In this document: one piece after another, positions 1 to 64,000 of the stretch
How positions within the stretch are numbered: the stretch's first letter is position 1
How the letters are laid out: each line of letters begins with the position of its first letter
From: Acetobacteroides hydrogenigenes
Lineage (GTDB): Bacteria > Bacteroidota > Bacteroidia > Bacteroidales > ZOR0009
Direction: 5' to 3'
Assembly: GCF_004340205.1 (NCBI RefSeq)
Contig: NZ_SLWB01000011.1
Location: 62,001 to 126,000 of the forward strand
Length of the DNA: 64,000 nucleotides
The notes under the pieces: model-generated
What the model saw: the letters and a program-made list of their open reading frames with translations, nothing else
The model's database searches: none
What the model was told of the DNA's origin: nothing
Translations under genes and position numbers: made by a program

Positions 1-160
1 CTTTATAAGCCGTGGTTTGCGATTTTTCCTTATTGCATACCTTATCTGGCGATTTGGAGCAAGCATCAAGCACTTTATCGACAAGTATTTTAATGCGCTG
101 GCATTAGGATTTACGGTGCTACTTATAGGAGGTTTTGTCCTCGTAACGTACTTATTTTAA
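1..160 (+). CDS. C-terminal end of a YqaA/DedA-like membrane protein (partial)
   Basis: The window opens inside a reading frame that ends with a TAA at 158-160 and gives 52 residues of a hydrophobic protein. Two likely membrane segments are visible, one around LRFFLIAYLIWRFG and one at the very end, LLIGGFVLVTYLF. The sequence resembles the C-terminus of the small SNARE-associated/YqaA membrane proteins common in Bacteroidota. That assignment rests on recall of the family and on only the last part of the protein. It ends 10 bases before the TerC gene, so the two may be cotranscribed. Confidence 0.45.
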   Translation, partial: FISRGLRFFLIAYLIWRFGASIKHFIDKYFNALALGFTVLLIGGFVLVTYLF

Positions 161-170
161 AACAAACAGC

Positions 171-1121
171 ATGATTATAAACGCCTACATTTGGATCGGA
201 TTTATTGTATTTGTACTGCTAATGCTCACCTTAGACCTAGGTGTGTTTCACCGCAAATCGCACGAGGTAAAAATTAAGGAGGCCCTTACTTGGAGCGCTG
301 TATGGATTTTGCTGGCGCTAGCTTTTAACTATGGCATTTACCTCTTCATGGGGAAGGAAAAAGCCCTAGAGTTTTTGGCGGGTTACCTAATCGAAAAATC
401 GTTAAGCGTCGATAACCTATTCGTATTCATTATGCTCTTCACATTTTTTGATGTGAAGCCAAAGTATCAGCATAAGGTTCTGTTTTGGGGAATAATTGGT
501 GCGCTGATCTTACGCGCGTTCTTTATTCTTGCCGGGGTTGCGCTTATCAACCAGTTCCATTGGGTTATTTACGTATTTGGGGCTTTTCTGGTTTATACCG
601 GAATTAAGATGCTATCGCACAAGGACGAAAGCATCGAACCCGATAAAAATCCTTTGGTTAAGATCTTTAAGAGGATATTCCCCGTTACCGGAGAGATGCA
701 TGGCGGTAAATTCTTTGTAAAGCTCAACGCTAAAACATTTGCTACTCCCCTCTTCATTGTACTGCTGGTGGTAGAGTTTACCGATCTTATTTTTGCCGTC
801 GATTCCATTCCGGCTATACTTGCCGTATCGAATGATACCTTTATAATATTCACCTCGAATGTATTTGCCATCTTAGGCTTACGCGCACTATACTTTGCGC
901 TTGCCGGACTTACCCAATACTTTCACTACCTAAAGTATGGGCTGTCGGCAATACTGGTTTTTGTTGGGGTTAAAATGGTAATCGTTGGATTTTTTAAAAT
1001 ACCGATTGCCGCGTCACTTCTAACGATACTCGGAATTCTAACCATTTCCATACTTCTTTCAGTACTTTTCCCTGCTAGGGTAAAACCTCAGCTAGTAACA
1101 TCAAAAACTACTAAACGATGA
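171..1121 (+). CDS. TerC/Alx family integral membrane protein
   Basis: A 316-residue membrane protein of the TerC family, whose members (Alx, MeeF/MeeY) are linked to manganese export and tellurium resistance. Family hallmarks are visible: the acidic first-helix segment LTLDLGVFHRK (about residues 19-29), the motif SLSVDNLFVF (77-86) and its second-half counterpart VEFTDLIFAVDSIPA (about 201-215), whose membrane-embedded acidic residues are thought to bind metal. Several further hydrophobic segments make a polytopic inner-membrane protein of normal length. The next gene overlaps it by 4 bases (ATGA), so the two are probably translationally coupled. The metal itself cannot be deduced from sequence. 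Confidence 0.9.
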   Translation: MIINAYIWIGFIVFVLLMLTLDLGVFHRKSHEVKIKEALTWSAVWILLALAFNYGIYLFMGKEKALEFLAGYLIEKSLSVDNLFVFIMLFTFFDVKPKYQHKVLFWGIIGALILRAFFILAGVALINQFHWVIYVFGAFLVYTGIKMLSHKDESIEPDKNPLVKIFKRIFPVTGEMHGGKFFVKLNAKTFATPLFIVLLVVEFTDLIFAVDSIPAILAVSNDTFIIFTSNVFAILGLRALYFALAGLTQYFHYLKYGLSAILVFVGVKMVIVGFFKIPIAASLLTILGILTISILLSVLFPARVKPQLVTSKTTKR

Positions 1122-1363
1122 AATGTCCTTGCTGTAACGTACCTCTCGTAATGTCGGAGAGACAAGGTGTAGAAATAGACTACTGCCCTCAATGCCGTGG
1201 TGTTTGGCTCGATCGTGGCGAGCTGGATAAAATTATTGAGCGCTCGTTATCGCTTGATGCTCCAATGGGCTTCAGCACCAAACAAGCGTTTAGCGGCAAT
1301 AAGCACGACGACCACTACAAGTACCACAAGAAAAAGAGCTGGCTAAACGAGCTCTTCGATTAG
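1118..1363 (+). CDS. Small zf-TFIIB-type zinc-finger protein
   Basis: An 81-residue soluble protein with a Cys4 zinc knuckle: C3-x2-C6 followed by C23-x2-C26 and the typical GVWLDRGELDKI segment (residues 28-39). This matches the bacterial transcription-factor zinc-finger (zf-TFIIB) family. The C-terminal half is rich in His and Lys (HDDHYKYHKKK), which might add metal binding. It overlaps the TerC gene by 4 bases, so a role in metal homeostasis with that transporter is a reasonable inference; no function is established for the family. Confidence 0.85.
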   Translation: MKCPCCNVPLVMSERQGVEIDYCPQCRGVWLDRGELDKIIERSLSLDAPMGFSTKQAFSGNKHDDHYKYHKKKSWLNELFD

Positions 1364-1436
1364 CAAGGCGGGGCTAGCCCGCCAACCTACGGAGATCTTG
1401 ATGTTGAAACGGAAACGCTATCCGTAGAATATAGCA

Positions 1437-1467
1437 AAAGGGGCTGTCCGATTAAGACAGCCCCTTT
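1437..1467. terminator. Bidirectional intrinsic terminator
   Basis: An inverted repeat with arms AAAGGGGCTGTC and GACAGCCCCTTT around a 7-base loop. It lies between the convergent genes ending at 1363 (+) and 1529 (-), so it can serve both. Confidence 0.8.
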
Positions 1468-1528
1468 AATACCTAATGGCTTAGCCGAATAGCGATAGAG
1501 CAGATTCCAGAACCTTGCAAAGCCTGTT

Positions 1529-2158
1529 TTACTTCAAAAGCCCTCTTTCGCGTAAATCCTTATAGATATCGGCAATACTGTCGGGTATTTCGAACCGAAT
1601 TAGCCAGTTAACGTCCAAGCCATTATGAATAGCAGCCTTCATTAAGAGGCTATTGCTACCCAACAAATTTCCTATTGCTTCAATATCGTCCCTAAACTCA
1701 AGATGAAGATCTTCGTGCTGCTTTTGAATGAGCATTAAAATCTTAAAGATGCGAGCTATAATGTAGATGAGTAAGGTATACGACTTGCCATATCTTTCGG
1801 CAGCAATGCGCGGACTATTCAGCTCTAGTAATTTTCGAAGCAGGGCACAATTTAAGGTTATTTCGCCCACCTTATCCTTAGTGATGTAAACATGCTCGTT
1901 TATCTTTCCGCTTATTGTGCGAGCATCCATTAGCAGATAACCTGGAGAGTAGTAGGTATCTGAAGCCCTTTGAACATCTTCTATAATAGTACTTTTAAGC
2001 TTTTCCCTTTTATCCTGCACCGAATCGGTATCAACCAGCTCGAAACGAAGCTTACTGGCCAGCTTTAAATCTTTCTTTAGCAGCCGCAATACCAGCTTAT
2101 CCTTTTCCTTGCCGGGTAGCAGCTCTAGGGCTCTTTTAAATTCTGGGTCAAAATCCAT
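1529..2158 (-). CDS. Hypothetical protein, 209 aa, helical
   Basis: A 209-residue protein I do not recognise. It has no signal peptide. The N-terminal third is rich in Lys, Glu and Leu (LLPGKEKDKLVLRLLKKDLK), and a hydrophobic stretch near residues 128-143 (LLIYIIARIFKILMLI) could be a buried or amphipathic helix rather than a membrane span. Composition suggests an all-alpha fold. Codon use resembles the neighbours, so it is probably a normal resident gene. The small membrane-protein gene next door reads in the same direction, leaving a gap of 50 bases. Confidence 0.75.
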   Translation of the reverse strand: MDFDPEFKRALELLPGKEKDKLVLRLLKKDLKLASKLRFELVDTDSVQDKREKLKSTIIEDVQRASDTYYSPGYLLMDARTISGKINEHVYITKDKVGEITLNCALLRKLLELNSPRIAAERYGKSYTLLIYIIARIFKILMLIQKQHEDLHLEFRDDIEAIGNLLGSNSLLMKAAIHNGLDVNWLIRFEIPDSIADIYKDLRERGLLK

Positions 2159-2208
2159 ACTGATTCCTTATTTATTCTCCCTAGGATAGGCAATAGCGCC
2201 GAAATTCG

Positions 2209-2397
2209 CTATTCTACCCTATTGAGATTCCGATAGGCCTTTCGCACCAGCTGCGTTACCACAATAAAACCTAAACCTACAACCAAACGGTACTCCTTTA
2301 AAGGATTATCGGGGAATAGATCGATTAGCGCAGCAGCCAAGACAATTAGGCTTAATATCCAAATTAATGCAAAGGTAATTAAAACCGCTGTTCTCAT
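2209..2397 (-). CDS. Small membrane protein, 62 aa
   Basis: A 62-residue protein with two hydrophobic segments (about residues 3-25 and 38-51) separated by a short polar loop containing DLFPDNPLKEY, and a basic C-terminus (RKAYRNLNR). This is the layout of a two-pass inner-membrane protein with both ends inside. No family is recognised. It lies between the GNAT gene and the 209-residue gene, all on the minus strand, and may share their transcript. Confidence 0.6.
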   Translation of the reverse strand: MRTAVLITFALIWILSLIVLAAALIDLFPDNPLKEYRLVVGLGFIVVTQLVRKAYRNLNRVE

Positions 2398-2435
2398 GGT
2401 TCTTCTTTTTAATAGTTGTAGCTAAGAATAGGCTA

Positions 2436-3017
2436 CTAAAGCGGCTTCTCCAAGTAAATAACCGAAAAGCTGCTGCTTCCATAATCCTTATCGCCACGAA
2501 TATCCGTAATCCTATCGAACCCATTCCTGGTCAAAAACCGTAACCCCTTCCAGTTTTTAAGGTGTACCCCTATGCCTAAGCTTGCATAGCCCTTTTCTTT
2601 TGCAGCGGCGGCAATTGCTGCTACCGCTTCGCGTCCAACGCCATGCTGCTGCACCTGTGCGTTAACCACAAATATGCTAATCCATACCGTTGATGGATTC
2701 GGATATCCATGGTACACATCGAGAAAGCCCACTATGCACGAATCCTTTTTGCTGCAAATCGCCTTAAGCTGGTAAAGTGCCCTACTGGCATTAGCAATAG
2801 GAGGTAAATCGCCCTCCGAAATGCATTTTTCGATATAGCTTTCCTCAAACCACTCCCCTTCGAGCAGCTGCTTATCGGTCCAGCTGCAGCAAATGGACTT
2901 TAGCGCTGGAATATCCTTTTCCACCGCATCTCTGATTATTAGGTTTTCGGTCTCTATACTACTGGATATAGTTCTGCTCATAAAAGGTTTTTTATCGCTA
3001 TCTTTTGAATAATGCAT
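2436..3017 (-). CDS. GNAT family N-acetyltransferase
   Basis: A 193-residue acyltransferase of the GNAT superfamily. The N-terminal part has the usual ENLIIRDAVEKDIPAL start of the fold (about residues 24-39). The acetyl-CoA pyrophosphate loop is QQHGVGREA (123-131), matching the Q/R-x-x-G-x-G/A motif, and is followed by the long helix. The C-terminal NWKGLRFLTRNGFDRI fits motif B. The acceptor cannot be predicted. An internal Met at residue 13 (MSRTIS) would also work as start and removes a polar extension; the longer start is kept with less certainty. Confidence 0.85.
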   Translation of the reverse strand: MHYSKDSDKKPFMSRTISSSIETENLIIRDAVEKDIPALKSICCSWTDKQLLEGEWFEESYIEKCISEGDLPPIANASRALYQLKAICSKKDSCIVGFLDVYHGYPNPSTVWISIFVVNAQVQQHGVGREAVAAIAAAAKEKGYASLGIGVHLKNWKGLRFLTRNGFDRITDIRGDKDYGSSSFSVIYLEKPL

Positions 3018-3140
3018 TCAATTTTTTCCTATTCCGCTTTTGGGGAATTTAATGCCGCCTCGTATCTTCTAAAAGCAGAAACTTCGTCAGCATCCTTTTT
3101 TATCCACATTTAAGGGGAAATTCAACAGGGATACTAAATT

Positions 3141-3575
3141 CTAGATTGTAACAGTAACCGGTATTGCCTTTTTACTCATTGCCGTCTCTATGCTATTTAT
3201 GACATTCACGTTGTAATCTATATAAACCCTTTTCCTTCTACCACTTTTTAATACAAAGCAAACAACCGTTCTTGCCATAAAAGCGCTATACCTTATCCTT
3301 ACCTGTCGAATACTTCGATAGTCTATTCGATTATTAGTTACGTGTAAAATTGTAGCGTAAACCAGTACAACAAATAATATGGTCATAACAACTAGCGTAG
3401 AAAGGCTTTCGAATGCACCAGTTTTACTATATGTAGTAAATTCTGAGAATAATATTTTTATGTATAAGAAATAGGTAACTCCCAAAACAAATTTCAATAC
3501 ACCACTATAGTTGATAGCGATTTCCTGATCGTTAAGCTCTAAGCTGCCATTTTGTGTTTTAAAAATTTCGTTCAT
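3141..3575 (-). CDS. Hypothetical two-TM protein, possible YcxB-like domain
   Basis: A 144-residue protein with a short soluble start (SLELNDQEIAINYSG), two hydrophobic segments (about 26-48 and 58-82) and a basic C-terminal domain (RQVRIRYSAFMARTVV, then GRRKRVYIDYN). The order, a beta strand pair, a two-helix membrane hairpin, then more beta strands, recalls the YcxB/PH-like proteins, but I cannot confirm this. The gene looks more AT-rich than its neighbours. Confidence 0.6.
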   Translation of the reverse strand: MNEIFKTQNGSLELNDQEIAINYSGVLKFVLGVTYFLYIKILFSEFTTYSKTGAFESLSTLVVMTILFVVLVYATILHVTNNRIDYRSIRQVRIRYSAFMARTVVCFVLKSGRRKRVYIDYNVNVINSIETAMSKKAIPVTVTI

Positions 3576-3700
3576 ATGCTATTCCTATTATACCTCTGCT
3601 AGGCGTAGGCACCGTCTACGCTTTTTACCTTTTGCCACGCTACTTAAACAACAGGCTATAAGCCTTGGTTAATTGAGCATAGCGAGTATAACCTCCTATA

Positions 3701-3797
3701 CTTCCGTTTTATTGCGGTCTAAGACCGCTTCTTACCTTCGACATAGTCACAGACTATGCCGAGCCTTGCACTTAGAATAAACTTCGCTTAGCTAAGG
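3701..3797. repeat. Dispersed repeat, copy 1 (second copy at 27799-27894)
   Basis: About 95 bases shared with 27799-27894. Both copies hold a small hairpin (GCGGT...ACCGC) followed by an identical core, TTCGACATAGTCACAGACTA, running on into TGCCGAGCCTTG. The 3576-4016 stretch around it holds no gene that I can support. Confidence 0.75.
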
Positions 3798-4016
3798 TGT
3801 ATATGTCTGATTAGAGCTAGACTTTTCCATCAATAAGCCGTAAACCAACTACCCCGAACGGGATGCAAACGAAGGAAACCTTCCCAAATTTGTACTACTA
3901 GGCTTACGATTATAAATAGATGCGCCTAATGTAGCAATAATAGCTTACCGTTAGCACTGCTTAGCTCAATTTTTTTTAAGAATAAAATGGGGATAGCCGT
4001 TAAAGGCCAGAAATGG

Positions 4017-4276
4017 CGCTTAATTGAGCAGCCTACTAAGCTTAATTGAGCAGCTTACTGCGATGAATGCAGTAAACGGCTGAGCTTAATTCAGGAACCT
4101 ACTGCGATAAATTCAGTAGCCGGCTGAATTAAATTCAAATATTTGGTAGCTTAATTCAGCAGCCTACTGAATTAAATTAAGACGAAGCCTGAATTAAGTA
4201 GAGTAAGCCGCTGAATTTAATTGAGAAAAAGGCGAATTTATTTCAGCAGCCTACTGAACTAAATTCAGCACCCGCC
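4017..4276. repeat. Array A: twelve imperfect 22-bp units
   Basis: Twelve consecutive units of 22 bp (two of 21 bp, the last cut short), with a consensus close to nnTTAATTCAGCAGCCTACTG. Units 2 and 4, and units 3 and 5, resemble each other most, giving a 44-bp super-period. Many junctions form dyads: TTACTGC-7 nt-GCAGTAA at 4054-4074, CTACTG-9 nt-CAGTAG one super-unit later, and AATTCAG-7 nt-CTGAATT around 4152-4172. Changes in one arm are matched in the other. The array ends 224 bases before the gene at 4501. It is non-coding in all frames. Confidence 0.85.
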
Positions 4277-4500
4277 AATACCTTTTTTAGTCAGGATGCC
4301 CTTATACGCCTTACAGAGCCGTTTTTGCCTTGCTACATGAGCAAATTGCTAGCTCTTTAGCTGTTATTACTATTCAGACTAAATATAAATTTCATGAATA
4401 ATGTAAATTTTAGTACACCTCACGAATTAATTATTCATAAATATATTTTAATTTTAACATAGTGAAATAAATATTAAGTCCCACTAAAATTTTTACAGGT

Positions 4501-4995
4501 ATGAACAAACCACAATTTAATTCACGATTTTTAGACACTGACTTTGCAGAGTACGACAAGCTTCTAAGTCAGATAGAGACTTTAGATAAGGGAAAACTCG
4601 ATAGCCTCACCCCCGAACAGCGCCAGCTCTACGGCAAAGTGGGTAATTCAGTTCTCGAATGGGATAGCCGCGTTCAGGGATATATTAGTCAGAAGCCTGA
4701 ATTTACGCCAATCTTTCTGGATAAGGAAGTATTTACATCTAAGCTAGAGCTCCACAAGAAGGTTCGTCCGATTGTCAACCGCCTTAAGGCCATATTGGAG
4801 AACTGGGAAGATACCGAATCGCTTATCAGCTTCGACGTGGATAACGATGCCCGCAGCTACTACCAAAACGTAAAGATGCTGGCAGCAAAGAATGTCCCCA
4901 GCGCACAAACCATCTACGAAGACCTATCATCGCGCTTCGCCAACGCAGGGCGCAAAGAGGCTAACAAAGCAGCAAAAAACGAAAACAAGGAATAG
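4501..4995 (+). CDS. Small soluble helical protein downstream of array A
   Basis: A 164-residue protein of unknown function. No signal peptide, membrane segment or known catalytic motif is visible. Composition predicts mainly alpha helix (for example FAEYDKLLSQIETLDKGKL, LHKKVRPIVNRLKAILENW), and the last 16 residues form a charged, Ala/Lys/Glu/Asn-rich tail. It is the first of three small helical proteins in this window whose genes follow a 21-22 bp repeat array in the same orientation (the others begin at 29756 and 51906). They show no clear sequence similarity to each other by eye. A strong terminator follows, so it is probably monocistronic. Confidence 0.8.
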   Translation: MNKPQFNSRFLDTDFAEYDKLLSQIETLDKGKLDSLTPEQRQLYGKVGNSVLEWDSRVQGYISQKPEFTPIFLDKEVFTSKLELHKKVRPIVNRLKAILENWEDTESLISFDVDNDARSYYQNVKMLAAKNVPSAQTIYEDLSSRFANAGRKEANKAAKNENKE

Positions 4996-5013
4996 GTAAT
5001 TATAAGCTCTTTT

Positions 5014-5049
5014 AAAAGCGGACCTCAGCGATGGGGGCCGCTTTTTTTT
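5014..5049 (+). terminator. Intrinsic terminator after the 4501 gene
   Basis: Stem AAAAGCGG...CCGCTTTT with a run of eight T after it, 20 bases past the stop codon. Confidence 0.85.
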
Positions 5050-5054
5050 ATTAG

Positions 5055-5122
5055 ACACAGAGGCGCGGAGATCACAGAGGGGCACAGCGTTTTTACTATT
5101 CCCTACTCCCTACTCACTACTT
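5055..5122. repeat. About 68-bp direct repeat, copy 1 (copy 2 at 5387-5454)
   Basis: Begins ACACAGAGGCGCGGAGATCA and ends with the triplet-like run CCCTACTCCCTACTCACTAC. Copy 2 differs at a handful of bases. A shorter relative (CACAGAGTCTCAGAGATC) occurs near 54047. The 4996-5562 intergenic region is made of these copies plus an 11-bp periodic element and holds no gene. Confidence 0.8.
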
Positions 5123-5204
5123 CCCCATAAAACCCACCCCTTACCTCCCGTCCAAACGGGAGGATTACGTGCATTAATTAGGGTTAGCCCATTATTCTTT
5201 AACC

Positions 5205-5372
5205 CCTCTTTTCTTCCGAATAACTTCAGTACAACTCCCGTTTATTTCCGTTTAACTTCTACCAGAACTATTTCTATAACATCTTTGATGTCTCATTCTT
5301 CTTCCGTTTAATCCAGCTTAGGCGGGAGTCGCTTCGCGCCACTTCCGAATAAATTCCATTTAAATTCTATCC
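5205..5372. repeat. 11-bp periodic element, copy 1
   Basis: Runs of an 11-bp motif resembling ACTTCCGTTTA / ACTCCCGTTTA. The same element recurs at 15241-15300, 42410-42470 and 54126-54212, in those cases right after the stop codon of a minus-strand gene. Confidence 0.65.
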
Positions 5373-5386
5373 TCAAACACAGAGGC

Positions 5387-5454
5387 GCGGAGATCAAAGA
5401 GGGGCACAGCGTTTTTACTAATCCCTACTCCCTACTCACTACTCCCTATTTAAC
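5387..5454. repeat. About 68-bp direct repeat, copy 2
   Basis: Near-identical to 5055-5122, separated from it by about 265 bases that contain the 11-bp periodic element. Confidence 0.8.
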
Positions 5455-5562
5455 ACTATTTACTGCAACATAAAGCCGCGCTTGGCGTCATATTTGCAGA
5501 TATTGCGCAATCTTGCACGATAGGTATACGTTTTTGCTAAAAATTAAACACCTCATCCTCAA

Positions 5563-6105
5563 ATGGGACTATTCAACTTTACGAGAAAAAAAGAAAAGGT
5601 TAACACCAGCCTTCCTGGTGCCGACGTTCCGATGGTGGAGCGCAGCATGGCGCCTCAGCCCATCGATGCTCCAACGCCTACATCCGAAACGCCGCAGCTA
5701 GGAGTCGATGCCATTTACGCCTTCCTTCAGTACGACTACGAGACCAAGGGCTACAACGATGCGCTCACCAACCCCGACGAGAGCTACAAGAACGACAACA
5801 TTAAGCTCTTCCAGTACGACTTACAGATCCTCATTCAGCGCTCTTTTATGTACTACGACGATAAGATAAAGGAGATCGACTTCCACATTGGTTCGCGCAC
5901 CCGCGCCGGACTAATCGACTTGGTGGAAGAGCTCAAAATAAAGCGCGAGCTGGTGCTGGAGCATATTGAAAAGGTAAAGCAGCTACAGCAGGAAACCGAA
6001 AACAACGCCGGAATGAGCGAGCGCATCAGGCTATCGTACCAGCGCGGTTTTATGCGCGGCTTATCGGCCATTACGCAAACCAAAGTGATGAACATTACCC
6101 TATAA
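5563..6105 (+). CDS. Coiled-coil protein paired with DUF4407 gene
   Basis: A 180-residue cytosolic protein of unknown function. Residues 1-45 are low-complexity and Pro/Thr-rich; 46-105 form a helical domain with many Tyr and Asp; about 105-150 is a likely coiled coil (LVEELKIKRELVLEHIEKVK). No catalytic motif is seen. The gene sits 75 bases ahead of the DUF4407 membrane-protein gene on the same strand with no terminator between, so the two probably act together at the membrane. The start at 5563 is chosen because the overlapping ORF at 5513 has no plausible product. Confidence 0.8.
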   Translation: MGLFNFTRKKEKVNTSLPGADVPMVERSMAPQPIDAPTPTSETPQLGVDAIYAFLQYDYETKGYNDALTNPDESYKNDNIKLFQYDLQILIQRSFMYYDDKIKEIDFHIGSRTRAGLIDLVEELKIKRELVLEHIEKVKQLQQETENNAGMSERIRLSYQRGFMRGLSAITQTKVMNITL

Positions 6106-6180
6106 CGCATAGCCAAGAGGCCCGCATTGCCGGCAACAGCGGGCAGCGGTTAACCTTTTGCTGATTAAAGCATAAATCGA

Positions 6181-7131
6181 ATGAAAGATTGGTGGATAAA
6201 GCTGGGCTGCTACCTAACGGGGTACAACTACAGCATTGTAAAAAGTTCGAGCGAGGCCAGCGCCAAGGCGGTTAAGAAGTTCGCCTCTGCCCTGCTCATC
6301 ATCAGCATGGTGTGGTGCTTTATAGGGTACGAGTTTACCAGCCACTACCTGCACGGCAGCACGTTAACCTCCATCATCGGGGCCATCATTATGGTGGTTA
6401 TGGTGATCCAAATAGAGCGTCAAATTATCCTTACCATAGGAAAAAGCCGATCGGTTAAGCGATTCCGTATCATCATTGGTATCGTTATGGCCATCATCGG
6501 ATCGGTTATTATAGACCAGGTAATGTTTAAGGATGATATCGAGCGCGAGCGCATAACCGTCGATCAGGAGAAGGTTAACAAGGCGATGATCTTTAAGACA
6601 AAGGAGATCAACGATCAGATCGCGCAGCTCGATACGTCGATTGCCCGTAAGGAGCGCGAGCGCATGAAGGCTATCGCCGAGATAACCAAGAACCCAACCA
6701 TTACGGCCTACAATACGCAAACGCAAACCAAGGCCGACTCCAACGGACGAATGGTTACCGTTGGACGTACCATGACTACCCAATCGATGCCAAATCCTAA
6801 GATTGAGATGCTGGCACAGCTCGATGGGCAAATAAAAACGCTGCACGACCTAAAGGTTGCAAAGGAGAATAGCCTGCTAACGATACGGGCAACCGTCGAA
6901 AAGGAGGTAAAGGAGAACAAGCCGTTCCTCGAGGAGCTCTCCATTCTATTTAAAATTCTAATGTCGAGCCCAATTGCCTTTGTGGTTTGGGCGCTTATCT
7001 TCACCTTCTTCTTTTCGATAGAGCTCTTTGTGCTCTACTGCAAGTTTGGCGACGACAAGAACGACTACGACCGCACCATCATGCATCAGATGCAGATCCG
7101 CATGCAGATGATCGATAAGCTTAATCAGTAG
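6181..7131 (+). CDS. DUF4407 domain-containing membrane protein
   Basis: A 316-residue protein with the DUF4407 layout: an N-terminal WWIKLGCYLTGYN motif, three hydrophobic segments (about 36-53, 62-80, 97-118), a long charged helical region likely to form a coiled coil (about 120-265), and a final membrane segment (about 268-291) before a short cytosolic tail. The central region contains a Thr/Asn-rich insert (TAYNTQTQTKADSNGR). The function of DUF4407 is unknown. It follows the coiled-coil gene at 5563, and a strong terminator closes the pair. Confidence 0.88.
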   Translation: MKDWWIKLGCYLTGYNYSIVKSSSEASAKAVKKFASALLIISMVWCFIGYEFTSHYLHGSTLTSIIGAIIMVVMVIQIERQIILTIGKSRSVKRFRIIIGIVMAIIGSVIIDQVMFKDDIERERITVDQEKVNKAMIFKTKEINDQIAQLDTSIARKERERMKAIAEITKNPTITAYNTQTQTKADSNGRMVTVGRTMTTQSMPNPKIEMLAQLDGQIKTLHDLKVAKENSLLTIRATVEKEVKENKPFLEELSILFKILMSSPIAFVVWALIFTFFFSIELFVLYCKFGDDKNDYDRTIMHQMQIRMQMIDKLNQ

Positions 7132-7171
7132 ATTTTTAAGGGCAGGACAACCTTGGTTGTCCAATAAAAGC

Positions 7172-7209
7172 AATGCAGCACCGATGGGGATTGGTGCTGC
7201 ATTTTTTTT
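7172..7209 (+). terminator. Intrinsic terminator after DUF4407 gene
   Basis: Stem AATGCAGCACC...GGTGCTGCATT followed by eight T. Confidence 0.9.
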
Positions 7210-7328
7210 GGTCGTATAATTTTAAGCTCTAAGCTAAGCACATTGACACGGAAGTACAGATGTACTCAGAGATTATTCCATTAGCTTCTTTAACTTGTGA
7301 AATAGCTTCTCCTTTCTACGTCAACGCG

Positions 7329-9482
7329 CTATCGTGTAATCACGCCAAGCTCACCTACCGAGGTCCACTCCTTACCCTCCACCTCGTCGAGCGCAACGAA
7401 CTTGAAGAAGCGAGCAACGGCTGGAGCATCGAACATTACCTCCTGCTTAATTGGGTTATGCTTGATGTTGGCAAACTCGCCCTTGCAGGCAGCCTTTTGC
7501 CAGGTTACACCATCGGTAGAGGTGTAAAACTCGTAGTGCATAGGCGTTCCGCTAATGTTACCATCGGTTCGGGGCGCATAGGTAAAGCCCTTAAGGGTTA
7601 GCGTTTCGCCTAAATCCACAACAATAGAGTGAGGATGCTTAGGAAGATTGGCGCCATCCCAAGGCGTATGCCACATCGACGATGATGCACCATCGATAGC
7701 GTTTACGGCAGGGAACGAGCCTTGTGCTGCGCTCGACGAAACCACCGTCCACTTAGCGGTGCAGATATCGAACGACTCCTGCTTAACCTCGCTAAACACG
7801 CTGTTGTTGTTGATGAACGTGCGTGCCTTTACAACGCCACCCTGTGGCAAAGCAAAAGGCTTATCGTAAAGGTTCGAAGCGGCAGTTGGCTCCGAGCCAT
7901 CGGTAGTATACCTAATGTTCACCGTTTTCGATTCGCTGCTAATTTTTACATTTCCCTGCTTATCGCGCGAAATCACTGGATCGGCGAGCAGCTCCGGTGC
8001 CATAAACAATCCGATATTGCTAATATTGGGGATGTCGCGCGATTTAAGAATGCTCACGCGAATCTTCGATGCGGTAGTTGTTGGCAAACGCAGCAAGCGC
8101 TTGTAGCCAATGGTAGTACCACGGCCAACTTCCTTCCAAGCCCCGTTGATAAAGGCTTCTACAGCGAACTCTTCTACGCGTTGCCCTTTGGTAATATCCT
8201 CCTGAATCATGAAAACGTTAAACTCCGAAGGCCTAGCAAGCGAAAGCTCGGCTACAGCAGGAAGCATCTTCGGCGACCAATTGGTCTTCGCCGATTTGTC
8301 GATAGCACCGTTAGCCGCACCAGCCTTTGCCCCTACAGCAAGGTTGGTCTTAAAGGTAGCACTAATGTACTCGCCGAACTCCTTTAAGCGCTTCACATCG
8401 CTTTCTTGAATAAGCCCACGGGTATCGGGCGGTACATTCAGTAGTAGCACCGAGTTCATTCCTACCGAATTAAAGTAGATATCGACGAGCTTATTCAGCG
8501 ACTTTACGCGCGAATCCTCTGCCTTATGGTAGAACCAGCCGGGACGAATGGAAACATCCACTTCCGAAGGCCACCAGAACACCTGATTAGCCTTAGCAAG
8601 CAGCTCGCGGCTTCCTAAATCGTTCTTCATTGCGTTAATACCCAGCTGTTGGTTAACAGCCGCACTCTCGTTGGTTCCTCCTGGATTTAGCACGGTGGTG
8701 CTCCACTCGGTAGGGCGACCGTAGCCGCTTTCGGTACCAACCCAGCGAACATCTTCGCCCGACACAGCCACAACAGCATTGGGCTGTAGCTTATGGATAA
8801 GCTGGTAGTACTCCTTCCAGCTATATTCCTGCTTTTTACCATTTGGCCCCTCGCCACAAGCACCGTCGAACCAAACCTCGTCTACCTTTCCGTAGTTGGT
8901 AAGAAGTTCGGTAAGCTGCTCCATAAAGAACTTATTGTAGCGGGGCGAATCGCCGTAGCACTCTGCATTACGATCCCAAGGCGAAAGGTAAACGCCAAAC
9001 CTCATACCGTACTTGGTGCAGGCATCGCGTAGCTCCCTTACCACATCGCCCTTACCGTTTTTCCAGGGACTTGCAGCCACCGTGTGCTTGGTTACCTTCG
9101 ATGGCCAAAGACAGAAGCCGTCGTGGTGCTTAGCGGTAAGTATTGCCATCTTAAATCCGGCATCTTTAAGCGATTTTACCCACTGGTCGGCATCAAAATG
9201 GGTAGGGTTGAACAGTTGGGGATCTTCTGTTCCGTGTCCCCATTCGAGGTTTGTAAAGGTGTTGATGGTAAAATGGAGAAAAGCGGTAAGCTCGAGCTCC
9301 TGCCATGCCTTTTGCTGAGGTGTTGGAACAACGCGTGCTGCCATCTTAACCTTCTGTTCGATAGTAGCATTAGCGGGGAACTTCACGCTCTTAACGTAGT
9401 AGTTCTCCTTTTGCTGAGCATAAGCTGTAATACTCAATAGCGCTGCAGCAAGTAGCAGCGCACTAGTTTTGGCTAACTTCAT
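7329..9482 (-). CDS. Secreted alpha-L-fucosidase (GH29) with C-terminal carbohydrate-binding domains
   Basis: A 717-residue exported glycoside hydrolase of family GH29, expected to remove alpha-L-fucose from glycans. Residues 1-22 are a signal peptide ending AYA-Q. The catalytic barrel (about 50-370) shows AKHHDGF (117-123) and DEVWFDG (201-207), whose last Asp is the expected nucleophile. A beta-hexosaminidase C-terminal-like module with IRYTTDGSEPT follows (about 500-560), then an F5/8 type C (discoidin) domain containing NAIDGASSSMWHTPW. Length and domain order are normal for Bacteroidota enzymes. No polysaccharide-utilisation partners (SusC/D) lie next to it, so it may act alone. Confidence 0.92.
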   Translation of the reverse strand: MKLAKTSALLLAAALLSITAYAQQKENYYVKSVKFPANATIEQKVKMAARVVPTPQQKAWQELELTAFLHFTINTFTNLEWGHGTEDPQLFNPTHFDADQWVKSLKDAGFKMAILTAKHHDGFCLWPSKVTKHTVAASPWKNGKGDVVRELRDACTKYGMRFGVYLSPWDRNAECYGDSPRYNKFFMEQLTELLTNYGKVDEVWFDGACGEGPNGKKQEYSWKEYYQLIHKLQPNAVVAVSGEDVRWVGTESGYGRPTEWSTTVLNPGGTNESAAVNQQLGINAMKNDLGSRELLAKANQVFWWPSEVDVSIRPGWFYHKAEDSRVKSLNKLVDIYFNSVGMNSVLLLNVPPDTRGLIQESDVKRLKEFGEYISATFKTNLAVGAKAGAANGAIDKSAKTNWSPKMLPAVAELSLARPSEFNVFMIQEDITKGQRVEEFAVEAFINGAWKEVGRGTTIGYKRLLRLPTTTASKIRVSILKSRDIPNISNIGLFMAPELLADPVISRDKQGNVKISSESKTVNIRYTTDGSEPTAASNLYDKPFALPQGGVVKARTFINNNSVFSEVKQESFDICTAKWTVVSSSAAQGSFPAVNAIDGASSSMWHTPWDGANLPKHPHSIVVDLGETLTLKGFTYAPRTDGNISGTPMHYEFYTSTDGVTWQKAACKGEFANIKHNPIKQEVMFDAPAVARFFKFVALDEVEGKEWTSVGELGVITR

Positions 9483-9617
9483 TAGATGTCGAGTTTTTGT
9501 CTACCTACAAATAAAGCTTTTTTAATGGTAAAGTTCCATACCAGATGCAGCTAGTTTCAAGACTAGTAGGTAGTTTAACATGCAAGCAAATACCCGTTAC
9601 CGATAGCGTCAACGGAC

Positions 9618-9644
9618 AAAAAAAAGGGTACCCGAAGGTACCCT
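9618..9644 (-). terminator. Intrinsic terminator after the aldolase gene
   Basis: On the minus strand, GGGTACC-TTCG-GGTACCC followed by a run of T. Confidence 0.9.
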
Positions 9645-9667
9645 TAGCTTGTTATGCTGCTGCAATG

Positions 9668-10744
9668 TTACTTTCCAATAACGTTGATTGCATTAAGATC
9701 AGCAAACGACTCCTTCAAACGAGCGATAACTGACTCTTCGCCCTTACGCAACCAAACGCGTGGGTCGTAGTACTTCTTGTTAGGAGAATCATCACCTTCT
9801 GGGTTGCCAAGCTGACCTTGTAGGTATGCTTCCTTAGCCTTGTAGTACTTAAGGATACCTTCCCAGAATGCCCATTGAATATCGGTATCAATGTTCATCT
9901 TAACTACACCGTACGAAATTGCTTCGTGAATCTTTTCCTTCTCAGAACCCGATCCACCGTGGAATACGAAGCTTACAGGTTGAGCTACTGTATTAAACTT
10001 CTTTTGGATGTACTCTTGAGAATCTCTTAGGATATATGGGCTAAGAACAACGTTTCCTGGTTTATATACACCGTGAACGTTTCCGAAAGAAGCAGCAATG
10101 GTGAAGTTAGGGCTAATCTTGCTTAGCTCTTCGTAAGCATAGGCAACCTCTTCGGGCTGAGTGTAAAGCTTAGAAGCATCAACATGGCTATTGTCTACGC
10201 CATCTTCTTCGCCGCCGGTAACACCAAGCTCAATTTCGAGGGTCATTCCCATCTTGCTCATACGGGCAAGGTACTTCTTCGAAATCTCGATGTTTTCTTC
10301 AAGAGACTCTTCCGACAAGTCTAGCATGTGCGAGCAGAAAAGTGGCTTTCCTTTTTCTGCGAAGAACTTTTCGCCAGCATCAAGCAAACCGTCAATCCAA
10401 GGAAGAAGCTTCTTTGCAGCGTGATCGGTATGAAGGATTACAGGTATTCCATAAGATTCAGCAACATTGTGAACGTGAAGAGCTGCCGAGATAGCTCCGG
10501 TAATGGCCGACTTTTGGCCATCGTTGCTAAGGCCTTTCCCTGCATAGAAAGAAGCACCGCCATTCGATACTTGGATGATTACAGGAGAGTTAACTTCACG
10601 AGCTGCTTCAAGAACAGCGTTTACAGTGTCGGTTCCAGTAACGTTAACCGCTGGAATTGCGAATCCTTTTTCCTTAGCATACGCATAAAGATCATGAACG
10701 TCAGAGCCGCTGATAACACCTGGCTTGAAATTGAAAGTTGCCAT
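9668..10744 (-). CDS. fbaA: Class II fructose-bisphosphate aldolase
   Basis: A 358-residue zinc-dependent aldolase that interconverts fructose 1,6-bisphosphate with glyceraldehyde 3-phosphate and dihydroxyacetone phosphate in glycolysis and gluconeogenesis. Visible hallmarks: the metal-binding HTDHAAKK (105-112), the Glu-rich LEIELGVTGGEEDG loop, SFGNVHGVYKPGN with another metal His, and FHGGSGS plus KMNIDTD for phosphate binding. It belongs to the long E. coli FbaA-type subgroup. The start at 10744 (MATFNF) is chosen because the 37 upstream codons are unrelated to the family and the promoter lies inside them. A terminator follows. Confidence 0.97.
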   Translation of the reverse strand: MATFNFKPGVISGSDVHDLYAYAKEKGFAIPAVNVTGTDTVNAVLEAAREVNSPVIIQVSNGGASFYAGKGLSNDGQKSAITGAISAALHVHNVAESYGIPVILHTDHAAKKLLPWIDGLLDAGEKFFAEKGKPLFCSHMLDLSEESLEENIEISKKYLARMSKMGMTLEIELGVTGGEEDGVDNSHVDASKLYTQPEEVAYAYEELSKISPNFTIAASFGNVHGVYKPGNVVLSPYILRDSQEYIQKKFNTVAQPVSFVFHGGSGSEKEKIHEAISYGVVKMNIDTDIQWAFWEGILKYYKAKEAYLQGQLGNPEGDDSPNKKYYDPRVWLRKGEESVIARLKESFADLNAINVIGK

Positions 10745-10834
10745 AATGGAATTTATTTTGATGTAATAAAAAACTGCTTTCTCCGAAAAGATGAAATCGA
10801 AAAGTGCAAAAATTACACGCTCAATTTCAACCAT

Positions 10835-10866
10835 CAAAGGTATAACTATCAGCAATTGTAAACAAA
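10835..10866 (-). promoter_or_regulatory. Bacteroidota-type promoter of the aldolase gene
   Basis: On the minus strand, TTTG, a 20-base spacer, then TACCTTTG, an exact fit to TAnnTTTG. It would start transcription about 85 bases before the aldolase ATG. Confidence 0.75.
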
Positions 10867-10919
10867 TCTATTTTAGTAAATTTACGTTGCGTGAAAACCA
10901 GAGTGAGGCTGTAACAACT

Positions 10920-10955
10920 AATTAGGGGGATTACCTCAACGGTATCCCCCTAATA
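10920..10955 (-). terminator. Stem-loop after the gate-domain gene
   Basis: Arms TTAGGGGGATACC and GGTAATCCCCCTAA with a short loop. There is no long T run, so this is a weak terminator or an mRNA-stabilising hairpin. Confidence 0.6.
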
Positions 10956-10999
10956 AAATTATAGTGACGTGACATTTATAAGTTCGACAGAGCGCTAAC

Positions 11000-12154
11000 C
11001 TACAAGGTTGTAAACAACGAGACAAAGACGTATAGCCAGTGGGCAAATACGCCCGCGCAAAGCCCTCCTATTGTATGCGAAAGCAGAGCCTTCGAAATTA
11101 ACGGACGGTATCCCATAGAGTCGAGCATTGCAGTATGCGTGCTAAGGTAACCGCTCCAGCACATTCCCATTGCGGTAAATACGGCAATAGCGTTACCGTT
11201 AATAAAGCCCGACACCATAAACTGCTTTATAAGACCAAGCGCAGCACCAACTGCTCCTAGCGAAGTAATTGGGAACGCAACTAGCTCTGGATGCTCGAAG
11301 CCAAATAGCCACTCGAAAAACCAGCTTACCTTTCCAGCCAGATAAGGAAGCAAACGAACACCTTCGTAGGCCAAGCCCTGATACCCTACCTTAGGATCAG
11401 CAGGACCAAATGTTAGCAGCATTACTATCGTAGAGATAATCAACACCCCTGGAATAATAGCCAACCCCAAATCGACACCTGTTTTTCCTCCATCAAGGAT
11501 GGCGTTAAGGAAGCGTAAGAATGCGTTCCCTTCCGATTTAAAGGATAAATTTTGTTCATCGCCCTTTTCTTCTGCAACCTCTTGTCGTAGTATTGGACTA
11601 TTTTTTATAGAACGCTGCATCAAACGAGTAGAAACCATACCCCCAAAAACAGCACCAGCCAAACCAACCATAGCTGCTCCAAAATGGCCTAAACCAGCCA
11701 TAAACGTTATTACAACAAGTCCCATACCAAAAGCGGTTCCAAAGTTTGTTAGGGAAACAAGCTGGTAGGGTTTAAAATACTGTCTAAAGTTTTTATCCTT
11801 CGCTAATCCAATAATTGCAGGATTGTCGGAAAAGAAGGTCATCAAACCACCTAGCGCAGCAACACCAGGAAGGTTAAAAAGAGGCTTCATCAGTGGAGCT
11901 AGGATATACTCCAGCAAACGAACAACCCCAAACTCTATTAGCAAACGCCCTAAAGCACCAGAAAGAACGGTAATACCCATGATGTACAACACGGTCTTTA
12001 TCAACAGATCGTAAGCTGTTGCCATTATGGTATTAAGAAGGTTATTCGTCCCCATTCTTGTACCTAAGAACCCAAAAAAGAGAAAGAGTATTAACAGAAA
12101 TAGTCCCGCCTCAATCCTCCTTTTTGTCAAAAACTTCAGATTCGTATATTTCAT
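11000..12154 (-). CDS. Nucleoside-recognition/gate-domain membrane protein (CD0519/CD1768-like)
   Basis: A 384-residue polytopic membrane protein. About nine hydrophobic segments are visible, with two gate-like halves: one with GALGRLLIEFGVVRLLEYILAP and the conserved FFSDNPAIIGLAKD, the other with VAFPITSLGAVGAALGLIKQF. This pattern fits the transporter-gate family found in spore-maturation proteins and nucleoside transporters. The substrate is unknown. It stands alone between terminators. The hydrophilic loop at about 185-215 separates the two halves. Confidence 0.8.
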   Translation of the reverse strand: MKYTNLKFLTKRRIEAGLFLLILFLFFGFLGTRMGTNNLLNTIMATAYDLLIKTVLYIMGITVLSGALGRLLIEFGVVRLLEYILAPLMKPLFNLPGVAALGGLMTFFSDNPAIIGLAKDKNFRQYFKPYQLVSLTNFGTAFGMGLVVITFMAGLGHFGAAMVGLAGAVFGGMVSTRLMQRSIKNSPILRQEVAEEKGDEQNLSFKSEGNAFLRFLNAILDGGKTGVDLGLAIIPGVLIISTIVMLLTFGPADPKVGYQGLAYEGVRLLPYLAGKVSWFFEWLFGFEHPELVAFPITSLGAVGAALGLIKQFMVSGFINGNAIAVFTAMGMCWSGYLSTHTAMLDSMGYRPLISKALLSHTIGGLCAGVFAHWLYVFVSLFTTL

Positions 12155-12291
12155 TATACCTACACTTTTATGTGATTATGCGGAAGCAAAAATAAGATGA
12201 TTTTGAAAGTCCAATCACAACGCATCCTTAAAAAAACAAGTTTAAAAACATAAGCGAAACGCTTTTTTATCTAAAACATTCAAATCATTTC

Positions 12292-12323
12292 AAAAAAAAA
12301 GCCGAACTATTGAAAGTTCGGCT
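12292..12323 (-). terminator. Intrinsic terminator after the phosphohexomutase gene
   Basis: Arms AGCCGAACTTTC and AATAGTTCGGCT on the minus strand, followed by nine T. Confidence 0.9.
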
Positions 12324-12381
12324 CTAGCATTTAGCTACATACAATATTGTAGAAAAGAAAGAATCAAACAGTGCAAGTATT

Positions 12382-13728
12382 CTACTTAAAGTTTGAAATA
12401 ATGCCTTTTACAACCCTTACTTTTTCCGCGAGTAGGTCGTCAGAGGTTGCCTCGGCAAGAAAGCGTAAGTATGGTTCGGTATTCGAAGGACGAACGTTTA
12501 ACCACCAGTCGGCAAACTCAAGACGGTAACCATCAAAGTCGTAGAAGGCGGTTACGGTTTCGGTCTCCTCAAAATGCTTTTTGATGGCATCCATTGCTTC
12601 CTGCTTCTGTACTATCTTAAAGTTGATTTCTCCGGAGTTATGGTAGCTTGATATTCCTGCAATGGCTTCGCTAAACGAGATTCCTTTGCTCTTTAACCTT
12701 GCCACAACGTTAAGGGTAAGGATTGCCGCAAGCATACCCGAATCGGAATAGAAGAAATCCTTAAAGTAGTAGTGACCGGCAAGTTCACCGCCGTAGATTC
12801 CGTCAATTTCACGGAGTTTAAGCGCTGCATAGGCGCGCCCCACACGCCAAGTATGAATCTCGGCACCAAAATTCTTTCGCAGGTATTCGCCTACAGCCTT
12901 AGACGATCGGATATCCTGAAGCACTTTTTGTCCTGCAGGTTTACCTTCGAGGAAGTAGTGCCCCAACAAAGCTATGATAAGATCTGGCGAAACAAACTTT
13001 CCCTTCTCGTCGACAAACATAACGCGGTCAGCATCGCCATCGAATATAACGCCAATATCGCTCTTAGTATGGTTTACTAAGGCCTTTAAATCGGCCACAT
13101 TGGACTCATCCAACGGATTTGGTTCGTGGTTAGGGAAAGTTCCGTCAACATCATCGTAAATATACGTTGGTGCTTCGCCTAACACCTGACGAACAAATAA
13201 TCCTGCCATACCATTAGAGCAATCTACCGCAATTTTAAGGCTCGACAAGTCTTCCAACTTCGACTTTAAGAATTCGAGATACTCCTCCTTAACCTTAACC
13301 GGAGTAATGCTTCCTCGCTTAGTAGAAGCTTCTACATTACCACCAAGTACGAGCGCCTCCAACTCCTTTAACCCAGAGTCGTAACCAACGGGGAGAGCAT
13401 TTTCTCTCGAAATTTTCAATCCATTATACTCCTTAGGGTTGTGCGATGCGGTAATCTGCACCGAGGCTTTGAAGCCCAACTTTGCCGTTGTATAGTAAAC
13501 CAATGGGGTTGTTGCCAAACCAATATCGAATACATCGGCTCCTGCATCGTTGATTCCCCTTACAAGCGCCGCGAAAATCTCGGGAGATGACACTCGTGCA
13601 TCTCTACCCACTAAGATCTTATTGGCGCTTAGAAGCTGAGGTAGAAAGTAACCGATTCGGTAAACATCCTCTTGGTTAAAGTCCTTATTATAAATGCCTC
13701 TAATATCGTACGCGTGAAAAGCTCCCAT
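12382..13728 (-). CDS. manB: Phosphomannomutase/phosphoglucomutase
   Basis: A 448-residue alpha-D-phosphohexomutase that moves phosphate between C6 and C1 of mannose or glucose, feeding nucleotide-sugar synthesis. The active-site serine lies in TASHNP (93-98), the magnesium loop is DGDADR (230-235), the sugar-binding loop is GGELAGHYYF, and the phosphate-binding loop is RPSNTEPYLR near the C-terminus. All four domain signatures are present and the length is normal. Mannose versus glucose preference cannot be told from sequence. It is monocistronic, bounded by terminators on both sides. Confidence 0.94.
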   Translation of the reverse strand: MGAFHAYDIRGIYNKDFNQEDVYRIGYFLPQLLSANKILVGRDARVSSPEIFAALVRGINDAGADVFDIGLATTPLVYYTTAKLGFKASVQITASHNPKEYNGLKISRENALPVGYDSGLKELEALVLGGNVEASTKRGSITPVKVKEEYLEFLKSKLEDLSSLKIAVDCSNGMAGLFVRQVLGEAPTYIYDDVDGTFPNHEPNPLDESNVADLKALVNHTKSDIGVIFDGDADRVMFVDEKGKFVSPDLIIALLGHYFLEGKPAGQKVLQDIRSSKAVGEYLRKNFGAEIHTWRVGRAYAALKLREIDGIYGGELAGHYYFKDFFYSDSGMLAAILTLNVVARLKSKGISFSEAIAGISSYHNSGEINFKIVQKQEAMDAIKKHFEETETVTAFYDFDGYRLEFADWWLNVRPSNTEPYLRFLAEATSDDLLAEKVRVVKGIISNFK

Positions 13729-13841
13729 AAATCAGATTTATTTATTCTTTTGTTTTTATGTTATTCCCGCTTTGAAAAACGGGCGCACAATCTACTTAAT
13801 TTTACTGGAAAGAAAAAATATGTTAGAAATTATATTGGGCA

Positions 13842-13890
13842 AAAAAGAACAGAGCCACCCAGAATAATACTGAGGAGGCTCTGTTCTTTC
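13842..13890 (-). terminator. Intrinsic terminator after hom
   Basis: Arms GAACAGAGCC and GGCTCTGTTC around a 21-base loop, followed by a T run on the minus strand; it closes the metY-metX-hom unit. Confidence 0.88.
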
Positions 13891-13908
13891 GTCATCTAAT
13901 TTCGTTGA

Positions 13909-15090
13909 CTACACCGCTGCAATAAACACATCTAACTTAGGTAGCAGGTACTTCACCTTTTGCAAAGATGAAAGTTTAATAGTTCCAATAACGTAGCTGT
14001 AATCCTTCGACGAGTACTTTTCGGTGATATTCTCGAACTCGAAGTGGCTAAACGCAAGGCTGTCGCGGTAGCGTAGGTATATCTTCACCTCGGTGTCGGT
14101 GGTGTAGGTTGGCGGAGTAAAGAGCGTATGCTTCTTGTACTCGTATTTGTAATTATGAGCGCGGGCGGTAATGTCGGAAAGAACCGACGAAGCAGTAGGG
14201 AATGCCCCAGCCCCCTTGCCAAACATAAACTGCTTCTCGTAGTATTCGCCTTCGATGATAACTCCGTTATACTCGTTCTCCACCGAGTAGATATACTCGT
14301 CAGGAGAAACCAGCTTAGGCATTACAAACATGGTGAAGCTGCCGTTATCTAACTTGGTAACCTGCGCCACCAGCTTAATCTTAAGTCCTTTTTCTTTGGC
14401 ATACTGAATGTCGCAAGGGGCAAGATTTGGAATGCCGCAGTTAAAGATATCCTCGGGCTTAACCAGCGTACCAAAGGCATGCAGGGTGATGATGATAAGC
14501 TTAAACATCGAATCGTAACCCTCAACATCGAAGGTCGGATTGCTCTCGGCAAAGCCCAAATCCTGTGCCAACTTAAGGGCGCTATCGTAGTCGCCACCCT
14601 CGTTAAAGATTTTGGTAAGAATGAAGTTCGACGAGCCGTTAAGGATGCCGGTGATCGACTTCAGCAGGTCGTTATCGTAGTACTCTTCGAGGTTCCGGAT
14701 AACAGGGATGCTACCGCAGGCGCTGGCATCGTAGAGCAACGACACGTTATGCTTCTTCTGTATTTCGATAAGCTCCTCGAGGTGCTCGGCAAGCATCTTT
14801 TTGTTGCCTGACACAACGCTCTTGCCCTTAAGCAGGGAAGCCTTTACGATATGATATGCCTCATCGGCATTGTCAATAAGTTCAACAACAAGGTTGATGT
14901 CTTCGTCGTTGATTATTTCGTTGGCATCGGTGGTGTAAAAATTCTCGGATACGTTTCTTTTCTTATCAGGGTGTTTAATACACACCTTTTTTATGGTTGC
15001 ATCTACCGTACGGCTATTTTTAAGCACGTGGTAAAGCCCTTCGCCTACCACTCCAAATCCAAATAGGCCAATGTTCAACTTTGTTTTCAT
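13909..15090 (-). CDS. hom: Homoserine dehydrogenase
   Basis: A 393-residue NAD(P)-dependent homoserine dehydrogenase, which reduces aspartate semialdehyde to homoserine, the precursor of threonine and methionine. The N-terminal Rossmann fold has GLFGFGVVGEG (8-18). The catalytic half shows GILNGSSNFIL and the DLGFAESNPTFDVEGYDSMFK-type segment with the key Asp and Lys residues. The C-terminal part (about 310-393) replaces a clear ACT domain with an unusual extension. It follows metX by 216 bases and supplies the substrate for it, which fits a methionine-directed isoenzyme under the same SAM control. Confidence 0.93.
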   Translation of the reverse strand: MKTKLNIGLFGFGVVGEGLYHVLKNSRTVDATIKKVCIKHPDKKRNVSENFYTTDANEIINDEDINLVVELIDNADEAYHIVKASLLKGKSVVSGNKKMLAEHLEELIEIQKKHNVSLLYDASACGSIPVIRNLEEYYDNDLLKSITGILNGSSNFILTKIFNEGGDYDSALKLAQDLGFAESNPTFDVEGYDSMFKLIIITLHAFGTLVKPEDIFNCGIPNLAPCDIQYAKEKGLKIKLVAQVTKLDNGSFTMFVMPKLVSPDEYIYSVENEYNGVIIEGEYYEKQFMFGKGAGAFPTASSVLSDITARAHNYKYEYKKHTLFTPPTYTTDTEVKIYLRYRDSLAFSHFEFENITEKYSSKDYSYVIGTIKLSSLQKVKYLLPKLDVFIAAV

Positions 15091-15240
15091 TGTTTTTATT
15101 TCTTTGTTTTTATAATTCTGTTTTGTTTGAAGTCAAGAAGAAATAAGAATAAGTTGCCTTAAGGAAATACCTTGTAAACCCACCCCCTCCCCCCTCCAAA
15201 GGAGGGGATAATCATGCTTCTATTGAGGTTCTTTATTATT

Positions 15241-15300
15241 CTCTAACCTCTTCCGTCTACCTTCTGTATAACTTCCGATTATTTCCGTTTAACTTCTGCC
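15241..15300. repeat. 11-bp periodic element, copy 2
   Basis: Motif copies such as ACTTCCGATTA and TTTCCGTTTA directly after the metX stop codon, inside the metX-hom gap. A CCTCCAAAGGAGG palindrome lies just upstream (15192-15206). The rest of the 15091-15306 gap shows nothing else. Confidence 0.65.
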
Positions 15301-15306
15301 ATCATA

Positions 15307-16374
15307 CTACCACGTATCGTACTGATGACCGCAGCATTCCAGCTCCTCTTCGTCGCAATCGGAAGCGTAGAAATCCTCAATTACCCGGCTAAGCTGCCTC
15401 CACTCCAATAAAAATCCATCGTGACCAAAGCTGGATGTAATTGGGGCGAATTGAGCATTAGGAATAAGCACCTTCAACGCACGTTGCTCCTCGATTGGGA
15501 AAAGAATGTCGGTATCGATACCAACCAGCAGCGTCTTTGCCTTAATCCTCGATAGCGCAGCGGCAACTCCCCCCCTATTGCGTCCCACATTGTGCGAGTC
15601 GATAATACGGGTGAGCGTGTAGTACGAGTAGGCATCGAAGCGATTTGCCAACTTTTGCCCTTGATACTGTTGGTAGGAAGATGCTTTAGACGCTTCCAAA
15701 CCATTATTATCTAGCTCATATTGCGTTTTGTTGTACCCCTCGTAGCTGCGATAGCTTACAAGAGCAATGGTACGAGCAGCCTTTAATCCATCCAGACCAC
15801 CATCGGGTCGATCCTCAAAGAATGTCTTATCGGCACGAATAGCCATGCGCTGGCTCTCGTTTAGCGCCGTTGCCCAAGGTGTAACCCTTGCATTGCTAGC
15901 AACAATAATAAGGTGCTCGCTAACATCGGGATTGATGATTGCCCACTCCAACGCCTGGAATGCGCCAATTGATCCTCCTATAAGCGTATGAATCCTATCA
16001 ATACCTAAATGTTGGCGAAGCAGCTCGTGAGCATTGGCTAGGTCGCGAACGGTTATTTGAGGGAATGCTCTATAGTATGGCTTACCGGTTTGTGGATTCG
16101 TGGATAGAGGTCCGGTTGTTCCGTAGCACGAACCAATAATGTTAGCGCACACTACAAAGTAGCGAGAGGTGTCGTAGTAATTTCCCTCACCGACAAGCAC
16201 ATCCCACCAATCTTCGGCATCGGAGTTGGCAGTAAGGGCATGACAAACCCAAAGAACGTTATCCTTTGCAGGATTTAGCGTTCCAGAGGTATGGTAAACG
16301 ATGTTCAATTCAGGGAGTTCTTCCCCGCTCTCCAGCGGGAAAGAACGTCCTAAACAGTACTGGTGCTTATTCAT
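15307..16374 (-). CDS. metX: Homoserine O-acetyltransferase
   Basis: A 355-residue alpha/beta-hydrolase-fold enzyme that acetylates homoserine for methionine synthesis. The family start NIVYHTSGTLNP (24-35), the segment SCYGTTGPLS, and the nucleophile elbow GGSIGA (133-138, Ser135) are all present. The catalytic Asp and His are in GIDTDILFP and SFGHDGFLLEW near the C-terminus. The gene begins 4 bases after metY ends, so the two are tightly coupled. MetX makes O-acetylhomoserine and MetY uses it. Whether acetyl or succinyl is the true donor group can only be inferred from family membership. Confidence 0.94.
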   Translation of the reverse strand: MNKHQYCLGRSFPLESGEELPELNIVYHTSGTLNPAKDNVLWVCHALTANSDAEDWWDVLVGEGNYYDTSRYFVVCANIIGSCYGTTGPLSTNPQTGKPYYRAFPQITVRDLANAHELLRQHLGIDRIHTLIGGSIGAFQALEWAIINPDVSEHLIIVASNARVTPWATALNESQRMAIRADKTFFEDRPDGGLDGLKAARTIALVSYRSYEGYNKTQYELDNNGLEASKASSYQQYQGQKLANRFDAYSYYTLTRIIDSHNVGRNRGGVAAALSRIKAKTLLVGIDTDILFPIEEQRALKVLIPNAQFAPITSSFGHDGFLLEWRQLSRVIEDFYASDCDEEELECCGHQYDTW

Positions 16375-16378
16375 TTAT

Positions 16379-17713
<1,335 letters not shown>

Positions 17714-17851
17714 TTAACTTTTTTATCCTGCTACAGCATCAAAACAAACGGCTATAGCAAGGAAATCCCATACGGTTTAAGGGAAAACTAAAAATGATGC
17801 AGCAATGTTCTAAACACCGCTATTGCAAATGGAGGTGATTATTTCGCGCAG

Positions 17852-17932
17852 CTAGCGCATTCGTGGCATTGTAGCTTCGCTACCGATTGCCACAGCTGAG
17901 AAAAATCGAAAGAATGTAAATTCTGATTTCAT
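17852..17932 (-). CDS. 26-codon ORF between the SAM-I riboswitch and metY (possible leader peptide)
   Basis: Starts at an ATG just after the aptamer and encodes 26 residues beginning MKSEFTFFRFF and ending ATMPRMR. The middle of the ORF overlaps a strong hairpin with arms TGGCAnnnGGTAGC and GCTACnnTGCCA (17864-17892). The position, between riboswitch and structural genes and 160 bases before metY, suggests a regulatory or coupling role. It could also be accidental, because only two of its residues besides the start are Met. Confidence 0.4.
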   Translation of the reverse strand: MKSEFTFFRFFSAVAIGSEATMPRMR

Positions 17933-17954
17933 GCTGTTGTTGTTAAATTATAAA

Positions 17955-18062
17955 CCCCTTGTTTCTTGGGTAGGTTTTAGCACCATCTCCCCGTGGGGGA
18001 AGGTTGCTAGAGCTTCAACGAGCCTATTCTCTCCACTCTTCTTTATAACTCAAACAACCCTT
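17955..18062 (-). ncRNA. SAM-I (S-box) riboswitch
   Basis: On the minus strand the conserved S-box cores appear in order: AAGAAGAGTGGAGAGA, GCTCGTTGAAGCTCTAGCAA, then a P3 hairpin CCCC-ACGGGG, then GATGGTGCTAAAACCTACC. P1 can form between TTGTTT at the 5' side and AAACAA at the 3' side. These are the invariant regions that bind S-adenosylmethionine. It lies in the leader of metY-metX-hom, which is a classic target. No U-rich terminator follows the aptamer directly, so the mechanism may be translational, or may act through the hairpin at 17864-17892. Confidence 0.92.
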
Positions 18063-18086
18063 TTGAAAGGATTATTGAACTGAATG

Positions 18087-18118
18087 CAAATATACGTCTT
18101 TTATTAATACATCCTAAA
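18087..18118 (-). promoter_or_regulatory. Promoter of the metY riboswitch leader
   Basis: On the minus strand TATATTTG fits TAnnTTTG exactly, with a weak TTTA/TTAG about 19-20 bases upstream. It predicts a transcript start about 15-20 bases before the aptamer. Confidence 0.65.
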
Positions 18119-18392
18119 CCCAGCCTCTCTTTATACATTCTTTAACAACACCTTCTAATGCTTTCCATCTAACAGTAGAGAAAGTTAAATGGAAGTAAAG
18201 GAGTTAGACAAAGCTACACAAGTAAATTTTGAAGTTAAATAAGTTAACAAACATGGACTATGTCGATTAGCGCTTCCCGCCCAGCTGACGATAAGTGCAG
18301 CAGATGCGGAAGAGCCAACGTCGTTAGGACAAGACGAGCCTCGTAAAAACAAGTCTTATTCGGATGAAACCGCATCGAATAGATTAAAATTC
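18119..18392. other. Intergenic stretch without recognised feature
   Basis: Between the met promoter and the DUF6769-like gene I see no gene, riboswitch or clear repeat. The divergent promoter for 18441 should lie here. Confidence 0.4.
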
Positions 18393-18440
18393 ATGGCTAA
18401 TCGATTTGGAACTTTGACAAAGCACCCCTACATTTACGGC

Positions 18441-18917
18441 ATGCTACAATGGAGAAAAATAGCATCACTTTTCCTGCTGCTGGCCTACATATTTGTGCTG
18501 GCCCTGTCCGTTGTCCCCCATCACCATCATATCTATGGCAGTATCTGCACCGAAAACTCCCTACATCACGACAACGAAGGAGATTTAATAATTGCAGATT
18601 GCCTGGAAGATCACGATGACAGCAGCTGCTGCCCCAAAAAGACCACCAAGTGCGACGATATGCAGTGCATTTCGCGCATCGTATACCTCTCCGGCGAAAT
18701 AGCTAAACTAACGAGAAACGATGGCGACCAACCATTGCTTCCGCTTTTACTTACACCTTTTATAGCAGGTAATAGCTTCGACATTTTGCCAGATGCTAAC
18801 AGCTATCAACAATCCCATAGGCTCAAATACTATCCGCCCAACGAACGAATCGTTAAGCTGCTGCTTACATCGGGCGTTGGCCTTAGAGCTCCTCCTGTCC
18901 TGTCGCTAAGAGGCTAA
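18441..18917 (+). CDS. His/Cys-rich exported protein, DUF6769-like
   Basis: A protein of about 158 residues from the Met at 18441 (MLQWRKIASL); a start at 18393 would add 16 residues. A signal-peptide-like or single membrane helix (LFLLLAYIFVLALSVV) is followed by PHHHHIYG and then many Cys, His and Asp residues (SICTEN, EDHDDSSCCPKK, CDDMQC), which suggests metal binding in the periplasm. This layout is seen in small Bacteroidota proteins next to TonB receptors. The neighbour downstream is such a receptor with a metal-rich loop, so the pair probably handles a transition metal. Confidence 0.75.
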   Translation: MLQWRKIASLFLLLAYIFVLALSVVPHHHHIYGSICTENSLHHDNEGDLIIADCLEDHDDSSCCPKKTTKCDDMQCISRIVYLSGEIAKLTRNDGDQPLLPLLLTPFIAGNSFDILPDANSYQQSHRLKYYPPNERIVKLLLTSGVGLRAPPVLSLRG

Positions 18918-19217
18918 GCTAAATCATTCTTTTACTAGAATCGAAATACATTCCAGCAATCGCCATTGCAGATTGTTGCGTATATTCATTAGCCTCACCA
19001 TCAACCTGGGAATATCATCCCACCAACAAGTACATATTTTCAACCAAGAACTGTATAAGATCGGGTTAACCCTTATAGGGTAATTGCGTAAAAGTTTACC
19101 CTACCGTTTTTGCTTTAGCTACAAATTGTAGGTAAAAGCAGGAAGATCTTTTCAAACTTGGATAATACAAAACCTTATGACAAACGCTCAAAGAGCTACG
19201 TCTATCAATCTAAAGAA

Positions 19218-21677
19218 ATGAAGATAAAGCTATTTATCACCACTATAGCACTGTGTACCCTTGCGCAGTTTGCCTTTAGCCAGGGGAGCGTAAAGGGAAA
19301 AATCAAAGGAATTAGCACCAGTAAAAAGGAGGAGCCGCTAGCCTTTGCCAACGTTTACTGGATTGGCACCTCCGTTGGAACAGTTTCTGATGCCAACGGA
19401 GCATTCTCTATAAACCATCCCAAAGGCGCAACCAAGCTGGTTGCCCGTACCATTGGCTTCAAAGCCGATACGCTTTCCATTAAGCCCGGTTCTGCCGAAG
19501 TAGAGTTTGTGCTTGTTGCCGAAAACGTGAAACTCGAAGAAGTTGTTGTCTCGGGTAGGCAACGTGGAAGCACCCTACTGGCCCTTACCCCGCTTAAAAC
19601 CGAAGTAATTACGGCATCTGGACTTTGTAAAATGGCCTGCTGTAATCTCGCCGAAAGCTTCGAGAATACCGCTAGCGTAAGCGTTGGCTTTAGCGATGCC
19701 GTTTCGGGTGCTCGCCAAATCAAGATGCTCGGATTGGCCGGAACCTACACCCAAATGCTCGACGAGAACCGTCCCATCATGAGAGGTATTGCCTCTCCAT
19801 ACGGGCTAACCTACACTCCAGGACAATGGCTAGAAAGCATCCAGGTATCTAAAGGACCAGGCTCGGTGCTTAACGGCTATGAAGCCATTACCGGACAGAT
19901 TAACGTAGAGCACCGCAAGCCAACGGCTAAGGAGCCGCTATTCGTTAATCTTTTTGCAGATACCGACCAGCGCACCGAGGCCAACGTTGCTTCATCGCTT
20001 CAGATAAACGAGCGCCTTAGCACCGTTACCCTTGTTCATGCATCTACCGATCCAATGAAGAAGGATCATAACAAGGATGGATTTATGGATATGCCAACTG
20101 CCAAGCAGGTAAACGTTGCCAGCCGATGGCTATATATGGCCCCAAGCGAAGCCCAACTTCGAGCCGGTATTAAGGTGCTTGCTGAGGAACGTAACGGCGG
20201 ACAGATGAACAACGCCAGTGTAGCCAACAACTACGGGTTGGGCCTATATAGATCGAAGATCAACAACAAGCAATTCAACGCCTACGTTAAGTTTGGAATG
20301 CCTGTTGGCGAACATCACGACCATGAAGCCCATAAGGAGAGCGCCGACGGCCATTCTGATTGTAGTGAAGAGTGTACAGGCGATCACCCCCATGAGAAGG
20401 AACATTCCGAATGCGGAGAAGAATGTTCGGAAGATCATTCTAAAGGTGATGATCATTCGGAGTGTGGAGAGGAATGCACCGAAGATCATGGAGAAGAAGA
20501 ACACGAAGAATGCCATGAGGTAGAAAAGAGTCTTGCACTTGTAGCCGACTATACCTATCACGAGCAGAACTCGTTCTTTGGAATCAAAAACTATAACGCC
20601 GACATGCACTCGGTATTTACCAATCTTCTTTTCCAAGGAGGATTTAACGAAAGCAACCGCTACGAGCTGGGCGCCAGCTTCCGATTCGACCGATACAACG
20701 AGCTGTTGATCGATCGCTTCATCCAGAACAACGCCACTAAGATGGAGCAGTACATCAACCTCGACAGAACCGAGCGTACCGCAGGCGTATTTGGCGAGTA
20801 CACCCTCTCGAAGGAGGAAAAGATGACCTTTATCGTTGGCGCACGTGCCGATCACAACAGCCTTTACGGCTGGCTCTTCACCCCAAGGGCTAACTTTAAA
20901 TGGGATATCACCGATAAGCTTACCTTCCGCGCTTCGGGAGGCCGTGGATACCGCTCGCCAAACCCCATCTCCGACAATATGGGAATCCTGGCAACCGGTC
21001 GTCAGATTGCCATCGACAACAACCTGAAGATAGAGGATGCCTGGACCTACGGCGCCAGCATCGTTAGATACTTTAAGCTGTTCAACGACGAAAGGGCTTC
21101 GATCAGCCTCGATGCGTTCCGTACCCAATTCAGCAACCAGCTGATTGTCGATCAGGAGTACAACAAGGCGCTGGTGAGCATCTACAACCTCGATGGGCAG
21201 TCGTACACCAACAGCATTCAGGTAGACCTTAACTTTATTCCGGTGGAGCGCCTTAGCGTATTTGCAACCTACCGCTATACTGATGCAAAAGTCGATCTAA
21301 AGAATCAAGGCTTGGTTAAGAAACCGATGGTGGATAAGTTTAAGGCGCTGCTAAACCTACAGTATGCAACCAAAATGAACAAGTGGACCTTCGACGCCAC
21401 GGCGCAGCTCAACGGGCAAACCCTCCTACCCAACCTCTCGGGCGATTTAACCCAGAAGAAGGATTACTCGGAGGTTTATCCCATGTTCTTCGGTCAGGTT
21501 ACCCGCAAGTTTAAGAAGGTGGATGTTTACGTAGGATGCGAAAATATCGGTAACTACCGCCAAAAGAACCCGATCCTTTCTGCCGATTCACCGTTCTCCA
21601 CCTCATTTAACTCATCGGTGGTATGGGGACCGCTTATGGGCCGCAAGGTATACGGTGGTTTAAGATTTACGCTCTAA
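19218..21677 (+). CDS. TonB-dependent receptor with His/Cys/Glu-rich loop (probable metal receptor)
   Basis: An outer-membrane receptor of about 819 residues. The start at 19218 (MKIKLFITT) gives a clean signal peptide ending FAFSQ; the longer ORF adds a polar extension. After it come a carboxypeptidase-regulatory-like domain (about 24-105, with EPLAFANVYWIGT and NGAFSIN), a plug (about 110-235, MRGIASPYGL, GSVLNGYEAITGQIN) and a 22-strand-type barrel ending in the family-typical aromatic strand (YGGLRFTL). A barrel loop at about residues 363-438 is packed with His, Cys, Asp and Glu in imperfect repeats (HSECGEECSEDH). With the His/Cys-rich protein before it, uptake or sensing of a transition metal is likely; which metal is unknown. 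Confidence 0.9.
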   Translation: MKIKLFITTIALCTLAQFAFSQGSVKGKIKGISTSKKEEPLAFANVYWIGTSVGTVSDANGAFSINHPKGATKLVARTIGFKADTLSIKPGSAEVEFVLVAENVKLEEVVVSGRQRGSTLLALTPLKTEVITASGLCKMACCNLAESFENTASVSVGFSDAVSGARQIKMLGLAGTYTQMLDENRPIMRGIASPYGLTYTPGQWLESIQVSKGPGSVLNGYEAITGQINVEHRKPTAKEPLFVNLFADTDQRTEANVASSLQINERLSTVTLVHASTDPMKKDHNKDGFMDMPTAKQVNVASRWLYMAPSEAQLRAGIKVLAEERNGGQMNNASVANNYGLGLYRSKINNKQFNAYVKFGMPVGEHHDHEAHKESADGHSDCSEECTGDHPHEKEHSECGEECSEDHSKGDDHSECGEECTEDHGEEEHEECHEVEKSLALVADYTYHEQNSFFGIKNYNADMHSVFTNLLFQGGFNESNRYELGASFRFDRYNELLIDRFIQNNATKMEQYINLDRTERTAGVFGEYTLSKEEKMTFIVGARADHNSLYGWLFTPRANFKWDITDKLTFRASGGRGYRSPNPISDNMGILATGRQIAIDNNLKIEDAWTYGASIVRYFKLFNDERASISLDAFRTQFSNQLIVDQEYNKALVSIYNLDGQSYTNSIQVDLNFIPVERLSVFATYRYTDAKVDLKNQGLVKKPMVDKFKALLNLQYATKMNKWTFDATAQLNGQTLLPNLSGDLTQKKDYSEVYPMFFGQVTRKFKKVDVYVGCENIGNYRQKNPILSADSPFSTSFNSSVVWGPLMGRKVYGGLRFTL

Positions 21678-21712
21678 ACTAAATTGCCGAATATCATTCG
21701 GTCAACCGATAG

Positions 21713-21749
21713 AAAAAGGTTCTCCTATATCTGGTGGGAGAACCTTTTT
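21713..21749 (+). terminator. Intrinsic terminator after the TonB receptor
   Basis: Arms AAAAAGGTTCTCC and GGGAGAACCTTTTT around a 10-base loop. Confidence 0.9.
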
Positions 21750-21858
21750 GCATACTAGCATCTGCCAAAAGCAGAATATTTGTGTAGCTTTATCCGGCAA
21801 AAAACCGATTAGGGAATCCTTTTGGATGTTTAATGAAAACCTACTAAAACCTGAAAGT

Positions 21859-23094
21859 ATGAGAGCAACAAGCACGCTGATGTTTCTAGCCTGCATCGCC
21901 ATTTCGCTGAGTGGCATGAGCGCTTCCATCGGACACAACTCCACGCAAAAAAGCAGCAACAAGAGTTCTGGCATTATCACCGGAGCCGAACAAACCGAGA
22001 AGTATCTTCCCTACCTTAAGGGCAAACGGGTTGGCGTACTTGCCAATCCTACCACCGTCATCGGCAACAGGCATCTTGTAGATAGCCTGCTAGCAAGAGG
22101 CATCAACATCGTAAAGGTCTTTGGTCCCGAACACGGGTTTAGGGGCAATGCCAGCGCCGGAGTAGACGTAAACGACGAACAGGATAAAACAACCGGCCTT
22201 AAGGTAATCTCTCTGTATGGTCCAAAGCAAAAGCCATCGCGCGAAGACCTTGCCGATGTAGACATCATGGTATTCGACATCCAGGATGTAGGATGCCGTT
22301 TCTATACCTATATCAACGTACTTGGTAAGATTATGGAGGCTTGCGCCGAGAATGGGAAGGAGCTGCTAATCCTAGATCGCCCTAACCCTAACGGCTACCT
22401 GGTTGACGGTCCTATTCTCGACATGCGGCTAAAGTCGGGCATCGGCATGTTCCCAATTCCTATTGCCCACGGAATGACCATCGCCGAATTCGCCCAGATG
22501 ATAAATGGCGAAGGTTGGCTTCCCAACAAGATGACCTGCAAGCTAAAAATCATCCGTATGGTTAACTACAACCACGATATGTCCTACACCCTTCCGGTAA
22601 AGCCATCACCTAACCTGAATACGCAGCAAAGCATCATGCTTTACCCTTCGGTTTGCCTCTTCGAGGGAACCATCATTAGCCAAGGACGCGGCACCCATAC
22701 CCCCTTCACCATTCTGGGAAGCCCTCTGCTAAAAGGCAAGTACAGCTTCACCTTTAAGCCGATCAGCATACCGGGCATGAGCGAATCTCCACTTCATATG
22801 AACGAGGTGTGCTACGGGCTAGACCTGCAAAACTACGACATAAAAAAGTTGAGGAAAAGCCGACGAATCAACATCCAGTGGATGATAGACCTCTACAACG
22901 CCTACCCCGACAAGGAAAGGTTCTTCGACCGAAGCCAGAGCAAGCAGATCGGCAACATCGACTACCTTGCCGGCACCTACGACTTCAAGAAGCAGATCAT
23001 CGAGGGCAAATCGGCAAAGGAGATACAAGCCTCGTGGGAGCCGCAGCTCTCGCAGTACAAGGAGATGCGAAAGAAGTACCTGCTCTACAAGTAG
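21859..23094 (+). CDS. namZ: DUF1343 / NamZ-type exo-beta-N-acetylmuramidase
   Basis: A protein of about 411 residues of the DUF1343 family, whose characterised member NamZ is an exo-beta-N-acetylmuramidase that releases N-acetylmuramic acid from peptidoglycan fragments. Visible motifs are GKRVGVLANPT, KVFGPEHGFRG, MVFDIQDVGCRFYTY, LDRPNPNG, IPIAHGMTIAEFA and CLFEGTIISQGRGT. The start at 21859 (MRATSTLMF) gives a signal-peptide-like helix; the longer ORF runs back into the preceding terminator. It is a single gene, closed by a hairpin at 23132. Likely role: recycling or scavenging of cell-wall sugar in the periplasm. Confidence 0.9.
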   Translation: MRATSTLMFLACIAISLSGMSASIGHNSTQKSSNKSSGIITGAEQTEKYLPYLKGKRVGVLANPTTVIGNRHLVDSLLARGINIVKVFGPEHGFRGNASAGVDVNDEQDKTTGLKVISLYGPKQKPSREDLADVDIMVFDIQDVGCRFYTYINVLGKIMEACAENGKELLILDRPNPNGYLVDGPILDMRLKSGIGMFPIPIAHGMTIAEFAQMINGEGWLPNKMTCKLKIIRMVNYNHDMSYTLPVKPSPNLNTQQSIMLYPSVCLFEGTIISQGRGTHTPFTILGSPLLKGKYSFTFKPISIPGMSESPLHMNEVCYGLDLQNYDIKKLRKSRRINIQWMIDLYNAYPDKERFFDRSQSKQIGNIDYLAGTYDFKKQIIEGKSAKEIQASWEPQLSQYKEMRKKYLLYK

Positions 23095-23131
23095 CATAAA
23101 GCATAACAACGCCTCTTAAGGGAATTGTAGT

Positions 23132-23170
23132 AATACCTGAATCATCCGCTACGAAGGTTCAGGTATTTGC
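23132..23170 (+). terminator. Intrinsic terminator after namZ
   Basis: Arms AATACCTGAA and TTCAGGTATT around an 18-base loop. Confidence 0.8.
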
Positions 23171-23235
23171 GTTTAGGAGTTTCCCTAAAATATTAGACTG
23201 TTATCCCCAGTAATCCCAGTTAAACGAAGGCACAG

Positions 23236-23375
23236 CCCATAGCCGTCAAGCTCAGCCATTTTTTCAAAGTTCAAATGCATAATCATGGCTGATTATCCTC
23301 CCGCTTAGGCGGGAGGATAACGTGCTGCTATTGGGCGTTTGTCCTTTTAAATTCATCCTTAACTTGACGACTATG
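23236..23375. repeat. Dispersed intergenic repeat, intact copy
   Basis: Matches 32043-32515, beginning CATAGCCGTCAA, passing through AATCATGGCTGATTATCC and a CTCCCGCTTAGGCGGGAG hairpin, then TGCTATTGGGCGTTTGTCC. In the other locus the same elements are split by about 300 bases. The gap between namZ and the RAYT gene holds nothing else apart from a REP hairpin. Confidence 0.7.
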
Positions 23376-23421
23376 GACACAGCCTCGTCCAAACGGGGGA
23401 AAATCGTTGGGGTTAACGTAA

Positions 23422-23441
23422 GGGCGAAATATCTTTCGCCC
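23422..23441. repeat. REP hairpin beside the RAYT gene
   Basis: GGGCGAAATATCTTTCGCCC, a palindrome followed by CTAC, at the 3' end of the RAYT gene. The same hairpin recurs at 23687, 24237, 24387, 24526, 27380 and 27487. Confidence 0.85.
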
Positions 23442-24011
23442 CTACCCAACATAAAATTTATCATCCTTCCATTTGACAGGATTGTCTACGATGTATTCGG
23501 CGATATTCTGGTACGACTGTTCGTTTCGAATGATATGTTCGTAGTAGTTGCGTTGCCAAATGTTTTGAACGTTGGTGTTTTGCCGCATCCATTTGGTAAC
23601 GCCAATTTTAAAACCGCGTAACATCGATCCAATCGTGCGCGATGTTCCCCGTATTACCATTTGTTCGTCCGTTGGATCAACCGCAGGGGCGAAAAATATT
23701 TCGCCCTTACACACGCCCCTACATTCCCCATAACCTCCATCATCCACAATTTGTACAATACCATGTACATGATTAGGCATGATTACATATTCGTGTAAAA
23801 CAACATTTGGATAATGGTTTGGAATATCCAACCAGCACTGTTGGGCAGTACGTCCTGAATCGTTCAAAATCATTTCCGCATTTTCAATATGCCCAAATAG
23901 ACATGCCCTACCGTATAGGCATAGGGTTACAAAGTACAAGCCTGCTTGCGAATAGTCGTATCCCTTTAGGCGGATGCTTTGCCGATGGTGAATATTTGGA
24001 TTGTAGTTCAT
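23442..24011 (-). CDS. REP-associated tyrosine transposase (RAYT)
   Basis: A 189-residue Y1/HUH transposase of the RAYT group, related to IS200-type TnpA, which cuts and joins single-stranded DNA at REP hairpins. The HUH motif is in VIMPNHVHGIV, and the catalytic tyrosine is in NIWQRNYYEHIIRNEQ. The N-terminus (HHRQSIRLKGYDYSQAGLYFVTLC) and C-terminus (IAEYIVDNPVKW) are also typical. Oddly, the linker between the HUH and Tyr halves contains an in-frame REP hairpin (GGGCGAAAAATATTTCGCCC at 23687-23706, encoding GEIFFAP). The ORF looks intact. Degenerate copies lie at 24131-24712 and 27185-27720. Confidence 0.93.
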   Translation of the reverse strand: MNYNPNIHHRQSIRLKGYDYSQAGLYFVTLCLYGRACLFGHIENAEMILNDSGRTAQQCWLDIPNHYPNVVLHEYVIMPNHVHGIVQIVDDGGYGECRGVCKGEIFFAPAVDPTDEQMVIRGTSRTIGSMLRGFKIGVTKWMRQNTNVQNIWQRNYYEHIIRNEQSYQNIAEYIVDNPVKWKDDKFYVG

Positions 24012-24130
24012 TATTAAATGATTTTCTTATTCACAGTCGAGGACTTTTTAAAAGAAATTACAATTTACAAAATTGTCTTCGCATTCTAGATGTTTCTAAT
24101 ACGTTTAGAAGGTAAATATCATCTATCCAC

Positions 24131-24712
24131 CTATATAACATAGAATGGATCGCCATCCCATTTGGCAGGATTCCCTACGATATATTGGGCAATGCGCGGG
24201 TACAATTGTTTGGGGCAATCGGTGGGGCGCACGTAGGGGCGAAAAATTTTTCGCCCTTACATACGCCATTATATTCCCCACAACCCCCATCATCCACAAT
24301 TTGTACAATGCAATGTACATGATTGGGCATGATTACATATTCGTGTAAAACAACATTTGGATAATGGTGCGGAATCACCATTTTGTGGGCGAAATATGTT
24401 TCGCCCCTACAATCCCAACCATCACAACCATCCACAAATTTGTACAATGCAATGTACATGATTGGGCATTATTACATATTCGTGTAAAACAACATTTGGA
24501 TAATGGTGCGGAATCACCATTTTGTGGGCGAAATATGTTTCGCCCCTACAATCCCAACCATCACAACCATCCACAAATTTGTACAATGCAATGTACATGA
24601 TTGGGCATTATTGCGTATTCGTGTAAAACAACATTTGGATAATGGTGCCGAATATCCATACGGTTTGGACGAAAAATTTTTCGCCCCTACGGCAAATCCT
24701 ATGTAATCCCAT
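24131..24712 (-). pseudogene. Decayed RAYT copy with expanded internal repeats
   Basis: On the minus strand the last codons read AQYIVGNPAKWDGDPFYVI then a stop, clearly the RAYT C-terminus. The Tyr-helix region is missing, and the HUH segment (YVIMPNHVHCIVQIVDDGG) is present several times because of the 139-bp tandem repeat. Frames are broken throughout. It lies between the intact RAYT gene and the TonB receptor at 24766. Confidence 0.8.
24301..24660. repeat. 139-bp tandem repeat, about 2.6 copies
   Basis: The segment starting TTGTACAATGCAATGTACAT recurs at 24301, 24440 and 24579, an exact 139-bp step. Each unit contains a RAYT HUH fragment and one REP hairpin (GGGCGAAATATGTTTCGCCC), so it looks like recent local duplication of REP/RAYT sequence. 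Confidence 0.9.
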
Positions 24713-24765
24713 TTTTTATAAAAACAAAACCATAGCTTTGCTGTTAAAGGACAAAATTTGAAACC

Positions 24766-27165
24766 ATGAGATCATTACTAGCTGTTGCCTTTTTGCTGAT
24801 TGGAGTAGCATCCTACGCCCAAAACAATGCAGCTTTAAGCGGCAGGATATATAGCTCGAAAAACGGAGCTCCCGTACCCTTCGCAACTATTGCCGTATGG
24901 GGAACACAGCAGGGTACAATCGCCAACGAAAATGGCGAATACGAAATTAAGGGATTAAAACCCGGATACGTACAGCTAAAGGTTAGCGCCGTTGGCTTCA
25001 AGCCTACAATCTCCGGCGAGGTACTTGCAACCAATGCCAAAAGAGCCATACTCGATGTTGAGATGGAGGAAACCTCTGTAAGCATCGAAGAGATAACCGT
25101 TAGGGCCAACAACTTCAGGAAGAGCATCGATAGCCCCGTAAGCCTATCGCGCATCGGCATCGAAGAGATTGAGAAAAACCCTGGTGGCAACCGCGACATT
25201 TCGAAGGTTATCCAGTCGTTTCCCGGAGTATCTTCGGCTGCGGCATTCCGCAACGACATTATCGTTAGGGGTGGCGGTCCAAGCGAGAATAAGTTTTACC
25301 TAGATGGCATCGAAGTTCCCACCATCAACCACTTCTCTACGCAAGGCGCCTCGGGCGGACCTGTTGGGGTGATAAACGTTGACTTTATCCGCGAGGTAAA
25401 CTTTTACTCGGGCGCATTCCCGTCCTCCTCCAACGATGTGCTTAGCTCGATCCTCGACTTTAAAATGATCGATGGAAATAAGGATAAGCTAAAGTTTAGG
25501 GCAACCGTGGGTGCCTCCGATCTTGGACTAACGTTGGATGGTCCAATATCCGATAGAACTACGTTCATCGCCTCTGCTCGAAGGAGCTACCTCCAGCTGC
25601 TCTTTAAGACGCTAAAGCTCCCTTTCCTCCCTACCTACAACGATATCCAGCTTAAGGTAAAAACAAAGATCAACAGCAAGCAGGAGATTTCGTTTATCGG
25701 TCTTGGTGCCTACGATATCAGCAGGCTGAACAAGAGCATTAGCAATCCAGACGAAGAGCAGCGCTTTATCCTGAACTACCTGCCCGAAAACGACCAATGG
25801 AGCTACACGCTGGGCGTCGTTTACAAGCAGTACCGCGAGAAGAGCGTCAACACATGGGTGGTAAGCCGCTCCCACTTCTTCAATAAGGAGTACAAGTATC
25901 CCAGCAACGACGAGAGCCAGCCCAGAATCCTCGACTATTCATCAGCCGAAAAGCGGAACAGGCTGCGCTTCGAGCATTCCAACGAGGTATCGGGCTACAA
26001 AATGGGATATGGCGCAAACGTTGGCGTCGACGAGTACTCCAACTCCACGTTTCAGCTGGGATTTAAGAATGGCGCCCCCTCCACTACCGATTACAGCAGC
26101 AGCCTAAACCTCTTCAACTACGGGGTATTCTTCAACATCGCCAAAAGCTACCTGAACGAGAAGCTGTCGCTGGCATTAGGGGCTAGGCTCGATGGGAATA
26201 GCTACTCATCGTCGATGCAAAACCCCTTAAAGCAGGTCTCGCCCCGCTTTTCGCTAAGCTATGGCATTACAAAGGAGGTGTTCTTCAACTTCAACCTTGG
26301 CAGATACTACCAGGCTCCTCCGCTTACCTCTATGGGTTACGCCAGCGCCAATGGCGAGCTGGTAAACAAGCGGAATGGGCTTAAGTACATCCAATCGGAC
26401 CATCTTGTTGCGGGATTCGAGTACCGCCCCAGCGAGAAGGATAAGCTTACCCTAGAGGGATTCTACAAGCTTTACGATAACTACCTCTTTTCGGTAACCG
26501 ACTCCGTTGCCATTGCCAGCAAGGGTGGCGACTATGGCGTTTTTGGCAACGAGGAGCTGCGCTCTACCGCCAAAGGTTCGTCGTATGGCGTGGAGCTAAT
26601 GTACCGCTCGAAAGACTTCTACGGGTTTAACCTCGTGGGTGCCTATACGCTCTTCTGGAGCCGCACCAAAAGCAGCGTCAACCGCAGTGGCGCTAACGGG
26701 TGGATTCCAACATCGTGGGACAATAGGAATATCGTTACCCTAACAGGGTCGCGTATGTTCGGCAAGAACTGGGAGGCTGGCGTTAAGTGGCGATACCTGG
26801 GCGGCAGCCCCTACACGCCCTACGATATAGACAAGTCGAGCATAAAGGAGGCCTACGATGCCGTTGGCGGCCTCTACTTCGACTACTCGCAGTTCAACCA
26901 GCTGCGCTTAGGCTCGTACCAGCAGCTCGACCTTCGCGTGGATAAAACCTACTACCTAAAGAAGTGGTCGATGAACTTCTACGTCGATATCCAGAATGTC
27001 TTAGCCTCGAAGCAGAAACGTGCCGATGTGTACCTACCCGAGCTCGACGCCAACGGTAAACCGATTGTTGTACCCGGCAACCCCGACAGGTACAAGCTCA
27101 AAAAGGTAGAGATGAAAGGCTCTGGAACTATTCTTCCGACAATTGGGGTAATACTTGACTTCTAA
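24766..27165 (+). CDS. TonB-dependent receptor
   Basis: A 799-residue outer-membrane receptor. Residues 1-18 form a signal peptide (ending ASYAQ); about 22-105 are a carboxypeptidase-regulatory-like domain (VPFATIAVWGTQQGTIANENGEYEI); about 110-230 form the plug (GGNRDISKVIQSFPGV, RNDIIVRGGGPSENKFYLDG); the rest is the barrel, ending GTILPTIGVILDF. The plug resembles receptors that stand alone without SusD. No lipoprotein partner is adjacent, so the ligand is unknown. RAYT remnants flank it on both sides. Confidence 0.92.
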   Translation: MRSLLAVAFLLIGVASYAQNNAALSGRIYSSKNGAPVPFATIAVWGTQQGTIANENGEYEIKGLKPGYVQLKVSAVGFKPTISGEVLATNAKRAILDVEMEETSVSIEEITVRANNFRKSIDSPVSLSRIGIEEIEKNPGGNRDISKVIQSFPGVSSAAAFRNDIIVRGGGPSENKFYLDGIEVPTINHFSTQGASGGPVGVINVDFIREVNFYSGAFPSSSNDVLSSILDFKMIDGNKDKLKFRATVGASDLGLTLDGPISDRTTFIASARRSYLQLLFKTLKLPFLPTYNDIQLKVKTKINSKQEISFIGLGAYDISRLNKSISNPDEEQRFILNYLPENDQWSYTLGVVYKQYREKSVNTWVVSRSHFFNKEYKYPSNDESQPRILDYSSAEKRNRLRFEHSNEVSGYKMGYGANVGVDEYSNSTFQLGFKNGAPSTTDYSSSLNLFNYGVFFNIAKSYLNEKLSLALGARLDGNSYSSSMQNPLKQVSPRFSLSYGITKEVFFNFNLGRYYQAPPLTSMGYASANGELVNKRNGLKYIQSDHLVAGFEYRPSEKDKLTLEGFYKLYDNYLFSVTDSVAIASKGGDYGVFGNEELRSTAKGSSYGVELMYRSKDFYGFNLVGAYTLFWSRTKSSVNRSGANGWIPTSWDNRNIVTLTGSRMFGKNWEAGVKWRYLGGSPYTPYDIDKSSIKEAYDAVGGLYFDYSQFNQLRLGSYQQLDLRVDKTYYLKKWSMNFYVDIQNVLASKQKRADVYLPELDANGKPIVVPGNPDRYKLKKVEMKGSGTILPTIGVILDF

Positions 27166-27184
27166 TAGGGATAATCGACCTGCG

Positions 27185-27720
27185 ATTATGGACAATACGC
27201 AGGCACGACTCTTCTTTTTGAATGATATGGTCGTTGATAAAGCAATCGTTGGGGGAATCGTCTGGGCGAATAATTATTTACCCATAACATCAAACGTTTT
27301 TAACGTCGGTATTTTGCCGCATCCATTTGGCAACGCCCATTTTAAAACCGCAAAATATCAACAAATCATGCGCACGTATGGGCAAAATATTTTTCGCCCA
27401 TACCACGACCGTACGTATTGAACATTTGTCCATCCGTTGGGGCGCATGTTGGGATAATCGTACGAACATACATTGGAACGCACGTAGGGGCGAAACATTT
27501 TTCGCCCCTACAACGACCATAACCCAAAATTTGCACAATACCATACACATGGTTGGGCATAATTACGTGTTCGTGTAAAACAACATTGGGTAATGGTTCG
27601 GAATATCCATCTGTAAAGGCGAAAATTAATTCGCCCATACGTAGGGCAATACGTCCTGCATTGGTCAAAACCTTTTCTCCAGTTCACCGCAGCCATGTAA
27701 ACGTACAAGCCTTAGCAAAG
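27185..27720 (-). pseudogene. Second decayed RAYT copy
   Basis: Aligned by eye with the intact gene: the stretch around 27205-27345 repeats the 23515-23625 region (Tyr helix and GFKIGVTKWMRQNTDVKN), and 27530-27690 repeats the HUH region (MPNHVYGIVQI, with the second His changed to Tyr). Frames are broken and three REP-like hairpins (27380, 27487, 27619) are interspersed. The catalytic HUH is lost, so it cannot be active. Confidence 0.8.
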
Positions 27721-27798
27721 TAAGCCCCGTCTACCTTGCCAAGCAGCAAAAAATCAAAGCACAGCCGCAATTGTAGCTGTGCTTTGATTTTGTTTGTT

Positions 27799-27894
27799 TG
27801 CCGTTTATATGCGGTTAAAAACCGCTACTTATTTTCGACATAGTCACAGACTATGCCGAGCCTTGAGCTTCGATTATACTACGCTTAACTAGGG
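27799..27894. repeat. Dispersed repeat, copy 2 (see 3701-3797)
   Basis: Same hairpin (GCGGT...ACCGC) and identical core as the copy 24 kb upstream, in the same orientation. Confidence 0.75.
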
Positions 27895-27989
27895 CTGTAA
27901 ATTCACTCTCAAAGTGGTTGATGGAGTGTAATATGCTTCCCTTTCTATTACACCTGTTTGTTGAAAATAACGTATGTTGTACACAACTC

Positions 27990-28481
27990 TTATAACTCAA
28001 TCCTTAAATGATTAAAGTTAATGACATCTAATGAAAGGCTGGATAAATAACCATATAGTGGAAAATCTATTGTTATTGCTACTGCCTTTTTTTCATAACA
28101 CAAATTGAATACAGATGTATCAGAAAGACCAAATTTTAAAAATGATTCATGATATATAAGTTCTGAGGAACTTTTATATACTTCTATAGTATTATTAATC
28201 AGAGTTGAGATTCCCTTTAATCCAATTTTAGCACCTGAGTATTCATAATTTTCAAGTAGATTAGATGCTTCTGTAAGAATATTAGGAGTTGTTATTATAT
28301 TAGAATTAGATATAATATTCATAAGCAATAAATAATCATTAACATCAAAAATATTCGTTCTTTTATTTTTTCTCACATGCTCATGCCCTAATGAACCAAT
28401 AATTAATAGTATAAATATATTACAGTCAAGTACTATGTTTTTACCACTTAAATATTTTTTTACTCTTTCAAGGTTACTCAT
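27990..28481 (-). CDS. PIN-domain protein (putative ribonuclease toxin)
   Basis: A 163-residue protein with the acidic residues of a PIN nuclease at the expected places: Asp19 in IVLDCNIF, Glu71 in NILTEASNLL, Asp121 in FGLSDTSVF and Asp139 in AITIDFPLYGYL. PIN proteins are metal-dependent RNases, often toxins. The gene overlaps the upstream 84-codon gene by 4 bases, the organisation of a toxin-antitoxin pair. The sequence is visibly more AT-rich than the genes around it and is next to transposase debris, which suggests recent acquisition. Residue spacing is longer than in VapC, so this may be a separate PIN branch. Confidence 0.75.
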   Translation of the reverse strand: MSNLERVKKYLSGKNIVLDCNIFILLIIGSLGHEHVRKNKRTNIFDVNDYLLLMNIISNSNIITTPNILTEASNLLENYEYSGAKIGLKGISTLINNTIEVYKSSSELIYHESFLKFGLSDTSVFNLCYEKKAVAITIDFPLYGYLSSLSLDVINFNHLRIEL

Positions 28482-28732
28482 TTAATATCTCTAATTTTCA
28501 TTGAACGAACCTCACCCGTTTCTGCTTCAATTTTGAATATTTTATATTTTCTACTTTTAGTTGGAATCAATTGAAACTGATTAACAGGCACATCATCGGA
28601 CTCATAACTTAAAGTTATATACCAATATTTGTTGTCATCAGAAATTTCAATTTCTTCTAATACAGGTTTGCTTGTATCATAAAATGAATTCAAATAGTTC
28701 AATGCAATCTTTGTTACTTCGTTGATAGTCAT
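28478..28732 (-). CDS. 84-aa partner of the PIN protein (PepSY-like?)
   Basis: A small protein with an amphipathic N-terminal helix (INEVTKIALNYLNSF) and then beta-rich sequence (KYWYITLSYES, KYKIFKIEAETGEVRSMKI). The end resembles a PepSY-type fold, in which a strand carries an E-x-x-T-G-E-V turn, but without an export signal. It precedes the PIN gene with ATG/stop overlap, so it is the natural candidate for its antitoxin or regulator. No DNA-binding domain of the usual antitoxin kinds is visible. It shares the AT-rich composition of the PIN gene. Confidence 0.6.
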   Translation of the reverse strand: MTINEVTKIALNYLNSFYDTSKPVLEEIEISDDNKYWYITLSYESDDVPVNQFQLIPTKSRKYKIFKIEAETGEVRSMKIRDIK

Positions 28733-29079
28733 CTTTTTGTTGCTTTAAGAAAATTAATTTTACGTTATTCAAATATATAAAAGATACAACAATGTGAACT
28801 ATTATCTCATTATATATTTTACCGTTATGCTTACCTAATGCCTACGATTTAAAAATATTGAGGGCTAATGTAGAGATTATATCGTGCCGTTGTACTCTTT
28901 AACTTAATTATTTTAGCTGTGGCAGGCAATAATAATACGTAGGTAGCGCATCGTAGCTTTTCGCGTAAGGGTGTCGGCTTAACATCGCCGTTGGGTGGAG
29001 GATTACTTATCAGCCAAACAGGGTTCTGGCATCTAAAGAGCCTTTAACGGCACTCCAGCTGGTGCAACCCGAGCTCGGC
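28733..29079. other. Intergenic stretch without recognised feature
   Basis: Upstream of the PIN pair and ahead of array B. AT-rich at first, then of normal composition; no gene or structured RNA recognised. Confidence 0.4.
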
Positions 29080-29352
29080 TATCTCCTAACCGTCCATGAT
29101 TATCTCCTACCCGTCCACGGATAACTCCTAACCATCGACGGTTAACTGTTTGCCATCGACGATTATCTCTTAGCCATCCATGATTAACTGTTCACCATCG
29201 ACAATTATCTCTTAACCATCGACGGTTAACTGTTCACCATCGACGATTAACTCCTAACCATCGACGGTTAACTGTTTATCGTCGACGATTATCTCTTAGC
29301 CGTCCATGGTTAACTCCTAACCGTGCATGGTTTTCTCTTAGCCATCGACGGT
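29080..29352. repeat. Array B: thirteen exact 21-bp units
   Basis: Thirteen head-to-tail units, each exactly 21 bp with no indel, consensus close to TAACTCCTAACCATCGACGG plus T. The unit core is a dyad, TTAACC-nTCGAn-GGTTAA, in the best copies. Variation is confined to certain columns: positions 1, 4, 5, 8, 12, 14 and 17 are nearly constant, and positions 2-3, 6-7, 9-10, 13, 15-16 and 18-20 alternate between two or three states. It is closed in all reading frames. The nearest downstream gene is at 29756. Confidence 0.92.
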
Positions 29353-29588
29353 TTTTGATTTAAGCAGGAGCTTACCTAGCGAGCAATACTTGGTAAGGTG
29401 ACAGGTGCCGATGTAGTAGAGGTAGGTTCGTACGGATTGGCGGTGGCCTAATCCGTCATGTAGCTTGCAATGCGTCAAAAGCTATAGTTTGGCACACCTC
29501 TACCAACATCAAGTTTAACGCAAAGGCCATTGCAAGCACAACTACCTAGTAATGTACGTGCAGTATATTTCAAAATATTTTCACATTA
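29353..29588. other. Spacer between array B and the 29756 promoter
   Basis: No gene or clear repeat is seen here. It contains a few weak inverted repeats around 29405-29520, such as AGGTGACAGGTG and GAGGTAGG against CACACCTCTACC. Confidence 0.35.
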
Positions 29589-29619
29589 TTTGTTTATTTA
29601 AACATAATTACTACTTTTA
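29589..29619 (+). promoter_or_regulatory. Promoter of the 29756 gene
   Basis: TTTG, a 19-base spacer, then TACTTTTA (7 of 8 against TAnnTTTG). It predicts a start near 29626 and a 5' leader of about 130 bases. Array B then lies upstream of the transcript, not inside it. Confidence 0.6.
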
Positions 29620-29755
29620 TAACAGTAATGAATCGCACATCAAGCGGCTAAGCCAACCAGCATTCAGCTTGCGTTACCTGCTTTAGCTGCCTTGTTGGCC
29701 GATTCACCACTTAATTAACCCTACTACTAATTAAAAAACGGGAAGGAGGTATTTT

Positions 29756-30124
29756 ATGGCCAGAGTAAAAAGAACTTCAAATTCGCTCGACAACTTAAAG
29801 CAGCGTCTTGCAGGGATGACATCCATCGATCCAAAGATTGATTTGGGGAATGGAATCACCGCCGAAGAGGCTGAAAAGTTGGTAAAATCTTGCGATACGA
29901 TGCTTCAGGAGTACAACACGCTGTTGTCGGATGCCGACGAGAAGCAGTACGAAATTGAGCAGCTCGAAAAGAAAATGGACACTTTCTGTGTTAGTATTCT
30001 TGCATCGGCTGCAGTTAAGTACGGCAAGGACAGCATCGAGTACGAGAAAGTTGGTGGGAAGCGTACGAGCGACATTAAGCGCAAGAGTAGCAAAAAGAAG
30101 GCGAATAGTGCTACTAAAGAGTAG
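29756..30124 (+). CDS. Small soluble helical protein downstream of array B
   Basis: A 122-residue protein of unknown function. Residues 20-85 are helical, with a coiled-coil-like stretch (DEKQYEIEQLEKKMDTF). Then comes a motif that I have seen in many small Bacteroidota and cyanobacterial proteins, KYGKDSIEYEKVGGKRTSD (about 88-106), and a strongly basic tail (KRKSSKKK). No export signal or enzyme motif is visible. The start at 29756 is preceded by GGAAGGAGG, an unusually strong Shine-Dalgarno sequence for this phylum. It is the second small protein in the window whose gene follows a 21-22 bp array on the same strand. Confidence 0.85.
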   Translation: MARVKRTSNSLDNLKQRLAGMTSIDPKIDLGNGITAEEAEKLVKSCDTMLQEYNTLLSDADEKQYEIEQLEKKMDTFCVSILASAAVKYGKDSIEYEKVGGKRTSDIKRKSSKKKANSATKE

Positions 30125-30158
30125 CCAGATTTGAATCGTCTACTGTTTTGAATCATAC

Positions 30159-30192
30159 GAAACGGGCAACTCCTTAGGGGCTGCTCGTTTTG
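30159..30192 (+). terminator. Intrinsic terminator after the 29756 gene
   Basis: Arms AAACGGGCA and TGCTCGTTT with one mismatch, followed by TTGG. Confidence 0.7.
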
Positions 30193-30962
30193 GCGTTAAC
30201 ATAGGGTATAAAGTAAGAAGGAAAGCCCCAATGCGCGTGTATACCCATATAGCGTATAAACACCCCACGCCGAAGTCTGCAAGTTAAGCCACGACAGCCT
30301 TTCTTTGTGTCGTTTCTTTGGGCACAAAGAAATGAAAGGAAAAAGCATACAGAATCTATACAACCCCAAGGAATGGGGTTGAAAAAAGAAATGGAAGCAA
30401 CAGCAACCCACCCCTACCTCCCGTTCAAACGGGAGGATAACTTGCTGCTATTAAGCAACAGTCAAGTTTATCTCAGCAAACCAACCTTAAATCATCATCC
30501 TCCACCCGTAAATACCGTGGCGAATCCACACCAAACAGGCACGAATTCTGTTTGAGTGAGGTCGCCTCCATAACATACTTCAATGCAGCAACAATATCAG
30601 GGTTACAACATAAATTGAAATGGAACATAAACCCGCAACCGAACGAGTTAATTCGTGCAGGATTTTTCTTTGTTTCGTTTCCGTTAGATTTACGGAACAC
30701 CACCAGCGTACATTATTCTATAAAAAAAAGAGATAGGACAAATCGGAGGGGCAGATGAAACAATTCTAGCTTAGAATTGAAGGTATACGCATGCGGATAA
30801 ATCCCTCACACGTACTGATAGGGTACCATTCAACAACAGCAGCACCGCTTCGCACTGCGAAAGCTGCTGTTTGTGCCGCATTGCCTGCTTTCCGCGTAGT
30901 AGCCAATATTAGCCCTCCAAATTCGCTAAATTTGGAGCAGCCTAACATCAACAAGAAATAGA
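30193..30962. other. Intergenic region with a CTCCCGTT/AACGGGAG repeat
   Basis: About 770 bases with no convincing gene. A dispersed element (CCTCCCGTTCAAACGGGAGG, then ATAACTTGCTGCTATT) lies at 30417-30453 and has relatives at 5144, 23300 and 32450. Confidence 0.5.
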
Positions 30963-31856
30963 ATGAAGCAGCTACTAGCATCAGCGCTCCTCTGCATTTC
31001 GATGGCTGCGGGGGCGCAGCTACCCAAGGCATCGAGCGGAGAGATTAAGCGCATCGAGAAGTTCCCATCGAAGCATGTCGATGCCCGAAACATCGACGTT
31101 TGGCTACCTGCAGGCTACTCGCCAGCCAAGAAGTACGCCGTACTCTACATGCACGACGGCCAAATGCTCTACGACTCTACCACTACCTGGAACAAGCAGG
31201 AATGGATGGTCGACGAGGTGGCAACGAAGCTGACAAAGGAAGAAAAGATCCGCGACATAATTGTGGTGGGCATATGGAATAACAACACGCTCCGCCATGC
31301 AGAGTATTTCCCCGAAAAGGCGTTGAAGAACCTTGCTCCCGATCAGCGCAAGGAGCTGCTTCTCCTAATTAAAGAAGGCCCCAAAGCCGACAGCTACCTC
31401 CGATTTCTGGTTACCGAGCTAAAGCCCTACATCGACAAAACATTCGCAACGCTGCCCGATCAGCAGAACACCTTCATTGCCGGATCGAGCATGGGTGGAC
31501 TCATATCGCTCTACGCCATATGCGAGTACCCTAAGGTGTTTGGAGGCGCAGCATGCCTATCTACCCACTGGATCGGCAAGTTTAACGACGACAACAACCC
31601 CATTCCTCCGGCCATCATAAAGTATATGCAGGCAAAGCTGCCATCGCCCAAAACCCATAAGCTGTACTTCGACTACGGTAACAAAACCCTAGACCAGTAC
31701 TACAAGCCTTGGCAGCTAAAGGTGGATGCGCTGATGGAGCAGAAGGGCTTCACCTCGGAGTCGTGGATCACCAAGGAATTTGTAGGTGAAGACCACTCCG
31801 AAAGGGCATGGCAGCGCAGGCTACATATTCCCTTCGAGTTCCTTATGGCAAAGTAG
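30963..31856 (+). CDS. Exported alpha/beta-hydrolase esterase (esterase D-like)
   Basis: A 297-residue protein with a signal peptide (1-18, ending AGAQ). The fold is that of the putative-esterase family (PF00756-like), with the conserved YAVLYMHDGQ (58-67), the nucleophile elbow GSSMGG (174-179, Ser176) and the catalytic His in EDHSERAW near the end; the third acid is probably in FDYGNKTLD. Related proteins include siderophore and sugar-ester esterases. The natural substrate is unknown. A second esterase of the same broad fold is at 50152. Confidence 0.87.
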   Translation: MKQLLASALLCISMAAGAQLPKASSGEIKRIEKFPSKHVDARNIDVWLPAGYSPAKKYAVLYMHDGQMLYDSTTTWNKQEWMVDEVATKLTKEEKIRDIIVVGIWNNNTLRHAEYFPEKALKNLAPDQRKELLLLIKEGPKADSYLRFLVTELKPYIDKTFATLPDQQNTFIAGSSMGGLISLYAICEYPKVFGGAACLSTHWIGKFNDDNNPIPPAIIKYMQAKLPSPKTHKLYFDYGNKTLDQYYKPWQLKVDALMEQKGFTSESWITKEFVGEDHSERAWQRRLHIPFEFLMAK

Positions 31857-31879
31857 AATATTCTCCCCCGAAATAGAGA

Positions 31880-31915
31880 ACGAGCGCACCCGAATTGGAT
31901 GCGCTCGTTGCTGTT
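31880..31915 (+). terminator. Probable terminator after the esterase
   Basis: Arms CGAGCGCA and TGCGCTCG around an 11-base loop; the T run after it is imperfect. Confidence 0.65.
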
Positions 31916-32042
31916 TTATCCTTTTACGATTCACCTTTCCTTTGGGGCAAAGGTACCGGTCCATCGCCGTCAAGCTAGGCCGATGTTTAGAACCGTTTTT
32001 TTGAAGAAAAGAAGATAAATATCAAACACCAGCGCATGATTG

Positions 32043-32515
32043 AAACTGGTTATCCCCCATAGCCGTCAAACTAAGCCATTTTTACAAAGCCTAAATGCAG
32101 AATCATGGCTGATTATCCCCTCTTTGGAGGGGTAATGTCGTTAACTTAAGAAAAGTTGATCATTAAGTTAATGATATGGGGCAACATCCTTCACTTAGAG
32201 CGGGAGGTTTTTCACCTTAGAAAGACCGACTATAGTCTCCTCCTGTTTAACCTCTCCGAGGTAAATAGGCAGGGTAAGGATGGTATCTACAAATCGCAAT
32301 GTCCTACGGACAAATTACGAATGGCGAAAATACCGCGTAGCGGTTATAGACTTGTAGCATCATTCCTACGCCACTCCATTTTTCTCCGTAGGAGATATAC
32401 AATAAGCAATTGTATAGTAGATTGCCCCTTAAGCTAACGGCATTGCCTAGGAGGGAATAACGTACTGCTATTGAGCGTTTATCCTTTTAAATTCAGCCTT
32501 AGCTTAACTGCCATG
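32043..32515. repeat. Interrupted copy of the 23236-23375 repeat
   Basis: The left part (32050-32125: CATAGCCGTCAA, AATCATGGCTGATTATCC) and right part (32450-32515: GGGAATAACGTACTGCTATT, GCGTTTATCC) of the repeat are separated by about 300 unrelated bases (32140-32445). These contain further short inverted repeats (TCCTACGG/CCGTAGGA). No gene is supported in 31857-32540. Confidence 0.65.
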
Positions 32516-32540
32516 CCTGCTAGCTAATCCCTACTTAGTC

Positions 32541-33926
32541 CTACCGCATAAACCACCTTGCCAGCTTCAGCTTAACCGAGGTGTAGGGCGGATAGAAGAA
32601 CGAAGGGTTTACTAGTGTTGATGTGCTAAGGATGCTCTTGTGGTGCGAGAAGGCCTCGAAGCTGCGGCGGCCGTGGTAGCTGCCCATGCCGCTGGTCATT
32701 ACCCCACCAAAGGGCAATTCTGGGCTAACCAGGTGCATCAGCGCATTGTTGATGGCGCCGCCGCCAAACTCCACCCGCTCCATAAAGAAGCGCTCCACCT
32801 TTTTGCTTTTGGTAAAGATATACAGCGCCAGCGGGTAGCGATTACGGCGGATGATGGCCAGCGCCTCATCGAGGCTATCGTAGGCAATGATGGGAAGGAT
32901 GGGGCCGAAGATCTCCTCCTGCATAATGGGGGCATCGAGCGGGACATCCTCCATAAGGGTTGGCTCTATGTAGAGCGTATCGGGATTGCTGCGCCCACCG
33001 TGCGCTATGCGACCATCGGCTAGGTAGCCCAGCAGCGTATCGAAGCGGCGGCGGTTAATAATGCGGGTAAGATCCGCGCATCGTTCAGGATTGTCGCCGT
33101 AAAGTTCACTGATGCACCCTTTGGCCAGCCGCACCACCTCGTCCTTTACGCTGCGGTGCACCAGCAGGTAGTCGGGCGCCACGCACGTTTGCCCGGCGTT
33201 GAAGTACTTGGCCCACACCAGCCGCTTTACCGATACCTTAAGGTTGGCATCGGCATGCACGATGGCCGGACTCTTACCGCCCAGCTCCAGCGTTACGGGG
33301 GTGAGGTGCTTGGCGGCCATCCCCATCACCTGCCTGCCCACCTTGGGGCTACCCGTAAAGAAGATATGGTTAAAGGGATACCCCTCGATGAGCATTGGCC
33401 CCAGCTGCGCCCCCGATCCTTGGGTGACGCTAACGTAGCAGGAGTCGAAGGTTTCGTCCACCAGCTTAGCGACAACAGCAGCCGTATGTTCGGCCATATC
33501 GCTCGGCAGCAGCACGGCGCAGTTTCCAGCGGCAATGGCGCCGATAAGCGGAGCGATCAGCAGCTGAAAGGGGTAGTTCCAAGGCCCAATGATGAGCACC
33601 ACACCGCGAGGCTCGGCCAATATACGCGAGCGCGAAGGCTGAAGCATCAGCGGCGTGCCTACCCGCTGGGGTTTCATCCAGCGCTTCAGGTGCCTGAGGG
33701 CATAGTTAATCTCCTCGTAAAGGATGCCCACCTCGCTGGAGAACGCCTCGTAGGCCGATTTGCCCATGTCGGTATACAGCGCAGCAAGAATCTCAGCCTC
33801 GTGCCGCTTAATGGCAGCTTTAAGCTTCGCGAGCTGCTCTACCCTAAAGGCGTAGCTGCGGGTGTTCCCTTCGTCAAAGAAAACTCGCTTAGCGCTATAG
33901 GCTTGTTCGATGTCCTTCTCCTGCAT
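32541..33926 (-). CDS. Aldehyde dehydrogenase, class 3 type
   Basis: A 461-residue NAD(P)-dependent aldehyde dehydrogenase. The key residues are visible: PWNYPFQL (115-122), FFTGSPKVG (189-197), the general base Glu214 in LELGGKSP and the catalytic Cys248 in NAGQTCVAPDY. The short N-terminus and the C-terminal LPFGGVMTSGMGSYHG fit the ALDH3 branch, which acts on fatty or aromatic aldehydes. The end is hydrophobic/basic (FFYPPYTSVKLKLARW), as in membrane-associated relatives. The start at 33926 (MQEKDI) is preferred; the 27 upstream codons do not match the family. It is a single gene. Confidence 0.93.
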   Translation of the reverse strand: MQEKDIEQAYSAKRVFFDEGNTRSYAFRVEQLAKLKAAIKRHEAEILAALYTDMGKSAYEAFSSEVGILYEEINYALRHLKRWMKPQRVGTPLMLQPSRSRILAEPRGVVLIIGPWNYPFQLLIAPLIGAIAAGNCAVLLPSDMAEHTAAVVAKLVDETFDSCYVSVTQGSGAQLGPMLIEGYPFNHIFFTGSPKVGRQVMGMAAKHLTPVTLELGGKSPAIVHADANLKVSVKRLVWAKYFNAGQTCVAPDYLLVHRSVKDEVVRLAKGCISELYGDNPERCADLTRIINRRRFDTLLGYLADGRIAHGGRSNPDTLYIEPTLMEDVPLDAPIMQEEIFGPILPIIAYDSLDEALAIIRRNRYPLALYIFTKSKKVERFFMERVEFGGGAINNALMHLVSPELPFGGVMTSGMGSYHGRRSFEAFSHHKSILSTSTLVNPSFFYPPYTSVKLKLARWFMR

Positions 33927-33955
33927 ATCGGTAGTGTTTTTTAATGGCAACCAAA

Positions 33956-33984
33956 ACCTGACAGGTTTTAAAAACCTGTCAGGT
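33956..33984. repeat. Long perfect palindrome (also at 60966-60997)
   Basis: ACCTGACAGGTTTT-A-AAAACCTGTCAGGT, a near-perfect inverted repeat. A variant with T for C (ACCTAACAGG) is at 60966. Both are intergenic. Confidence 0.8.
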
Positions 33985-34188
33985 CTAATACTTAAGCATT
34001 GGATCACTTAATCTCCAATCAATCCAAGATCAACAAATATAGCAATCCCTCCTATGTTAAAATAGGAAAAGTACGAACCACAACACCATATATCCCAAAA
34101 TTTTTCGTTATCCTAGCAACGCTTAGCCACCAATTGACGAGGGTAAATTCGAGTAGAGTTGTACTACTGATTAAACTGAAGCACGAAC

Positions 34189-35520
34189 ATGAAGCAATAC
34201 ATCTGCAACTTCATACATACTGCACTTGCAGCCTTTCTGCTCTTACCGGCAACCTCTTTGGCTCAAGATGAAGCTACCCCAGACAGTTCCTACTACTCCA
34301 AGATGCTGAGCGCTCCCATCGTTCGGATTTTTAGCGCAAAAAATGGGGCAAAGTGGATTATTGCAGGAAAAGATAGCAGCCTGCTTTACAAGATAAACCC
34401 CAAAGGCGATGTTTGCAACATGAAGGATTCCGCAAACATTCCCAGCAGCACACGGTTCAGCGACGTTCTCATCATCAAAAACAACCTTACTCTGGTAGGC
34501 ACCAAGGGCAGCTACGTTTACCGCTTCAGCAAGAAAAGCTGTAGCTGGATAAACAGCAGCTACGGCCTTACCGACAGCACCATAGATCACTTCGAGTGGG
34601 ATAAGCGCCAAAAGCTCCTTTACGTAAAAACGGCGCAATCACGTTTTCTAGTAAAGCACCACAACAAGCTTATCAACATCCGATTCTCCCAAATAAAGGA
34701 TACGCTCACAACCTTTGACGAGATTCGCCATTTCCTGAAGCAGAACTTCAGGTGGAGCATACAAAAGGGCATTTGCGAGGTGGCCGCCGACATCGACTTT
34801 AGCTTCCGTCCCGAGAAGTTCATCAGCAAAGACGAACTCCAGCAGATTAAGGATTCACTTCGTCCTGGCGACATCATCATTAAGAGGAACGACGAGCAGC
34901 TCTCCAATGTGGGAATTCCCGGCTTTTGGACCCATTCGGGGATATACTTAGGCTCGCTAGAGCAGCTCGACAGCTGCTTTAAAGGCACTGCCATACTTAA
35001 AGGGCAGAGCCCATCAGCATACATTCAGGAGAATTACCCCGAGGCATACGAAAAGTTGGAGGGGAAGAAAGGATTAATTATTGAAGCCATAGGAAAGGGG
35101 GTAGTCATAAACCCGGTTGAGCATATTGCAAAGGTTGACTACCTAGCAGCTCTCCGAACAACCCTCTCTAGCGAAGATATCTTTAAGTCGCTACTTACGG
35201 CATTCGAGTATCTCGGAACGCCCTACGACTACCTCTTCGACTTCAGCAACGATAACAAGCTCGTGTGCAGCGAACTCGTTTTCCTATCGTTTAGCGCATC
35301 GCCAAACAAGCAGGGGGTTAAGTTTATGATGGGAGATCTAAATGGTGAAACGTTTCTTTCGCCCAACGATATGGCCAAGCAGTATAGCATGGAATGGAAA
35401 CAGCCCTCGCCACAGCTAAAGCTGGTATTCTTTTACGATGCCGAACGGCGCCAACGCAAATCGGTACGCCGCAACGAGGCGGTTTTCGCTAAATCGTGGA
35501 AGCGGAAGAGCCTGTACTAG
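34189..35520 (+). CDS. Exported YiiX-like NlpC/P60 cysteine hydrolase
   Basis: A 443-residue protein with a signal peptide (1-25, ending SLAQ). The first half (about 40-165) looks like beta-propeller or sensor sequence. The second half is a permuted papain-like domain of the YiiX/YebB kind: LRPGDIIIKRN, then WTHSGIYLG with the catalytic His, and NKLVCSELVFLSF with the catalytic Cys. Such enzymes cleave amide or ester bonds, often in peptidoglycan or lipids. The C-terminus is strongly basic. It is unusual in carrying the N-terminal sensor-like half. Confidence 0.82.
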   Translation: MKQYICNFIHTALAAFLLLPATSLAQDEATPDSSYYSKMLSAPIVRIFSAKNGAKWIIAGKDSSLLYKINPKGDVCNMKDSANIPSSTRFSDVLIIKNNLTLVGTKGSYVYRFSKKSCSWINSSYGLTDSTIDHFEWDKRQKLLYVKTAQSRFLVKHHNKLINIRFSQIKDTLTTFDEIRHFLKQNFRWSIQKGICEVAADIDFSFRPEKFISKDELQQIKDSLRPGDIIIKRNDEQLSNVGIPGFWTHSGIYLGSLEQLDSCFKGTAILKGQSPSAYIQENYPEAYEKLEGKKGLIIEAIGKGVVINPVEHIAKVDYLAALRTTLSSEDIFKSLLTAFEYLGTPYDYLFDFSNDNKLVCSELVFLSFSASPNKQGVKFMMGDLNGETFLSPNDMAKQYSMEWKQPSPQLKLVFFYDAERRQRKSVRRNEAVFAKSWKRKSLY

Positions 35521-35524
35521 CACC

Positions 35525-36226
35525 CTACTGGTTAACAAAGCAAACGGTACTACAAGCAACAACTCCTGCAGTCTCGGTTCGCAAACGGCTTTCGCCAAGC
35601 GATATCTCAATAAAACCTTGCTGCTTAGCCAAAGCAACCTCCTCTACGCTAAAGTCACCTTCGGGACCTATGAGGATAAGAGCATTATCGCCAGGAGCAA
35701 CAGCATGCTTTAGCAGCACCTTTTCGCCATCATTGCAGTGAGCGATGAACTTCTTCCCTTCAAAAGGACGATTAACCAGCTCTTTAAAGGATGTCATCTC
35801 ATTAACCTTTGGATGATAGGCTTTTACCGACTGCTTAACAGCTGCGGTAACCACCTTTTCAGATCGCTCCTGCTTAACGGTTCTTCTCTCGGAGTGGAAA
35901 GATTCCAACGGGGTAATTTCATCAATACCGATTTCTGTGACCTTTTCGAGGAACCACTCGTAACGGTCTATCAGCTTAGTAGGCCCAATGGCAATATGAA
36001 GGTAGTACGGACGTTTCCCGTAGCATTCCTGTTTCTCCACCACCTCTACCCTACACCGTTTGGGGTTGGCATCAACAATCTGAGCAATGTACATACCCCC
36101 ATCTCCATCAACAAGGTTTATTCGTTTACCGATTTCCATACGCAGCACGCGCACGCAATGCTTCGACTCTTCCTCATTTAAGGTATACGAATTTCCTGTA
36201 ATATCCGGTGTATAGAAGATGTTCAT
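35525..36226 (-). CDS. rsmE: 16S rRNA (uracil(1498)-N(3))-methyltransferase
   Basis: A 233-residue SPOUT-family methyltransferase that methylates U1498 of 16S rRNA. Visible features are an N-terminal PUA-like domain (MNIFYTPDI, HCVRVLRMEIG), ALTKLIDRYEW-type IGPTKLIDRYEWFLEK, the SAM-binding knot ILIGPEGDFSVEEV and the C-terminal SLGESRLRTETAG. The start at 36226 matches the family; the longer ORF adds 36 unrelated residues. It is divergent from the YciO/Sua5 gene, 117 bases away. Confidence 0.95.
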   Translation of the reverse strand: MNIFYTPDITGNSYTLNEEESKHCVRVLRMEIGKRINLVDGDGGMYIAQIVDANPKRCRVEVVEKQECYGKRPYYLHIAIGPTKLIDRYEWFLEKVTEIGIDEITPLESFHSERRTVKQERSEKVVTAAVKQSVKAYHPKVNEMTSFKELVNRPFEGKKFIAHCNDGEKVLLKHAVAPGDNALILIGPEGDFSVEEVALAKQQGFIEISLGESRLRTETAGVVACSTVCFVNQ

Positions 36227-36343
36227 GCCTTTCCGTTTTGCTGCGAAGATAGCAAAAATAGCCCGAGCAGCGGTTTCATGAAAAATATATGAACAATCTG
36301 ACAACAAATTCGCTTTCTTTACATAACCATTCAAGAAAACGGC

Positions 36344-36955
36344 ATGTTAGTCAAAATTTACCCTGAAAATCCAAACGAGCGCCAAATTAATGAGGTGGTA
36401 AGAGTGCTCGAGAACGATGGAGTTATCATTTACCCCACCGATTCTGTTTATGCGCTTGGTTGCAGCCTAAAAAGTAAAAAAGGGCTCGAACGCATCCTTA
36501 AAATAAAAGGGCTCAAGCAAAAGGATGTTGATTTTTCTATAATATGTACTGATTTAAGCAATCTATCCCAGTTCGCAAGAGTCGACAACACCACCTTTAA
36601 GCTGATGAAGAAAAACCTACCTGGACCTTTTACCTTCATCCTGCCGGCATCCAACCGAATACCAGATACCTTTTTGGACAGGAAAAAGACCATTGGCATC
36701 CGCATCCCCGATAACCCTATTCCGATAGCCATAACCGCAGCCCTAGGACAACCTCTTATCACCACATCCATTAAGGACGACGACGAAATTATAGAGTACA
36801 CTACCGATCCGGAACTAATCCACGAACGCTTTGAGCATCTTGTAGACTTAACTATTGATGGTGGATACGGTGGGAACGTTGCTACAACGGTTGTTGACTG
36901 CACAGGCGCCGAAACTGAAATTGTGAGGGAAGGGAAAGGAGAACTTACTGAGTAA
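36344..36955 (+). CDS. YciO/Sua5/YrdC family protein (L-threonylcarbamoyladenylate synthase type)
   Basis: A 203-residue protein of the YrdC/Sua5 fold. The family motifs GVIIYPTDSVYALGC (26-40), SIICTDLSNLSQFA, NLPGPFTFILPAS and KTIGIRIPDNPI are present. Members make threonylcarbamoyl-AMP for tRNA t6A modification. This protein resembles the YciO subgroup, whose catalytic competence is debated, because the KxR-SxN pattern is modified (KIKGLKQKD). There is no Sua5 domain at the C-terminus. Confidence 0.88.
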   Translation: MLVKIYPENPNERQINEVVRVLENDGVIIYPTDSVYALGCSLKSKKGLERILKIKGLKQKDVDFSIICTDLSNLSQFARVDNTTFKLMKKNLPGPFTFILPASNRIPDTFLDRKKTIGIRIPDNPIPIAITAALGQPLITTSIKDDDEIIEYTTDPELIHERFEHLVDLTIDGGYGGNVATTVVDCTGAETEIVREGKGELTE

Positions 36956-36975
36956 GCAAATGGTATAAATACAAA

Positions 36976-37006
36976 AAAAGGTCGTTCAAATTGAACGACC
37001 TTTTCT
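36976..37006. terminator. Bidirectional intrinsic terminator
   Basis: Arms AAAAGGTCGTTCAA and TTGAACGACCTTTT, between the convergent YciO-type and RRM genes. Confidence 0.92.
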
Positions 37007-37022
37007 TTATTGTAAGAGTTGA

Positions 37023-37334
37023 TTAGTAGCGATTTCTTGGGCCACGGTTTCCACCGCCTCTGTTGCCACCAAAAGAGCCTCTTGGCTTATCTTCTCTTGG
37101 CTTTGCTTCAGATACAGAAATTGTTCTTCCATCGTACTCAACTTGGTTGAGTTCCTCGATAGCACGATTAGCCTCCTCATCAGAAGCCATCTCTACGAAA
37201 CCAAATCCTCTTGAGCGGCCGGTTACCTTGTCCGTAATTACTTTTGCAGAGCTAACTTGTCCGTACTCTTCAAAAAGTTGTGCTAGGTCATCATCATTGA
37301 CTCTAAAACTCAAGTTCGAAATAAAAATGTTCAT
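37023..37334 (-). CDS. Small RRM RNA-binding protein
   Basis: A 103-residue protein with one RNA-recognition motif: RNP2 is NIFISNL (2-8) and RNP1 is RGFGFVEM (about 42-49). A Gly/Arg/Asn-rich tail follows (GGNRGGGNRGPRNRY). These short RRM proteins are abundant in Bacteroidota and cyanobacteria and bind single-stranded RNA; some act as global post-transcriptional regulators in Bacteroides. It has a long upstream region (37335-37689), which may carry a regulated 5' leader. Confidence 0.95.
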   Translation of the reverse strand: MNIFISNLSFRVNDDDLAQLFEEYGQVSSAKVITDKVTGRSRGFGFVEMASDEEANRAIEELNQVEYDGRTISVSEAKPREDKPRGSFGGNRGGGNRGPRNRY

Positions 37335-37689
37335 TTGTCTAAAAAAATTAAAGCTTTTTTCCTTTGTTTTCGGTGAGTCTTTTAGAGGAGTCGACGATGA
37401 CTTTTCTGAAATTTGATCTAGCTATTAGAATAACTTTCAAAAATTATAATCTGACAAACTAACTAGAAACTCAGACGGCAACAAATTCAAAGACAAATAT
37501 CGTTTCTTTTTCCAAATAATCAAGAGCACCCCTCATTTTTTTATAAAAAAAACACAATATTTCTTAAAACTAATGCATTTTTCCTGTTTCGCATGCAGTT
37601 TTTTAAGTTTTTCCATGGGCTGTTTTACTTTTTGTAGCCAAGCATGCTACAATTCATCCACCTCAAGGTTCCTTAAAAAAGTCTTTCGT
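37335..37689. other. Upstream region of the RRM gene
   Basis: AT-rich non-coding DNA. No defined hairpin or promoter was picked out with confidence; a long leader for the RRM gene is plausible. Confidence 0.35.
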
Positions 37690-39852
37690 TTACACTATAG
37701 CCAGCCCGTTTTTCCTCAGCGACTTCCATACTTTAGATGCAGATATAGCCTCTACACCACTATCTAAATGAGCCTTGGCTAACGCCTTCACCTCCTCGAC
37801 TCCTATAAAGTATCCTTTTTCTTCTAGCAAAAGGAAGAAGTCTTCCCAGAATCCGATCTCCTCAAGACGAAATATCACCTCAACCACTTTGCTTTGGTTG
37901 AAAATATGCAGCTTTGGACGACGACTATCGGTTAGCAAGAGTTGGTAGCCATCGGCAAGCCATACCAAGGTTCCGCTATCGGGAAAATGCTCGTTCTTAA
38001 CGGTTACCAAGCATCCGGCAACTAGCGTTGGGGGAACTTTCGTTTGTGGGACTTTACCGTCGAACCAAGTAACCACATTCTTCTCGAAACCTATACTATG
38101 CATATAGTTGTAGGTTGCCTTTCGTAACCCTTCGCCTAGCATTTCGAGGTCGGTATCTGCGTTGTCTGTAAAGAATATTTCGTTATTGGCAAACGGATTT
38201 TTCTTGTTCGATAGGAACTTTGCCCCATACTTTTCGGGATTGCAGCCGGCAGGACTATGAACGGTCATGGCAAAACGATGCCAAAAGGCTGATTGGATAA
38301 GCTTCTGCTCGAAGAGTTGACGTACCACCTCTAGTGAGTCTATGGTTTCCTGTGTGGTTTCTGAAGGGAAACCGTACATCAGGTAGGCATGCACCAGTAT
38401 GCCCGCCGACGAAAAGGCGCTGGTAACCTTTGCCGTTTGCTTAATGTCCACACCCTTACTCATTAGGGCAAGCAGCCGATCGGAGGCCACCTCGAGCCCC
38501 CCCGATACGGCAATACATCCAGCTCGAGCCATTAAAAGACAAAGATCGCGGGTAAAGCTGCGCTCGAACCGTACATTTGCCCACCAGCTTACGGTTAACC
38601 CTCGGCGAATAATCTCGAGCGATATTTTTTTAAGCAGCGCAGGGGGAGCCGCCTCATCAACAAAGTGGAAGCCCGATTGCCCGATTTGCCCCATTACGTT
38701 CTCCATCATATCCACAATGGCCATGGCATCGTAGGGCTCAAAGCGCTTAATGTAATCGAGCGTTACATCGCAAAAGGCGCACTTGGCCCAATAGCAGCCA
38801 TGTGCAAGAATAAGCTTATTCCAGCGGCCATCGCTCCATAACTTTAGCATTGGATTGGCCGTTTCTACCATATCGAGATACTTTCCAATAGGCAGCTGGC
38901 TGTACAGCGGTGCCGGGCGCTCGCCTCCCGGCACATCTAGGAGCGCGTTGCTTACGTTAACAATGGCACCATCTTTTAAAAAGGACGTTCGCACCAACGA
39001 ATCCTCGCCTCGGTTACCCTCTAGGTACTCCAACAGACGGAGAATAGAAATTTCTCCATCGTCGTAAAGGAGGTAGTCGATATACTCGAAAAGACGCGGA
39101 TCAGCGAGGTCGCGCAGCTCGGTGCTCACGTACCCTCCTCCCATCAGCACCTTTACGTTGGAATAGTTCTGCTTCAGCCATTTTGCACAGGCAAGCGCAG
39201 CATAAAGATTTCCGGGGAAAGGAATGGTAAAACCAACCACATCGGGTTTTACCTCGTTAAAATAGTCCGAAAATGTGTCCACAATTAGCCTATCGATAAG
39301 GTTGGGCACACCATCGACCATTGCCTTTAGGCTATCGAAGGTGGGCAGCGCTATGCAGAGCGACTCGGCATAGCGAATAAGCTCGAAGTGGGGCGATACG
39401 TTGCGGCGAATGAAATCGCTAATATCCTCGATGTAGAGCGTTGCCAGGTGCTTAGCCCTATCCACAACTCCCAAATCTCCAAACAGGAATTCGAGATCGG
39501 CGATATGCCTAAAGCGATCGCCCTCGGGAAGGAATCCGCGCTTGCCAATTCGGTTGGCCAACGTAAGGTCGTTGCTACGAAGGAACCGAACCACCGGTTC
39601 GATGGTTGAAACGTATCGACTGCGAAGGGCCAGAATCTTTGCATCCGTATGGCTGGTTACGCTAGCCTCATCAACCGATTCGAAAATGGTTGTAAGCATA
39701 TCTGCCGTAAAAAGCCGATCGATAAGCTCGATGCCCAGATCCTGCTGAAAGACATCAACTCCTTGTTTTGACAGGTAGCCCGCCAAGTAGGGCGTGGCTG
39801 GGTATGGCGTGTTTAGCTGGGTTAGCGGTGGGGTAACGAGTAGGATGCGCAT
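37690..39852 (-). CDS. B12-binding-domain radical SAM protein with CX4CX2C motif
   Basis: A 720-residue enzyme. The N-terminus (MRILLVTPPLTQLNTPYPATPYLAG) and the segment DVVGFTIPFPGNLYAALACAKWL...VLMGGGYVS (about 205-245) form a cobalamin-binding-like Rossmann domain. The radical SAM domain begins with HGCYWAKCAFCD; the cluster cysteines are Cys353, Cys358 and Cys361, spaced CX4CX2C instead of the usual CX3CX2C. SGGLEVASDRLL and YLMYGFPSET fit SAM binding. A C-terminal domain of about 150 residues is unassigned. It is a single gene, and the substrate is unknown. Confidence 0.88.
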   Translation of the reverse strand: MRILLVTPPLTQLNTPYPATPYLAGYLSKQGVDVFQQDLGIELIDRLFTADMLTTIFESVDEASVTSHTDAKILALRSRYVSTIEPVVRFLRSNDLTLANRIGKRGFLPEGDRFRHIADLEFLFGDLGVVDRAKHLATLYIEDISDFIRRNVSPHFELIRYAESLCIALPTFDSLKAMVDGVPNLIDRLIVDTFSDYFNEVKPDVVGFTIPFPGNLYAALACAKWLKQNYSNVKVLMGGGYVSTELRDLADPRLFEYIDYLLYDDGEISILRLLEYLEGNRGEDSLVRTSFLKDGAIVNVSNALLDVPGGERPAPLYSQLPIGKYLDMVETANPMLKLWSDGRWNKLILAHGCYWAKCAFCDVTLDYIKRFEPYDAMAIVDMMENVMGQIGQSGFHFVDEAAPPALLKKISLEIIRRGLTVSWWANVRFERSFTRDLCLLMARAGCIAVSGGLEVASDRLLALMSKGVDIKQTAKVTSAFSSAGILVHAYLMYGFPSETTQETIDSLEVVRQLFEQKLIQSAFWHRFAMTVHSPAGCNPEKYGAKFLSNKKNPFANNEIFFTDNADTDLEMLGEGLRKATYNYMHSIGFEKNVVTWFDGKVPQTKVPPTLVAGCLVTVKNEHFPDSGTLVWLADGYQLLLTDSRRPKLHIFNQSKVVEVIFRLEEIGFWEDFFLLLEEKGYFIGVEEVKALAKAHLDSGVEAISASKVWKSLRKNGLAIV

Positions 39853-39991
39853 TGCAGATGATCTCTTCGGTAAATAAAGCCCAAATATACTAGAAAAAGG
39901 GCGAACAGAGCATCAGGTAGAAACAGCAGACTACATGCCGATTTACGCCACTAAACAAATGAACCCTACCGCTGTTTAGGTAGAAAAACAA

Positions 39992-40576
39992 ATGAAAATG
40001 AAAAAAATACTAGCAGCGCTTTTACTGGTTGCCTCAGCATCGGCATTTGGGCAGCAGAAATGGACGGTAGACCCATCGCACTCGGGGGTAAGGTTTACGG
40101 TTATGCACATAATGGTATCGGAGGTTGAAGGCCGCTTCACCAAGTTTAACGGTACCATCGACGCCCCATGGCCCAATTTCGTCAATGCCAAAATCAGCTT
40201 CACCGTCGATGTGAACAGCATCAACACCGACGACGACATCCGCAATGAACACCTTAAATCCGACGATTTCTTTAATGCAGGAAAGTACCCCAACATGACC
40301 TTTACCAGCACTTCGTTTAGAAAGGTAAAGGACAACAAGTACGCGCTAGAGGGCAACCTAACGATTAGGGACGTTACCAAAAAGGTAAAGTTCGACGTTA
40401 CCTACCTAGGTAAGGCAAAATCGCAGCGCGGAACCGTTGCCGGGTTTAAAGCAACCGCAATTATCGACCGCCTGGCATACGGGCTAAAATGGAATGCACT
40501 TGCCGATGCAGGGGGGTCTATAGTCGGAAAGGATGTAACCATCAGCCTTAACCTCGAATTCGTCGAGACAAAGTGA
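39992..40576 (+). CDS. YceI family periplasmic protein
   Basis: A 194-residue protein with a signal peptide (1-20, ending AFGQ) and the YceI lipocalin-like beta-barrel: WTVDPSHSGVRFTVMH (24-39), DVNSINTDDDIRNEHLKSDDFF, YPNMTFTST and GNLTIRDVTKKV. YceI proteins bind isoprenoid-like ligands, such as polyprenyl chains, in the periplasm. It has the normal length. It is a single gene, with no obvious operon partner. Confidence 0.95.
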   Translation: MKMKKILAALLLVASASAFGQQKWTVDPSHSGVRFTVMHIMVSEVEGRFTKFNGTIDAPWPNFVNAKISFTVDVNSINTDDDIRNEHLKSDDFFNAGKYPNMTFTSTSFRKVKDNKYALEGNLTIRDVTKKVKFDVTYLGKAKSQRGTVAGFKATAIIDRLAYGLKWNALADAGGSIVGKDVTISLNLEFVETK

Positions 40577-40788
40577 TCCTCCTGCACAAAGGGAGCTCGT
40601 TTACTCTTCTTTTAGACTCAACGCTACTGGGCCATTTCTCCCTTTGGAGGATGGCCCAAGCTATTTTTAAACGAAGCTGTAGACCTACGGAATGGGCCAA
40701 GTTTCATTTTTTTGATGGATTTGTTGACCGACAAATGGAGGTAAAACCATTATAGTCCCCACTCATCGCCAAGACCCGTAGCAAAATT

Positions 40789-41262
40789 CTACTCCGCCTC
40801 CTTCGTAGCCCTAAAGGTTATGGTTCCCTTGTCCGACGTTAGGATCAGCGTCGATTCATCAACCGTAATTGTTTGCGGGCTAGCAAGCAGGCTATGGTAA
40901 AGGTTCTCGATATCGCCGATTACCCCCATGCAGAGCATCTTGGTTGCCCCTACCTTATCGAATGCCACCACATTGCCATTTATAGAGAATACACCGAAGT
41001 AGCTGTTGCAGCATCGGCCATGAATGCGGGATGTTTTTTGATCGAAGACCAGCGTGGCGGGCTCTTCGGCAGGAACAACCAGCGTTTTATCGCCGCTCTC
41101 AATTTTAACCATGCTCCACGTCTTGGAGTAGAGCAACGTATCGCTAAAACCGTTAGCAACCACCGCAGCGGACGACTTAGAGGCTTCTGAAGAGGAAACC
41201 TTGGCGGAGGTACATCCGCCCACAGCTGCAACCACAGCCAAAAGTAAAACTGAAATTCTCAT
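40789..41262 (-). CDS. META-domain lipoprotein (HslJ-like)
   Basis: A 157-residue protein with a lipoprotein signal (LLAVVAAVGGC, lipidated Cys17). A META domain follows: a Trp-containing first strand (KTWSMVKIESG), RIHGRCCNSYFGVFSI, where the family GxxGCNxxxG is changed to GRCCNSYFG, and the conserved TKMLCMG segment with its Cys. HslJ-like proteins are envelope stress proteins of unclear mechanism. The HAD phosphatase gene lies immediately upstream on the same strand. Confidence 0.87.
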   Translation of the reverse strand: MRISVLLLAVVAAVGGCTSAKVSSSEASKSSAAVVANGFSDTLLYSKTWSMVKIESGDKTLVVPAEEPATLVFDQKTSRIHGRCCNSYFGVFSINGNVVAFDKVGATKMLCMGVIGDIENLYHSLLASPQTITVDESTLILTSDKGTITFRATKEAE

Positions 41263-41310
41263 ATTGCTTATATTTTACGAGCATCGGCGGCAGCTACCAT
41301 GCCAAAAATG

Positions 41311-42123
41311 CTACTGTTGATTAAAAAACAGGCTAACCGCCTGCGAAAAGCCTGAGCTAGATGCATCGGCCACCACCCTATGCTGCTGCCTAAGCTGCTC
41401 GGGAGCGTTGGCCACCACGTAGCTGTTGGGCGTAAAATCGAGCATATCCACATCGTTAAAGTCGTTCCCCAGCACCATTACATCTTTGGGCAAGACATTG
41501 AGCTTAGAGGCCAACATTTCCAGCGCATGGCCCTTCGACACATTCTTGTCGAACACCTCTACCCACATATTTTCGCCGTTGATGGGCGATGTGGTTCGGA
41601 TAACCTTAAAATCGGGAAGGCTGGCAGCAATTCGCTCGAAACGATCCAGATCGGGTTCAATAAAGGCCAGCGCCTGGCACGACTCGGGATACTCATCAGC
41701 CCCTAAAGGAAAGCAGTAGTCGGGGTAGTGCCGCATGCGCTCGTGGAAGTCGGATACGGGATTTTCGGTAGCCGAGTAGTAAAAGTGGTGCGTATCGGGA
41801 ACCGGCTTGTGCAGCATAAAGTCGAGGTTATGACGCGTAAGCTCCGTTACCAGATGCTTAACCCGATTCGAGGATAGCTGAGCGCTAAAAATGATTTCAC
41901 CTGTTCGCCAATCCATAACGCCAACACCTGTTGAAAAAATGAGGTAGTCGATAGGAAACGTGCGGGGGATATTCCTCAGAATGGCGTAGAACGACCGCCC
42001 TGTTGCAACAACACGAACTACTCCCCTATTGCCAAGCATCCTAAGGGTATCTAAGTCCTTCCTAGACACCTTTCCTCCATTAGGAAGAAGCGTTCCATCG
42101 AGATCGGTTGCTACAATTTTCAT
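41311..42123 (-). CDS. Cof-type HAD phosphatase
   Basis: A 270-residue haloacid-dehalogenase hydrolase of the Cof/IIB type, probably a sugar-phosphate or nucleotide phosphatase. Motif I is DLDGTLLPNGG (7-17) with the nucleophile Asp, motif II is VVATGRS, the motif III lysine is in NVSKGHALEML, and motif IV is GNDFNDVDML. The C2-type cap domain fills the middle (about 85-185). The substrate is not predictable. It reads into the META lipoprotein gene after 48 bases. Confidence 0.93.
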   Translation of the reverse strand: MKIVATDLDGTLLPNGGKVSRKDLDTLRMLGNRGVVRVVATGRSFYAILRNIPRTFPIDYLIFSTGVGVMDWRTGEIIFSAQLSSNRVKHLVTELTRHNLDFMLHKPVPDTHHFYYSATENPVSDFHERMRHYPDYCFPLGADEYPESCQALAFIEPDLDRFERIAASLPDFKVIRTTSPINGENMWVEVFDKNVSKGHALEMLASKLNVLPKDVMVLGNDFNDVDMLDFTPNSYVVANAPEQLRQQHRVVADASSSGFSQAVSLFFNQQ

Positions 42124-42569
42124 CGACTAATAGATTTTAGACATTAGACGTTAGACATTAGATTTTGGATCAACGTTGTTAGCTATGCTCTACATTCAAT
42201 AAGGGCTGTCATTCCTGGCTAGTCCCGGAATATAGAAAAGAAATCCAATAGATTCTAAAAAGCCCCCGCTTCTCGGGATTTCTGCTTTGCTACAACCTTC
42301 GGGCTACTCATTAAATCCCGTGACAAGCACGCGATGACACTCCGAGAGCAAGCAATTCCTTAACTAAACGAGCAGGGTATAGCGCCATGATTATGCATTC
42401 TCTATTTTCGTTAACGTCCCTTTCAACTTCCGTATAACTCCGGTATAACTCCCGTTTAACTTCTTCCTTATAGAAATAAAAAATCCAAAAGGATTACTTG
42501 CAACTTACCAGCTTTTGCCTGTAAAATCAAATAACCCTTTTGGATATTTAGGTATCTTAAGAAGCCTGT
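42124..42569. repeat. Intergenic region after dnaN with short repeats
   Basis: Holds TTAGACATTAGACGTTAGACATTAG (10-bp steps) at 42137-42160 and copy 3 of the 11-bp element at 42410-42470 (ACTTCCGTATA, ACTCCGGTATA, ACTCCCGTTTA). It ends with a large stem-loop whose arms (ATCCAAAAGG and CCTTTTGGAT, 42483-42545) may terminate dnaN. No gene is seen. Confidence 0.6.
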
Positions 42570-43700
42570 CTATGCGTTAATCATCATAGGCATTAGCAGC
42601 ATAAGCGTATCGTCGAATTCGCCAACTTGGGTAGTCGGAAGGATCAAGCCTGCACGTGATGGATCAGCAAGTTCCAAAACCACCTCTTCGCTTTCGATAT
42701 TTGCAAGAATTTCGGAAAGGAAGGTTGATTTGAAGCCAATCTCCATATCGTCGCCCTCGTACTGACAGCTAAGGCGCTCGATAGCCGAAATCGAAAAGTC
42801 TAGGTCTTGCGCCGAAACGGTAAGCTGGTTGCCGTTTATTTTAAGCTTGATAAGGTTGCTGGCCTGGTTAGAGCAAACCGACACGCGACGAACGCAGTTA
42901 AGCAGTTCTGCCCTATCAATGGTAAGCCTATTAGGGTTATTGGTTGGGATTACCGAGTTGTAGGCAGGGTAGGTTCCTTCCACCAAGCGGCATACCAGCT
43001 TAAAGTTAGTAAGGGTAAACGAAGCATTCTTAGAGTCGAATGCAACAGCAACATCGTTAGATTCCTTAGCCAAAAGTGCCTTTAGCAGGTTGGCTGGCTT
43101 CTTAGGAAGAATAAACGAGGCAGCCCCCGAAGGATGAACATCGGTTCTCTTGTAGCGAACCAGCTTATGAGCATCCGAAGCAACAAAGGTTGCCGATTCG
43201 GTATCGAAGTCGATGTTGATACCGTTCATTACCGGACGAAGCTCGTCGTCGGCAGTAGCAAACACGGTTTTGGTAATACCATCGAGAAGGGCATCGGGGT
43301 TGATGCCAACCTCAAACTTCGACTCCTCCTTAATAAGTGGGACTGTGGGAAAATCCTCGGCGCTAGCACCAGGGATGTTGAACTTACCCTTTTCCCAGCT
43401 AATCTCTACATCGAGATTCTCAGGGTTTACGATAAATGTAAGAGGTTGCTCAGGAAACTCCTTCAAGGTGTCGGTCAACAGCTTTGCAGGAATAGCAATA
43501 TCCCCCTCTTCCACCACATTCTCAATATGGAGGGTGGTTTCCATGGTGGATTCCAAATCGGAAGCAGTAACCTTAAGCTCGTTGTTGTGGAGCATAAACA
43601 AGAAGTTGTCCAAAATAGGAAGCGTATTCTTGCTATTAATCACCCTGCTGATAAGCTGTAGGTGGCTCAAGAGTTCGGTGCTGGATACTACGAATTTCAT
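42570..43700 (-). CDS. dnaN: DNA polymerase III beta subunit (sliding clamp)
   Basis: A 376-residue ring-forming clamp that tethers DNA polymerase III to the template. It begins MKFVVSSTELLSHLQLISRVI and has three repeated clamp domains of about 120 residues, with LPILDNFLF, GDIAIPAKLL, RPVMNGINID and the C-terminal LILPTTQ..LMLLMPMMI that contacts partner proteins. Length and start fit the family. It lies just downstream of the gldF-gldG-DUF4340 genes, a neighbourhood known in other Bacteroidota. Confidence 0.98.
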   Translation of the reverse strand: MKFVVSSTELLSHLQLISRVINSKNTLPILDNFLFMLHNNELKVTASDLESTMETTLHIENVVEEGDIAIPAKLLTDTLKEFPEQPLTFIVNPENLDVEISWEKGKFNIPGASAEDFPTVPLIKEESKFEVGINPDALLDGITKTVFATADDELRPVMNGINIDFDTESATFVASDAHKLVRYKRTDVHPSGAASFILPKKPANLLKALLAKESNDVAVAFDSKNASFTLTNFKLVCRLVEGTYPAYNSVIPTNNPNRLTIDRAELLNCVRRVSVCSNQASNLIKLKINGNQLTVSAQDLDFSISAIERLSCQYEGDDMEIGFKSTFLSEILANIESEEVVLELADPSRAGLILPTTQVGEFDDTLMLLMPMMINA

Positions 43701-43760
43701 TCCTTAATTATTTAATTTTCAAAAGTATTTTCTTTTGCACTTTAGAATTCAAGTATACAA

Positions 43761-43787
43761 AAAAAAGGGGTAGATGCTACCCCTTTC
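43761..43787 (-). terminator. Intrinsic terminator after the DUF4340 gene
   Basis: Arms AAAGGGGTAG and CTACCCCTTT on the minus strand, then a T run. Confidence 0.9.
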
Positions 43788-43788
43788 C

Positions 43789-44778
43789 CTAATTAGTTAT
43801 TAAAAAGAAATGAACATCCTGCAAAAGAATGTCGTAATCTACCCAGTTTGCCATTACAACCTGCTTGTCGCCATCGAAAATCACGTAAAGCTTATCGCGG
43901 TCGTACTTAAGCGGTCGGCCGTAGGCGTCGTACTCGTCGCCAACAGGCATCAGGTATAGCTTAAACACCTCAGACTTGCCATCGACCGATGCGATGCTGA
44001 TAATAGCCTCCGGCTCGGAAAGCACCAACGTGCGCAGCTCAAACTCATCCATTTTAACCAGTTGCTTAAAGCCCAGCTCCCTATATAGCGAAAGGTAGAA
44101 GTCAAGCTGCTCTGCGTTGAAATCGGGAACCTCCTGCTGCTTGTATATGTCGTATAGATGAAAGTTGCCGTCCGTCCCTCGGAATAGCTTAAAACTGCGC
44201 TGAGGCTTTGTCAAGTTATCCACCGTGATGGATACGATATCGCTCGGCATAAGCGAAAGCAGCAAATTCTGATGCCATTCGGCTGGATTTACCGACAGCG
44301 TAGATGCAGGGCTGTAGTTAGAACCCGGTATTTGAAGCAGATATATCTTAGCCTTACCATCTACAACACCAATTGAGCCTATACTGGGATTCGGAAACTC
44401 CGCAACTCTAAACTTGGTAGCAACCCGTCCATCGGCCTCAGCTGTTATGGTGTAGCCTTCGTCCAGCGCCAAAGCCGCATCCTTTCTAACTTTTCTCGGT
44501 AGCGGCATTTTTACCTCAACATTTTCGAGGAAGTAGAGTAGCTGCTGAATCATCATTGGCTTTACCTCTCCTTTCCCATTTACGAACCAAACGCCATTAC
44601 GCTTTTCGAGAACCACGCTAGAGGTATCCTTTTCTATCACGATTCGCGTAAGCGAATTAACATCTTTAACGGCAAAACCCTTAGAGCTGGTAATAATGTC
44701 GGTGTATAAGTAAGCCGCAACAAAGCCCGCCCCTAAAACAACAATAAAAATCGATATCCAAACTATCCTTTTCGACAT
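43789..44778 (-). CDS. DUF4340 domain protein, partner of GldFG
   Basis: A 329-residue protein with one N-terminal membrane helix (IVWISIFIVVLGAGFVAAYLY, about 5-25) and a large extracytoplasmic beta-rich domain holding the DUF4340 pattern (LTRIVIEKDTSSVVLEKRNGVWFV, then a second similar half). DUF4340 genes usually accompany ABC-2 transporters of the GldF/GldG type, as here, where it is the third gene of gldF-gldG-DUF4340. Its role is unknown, probably in the periplasmic part of the complex. Confidence 0.87.
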   Translation of the reverse strand: MSKRIVWISIFIVVLGAGFVAAYLYTDIITSSKGFAVKDVNSLTRIVIEKDTSSVVLEKRNGVWFVNGKGEVKPMMIQQLLYFLENVEVKMPLPRKVRKDAALALDEGYTITAEADGRVATKFRVAEFPNPSIGSIGVVDGKAKIYLLQIPGSNYSPASTLSVNPAEWHQNLLLSLMPSDIVSITVDNLTKPQRSFKLFRGTDGNFHLYDIYKQQEVPDFNAEQLDFYLSLYRELGFKQLVKMDEFELRTLVLSEPEAIISIASVDGKSEVFKLYLMPVGDEYDAYGRPLKYDRDKLYVIFDGDKQVVMANWVDYDILLQDVHFFLITN

Positions 44779-44837
44779 GAATGAGAATTAAAAGATTACT
44801 ACACTCGGCAGTGCATAAGCAACACCTCTAGCCTAAC

Positions 44838-46550
44838 CTACCTTGCATACCTCCTCTTACGGAGCATGATAAATACAACACCAAAAACTACCAACAGCAG
44901 CATAGGAATAGCCGTATTAATAGCAATCCACAGGCTACGCTGGGTGTAAATCTTGCTTTTATCGAGCATACGGATAACCATTTCGCGGTTACGTATCTGC
45001 ATAAGCCCAGTATCATCATTAAGGTAGCTGATTACGTTCAGCAGGAAGTCCTTATTGCCAAACTGCTGATTCATGTACTTATCGAAGCCTAACGGATAAG
45101 GCATTACGCCATCAGCACGTCTTGTAACGTCGTTGCGGATGATGTCACCATCGGCAACTACCACCATTTTAGTCGGGTTACTTTTGCCAACCAAGGGCTT
45201 TCCATTAGCAACAACACCGGGTACCATCCGGTTTTGGAAGGCCGAAGTAAATTGTCCTTCGAGCAGCATAGCCACCGGTGCCCATGCACGGTTGAAGTCG
45301 CCGGGCTTAAACTTGCGCGTTACCTGAGCAAGGCTTACCATAACCGGCGCCTGAATCTCGCGAGCGTACTGCGAGGTACCAAGCAGCACTGTCTTCTTTA
45401 TATCATGCCCTACCCCTACGGTATCTATGCTTGAAGGGTACTTGGAGTATACCACATTCAGATTTTTGGTAATGATATTATCATCAGGAGCGTTGAGCAG
45501 CGGGTAGTAGTACCAAGGTGATGGAACAAACTGTGGTTGAGCGCCCGGCACGGCCATATTCACCGGTATTAGTATGCTTTGCGCATCCTGCAGCACGGTT
45601 GGGTTTATGCGCACGCCGTACTTAAAGAGTTGATCGTCGAGGTTATGCTCGTTAACAAGACCAAAGGTAACCTCTCCTGTAGCCAAGCTATCGTCGTTCA
45701 CTGTTACCGCATCGATAAACCATGCTACCTTACCACCGCGCATGATGTACTGGTCGAGAACCAGCTTGTCGGCCTCACTCCACTTCTTTAGCGGCTTAGC
45801 AATAATAGCAGTCGAGAAGCCATCGAGCGCCCCCATACGGCCACGAATGGAAACGGAGTCGATATTAAAGCGCTCGGAAAGCACCTGAAGGGCTCCCTGC
45901 GCATGAAGGGCATCAAGTTCGTCGTGACCCTGAATGAAGGCAATCTTGGGTAGTTCCTTCTTCATGATCATATCGATAGCCGATATGAAGCTGTACTCCA
46001 AGTTTTGAACGCCGATGGTAATAGCCTCTTCTGGGTTAACCCTCGAATTGCTGGTAAGCAGGTTTATGCCGATCTCGTAGCCATTGTAGCTTACGATAGC
46101 ACCAGGGAATAGCGTTCGCTGGTTTATGCCGCCTTCGGCATTTTTCTCCTGAACGTTAACCGGGCGTAGCCCCTTTTTATAGAGTTCCTCGTAAAGGGCG
46201 TTCTGCTTTTTCCCTCCTTCGGCAGCAGGATTGACGAACTCGTACTGAAGGTTTCCTCCGCTGTAGGCCGAAAGTTCATCGAGCATCTCCTTTACGGAGC
46301 GTTTCATCTTTTTAAAGGCAATGGGCATATCGCCATCGAGGTATACCTTAACGTATACCACATCCTTCACCTGTTTTAGCTTATCCTTGGTAACCTGCGA
46401 GAGCGTAAAGCGGCTATCGGAGGTAAGATCGAGGCGAAAATATAGAAATGATGCCACTAGATTTACGGCCAGCACTGCACCCAGAAAAAGGGCTAGCGTC
46501 TTAAGCGATTTGGCTTTTTGTCCGCTTGATATTATGAATAGCTTCTTCAT
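44838..46550 (-). CDS. gldG: GldG-type ABC transporter auxiliary protein
   Basis: About 570 residues. An N-terminal membrane helix (LALFLGAVLAVNLVASFLYF), a long periplasmic region of the GldG/ABC-type uncharacterised family (RLDLTSDSRFTLSQVTKDKLK, VYVKVYLDGDMPIAFKKMK, PKIAFIQGHDELD) and a C-terminal membrane helix before a basic tail. In Flavobacterium, GldA, GldF and GldG form an ABC transporter needed for gliding, but homologues occur in non-gliding species. The start at 46550 (MKKLFI) is chosen because the ORF-based start overlaps gldF. GldF lies 7 bases upstream. Confidence 0.93.
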   Translation of the reverse strand: MKKLFIISSGQKAKSLKTLALFLGAVLAVNLVASFLYFRLDLTSDSRFTLSQVTKDKLKQVKDVVYVKVYLDGDMPIAFKKMKRSVKEMLDELSAYSGGNLQYEFVNPAAEGGKKQNALYEELYKKGLRPVNVQEKNAEGGINQRTLFPGAIVSYNGYEIGINLLTSNSRVNPEEAITIGVQNLEYSFISAIDMIMKKELPKIAFIQGHDELDALHAQGALQVLSERFNIDSVSIRGRMGALDGFSTAIIAKPLKKWSEADKLVLDQYIMRGGKVAWFIDAVTVNDDSLATGEVTFGLVNEHNLDDQLFKYGVRINPTVLQDAQSILIPVNMAVPGAQPQFVPSPWYYYPLLNAPDDNIITKNLNVVYSKYPSSIDTVGVGHDIKKTVLLGTSQYAREIQAPVMVSLAQVTRKFKPGDFNRAWAPVAMLLEGQFTSAFQNRMVPGVVANGKPLVGKSNPTKMVVVADGDIIRNDVTRRADGVMPYPLGFDKYMNQQFGNKDFLLNVISYLNDDTGLMQIRNREMVIRMLDKSKIYTQRSLWIAINTAIPMLLLVVFGVVFIMLRKRRYAR

Positions 46551-46557
46551 TTTATCC

Positions 46558-47292
46558 CTATTTCCAGTTTCGTGATTGTACCTTGAGCATCGTAGCATAG
46601 ACGAACACCGCAATGGCGCTAACGAAGTAGATCACATCGCGCGAATCGATTACCCCCTTGCTCATCGACTTGTAGTGCTCGTTGATTCCAAAACTCACTA
46701 CAATGCTGTCGACCGATTTGAGGAAAGGGAAAGATGCCAGCGAATCGAAGCCAATGTACATGAACAGGCAAAGCACCGCAGCCAGAATAAACGACACGAT
46801 TTGGTTGTCGGTAAGCGACGAAGAGAATACGCCAATTGCCGCGTATACGGCCGCTAAGAAGAACAGCCCAATAAACGATCCCCACATGGCTCCCATATCA
46901 ACATTGCCAACGGGGTTGGCCAGCTGGTATACCGAAAAGAGGTAGATGAGCGTGGGTATTAACGCTATCAGCACCAGCACCACCGCACCTAGGAACTTAC
47001 CGCCCACCAGCTGTAGGTCGGTAAGCGGACGGGTAAGCAGCAGTTCCACCGTTCCGGTTTTCTTCTCCTCGGCAAACATGCGCATGGTAACCGCAGGCAC
47101 CAGCAGCAGAAACACCCAGGGGGCTATAAAGAAGAGCGTATCGAGCGAGGCAAATCCTCCATCGATAACGTTGTACTCGCCGGGTGATACCCACATAAAC
47201 CAGCTGGTAATAGCCAAGAATATGCCTACAGCCACATACCCGGTAATGGTAGAAAAGAACGTGCTAATCTCCTTAAATAGAATACTACGCAT
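46558..47292 (-). CDS. gldF: GldF-type ABC transporter permease
   Basis: A 244-residue ABC-2 permease with six hydrophobic segments. It begins MRSILFKEISTFFSTITGYV and has the family-typical MRMFAEEKKTGTVELLLTRPLTD segment (about 67-89). It should form the membrane channel that works with GldG and the ATPase GldA. No ATPase gene is adjacent, so the GldA homologue must be elsewhere. It is the first gene of gldF-gldG-DUF4340. Confidence 0.93.
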   Translation of the reverse strand: MRSILFKEISTFFSTITGYVAVGIFLAITSWFMWVSPGEYNVIDGGFASLDTLFFIAPWVFLLLVPAVTMRMFAEEKKTGTVELLLTRPLTDLQLVGGKFLGAVVLVLIALIPTLIYLFSVYQLANPVGNVDMGAMWGSFIGLFFLAAVYAAIGVFSSSLTDNQIVSFILAAVLCLFMYIGFDSLASFPFLKSVDSIVVSFGINEHYKSMSKGVIDSRDVIYFVSAIAVFVYATMLKVQSRNWK

Positions 47293-47582
47293 TACTTAAT
47301 AAATTTTACCTGCAAAAGTAGCATCTTATCGCTATTGGTGCAGGCTACATCCTTTAATAATGGATAAAAAACAGGTGTTGTTGTTTGAATCTACAGTAAA
47401 TCCTACACTTCTATAAACCTACCCCAAAACACCTCTTATGCCTCTTTATGTGGTAAAGCACTATCAAAATGCCATAAATACATATTTAAGCTATAAATAA
47501 CACAACGGAAAAATTCAACGCAACAAAAATTCGCTAATTTTAAAACCAATAAACACTAATTTCAACTAAAACAGAAACAACT

Positions 47583-48260
47583 ATGAACAAATTCGCTTTA
47601 GTTACTATTTTCTTTTCGATTCTACTTCTTAAGGACATTTCTTTGAATGCTCAAAACATTAAAATTAAGTTTCCCCCCGGATACAATGTGATCGTTCAAG
47701 GGGAAAGGATTCCTGGAGTTACAGGCTCTCAATACCTTTCAGAAGAATGGACCAAAGGTCGAATAACTTTAAATGACGGAAATTATATAGACTCTATTGA
47801 TCTTCGTTTAAACGCATATAAAAATGAGATGCACTATCTCGACAAAGGAATCGAATATTCGATTAGTACTCCTAAAAACATCAAAGAGATAATAATCAGC
47901 AATAGAAAATTCATTTATAGTCCCTACATAGAAGGGTCTACAATTTTGTATAGCTACTTTGAAGTTTTGGCTGAAGGCAAAACAGATCTTCTAGCTCTAC
48001 ACTACATAATAAGAAAACCGTCAAGTTACAATCAGGCCTTAGATTATGGAGAAAAAAATGATCGGTTGGTTCTAAGCGAAAAATACTTTATAAGAAGAGG
48101 CAACACTGTCATTGAGCATGATAAAAAAGGGAAAAACCTAATGGAATTGGCAGGAATTAAAGGTGATCAAATAAAAACCAAGATCAAAGAAGATAATTTA
48201 TCTCTCAAAAAAAAGGAAGATTTAATCAAACTTGTAACGTATGCCAATACGCTAAACTAG
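47583..48260 (+). CDS. Secreted protein, paralogue of the 52819 gene
   Basis: A 225-residue protein with a signal peptide (1-23, ending LNAQ). It is clearly homologous along its length to the 233-residue protein at 52819: shared SQYLSEEWTKG, SIDLRLNAYKNEMHYL, RKFIYSPY, YFEVLAEGK and KKKEDLIKLV. The DLRLNAYKNEM motif resembles a widespread family of small Bacteroidota secreted proteins of unknown function. The gene is visibly AT-rich compared with its neighbours. It is a single gene with a strong terminator. Confidence 0.8.
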   Translation: MNKFALVTIFFSILLLKDISLNAQNIKIKFPPGYNVIVQGERIPGVTGSQYLSEEWTKGRITLNDGNYIDSIDLRLNAYKNEMHYLDKGIEYSISTPKNIKEIIISNRKFIYSPYIEGSTILYSYFEVLAEGKTDLLALHYIIRKPSSYNQALDYGEKNDRLVLSEKYFIRRGNTVIEHDKKGKNLMELAGIKGDQIKTKIKEDNLSLKKKEDLIKLVTYANTLN

Positions 48261-48280
48261 CATCATTAAACAGCAAAATA

Positions 48281-48324
48281 ACAAGGGCGATTGGTAGAAA
48301 CCTCTCCAATCGCCCTTGTTCTCT
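48281..48324 (+). terminator. Intrinsic terminator after the 47583 gene
   Basis: Arms ACAAGGGCGATTGG and CCAATCGCCCTTGT around a short loop. Confidence 0.9.
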
Positions 48325-48379
48325 TACTATACCAAAACGCCTTCTATTGCATAATCAGGACAAACTATAAACAGATGCA

Positions 48380-49912
48380 TTACCTTGTTGAGAAGCGCAC
48401 CAGATTCAGAAAGCCCAGCTGAGCAACCTTCTGCAGCTTCCGGTAGTCAATCTTATCGGGCGTATCGTTGGGCGTGTGGTAGTCGTCGTGAAAAGCGGCC
48501 ATCCATCCTATGAACGGAACGCCATGAACGGAAAACGGACCATGGTCGCTACGGCTACCGGGGCCACCCAGCGACGCACGAGAGCGTAGGCTAAGGATAT
48601 TGCCCATCTCGGCATTCGTCTTCTCGGTAATCTCTTTAATCGAAGGCTGCTTCTCGTAGTAGAAGAAGTAGGCTTCGCGGCTAAGCGTATCCTTGGGGTA
48701 CGAGCGGCCAATCATATCGTAGTTAATGTAGAGCTGCGTTTTATCCATGGCGATGTAGGGGTTGCGGCTGTAGTAGGTCGATCCCCAAAGCCCCTTCTCC
48801 TCGCAGGTCCAAAGGCCAAACACGATGCTCACCTTAGGCTTAATGCCCGACTCCTTTAGCGCCTTTGCTATGGTTAGCACCCCAACGGTTCCCGAGGCAT
48901 TATCGTCGGCACCAGGGAATAGCGTGCTGCCCCACAAGCCGTAGTGGTCGTAGTGCGCCCCAACAACGATGCAGCGGGTGGTATCCTCGCCAGGAATAAC
49001 GCCTACCACATTGCGCACCTTGCAGAGCTCGCCTCCAGAAACATCGCCCGTTACCTTGATGCGCACTTTTAGGGGCGCCGCTTTGGCCGATACGTAGCTA
49101 GGCGCTTTATCTGCATTAACGCCAACCGAGCCAAGAGCAGCACGAAGAAAAACGCTCGAAAGGTTGAAGGCCACAGGCGCTACCGATGTCGAATCGTTGG
49201 GCAAGGCCAGGATATCATCGGCAACGCTACGAGCCTTCCCGATGTAAGGAACGGTATTGGCTAGCTCCGAACCATTGGTGATGTACACAACTGCAGCAGC
49301 CCCACGACGCTTGGCCTCGCTGGTGGCATTATCCAGAATATCCTGCTTTTGCTTTGGGGTAAGCGTCTTCGACTTAAAGATGTCCGTTTTAAGGATCTCC
49401 TCGCCGTAAGGGAAGAGCACAATTACCTTACCCCTAACATCTACCTTACCGTAGCTATCAAGGCCAAACTCTGGAAGGTATAGCCCATAACCAGCATAAA
49501 CCGCATCACCATCGATGCGGAAGCTGTTGAGCACCCTGCGGCTTTTGATGTAGTAGTCGACATTAGGCGTTGGCATAAAGGTGCTGCCCCCAAAGGCAAT
49601 CTCCATAGCCTCGTTTTGGGGATGCGAATATCTTACAAGATTGAAGCTTTGAAAGTAGCTCTTAGCATCGCCGGCAGGCTGAATGCCGTACACGCCAAAC
49701 ATCGATGCGATGTAGTCCGACGCAAGCACCGCTCCCTTCTCGGTAGAGTAGCGCCCCTCCATTAAGGGCGAAGCCAGGAAGTCTAGCGGAGCCTTCAAGG
49801 CATTAACGGTTATGGCATCGAGCCCGCGCTGCTCGGCAGGCGACTGGGCCAGCAGCGGCTCTCCAAACAGCAGCAAGCCAAGCGCAAGTAGTGCAGTAGT
49901 ACGTTTCTTCAT
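48380..49912 (-). CDS. Exported M28 family zinc aminopeptidase
   Basis: A 510-residue enzyme with a signal peptide (1-23, ending LAQS). A PA-like insert (about 135-225) precedes the M28 catalytic domain. The zinc and catalytic residues are visible: His320 and Asp322 in GAHYDHYG, Asp336 in PGADDNASG, Glu371/Glu372 in CEEKGLWG, Asp in YINYDMIG, and a late His in DHGPFSVHGVPF. Such enzymes remove N-terminal residues from peptides in the periplasm or outside. Single gene. Confidence 0.93.
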   Translation of the reverse strand: MKKRTTALLALGLLLFGEPLLAQSPAEQRGLDAITVNALKAPLDFLASPLMEGRYSTEKGAVLASDYIASMFGVYGIQPAGDAKSYFQSFNLVRYSHPQNEAMEIAFGGSTFMPTPNVDYYIKSRRVLNSFRIDGDAVYAGYGLYLPEFGLDSYGKVDVRGKVIVLFPYGEEILKTDIFKSKTLTPKQKQDILDNATSEAKRRGAAAVVYITNGSELANTVPYIGKARSVADDILALPNDSTSVAPVAFNLSSVFLRAALGSVGVNADKAPSYVSAKAAPLKVRIKVTGDVSGGELCKVRNVVGVIPGEDTTRCIVVGAHYDHYGLWGSTLFPGADDNASGTVGVLTIAKALKESGIKPKVSIVFGLWTCEEKGLWGSTYYSRNPYIAMDKTQLYINYDMIGRSYPKDTLSREAYFFYYEKQPSIKEITEKTNAEMGNILSLRSRASLGGPGSRSDHGPFSVHGVPFIGWMAAFHDDYHTPNDTPDKIDYRKLQKVAQLGFLNLVRFSTR

Positions 49913-50151
49913 CGGTTAGGTTTATTTTTGCGCGGGGGAGGTCCCACATAAAACGGACGCGCCCCCTTGCCTATTTTTCACCTTTAGACGATGCGAGCGC
50001 GAAAACCTTGCGGTGCAGCCCCGCAAAAAACGTACGAACGGATCGCCGTCGAGCGAAGGAACTGGCCCCTGCGAAGCATAGGCTCAGCACAAACGCTTAC
50101 CGATTAAGGCCTGCTGCTGCTACCCTAACAGAAGGATGTCGCCCCGCCAGC

Positions 50152-50958
50152 TCATCTTCTACTCGCAAAGATGCTCCCAAGCTCCCTTACGAATTCCCGT
50201 TCCCACTTCAGCCGCTCGTGCCCTCCGTCGTAGACGATTGCCGTATAGCGGTACTTTTGCTTTTTCAGCCGTTTTACCAGCGCCTGGTATTTATCCATCG
50301 CAAAATCCTCGTTGCTGCCGTAGGCGATATGCAGCGTGGGCGAAATATTGGGCCTCCACTTAATGCTTTTTACCTTCTCGCCTAAGGGCGAAAAGCAGAT
50401 AAGCTCCGAGAAGAGCTCGGGATGTATCCTACTTAGCGTGATCCCAAAGCCGGCCCCGTTGGAGGCGCCGTAAAAGAACCGGCTGCTCCGCTCCTTCGAT
50501 ACTGAGTAGCGCTTTTCGATATACGGAATCAGCTCCTCCGCAAAGAAGCCAATATGGTTGACGAACAAATCCTTTAGCTTCGGATCATCAGCCGATCCCA
50601 TTGTCTCCACGTACTCATAGTGCCTGTAGGATAAGTTAACGGGTACAGGTTTCTCATTCGAATAAGCGCCCGCTAGAATAATGGGCGGAATAATTTTACG
50701 GTCAATCAGCGAATCGAGCAGCACCCTATAGCGCCCATCGGTAATCATTTGCCCATCGGTGGCAAATACGACCGGATACGGAACCGAATCCGAATAATCT
50801 TTCGGGAGGTAAATGCAGATGACGCGAGGCTCGTTCATGTAGCGGCTTTGCAGGGTATCGATAAGGAACTTCGATCCTCCCCCAAGGCCTTGCGCGTAGC
50901 CTGCCGATACGAGTAGCGCAGTAAACGCCAGCATCAATGAATACTTCAATTTTTTCAT
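50152..50958 (-). CDS. Exported alpha/beta-hydrolase esterase
   Basis: A 268-residue protein with a signal peptide (1-22, ending GYAQ). It has the putative-esterase fold: YPVVFATDGQMI, the nucleophile elbow GASNGAGFG, in which the usual GxSxG is GASNG, and the catalytic His in DGGHERLKWE. It resembles the esterase at 30963 in general plan but not in detail. The substrate is unknown. The 49913-50151 gap ahead of the M28 gene shows no feature. Confidence 0.85.
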   Translation of the reverse strand: MKKLKYSLMLAFTALLVSAGYAQGLGGGSKFLIDTLQSRYMNEPRVICIYLPKDYSDSVPYPVVFATDGQMITDGRYRVLLDSLIDRKIIPPIILAGAYSNEKPVPVNLSYRHYEYVETMGSADDPKLKDLFVNHIGFFAEELIPYIEKRYSVSKERSSRFFYGASNGAGFGITLSRIHPELFSELICFSPLGEKVKSIKWRPNISPTLHIAYGSNEDFAMDKYQALVKRLKKQKYRYTAIVYDGGHERLKWEREFVRELGSIFASRR

Positions 50959-51446
50959 AGTATTATGTTTGTAGAGTTTTCTGATGTAGCTGTATAATGA
51001 TAATAACCCTCTGCCCCGCTAAGCATAGGCTCTGCCCTTGTTTGGCAAAGGCTGTTGCCTTTCGTCAGTACTAACATTGCAGGCTATCGCCCATAGCCGA
51101 ACACCGGCGCAACGCTTAGCGGCCCGTACGGCCGGCCGTAAATGTAGCAAGAAAAGCTTTCAGCTAAGCACCCTCAACCCGCTATTCTACGGGGTGGCAG
51201 GCCAGCGCTAGGGAGCACCGCAGGTTCGGGTGGCTTTTTAGGAGGTAGTAGAGTAACTGGCGGTAAAAGTTTATTAGCTAACATTTAATTATTGCTTGCA
51301 GGTGAAAATACATTTTATAACTTAGCTGCCATCACCTTATTTAGATCATACATATATGCCATTAGCTACACGTTTAGAAAATAGGCTTTCTTCTTCCGCT
51401 GCCGCAGCAAGGCGGGTCGGAGCCTTCGCCGAGGCGGCAAGCTCGG

Positions 51447-51822
51447 TTTCGGCAAGGGCGCATTCCATTTCGGGAGCGCCAAGGTTCGTTTCGCTACTGG
51501 CAACCTTCTTTTCGGTGCAGCCAAGCTTAGCTTCGGGGCACCCGCATCAATTTCCGTTCAGCTAGGATTCATTTCGTTGCAGTCGAGCTTGATTTCGGAG
51601 CAGCCAGGCTTTATTTCGGAAGCATCAAACGTCATTTCGTCAGCGTCACATGTCATTGCGTCATGTTCAAGCTTTATTTCGGAGCATCCAAGCTTCATTT
51701 CGGAAGCGCCAAACGTCATTTCGTCAGCATCACATGTCATTGCGTCATGTTCAAGCTTCGTTTCGGAGCAGCCAAGCTTCATTTCGGAGGCGACAGGGTT
51801 CGTTTCGCTGTTGCCATGCCCC
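51447..51822. repeat. Array C: about eighteen 21-bp units
   Basis: Consecutive units beginning TTTCGG, consensus close to TTTCGGAGCAGCCAAGCTTC plus A; only unit 5 and the last unit deviate from 21 bp. Weaker units seem to extend back to about 51391. Units 8-11 and 12-15 form an 84-bp duplication with about 8 differences. Dyads span the unit borders, such as GCTTC-ATTTCG-GAAGC. Because 21 is a multiple of 3 the array gives open frames on both strands, but these have no start context or family match and I treat them as spurious. The gene at 51906 starts 83 bases on. Confidence 0.88.
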
Positions 51823-51905
51823 TATGCTAGCGCCTAACTCAGAAAAGCAAACCGGCAGTCGGCCTTCTTTCTTCGGGTAGCTGCCTATACTATAACCTAA
51901 ACTAT

Positions 51906-52631
51906 ATGATTATGCAGAAGAAAACCGCAAACTCAGTACGAATGCTTAAGTCCACCTCGCTGGTGCTTGGGCAAAATCAGGCAAAATGGGCTACGTCGGT
52001 AGTTCTAGCCAAGTCGGTACCTTCCTACATGGAGATTGTCGGTATGATAGACGATGCCGCCGTAGATGCGGATAAGGATATACTGGCAGCGGCCATCACC
52101 AAAAACGAAACCAGAGATAACCTAGAGGAGGAGCTTTTCCTCTGCTGCTCTGGGCTGATTTCGATTGCCAACTACGAAAAGAATGCGGAATTGGCTCAGG
52201 CGGTAAAGCACACGGAGTCGAGCTTGGAGAAGATGAAGGACGATCAGCTAATAACCACCGGAAAAACGGTGCTCGCCTTGGCGAAGGCTAACGCGAAGAA
52301 GCTAGAGGACTACGGGTATATGGCTGCGGATATCACAGCGCTCGAAACCCTAATCGGACAGTTTACAGCTGTGCAGGCAACGCCTCGCAGCGAGGAGTCT
52401 ACCCGCGTTGCGGCTAAAATGTCGATGAACGAGATTATCCGTAAGGCCAAGGAGCTGCTCACCGATCAGATCGACCATCAGATGGAGCTTATGCGCCGCC
52501 GCGAGCCCGAGTTCTACAACGCTTACCAGTCGGCCCGTAAGATTATTGACATCGGCGTACGCCACGAGAAGAAGGAGAAAACCCTAAAGGCCGAAGGGGA
52601 ACGTCAAAATCCCGAAGCGGATACCGAGTAA
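51906..52631 (+). CDS. Soluble helical protein downstream of array C
   Basis: A 241-residue cytosolic protein of unknown function, starting MIMQKK (a Met at residue 3 is an alternative). It is predicted to be all helical, with two similar-sized helical halves around a Pro-containing hinge (AVQATPRSEE). A C-terminal motif REPEFYNAYQSARKIIDIG occurs before a Glu/Lys-rich tail. I recall comparable F-Y-x-x-Y-x-x-A-R-x-I-x-D-x-G endings in other Bacteroidota unknowns, without a named family. It is the third array-associated small protein here. The neighbour 187 bases downstream is the secreted paralogue gene. Confidence 0.82.
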   Translation: MIMQKKTANSVRMLKSTSLVLGQNQAKWATSVVLAKSVPSYMEIVGMIDDAAVDADKDILAAAITKNETRDNLEEELFLCCSGLISIANYEKNAELAQAVKHTESSLEKMKDDQLITTGKTVLALAKANAKKLEDYGYMAADITALETLIGQFTAVQATPRSEESTRVAAKMSMNEIIRKAKELLTDQIDHQMELMRRREPEFYNAYQSARKIIDIGVRHEKKEKTLKAEGERQNPEADTE

Positions 52632-52818
52632 AAGGAGCCTCATAGCAAAGTGCCTCTTTCTCTTATGCTGCTACTTGCAGTAAGGTTCTGAACAATTTGT
52701 ACAAAAGCTATTCAGCACATTACAAATCGCACTTTGAAAAAACAGCATAAAAACAAAATACTTTGTTGCAAAAGTTGACAATCAATCCATAATTTCATCA
52801 ACAAAATCAAAAACAATC

Positions 52819-53520
52819 ATGAAAAAACTTGTGCTATTTTCTTTTCTATTAGCAAGTTTCTCTTTAAACGGTTTTTTCACATACTCACAAACCGTTGCCG
52901 TAATAAGACCCAATGTCGACGTTGCATTTCCTCCGGGTAGCAATATAATTGTTAAAGGCGAAAATATAATTGGTGTTGACGGGTCTCAATATCTTTCTGA
53001 AGAGTGGACAAAAGGTAATATTACAATGAATAATGGTACTATAATTGATTCCATAGATCTTCGATTAAATGCATATAAAAAAGAGATGCACTACTTATAC
53101 AAAGATGTTGAGTATTCAATTAACTCTCCTGAAAGTATTAGAGAGGTAAAAATGGGAAATAGGAAGTTTATCTACAGCTCTTATAAAACGGATAAGAACG
53201 ACATCTCAAAAAACTATTTTGAAGTTCTAGCAGAAGGAAAAGCAAGCCTCCTAGTTTTATATTACATCAAGAGAATTAGTTCAAACTATAATGTTGTTCT
53301 AGACGTTGGTAATAGGAATGACCAATTAGAATTAAATGAAAAATACTTTATTACTATTGGAAATTCTATCATTGAAATTGACAAAAAAGGTAAAAGCATA
53401 TTTGACAACCTAGGAGATAAAAGCGATCTTCTAAAAAAACGAATAAAGGAGGAAGATCTATCGTTTAAGAAAAAAGAAGATTTGATTAAGATAGTATCCT
53501 ATATGAACGAGATTAATTAA
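52819..53520 (+). CDS. Secreted protein, paralogue of the 47583 gene
   Basis: A 233-residue protein with a signal peptide (1-24, ending TYSQ). It is homologous throughout to the protein at 47583 (SQYLSEEWTKG, SIDLRLNAYKKEMHYL, NRKFIYSSY, YFEVLAEGK, KKKEDLIKIV). The N-terminus before the shared part is slightly longer. It is AT-rich like its paralogue. The function is unknown; the strong conservation of the SEEWTKG and LRLNAYK segments suggests a structural or binding role rather than drift. Confidence 0.8.
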   Translation: MKKLVLFSFLLASFSLNGFFTYSQTVAVIRPNVDVAFPPGSNIIVKGENIIGVDGSQYLSEEWTKGNITMNNGTIIDSIDLRLNAYKKEMHYLYKDVEYSINSPESIREVKMGNRKFIYSSYKTDKNDISKNYFEVLAEGKASLLVLYYIKRISSNYNVVLDVGNRNDQLELNEKYFITIGNSIIEIDKKGKSIFDNLGDKSDLLKKRIKEEDLSFKKKEDLIKIVSYMNEIN

Positions 53521-53537
53521 ATCTTTCATCAACTTGT

Positions 53538-53575
53538 AAAAAAGCGATTTGAAACATTTCAGATCGCTTTTTTAT
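53538..53575 (+). terminator. Intrinsic terminator after the 52819 gene
   Basis: Arms AAAGCGATTTGAA and TTTCAGATCGCTTT, then a T run. Confidence 0.85.
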
Positions 53576-53828
53576 TTCATTCGCATCGTATACTAATTTT
53601 ACGGGATAAGCCGTATATCAGACAACAGCAATGGGTCTGAATCCCAAAGAAGCCTATCTCCAAGCGTCAGACTATTTGCCTTGGTTATACCAATCGTACT
53701 AGGCAAATCATAGAGAGAATAAATAACCATCAAGCACCATCCTTAACCAAGTATAGCACTCCTTAAATAACTATTAGTCAAGCCAAACGTTTCTTAGATG
53801 GTTATACAAAGAAGCTAATAAGAATAGG

Positions 53829-53913
53829 AGGCTGCGTTGAAAGATGATGTTTCTTGTATTCATTGTTTTTAATCCAGGCCGTTTTAAAAAGATCTTTCAA
53901 TGCAGCCTTTTTT
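53829..53913 (+). ncRNA. Orphan terminator-like hairpin, possible small RNA
   Basis: Arms GGCTGCGTTGAAAGAT and ATCTTTCAATGCAGCC with one mismatch, a loop of about 43 bases, and then six T. No protein gene lies between the 53575 terminator and this one, so it may end a small RNA or be a bare mobile fragment. Confidence 0.45.
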
Positions 53914-53938
53914 GTTGCTCCTTGAATTCAAAAAAAGC

Positions 53939-53986
53939 GAAAGCTGCACCTCCGACCAACCTCCCCTTTGGCGGATATGCAGCTTT
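53939..53986 (-). terminator. Probable terminator of ilvA
   Basis: Arms GAAAGCTGCA and TGCAGCTTTC around a 28-base loop. On the minus strand a CGCTTTTTTT run follows. It lies about 230 bases past the ilvA stop codon. Confidence 0.55.
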
Positions 53987-54125
53987 CTTATGAGCCGTAG
54001 AAGCATGTTCTAGGGCTTTTTTGTTGTTTGTTACAGCTTCAGCACAGAGTCTCAGAGATCACAGAGCAGCACGGAGGCTTTTATCCAAAACATGTTGAGA
54101 ATAGCATCCTTCTAATCCCGCTAAG

Positions 54126-54212
54126 GAGGGATGTCGCTACGCTCCACTTCTTTTAACTTCAAATCTATTCCGTTTAACTCCCGTTTATTTCCGTATAACT
54201 TCGTGCTATTTA
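54126..54212. repeat. 11-bp periodic element, copy 4
   Basis: ATTCCGTTTAACTCCCGTTT and nearby ATTTCCGTATAACTTC, ending 5 bases before the ilvA stop codon. The flank GTCGCTACGCTCCACTTC matches the flank of copy 1 (GTCGCTTCGCGCCACTTC). Confidence 0.65.
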
Positions 54213-54216
54213 CAGA

Positions 54217-55485
54217 TCATACAATCAGTTCAAACAGATGCGGGCTATCGTTAAGGTACTCGCCAAAGTAGCGAGCAGCTTTCATGCGTTGGAGCAACGG
54301 CTCAAAGTCATCCTGATCCTTGAGCTCAATCCCCACCACAGCTGGCCCCTTCTCGCGATTGGTCTTCTTGCTGTACTGGAAGTGGGTGATATCGTCGTTA
54401 GGCCCAAGAATGTGCTCTACGAAGTACCTTAGCGCCCCGGCACGTTGCGGAAAACGAATTACGAAGTAGTGCTTAAGCCCCTCGTGCAGCAGCGAACGCT
54501 CCTTGATCTCCTCCATGCGGGTGATATCGTTGTTGCTTCCGCTAAGGATGCACACCACGTTTTTACCTGCAATTTCGGGGGCAAGGTAGTCGAGCGCAGC
54601 AACCGAAAGCGCTCCGGCAGGCTCCACTACAATGGCATCGTCGTTGTATAGCGAGAGCATGGTGGTGCACACCTTACCTTCGGGTACGTTAACCACCCGA
54701 TGGATGCTATTAAAGCATACGCCAAAAGTCAAATCGCCGATACGCTTAACGGCAGCGCCATCCACAAAGGTTTCAATCTCGTCAACCGTTACGGGCATCT
54801 TCTCCTCTATCGCCCTTCGGAGCGAGGGTGCGCCTTCGGGTTCAACGGCAATAATCTTTACGTTGGGATGCAGCTGCTGCATCACCCCAATTATCCCCGA
54901 TATTAGGCCACCGCCTCCAACAGGTACAACGATGTAGTCGATACTTTCGCTGCAATCCTCAAAGATTTCGAGGCCAACGGTAGCCTGCCCCTCAATCACC
55001 TTCGCATCGTCGAAGGGATGGATAAACTGCGCCTTATGCTCTTGGCAAAAGGCTACGGCAGCAGCAAGGCTATCGTCGAAGGTGTCGCCAACGATGCGTA
55101 CGTCCACAAACTCGCCTCCAAACATCCGCACCTTTTTTACCTTCTGCTTGGGTGTTGGCTCGGGCATAAAAATGGTTCCCTTAACCTTTAGAGCGCTGCA
55201 CGAATAAGCTACACCTTGTGCATGATTACCTGCGCTTGCGCATACTACCCCGTTAGCCAACTCGTCGCTGCCCAGGCTGACAATCTTATTGTAGGCACCG
55301 CGCAGCTTGTACGATCGGACGGGCTGCAAATCCTCCCGTTTTAGAAGAACATTAGCCTTGTACCGCTTCGAAAGCTGCATGTTTGGCACCAAAGGGGTAC
55401 GAACAGCAACACCCGAAAGTCGCTGTTTGGCGTCGAGTACATCATCAATAGTTGGAACCCAAGTTAGGGTTGGTGCCGCTGTCAT
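54217..55485 (-). CDS. ilvA: Threonine ammonia-lyase
   Basis: A 422-residue PLP enzyme that converts threonine to 2-oxobutanoate, the first step to isoleucine. The PLP lysine is in RSYKLRGAYN (about 57-66), with CASAGNHAQGVAYS, VPVGGGGLISGI and ILSGSNNDI for cofactor binding. A single ACT-like domain (about 335-422; FPQRAGALRYFVEHILG) should give isoleucine feedback control. It is shorter than the two-ACT E. coli enzyme. It lies downstream of ilvC, in the same direction, with a 171-base gap. Confidence 0.95.
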   Translation of the reverse strand: MTAAPTLTWVPTIDDVLDAKQRLSGVAVRTPLVPNMQLSKRYKANVLLKREDLQPVRSYKLRGAYNKIVSLGSDELANGVVCASAGNHAQGVAYSCSALKVKGTIFMPEPTPKQKVKKVRMFGGEFVDVRIVGDTFDDSLAAAVAFCQEHKAQFIHPFDDAKVIEGQATVGLEIFEDCSESIDYIVVPVGGGGLISGIIGVMQQLHPNVKIIAVEPEGAPSLRRAIEEKMPVTVDEIETFVDGAAVKRIGDLTFGVCFNSIHRVVNVPEGKVCTTMLSLYNDDAIVVEPAGALSVAALDYLAPEIAGKNVVCILSGSNNDITRMEEIKERSLLHEGLKHYFVIRFPQRAGALRYFVEHILGPNDDITHFQYSKKTNREKGPAVVGIELKDQDDFEPLLQRMKAARYFGEYLNDSPHLFELIV

Positions 55486-55656
55486 AATTTGTCATTTGCG
55501 GTTGATACTAAAAGCGTAAAATTTTCCAAAATACGGACCTGCATAAATTAACGGCACGTTATTCCCTCCTTTGGAGGGAATTGTACGCCACTTATACAGT
55601 GAGAATAATTCCTGAAACGTTGACCTCAAGAATCATTCTCTTTATGTTATTACTAC

Positions 55657-56703
55657 TTACGCATTCTCCGGACGAAGTCCGCGAACTGTTTTCCCTGTTT
55701 TCCAAAGTTCGCTCTCGCGGATTTCGGCTAGCTCCTTAGCAAGCGATTCGCGGTAGTCGGGACGGCGAGCTGCGTCTATTGCTATTGCTGCTTCCTTACC
55801 TTCCTTTACGCTTTGGTATAGGTCCTCGAATACCGGACGGGTAGCCTCGCGGAACTTATGGCGCCAGTCGAGCGCACCACGCTGAGCGGTAACCGATGTG
55901 TTGGCGTACATCCAGTCCATACCATTCTCGGCAACCAGCGGCATAAGGCTTTGGGTTAACTCCTCGACGGTTTCATTGAATGCCTCCGATGGAGTGTGAC
56001 CATTTTCGCGAAGAACAGCGTACTGCGCCTCGAAGATTCCGGCAATAGCCCCCATAAGTACGCCACGCTCGCCAGTAAGATCGGAGTAAACCTCGCGCCT
56101 AAAGTCGGTTTCGAAGAGGTATCCTGATCCAACTCCAACACCGTAGGCAATTACCTTATCGTATGCTTTTCCGGTAGCATCTTGGTAGATAGCGTAGCTG
56201 GAATTTAACCCTTTACCCTGTTGGAACAGGCGACGAAGCGATGTTCCCGACCCCTTTGGAGCAACCAAAACAACATCAACATCTGCAGCTGGAACGATTC
56301 CGGTTTGATCGTTAAAGGTGATGCCGAAACCGTGCGAAAAGCCTAGGGTTTTACCTGCAGTAAGATGCTTCTTAACGGTAGCCCAACCATCAATCTGACC
56401 ACCATCGGAAAGAAGGAACTGAATATAGGTTGCCCTCTTGCATGCCTCCTCGATATCGAACAAATCTTTTCCAGGAACCCAACCATCAGCAATAGCCTTA
56501 GTCCAGCTGGCCGACTCCTTACGCTGACCTACGATTACGTTAAAGCCATTATCACGAAGGTTCAGCGCCTGTCCGGGTCCTTGAACGCCATAGCCAAGAA
56601 TAGCTACAGTATCGTTCTTTAATACCTCTAATGCCTTCTCTAAAGGAAACTCTGCGCGGGTTACTACGTTCTCTTCTACTCCACCGAAATTAAGTAATGC
56701 CAT
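55657..56703 (-). CDS. ilvC: Ketol-acid reductoisomerase
   Basis: A 348-residue enzyme that isomerises and reduces acetolactate/acetohydroxybutyrate in valine and isoleucine synthesis. The N-terminal nucleotide-binding domain has ILGYGVQGPGQALNLRDNG (about 35-53) and then VGQRKESASW, whose Arg and Ser residues indicate NADPH use. VVLVAPKGSGTSLR and the GERGVLMGAIAG and later knotted-domain segments carry the metal site. The ilvN gene is 36 bases upstream. Confidence 0.95.
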   Translation of the reverse strand: MALLNFGGVEENVVTRAEFPLEKALEVLKNDTVAILGYGVQGPGQALNLRDNGFNVIVGQRKESASWTKAIADGWVPGKDLFDIEEACKRATYIQFLLSDGGQIDGWATVKKHLTAGKTLGFSHGFGITFNDQTGIVPAADVDVVLVAPKGSGTSLRRLFQQGKGLNSSYAIYQDATGKAYDKVIAYGVGVGSGYLFETDFRREVYSDLTGERGVLMGAIAGIFEAQYAVLRENGHTPSEAFNETVEELTQSLMPLVAENGMDWMYANTSVTAQRGALDWRHKFREATRPVFEDLYQSVKEGKEAAIAIDAARRPDYRESLAKELAEIRESELWKTGKTVRGLRPENA

Positions 56704-56739
56704 TTTATGCTCTTTTTAAGTTGTTTCTAAAAATATTGA

Positions 56740-57039
56740 TTAAGCCACATTTACGTGGACAATTCTGCTTGTGCGCTGACTTTTCAGCGGCATCTCGGCC
56801 ATGCTGTGGTAGGCAAGATGCGCCTCAAGAATATCTACTGCCCGTTTAACCTGCTGCAGTAGCTTTCCGGCCTCTTCGCGGCCAGCCCTAAATACGATTC
56901 GGTAGAGATACCCACCGGGTTGATCTTGCGATTGAACACTAACTACCTCAACCTGCCGCCGGCTGAACATCATCAACACCTTTGTAAGCAAGCTTACGTG
57001 CTCAGCCGAATGGATTACCATTTCAAAATGCTCTTTCAT
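56740..57039 (-). CDS. ilvN: Acetolactate synthase small subunit, single ACT domain
   Basis: A 99-residue regulatory subunit made of one ACT domain (VIHSAEHVSLLTKVLMMFSR, VEVVSVQSQD, LYRIVFRAG). It matches the short IlvN/IlvM type rather than the 160-residue IlvH type, so it lacks the extra C-terminal domain. It lies between ilvB and ilvC with short gaps and should bind IlvB and tune valine feedback. Confidence 0.9.
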   Translation of the reverse strand: MKEHFEMVIHSAEHVSLLTKVLMMFSRRQVEVVSVQSQDQPGGYLYRIVFRAGREEAGKLLQQVKRAVDILEAHLAYHSMAEMPLKSQRTSRIVHVNVA

Positions 57040-57064
57040 ATGCTAAAATTTATACGATTTACAC

Positions 57065-58795
57065 CTACTTCAACCTAACTTCATCTACCGCGCATCCGGC
57101 AGGCACCATTGGAAAAACGTTGTCCTCCTTTTCGACCAGCACCTCTAGGAAGTATGGACCGTTGTGCCCCAGCATCTTTTTCACCGCATCTTCGAGTTCA
57201 GTTGGGTCTGAGACTCTTTTAAAGGGAATTCCGTACCCCTCAACGATTAGCCCAAAATCGGGGTTAGACATCTCTACAAACGAGTACCTACGCTCGAAGA
57301 ACAGCTCCTGCCACTGGCGAACCATCCCTAAGAAGTTGTTGTTCAAAAGCACAACCTTAACGGGGATATTCTCTGTTGATATGGTTCCCAGCTCCTGAAT
57401 CTTCATCTGCAAGCCACCATCGCCAACAAACAATACTGTTGTACGATTCGATGCACCCACTGCAGCACCCATTGAAGCAGGAAGACCAAAGCCCATCGTT
57501 CCTAATCCACCCGATGTTATCAGGCTGCGCTTTTGAGTAAATGGGTAGTAGCGCGATGTTACCATCTGATGCTGCCCTACATCGGTAACCACAACGGCAT
57601 TGCCCTTTGTAACTTCGCCAACGGTTCTTACAGCCATACCCATGGTTATGCCCTGCTTGGGGTAGAGCTGTCCTTCAATGACTCTACACTTCTCCTCCAC
57701 CATGTAGCTGTTAAACTTAGCCCTCCAATCCTTAAAGCTGCGAACCTCTACCATCTCGGTCAACGCCGTAAGCGCCTCCTTTGCATCGGCAAGGATTGGA
57801 GCATCGCAACGTACAATCTTTCCGAGTTCGGCTTCATCAACATCGATGTGTACCACCTTTGCACCCTTTGCATAGCGGCTCAAATCGCCAGTTACGCGGT
57901 CGTCGAAGCGCATTCCAACGGCTAAAAGCAAATCGCACTCATTGGTAAGCATGTTTGGACCGTAGTTGCCGTGCATCCCCAACATCCCAACGTACTGCGG
58001 ATGATCTACAGGGAAAGCGGAAAGACCCAAAAGCGTCGCAGCTATAGGGAAACCGCTCTTTTCGGCAAACTTCAGCAGCTCCGCTTCGGCATTCGATATA
58101 GTAACGCCCTGTCCAACCAGCATTAAAGGCTTTGAGCAGGTATTGAGCAGCTTTGCCGCTTCGCTAACCTGATTCGCGTTAAGGGTTGGCTTAACCTTTA
58201 CCCCCTTCGACTCCTCGCATTTGCTGTATCGGAAAGTTGCTTTCGCAAACTGAATATCTTTTGGAACATCTATAAGAACAGGCCCCGGACGGCCGCTACG
58301 TGCAATGTAAAAGGCACGAGCAATTATCTCTGGAATAGATTCAATGCTCTTAACCTGAACGCTCCACTTGGTTATTGGAAGCGCTATGTTTACGATATCA
58401 ATTTCCTGAAAGGCATCGGTACCTATCAGCTTACCGCCAACCTGACCTGTAATGCAAACAACAGGAGTGCTGTCGATAAACGCATCGGCAATGCCAGTAA
58501 TCAGGTTGGTAGCACCAGGCCCCGAAGTAGCCATTGCGACACCTACCCTCCCCGAACTTCTTGCGTAGCCTTGTGCTGCATGAATGGCCCCCTGCTCGTG
58601 ACGTACAAGGATGTGTCTCAACAGGTGTTGGTAGTCGTAAAGGGCATCATAGGTTGGCATTATGCCACCTCCAGGATAGCCAAACATGGTATCTACTCCT
58701 TCGCAAATCAGCGATCGAAGGATTGACTCAGCACCTGTTATCGGCTGCTCGCTTCTAAAAAGTTGATCTTTCAAATTGTTACTCATGCCGTTCAT
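57065..58795 (-). CDS. ilvB: Acetolactate synthase large subunit
   Basis: A 576-residue ThDP enzyme that condenses pyruvate with pyruvate or 2-oxobutanoate. It has the N-terminal FGYPGGGIMP with the catalytic Glu in VRHEQGAIHAAQGYAR, an FAD-binding middle domain (MRFDDRVTGDLSRYAKGA), and the ThDP/Mg motif GDGGLQMKIQEL, followed by NNNFLGMVRQWQ. The start may be at the second Met (MSNNLK, residue 4). First gene of ilvB-ilvN-ilvC, preceded by the tandem attenuator. No ilvD is present in the cluster. Confidence 0.96.
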   Translation of the reverse strand: MNGMSNNLKDQLFRSEQPITGAESILRSLICEGVDTMFGYPGGGIMPTYDALYDYQHLLRHILVRHEQGAIHAAQGYARSSGRVGVAMATSGPGATNLITGIADAFIDSTPVVCITGQVGGKLIGTDAFQEIDIVNIALPITKWSVQVKSIESIPEIIARAFYIARSGRPGPVLIDVPKDIQFAKATFRYSKCEESKGVKVKPTLNANQVSEAAKLLNTCSKPLMLVGQGVTISNAEAELLKFAEKSGFPIAATLLGLSAFPVDHPQYVGMLGMHGNYGPNMLTNECDLLLAVGMRFDDRVTGDLSRYAKGAKVVHIDVDEAELGKIVRCDAPILADAKEALTALTEMVEVRSFKDWRAKFNSYMVEEKCRVIEGQLYPKQGITMGMAVRTVGEVTKGNAVVVTDVGQHQMVTSRYYPFTQKRSLITSGGLGTMGFGLPASMGAAVGASNRTTVLFVGDGGLQMKIQELGTISTENIPVKVVLLNNNFLGMVRQWQELFFERRYSFVEMSNPDFGLIVEGYGIPFKRVSDPTELEDAVKKMLGHNGPYFLEVLVEKEDNVFPMVPAGCAVDEVRLK

Positions 58796-58901
58796 TTTTC
58801 TTTAATCCCTTTAATTCTCTCCAATTTTCAACCTGCCGAGGAACATCTCCCGTACTGATTCACACTTGAAATTGGCTCTATGTTAGAACTTGGTTTTTCA
58901 T

Positions 58902-58938
58902 CAAAAAAAAATCCTGTCTCGTTGTGGTGAGACAGGAT
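58902..58938 (-). terminator. Attenuator terminator 2 of the ilv leader
   Basis: ATCCTGTCTC and GAGACAGGAT form a perfect 10-bp stem with an 8-base loop, and eight T follow. The sequence GTCTCACC (5' arm plus loop) is perfectly complementary to GGTGAGAC at 58966-58973, at the end of leader peptide 2, which gives a ready antiterminator. Confidence 0.9.
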
Positions 58939-58968
58939 TCCGTATTGTTGCTATACTATACTCCAGTC

Positions 58969-59091
58969 TCACCCATTCGGTAGAATGACGATAATAATAA
59001 TGACTACGAGCACGAGCATAACAATTCGACCTACTAGAGGTAGGTGAATCACATTCCGTAATAGACTTAGTAAGTTTTTAAGTTCTTTCAT
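58969..59091 (-). CDS. Leader peptide 2 of the ilv operon
   Basis: A 40-codon ORF starting MKELKNLLSLL and containing VLVVIIIIVIL near its end, then PNG and stop. Thirteen of the last 18 codons are Ile, Val or Leu, the end products of the pathway. A ribosome stalled at these codons would leave GGTGAGAC (58966-58973) free to pair with the terminator arm, whereas a ribosome at the stop codon covers it. This is classical ribosome-mediated attenuation. Confidence 0.88.
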   Translation of the reverse strand: MKELKNLLSLLRNVIHLPLVGRIVMLVLVVIIIIVILPNG

Positions 59092-59127
59092 CGTACTCGT
59101 ATTATTGCCGTTTCCTAATTAATGGTC

Positions 59128-59159
59128 AAAAAAAAACCTTCGCGGTTATCCGGAAGGTT
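59128..59159 (-). terminator. Attenuator terminator 1 of the ilv leader
   Basis: Arms AACCTTC and GAAGGTT with extra CCGG/CGCGG pairing inside, then a run of nine T. It lies between the two leader peptides. Confidence 0.82.
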
Positions 59160-59178
59160 CAGCTGAATTTTTCTAATT

Positions 59179-59256
59179 CTACATACAACTCCCGGACTGT
59201 GATTTTGAGACCACAATAATGTCTAGAATAATAATATGTAGGCTAAAATTCCGCAT
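59179..59256 (-). CDS. Leader peptide 1 of the ilv operon
   Basis: A 25-codon ORF starting MRNFSLHIIILDIIVVSKS. Five Ile, two Leu and two Val lie in the first 16 codons, a strong bias. It lies about 20 bases after the predicted transcript start and ends 20 bases before terminator 1. A TCCGG within it could pair with CCGGA in the terminator arm. Confidence 0.78.
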   Translation of the reverse strand: MRNFSLHIIILDIIVVSKSQSGSCM

Positions 59257-59282
59257 GACCCGTTTTCCTTGTTTGTACGTTT

Positions 59283-59313
59283 GCAATGTATGAATCATTT
59301 TTTCCAAAACAAA
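59283..59313 (-). promoter_or_regulatory. Promoter of the ilvBNC leader
   Basis: TTTG, a 19-base spacer, then TACATTGC on the minus strand. It predicts a start near 59276, 20 bases ahead of leader peptide 1. Confidence 0.6.
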
Positions 59314-59766
59314 TCCATTCAAACTAAAACCACAACCAACATTCAACTTTATCCAAAATATCCCCCACCTATATTATTGATAGCATACACCTTACAACAC
59401 ACTACAAATTAAAGTTAAATATACTTTTACCGATTTATTAAACGTTGATTAACCTTAATCTCGTACCGGTTGGAACTCTATTTTATTTAAACCAAAAAGA
59501 AACCTTTCCATTAAATTTAAGAATAGAAACACCCCTTGAAGCAAAAAAATAGCAATGTTTTTTTACGGATTACTTTCATCTATTAAACCTGCTATTATTC
59601 CGAAAAAAGGCTCCCTAAAAGAGCAAATCTTATCGAAAAAATGGGTCAAAACGTCAAATTTTGTCCGACGCTCCAACTTTTCGCTCATTTTTCAGGGTAT
59701 AATCATCCACCCCGAAAGGGTAATTTTGGGCGATAAGCTATCTTCGCAGCAGCAAAATTTCCCGAT
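59314..59766. other. Intergenic stretch between ilv and MFS genes
   Basis: AT-rich DNA without recognised gene, repeat or RNA. It should hold the MFS promoter. Confidence 0.4.
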
Positions 59767-60945
59767 ATGCACTACAACCTTCGCAGCAACATTATCAACC
59801 TTTACATTATTAAAATTTCGAAGTGGTTTATGCTTATCATGCCCATTGTAGTGCTCTTCTACAATGCGCACGGGCTAAGCATGCACGAAGTGTTCATCCT
59901 TCAGGCGATATATTCGGTATCGATTGTGGCGTGGGAGATTCCATCGGGCTATGTTGCCGACGTTATTGGCCGACGCAAATCGATGATTATTGGCGCTGTA
60001 CTTGGCTTTCTTGGCTATTTCTTTTACAGCTTTTCGTATGGGTTTCTGGGATTTATGGTGGCAGAAATTGTGCTTGGCATCGGGCAAAGCATGATTTCGG
60101 GAGCCGACTCTGCCCTTCTCTACGACTCGCTTATCCATGCCAAAAAGGAGGAGGAGTACAACCGCTACGAGGGACTGACTACTTCTATCGGCAACTTTGC
60201 CGAGGCCTTTGGCGGCATTGCCGGAGGTCTGTTGGCCGTGCTTTCAGTTCGTTATCCCTACTACGCACAGGCATTCGTTGCCTTTTGGGCCATACCTGCA
60301 TCGTTTTTACTGGTAGAGCCGCCGCTAAAAACAGAGCGACCAAAGCTTAACTGGACCGACATCTTTGGCATTATAAAGGAGACGCTCCACAGCAACCCAA
60401 AGCAGAAGTGGAACACGCTCTTCTCGTCGTTCACGGGGGCATCAACCCTTACTATGGCATGGATTGCCCAACCCTACTTTAAGGGCGCCAACCTTTCGGT
60501 GGAGTGGTACGGCATTGTTTGGACCATCCTTAACCTAGTGGTAGGCATCAGCTCGGCATACGCCTTTAGGGTTGAGAAGCGCTTTGGCCCTATTGCAACG
60601 GTTACGGGTTTTACCGTACTACTAAGCCTCTCCTACATCTTCCTAGGCATGAAGGTTTGGCTTCCGGGATTATCCTTCCTACTACTTTTCTACATAGCCC
60701 GAGGCATTGCCACACCAACGCTTAAGGATTACGTTAACCGTATTACCGAGTCGAGCGTGAGGGCAACGGTGCTCTCTATACGAAACTTTACCATCCGCAT
60801 CATCTTTGCCGTTATGGGACCAATCTACGGCTGGTGCATCGACCTATACGGGCTGCAATCGGCGCTTTTCCTAGCCGGAATACTTTACTCCATCTTTAAC
60901 TTTACCACGCTGTACTACTTTATTAAGTACCGAACGTTTGAGTAA
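59767..60945 (+). CDS. MFS transporter
   Basis: A 392-residue major-facilitator protein with twelve hydrophobic segments. The loop 2-3 signature is SGYVADVIGRRKSMIIG (about 60-76), matching G-x-x-x-D-x-x-G-R-R. A central cytosolic loop (about 185-220) separates the two halves. Its closest group seems to be the drug/sugar-efflux-like MFS proteins of Bacteroidota; the substrate is unknown. Single gene. Confidence 0.9.
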   Translation: MHYNLRSNIINLYIIKISKWFMLIMPIVVLFYNAHGLSMHEVFILQAIYSVSIVAWEIPSGYVADVIGRRKSMIIGAVLGFLGYFFYSFSYGFLGFMVAEIVLGIGQSMISGADSALLYDSLIHAKKEEEYNRYEGLTTSIGNFAEAFGGIAGGLLAVLSVRYPYYAQAFVAFWAIPASFLLVEPPLKTERPKLNWTDIFGIIKETLHSNPKQKWNTLFSSFTGASTLTMAWIAQPYFKGANLSVEWYGIVWTILNLVVGISSAYAFRVEKRFGPIATVTGFTVLLSLSYIFLGMKVWLPGLSFLLLFYIARGIATPTLKDYVNRITESSVRATVLSIRNFTIRIIFAVMGPIYGWCIDLYGLQSALFLAGILYSIFNFTTLYYFIKYRTFE

Positions 60946-60965
60946 TCCAGATGCAAGACTAGATA

Positions 60966-60997
60966 AACCTAACAGGTTTTAAAAACCTGTTAGGTTT
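60966..60997. repeat. Long palindrome, second copy
   Basis: AAACCTAACAGGTTTT and AAAACCTGTTAGGTTT, the C-to-T variant of the element at 33956. Both arms carry the change, so pairing is kept. Confidence 0.8.
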
Positions 60998-61032
60998 CAA
61001 CTCGTGGTACGTGCGTCGTGATACGTGATACG

Positions 61033-61068
61033 AAAAAAGGCCCTACCGGAAAACCGGCAGGGCCTTTT
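61033..61068. terminator. Bidirectional terminator between MFS and htpG
   Basis: Arms AAAAGGCCCTACCGG and CCGGCAGGGCCTTTT with a short A-rich loop. Confidence 0.9.
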
Positions 61069-61092
61069 ACTATAACTCGAGCAAAATTAAAG

Positions 61093-63153
61093 TTATCTAC
61101 TAATCATCTCCAAGCTGCGCTTTAGGAAGCTGTTTAGCGCCTCGCCCTTAAGCATGTTGTTGGAGAGCAGCGCTAGGTCGATGAGCTGGTGCACGATCTT
61201 GTGCGACTTACCCCAGCTACCCAGCATATCGGACTCCTCCTTGCGGATGGCCTCTACCTTACCCTCTACCTCTTCGATACGGGTCTTGAGCTCGGCTGGA
61301 ACGTCCTCGTCCTTTTTATCGCCCTTTTGCTTGTTAAGGTCGGCTAGAACATCCTCCTCGGCCTTAAGCTTAGCCTTGTACTCGGTAATCTTATCCTTCA
61401 GCTCGGTGTTTAGATCGTCCTTAATCTCGGTTACCAGCGGATGGTTGGCGTTTACCACCACGTTGTACGAGTCGGGCATCTTGCCGTAGAAGTTCATTCC
61501 GCCACCGCCGCCCATTTGCGACATATCCTTCATGCGGCGCATGAACTCGTTTTGGGTGATGACTACCGGTGCTGCAGTTTCGCTAAGCGCCTCGAACGAC
61601 ACGTGGTACATGGCCTCGCCGCCCTCGGGGGTGTTGGCCTCGAATACGGGCTTCAGGTTCTCCTGCTCGTCGGGGGTAATCTTCCACTCCTTCTTCTTGT
61701 CCTTACGAACAAGGTTATCCATCACATCCGAGTCTACACGTACAAACTGTGCGTTCTCCAGCTTACCTTCGAGCATCTGCACGAAGTGGCTGTCGAGCTG
61801 GCCATCCATCACCATAACGTTGTACTGATGCGCCTTTGCGGCCTGGATGAAGCTGTACTGCGCCTCGGGGTCGTTGCTGTAGATGTACACCAGCTTACCG
61901 TCCTTGTCGGTTTGCTCCTCCTTAATGGCATCTTTATACTCCTCGAAGGTGTAGTGCTTGCCATCAACATCCTTAAACATAGCAAACTTGGCAGCGCTAT
62001 CGTAGAACTTCTCGTCGGTAAGCATGCCGTACTCCACGAAGAGCTTCAGGTCGGCCCACTTCTGCTCGTAGGTTTCGCGCTCGTTCTTGAAAAGGGTGCT
62101 CAGGCGATCGGCCACCTTCTTGGTGATGTGGTTCGAAATCTTCTTAACGTTGGCATCGGACTGCAGGTAGCTGCGCGATACGTTAAGCGGAATATCGGGC
62201 GAGTCGATAACCCCGTGTAGCAGGGTAAGGAACTCGGGCACGATGCCCTCTACCGAGTCGGTAACGAATACCTGGTTGCAGTAGAGCTGTATCTTATTCT
62301 TCTGTAAATCGATGTTGTTCGAAATCTTAGGGAAGTAGAGTATCCCGGTAAGATTAAAGGGGTAGTCCACGTTTAGGTGGATATGGAACATGGGCTCGTC
62401 GGCCATGGGGTAAAGCGTGCGGTAGAACTCGGCGTAGTCCTCGTCCTTGAGCTCGGCAGGCTTCTTTGTCCAGATAGGGTTGGTTTGGTTGATGATGTTA
62501 TCCTCATCGGTATCCTCGTACTTGCTATCCTTCCACTCCTTCTTCTTGCCGAAGGCGATTTCGATAGGCATGAACTTGCAGTACTTGTTCAGCAGCGCGC
62601 TGATGCGGCTCTCCTCTAGGAACTCCTCGCTATCGTCGGCTACGTGTAGGATGATGTCGGTACCACGGCGCTCGCGGGTGGTATCCTCGATGGTGTACTC
62701 GGGGCTACCGTCGCACTCCCAGCGTACGGCAGGCGCATCCTTCCACGACTTGGTAACCACCTCTACCGAGCTGCTCACCATAAACGACGAGTAGAAGCCC
62801 ATACCAAAGTGTCCGATGATCTGTACCGACTGGTCCTTAAACTTATCCAAGAACTCCTCGGCACCCGAGAAAGCTATTTGGTTGATGTACTTCTCCACCT
62901 CGTCCTGGGTCATCCCCACACCGGCATCCGACACGGTGATGGTCTTCTTCTCCTTATCCACGCTCACGCGGATGGTCAAATCGCCCAGCTCCTGCTTGCA
63001 CTCGCCGGTACCCACCAGCGTTTTGAGCTTTTGGGTGGCATCAACGGCATTCGACACCAGCTCGCGTAGGAAAATTTCGTGGTCGGAGTACAGGAATTTC
63101 TTGATGATGGGGAAGATATTTTCGGTAGATACCCCAATTTTACCTTTTTGCAT
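61093..63153 (-). CDS. htpG: Molecular chaperone HtpG (Hsp90)
   Basis: A 686-residue Hsp90 chaperone. The N-terminal ATPase domain shows FLRELVSNAVDATQKL, VSDAGVGMTQDEV, FGMGFYSSFMV and GTDIILHV; the middle domain has the catalytic Arg segment IPLNVSRSYLQSD. The C-terminal part has an unusual acidic/lysine insert (ADLNKQKGDKKDEDVPAE). The start at 63153 (MQKGKIGV) matches the family; the longer ORF would run through the promoter. Single gene. Confidence 0.96.
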   Translation of the reverse strand: MQKGKIGVSTENIFPIIKKFLYSDHEIFLRELVSNAVDATQKLKTLVGTGECKQELGDLTIRVSVDKEKKTITVSDAGVGMTQDEVEKYINQIAFSGAEEFLDKFKDQSVQIIGHFGMGFYSSFMVSSSVEVVTKSWKDAPAVRWECDGSPEYTIEDTTRERRGTDIILHVADDSEEFLEESRISALLNKYCKFMPIEIAFGKKKEWKDSKYEDTDEDNIINQTNPIWTKKPAELKDEDYAEFYRTLYPMADEPMFHIHLNVDYPFNLTGILYFPKISNNIDLQKNKIQLYCNQVFVTDSVEGIVPEFLTLLHGVIDSPDIPLNVSRSYLQSDANVKKISNHITKKVADRLSTLFKNERETYEQKWADLKLFVEYGMLTDEKFYDSAAKFAMFKDVDGKHYTFEEYKDAIKEEQTDKDGKLVYIYSNDPEAQYSFIQAAKAHQYNVMVMDGQLDSHFVQMLEGKLENAQFVRVDSDVMDNLVRKDKKKEWKITPDEQENLKPVFEANTPEGGEAMYHVSFEALSETAAPVVITQNEFMRRMKDMSQMGGGGGMNFYGKMPDSYNVVVNANHPLVTEIKDDLNTELKDKITEYKAKLKAEEDVLADLNKQKGDKKDEDVPAELKTRIEEVEGKVEAIRKEESDMLGSWGKSHKIVHQLIDLALLSNNMLKGEALNSFLKRSLEMISR

Positions 63154-63187
63154 ATCGTAAGCTTTTTTGTTTTCTGGCTGATGTACG

Positions 63188-63203
63188 TTCAAACGGTGTG
63201 CCA
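63188..63203 (-). promoter_or_regulatory. Possible sigma-54-type promoter of htpG
   Basis: TGGCACACCGTTTGAA on the minus strand. It has GG then GA with a 10-base spacing, against the -24/-12 consensus GG-N10-GC. Just upstream (63215-63242) are TGTCA and TGACA repeats that could bind a regulator. It predicts a short leader of about 25 bases. Confidence 0.45.
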
Positions 63204-63321
63204 CCCCGCCCTTTCCTGTCAATATGGCAAGTGCACCTGACAACCAGCCCAAAAAGACGCTCCTACGTTGCCAAATTTTCAGCAATCCCCGCCTACGCTC
63301 CCAGCATTTCCTGACATTAGG

Positions 63322-63741
63322 ACTTCCGACTATCGGTTTGTACTGCTGAATCCGCTCAGTAGTACTTCCAGCCTCCTGTTTGTACTGCTGAATTCGTTCA
63401 GTAGTACTTCCGCCTACCCATTTGCACCGTTGTACATTTACAAGAGTACTTTCATCTACCCGTTTGTACCGTTGTACATTTACAATAGTACTTCCATCGA
63501 CCCGTTTGTACTAACACCTCTGCGTGTTTATACTTTTGGGCACCAGTTTTCACTAACACCTCCGCGTGTTTCTACTTCTGGGCATCGGTTTGTACTAACA
63601 CGTTTGCGTGTTTCTACTTCCTCCTACCCGTTTGCACTAACACCTCCGCGTGTTTCTACTTCCGGGCATCGGTTTGCACTAACACGTTTGCGTGTTTTCA
63701 CTTCCGACTAACCGTTTGTACTAGCAACTCCAGAGGGTTGA
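63322..63741. repeat. Array D: ten exact 42-bp units
   Basis: Ten units of exactly 42 bp with no indel. Each has a fairly constant half, near ACTTCCGnCTACCCGTTTGT, and a half that is an inverted repeat. The inverted repeat changes along the array in a paired manner: CTGA/TCAG in units 1-2, TTGTA/TACAA in units 3-4, AACAC/GTGTT in units 5-9, CAAC/GTTG in unit 10. The two halves are both 21 bp and share a TACT-n11-GT skeleton. It lies upstream of the htpG promoter; no small-protein gene is adjacent. Confidence 0.92.
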
Positions 63742-63770
63742 ACTTTCTTCTAGCCAATAGTCCTCCAAAC

Positions 63771-63802
63771 AAAAAGCGCCTCCCACACGGTGAAAGGCGC
63801 TC
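63771..63802 (-). terminator. Intrinsic terminator of the DUF6263-like gene
   Basis: Arms GAGCGCC and GGCGC with a T5 run on the minus strand, 20 bases past the stop codon. Confidence 0.85.
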
Positions 63803-63821
63803 GCTATCTCTTTTCTAATCG

Positions 63822-64000
63822 TTACTGGGTAACGCTTCCGGTATTCGTAATCGTTATTGGAACCTGCATCCCATTTGGCATTTGAGCATTGGGTAAGAAC
63901 TCAAGATTCCCCTTTAGGTTTTGGCTAAAGGTGCTTTTGATAATCCATCCCGTTTTCACATCTATGGTAACGTCCCCTTCGGTTGTTCCGTTAATGGCAT
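63822..64000 (-). CDS. C-terminal end of a DUF6263-like protein (partial)
   Basis: The window ends inside a minus-strand gene; 58 residues up to the stop at 63822 are visible. They include EGDVTIDVKTGWIIKSTFSQNL-type sequence and end in a Thr-rich beta strand (VPITITNTGSVTQ). The DVKTGW pattern fits the end of DUF6263 proteins, secreted Bacteroidota proteins of unknown function. Everything upstream is outside the window. Confidence 0.6.
   Translation of the reverse strand, partial: AINGTTEGDVTIDVKTGWIIKSTFSQNLKGNLEFLPNAQMPNGMQVPITITNTGSVTQ

Follow-up and report, generated by a model that had tools for sequence, protein, structure and literature searches.

The gene htpG of Acetobacteroides hydrogenigenes adjoins a tandem array, array D, which lies at positions 63322-63741 of the window, the 64,000-nucleotide stretch of DNA that was analysed. 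Array D is tentatively read, with confidence not far from even, as a palindromic satellite at the level of DNA and not as an RNA gene, its 21-bp dyad monomers being set in a GTAC frame and joined into 42-bp dimers. It is one of a genus-wide class of intergenic short repeat arrays, nearly all of which follow a 21-bp step regardless of their sequence. The arrays are of a known kind, prokaryotic tandem satellites; the surprising part is the common 21-bp ruler. The satellite reading is favoured by arms that are nearly invariant within each module type, by modules that recur among arrays and species, and by differences in copy number and make-up from one species to another.

Array D consists of ten consecutive 42-bp units, each formed by two 21-bp half-units, and not a single indel separates them, as the initial annotation had described. 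The units are equal in length and not in sequence (mean column identity of 73%). Constancy of unit length, also claimed initially, holds for array D and not for its family, where array L012 of the sister species has one shortened unit. Units 1-2 (63322-63405) carry a GCTGA/TCAGT dyad module with arms CTGA/TCAG, units 3-4 (63406-63489) a TTGTA/TACAA module and units 5-9 (63490-63699) an AACAC/GTGTT module. The terminal unit 10 (63700-63741) has a CAAC/GTTG dyad whose axis is shifted by 2 bp from the common one, which puts this unit out of register. No strand is assigned to the array or its units, nor to the other arrays of the window given below. The second half-units comprise nine distinct sequences with three recurring arm types, and the first half-units are different in all ten units, so that a CRISPR array, with identical repeats and unique spacers, was discarded. 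With its ten 42-bp units array D falls among prokaryotic satellites, defined as tandem arrays of at least four regular repeats. A coding repeat is likewise improbable: the 147-aa ORF that spans most of array D is a mechanical one, and the lags of 41 and 43 found in other arrays would break the reading frame.

The htpG gene (61093-63153) is on the minus strand with its ATG at 63151-63153, about 170 bp from array D. A terminator-like hairpin is found on the minus strand at the opposite side of the array (63774-63802), and on the plus strand the unit 10 hairpin (63725-63740), which has a T-rich stretch after it, also gives a terminator-like score. The scan of this region gave three such terminators versus 1.0 expected. 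An ACATT-like motif, identified by eye, precedes several arrays (D, L147 and L151).

The arms were initially said to change together from unit to unit. When the units are aligned without gaps, 74.5% of the cells on the shared dyad axis (A2, 11 pairs) pair, versus 61.1% after shuffling, and the covariation score is 0.453 versus 0.189. None of 500 shuffles scored as high and slid versions reached at most 0.131, these controls taking the units as independent and ignoring their kinship. The claim thus stands for the second half-unit, while the first shows no covariation (A1 score of 0.084 versus 0.103 shuffled) and unit 10 is off the axis. The covariation of array D is that of about three blocks of units, not of ten independent events; a few palindromic modules (GCTGA, TTGTA and AACAC types) are found on one axis within the GTAC frame. 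The alignment of the D family (likewise labelled A1), which kept 66 of 71 42-mers after the five scoring 5 or less were dropped, has a covariation score of 0.427 versus 0.220 shuffled and at most 0.199 slid. Its 66 units are of the TTGTA (33), AACAC (22), GCTGA (2) and other (9) types. An AACCTA/TAGGTT unit of array L006, one of the nine others, sits on the same axis, and some of these nine may be decayed members of the main types.

Units were typed by their left arm and the right arm is therefore the fairer measure of conservation. It reads GTGTT in 21 of the 22 AACAC units and TACAA in 30 of the 33 TTGTA units, with loops that vary (identity of 0.61 and 0.72, respectively). The four-fold sites of htpG are 75.6% identical (189/250) between this genome (G000) and the sister species (G002); by our own arithmetic the 20 arm bases of the two modules, if each were neutral, would all be kept with a probability of ~0.004. 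Among 70 arrays with a best lag of 41-44 and at least three units, 40 have a perfectly paired consensus stem of 5 bp or more, versus 14.7 in permuted controls (maximum 26), and 30 have none. Conservation in the 40 stem-bearing arrays amounts to 0.922 in arms, 0.838 in loops and 0.869 in spacers. The arm excess is 0.084 over loops (column-permuted controls: mean ~0, maximum 0.058) and 0.053 over spacers (control maximum 0.049), and it persists when the GTAC family is removed (30 arrays, p = 4e-4 and 2e-4). The early view that array D looks different from a minisatellite in mere decay is supported.

Selection of base pairing itself, proposed at the same time, did not find such support. In 92 arrays, 51 of 124 double changes on the dyad axis are Watson-Crick, versus 116 of 359 when the axis is slid (Fisher p = 0.08). 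One-sided arm changes prevail (586), and a single array has at least three matched double changes that outnumber the unmatched ones. Because the units were divided at a constant period, indels add noise to these counts. The covariation that was to be sought in array D and homologous loci is present in the D family, and compensatory changes are only weakly enriched over the 92 arrays. As right arms are kept, loops vary and compensation is weakly enriched, the sequence of the arms looks constrained while pairing as such does not. The arm changes within array D look like swaps between modules present in both species. The hairpin energy of consensus units has a mean z of -0.91 in G000 (37 arrays), -1.17 in G002 (33) and -0.57 in G001, the third species of the genus (16); random 42-mers give -0.14 and -0.36, and many arrays have no energy excess.

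D-type arrays were detected by blastn at four other places in G000 and several in G002, with one weak match in G001. The sequence of array D is matched in 3 of 41 genomes, all of one genus, and in 3 of 295 genomes of the order, which are the same three (among the matches listed, where no more than two candidates were scored per genome). The exact AACAC pattern with a GTRC flank is found at 10 sites in three arrays of G000 and 11 sites in three arrays of G002, and the exact TTGTA pattern at 7 sites in three arrays and 28 sites in four arrays, respectively, some sites being counted on both strands. Together they mark five arrays in each of the two species; neither was found outside arrays in the three genomes, nor anywhere in G001. 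The GCTGA pattern, with two mismatches allowed, has three further matches outside array D, which is near background since the backward control gave one match in each of two genomes.

The number of units differs between relatives: array D has ten, and the orthologous htpG array of G002 (L147) comprises 11, of which six are of the TTGTA type, four of the AACAC type and one is terminal. A second orthologous place carries AACAC units in G000 (L002/L130) and TTGTA units in G002 (L151). TRF found no array with a score of at least 40 and a period of at least 12 in the htpG stretch (11.6 kb) of G001. In the orthologous arrays at L128 14496-14894 and L150 5355-5474 one half, CTGCAAACCTGCGGCA-like, stays constant and the palindrome is exchanged (ATTATGCATGCATAAT versus AATCCCTATAGGGA-type), the same pattern as in array D.

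The wider class was surveyed in about one tenth of each genome. TRF analysis of 1.24 Mb from the three species gave 87 arrays at a score of at least 100, those scoring below 100 being omitted from the counts, and the best lag (range 12-60) is 21, 22 or 41-44 bp in 86 of them (38/38, 33/33 and 15/16 by species). One of the 86, at L125 10717-11135, is a 227-bp tandem duplication (1.8 copies, 99% matches) and not a class member; by eye it contains a tRNA-like sequence. For other Bacteroidales, 813 kb surrounding htpG gave 29 arrays, 14 of them with these best lags; arrays of 20-23 bp, some palindromic by eye, are present at lower density. The 58 arrays with a best lag of 42 have a mean lag-21 identity of 0.413 versus 0.266 in the control, which agrees with the early proposal that the 21-bp period of the halves of array D is common to other arrays. 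At lags 10-11 their identity falls short of the control, and with no such signal one-turn bending was rejected.

Within the window the class is also represented by arrays at 29083-29353 (21/42-bp period, GTTAACC...GGTTAAC palindromes), 51571-51807 (21/84-bp period) and 4018-4127 (22/44-bp period). A 139-bp tandem repeat at 24291-24690 (2.9 copies, 94% matches) exceeds the common step. Contigs carrying htpG from Prevotella have 22-bp arrays, palindromic by eye (L021 7201-7292, L050 4778-4857 and L056 4027-4099), which suggests that the class extends more widely in the Bacteroidales, where its step would differ slightly.

Both G000 and G002 have 78 arrays per Mb, and G001 has 46.5, as determined in stretches that were not chosen for arrays; the window and 4 of the 20 G000 stretches, 4 of the first 20 of G002 and 2 of the first 20 of G001 had been chosen for D-type arrays or htpG and were omitted. 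The G001 value is biased because each of its 18 stretches runs from the start of a contig, a place where arrays accumulate (of the 17 G001 arrays, 7 start within 100 bases of it); the stretches of the five control genomes likewise begin at contig starts. Tandem arrays take up about 1.7 and 2.0% of the DNA sampled from two species of the genus. The genus probably has several hundred arrays between genes, and the A. hydrogenigenes genome roughly 300 by extrapolation, most of them intergenic. Six later stretches included, 94 arrays were collected (38 in G000, 39 in G002 and 17 in G001), 92 of which entered the tests of dyad spacing and compensatory change. A rough gene call places 76 of 79 arrays in intergenic regions and 3 in coding sequence, a further 15 of the 94 being unplaced. 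They lie between tandem (44), convergent (18) and divergent (14) genes, an orientation mix similar to that of background gaps of at least 60 bp (312, 92 and 98, respectively).

Arrays turn over at orthologous gaps. Six intergenic sites of G000 have two-sided anchors in sampled G002 DNA, at most 7.5 kb apart, and all six hold a G002 array; synteny from G002 to G000 was checked by eye and non-exhaustively. Beside one common anchor, L127 2086-2653 and L146 18791-19079 are arrays of unrelated sequence, as judged by eye. The L146 array has a 21-bp period and about 14 units, each with TTATCCACG on one strand, a motif that resembles a DnaA box. A single palindromic unit at 40720-40736 of the window has as G002 counterpart six 41-bp units (L175 15235-15457). 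L126 has no array and L173 has one, and the near-empty site L207 is opposed to array L132. No GTAC array was found at the G002 counterpart places of the G000 arrays on C5 and C6. The C5 counterpart is a faintly periodic other sequence (identity of 0.318/0.317 at lags 21/42, next best 0.297) and the C6 counterpart is a gap of 16 bp, while its place in G001 is occupied by an array of 21-bp period whose sequence is unrelated (L208 2760-2960, lag-21 identity of 0.589). Some orthologous gaps are thus occupied by unrelated arrays of the same period. The half-1 core of L006 and L146 is inverted relative to L141 (inverted identity of 0.64 and 0.61, direct identity of 0.19 and 0.15), which fits template switching, with modest pooled tests (8 and 12 of 1000 permutations as high).

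In the satellite reading, slippage or unequal exchange would raise the number of units. A stalled strand would be able to switch template at the short inverted repeats, so that the arms stay matched and the intervening segment is sometimes inverted, and modules may pass between arrays through the common half-unit. Recognition of the dyad, by whatever agent binds or propagates the arrays, would be what preserves the arms. The reading requires no RNA product. The reading has its difficulties: slippage and template switching alone leave the 21-bp step of unrelated arrays unexplained; the AACAC and TTGTA arms are identical across loci and species in spite of the divergence at the htpG four-fold sites; 30 of the 70 arrays examined for stems have no perfect one; and the pooled inversion tests are modest. 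It is possible, though on the whole unlikely, that a ruler operates in the genus: a protein or enzyme measuring two helical turns would make or keep arrays at 21 bp whatever their sequence, and unrelated arrays would emerge and succeed one another in the same intergenic gaps.

The two-turn period of nearly all sampled arrays and their 21-bp monomer would also be expected if each monomer were the site of a symmetric dimer, such as a nucleoid or architectural protein, with one dimer per two turns, all on the same side of the helix. Such phased binding is rather improbable here. It accounts for operator-like arms that are conserved, also across species, around free loops, and for the spacing of 21 bp between the top two dyads, seen in 12 of 54 arrays of low lag-21 identity versus 4% of shuffled consensus sequences (drawn from the 92 arrays). 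The arms differ between array families, however, so that one sequence-specific protein cannot read all of them, and the one-turn signal is missing, identity at lags 10-11 being below the control. The two module patterns searched exactly occur only inside arrays, and in the sister species the counterpart of one array is an almost empty site of 16 bp.

A purely mutational satellite, in which hairpin-templated strand switching matches the arms and slippage multiplies the units in the absence of recognition or selection, appears quite improbable. Stems are reportedly both created and repaired by template switching (PMC8794818; PMC8604942), and weak compensation, inversion of segments between inverted repeats and sequence turnover at fixed places are in line with such a satellite. 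It predicts neither the conservation of arms between loci and species around variable loops nor the common 21-bp step.

REP/BIME-like elements mobilised by a Y1 (RAYT-type) transposase are a still less probable explanation. Array D shares with them a short stem, a variable loop, a tetranucleotide at the foot of the stem and a dispersed, mostly intergenic location, and Y1_Tnp matches number 3 in G000, 7 in G002 (6 above the cut-off) and 0 in G001, where the exact modules are absent. Against this, the ten Y1_Tnp loci (~1.5 kb on each side) have no convincing D-type unit: their best score is 11.8 (L108), the best scores in 32 background stretches of 20 kb range from 3.1 to 15.7, and 63 of the 66 A1 units score at least 11.8 on the D matrix, which was built from D. 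Four examined Y1_Tnp loci are flanked by other repeats, many spaced by 46-64 or 160-256 bp, and G001 has 21/42-bp arrays despite its zero Y1_Tnp matches. The Y1_Tnp genes of L103, L104, L105, L106 and L107 are found amid dispersed repeats of their own, many of them palindromic, e.g. TTCCGCGTAGCGGATA; those around the L104 gene were judged by eye only.

A structured RNA, either a leader or a small RNA with ten hairpins, is very improbable: covariation and folding as RNA (z of -4.39, minus strand) are in its favour, but the folding excess is similar as DNA (z of -4.17, plus strand), which does not tell the two apart, no Rfam covariance model matches the window segment 62900-64000 up to an E of 1, no sigma-70-like promoter was found with a scan model that excludes Bacteroidetes promoters, the arrays have no gene-orientation preference, and compensation is weak.

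Among described systems, the BrickBuilt minisatellite/MITE of Porphyromonas gingivalis has 23-nt units, and the 464/PgRS elements have 41 nt (PMC4596501, in the part of the paper available). BrickBuilt elements and the arrays described here are alike in being dispersed, intergenic Bacteroidales sequences with tandem units of about two turns and predicted stem-loops. In BrickBuilt a single repeated unit is enclosed by a leader and a tail with terminal inverted repeats (PMC4596501). At the level of blastn, matches among D-type arrays are essentially confined to the arrays. The arrays differ in having units of 21/42 bp instead of 23 nt, in being built of dimers and mosaic modules, and in the many unrelated arrays that follow one period.

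Prokaryotic satellites are few in most bacteria and dispersal of the non-coding ones is rare, only 18 of 119 species exceeding four per Mb, according to the bacterial survey of Subirana and Messeguer (PMC6749651). The satellites in that source are likewise tandem and some form dispersed non-coding families (Leptospira interrogans, Methanocella conradii), but its available part describes no common two-turn period. A rough re-implementation of their criterion, as given there, yields 37.5, 46.9 and 32.0 per Mb in the three species and 9.8 and 7.5 in two control sets, the latter values indicating that it may be laxer than the original. The REP/BIME, GTAG and CGTC repeats (PMC3733652, available part) resemble the arrays in their short stems, variable loops, tetranucleotide tag and clusters. 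In that text GTAG REPs have an unpaired GTAG tag at one end and are tied to RAYT genes, while the arrays have GTAC on both sides, mostly self-paired, and no such tie appears in the matrix scan of the ten Y1_Tnp loci. Template-switch (quasipalindrome) mutations cause multi-base matched arm changes and inversion between arms, as seen here, according to the available parts of PMC8794818 and PMC8604942; they are a process, not an element, and leave the 21-bp step unexplained. No description of two-turn satellites of this genus was found in the titles and abstract openings searched, which covered few subscription papers.

The nearly uniform two-turn step, the conserved arms and the fast turnover make the question of what sets the period of a satellite testable in a small genome. 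If the genus does have a two-turn ruler, array D would be one current occupant of an intergenic place of this type, its dyads being recognised by that machinery. More generally, block covariation in tandem repeats can arise from mixed module types, not from repeated compensation. The arrays may also explain assembly breaks, as several are found at contig starts in G001, where those at contig ends (L159, L162, L168, L169 and L170) probably interrupt the assembly.
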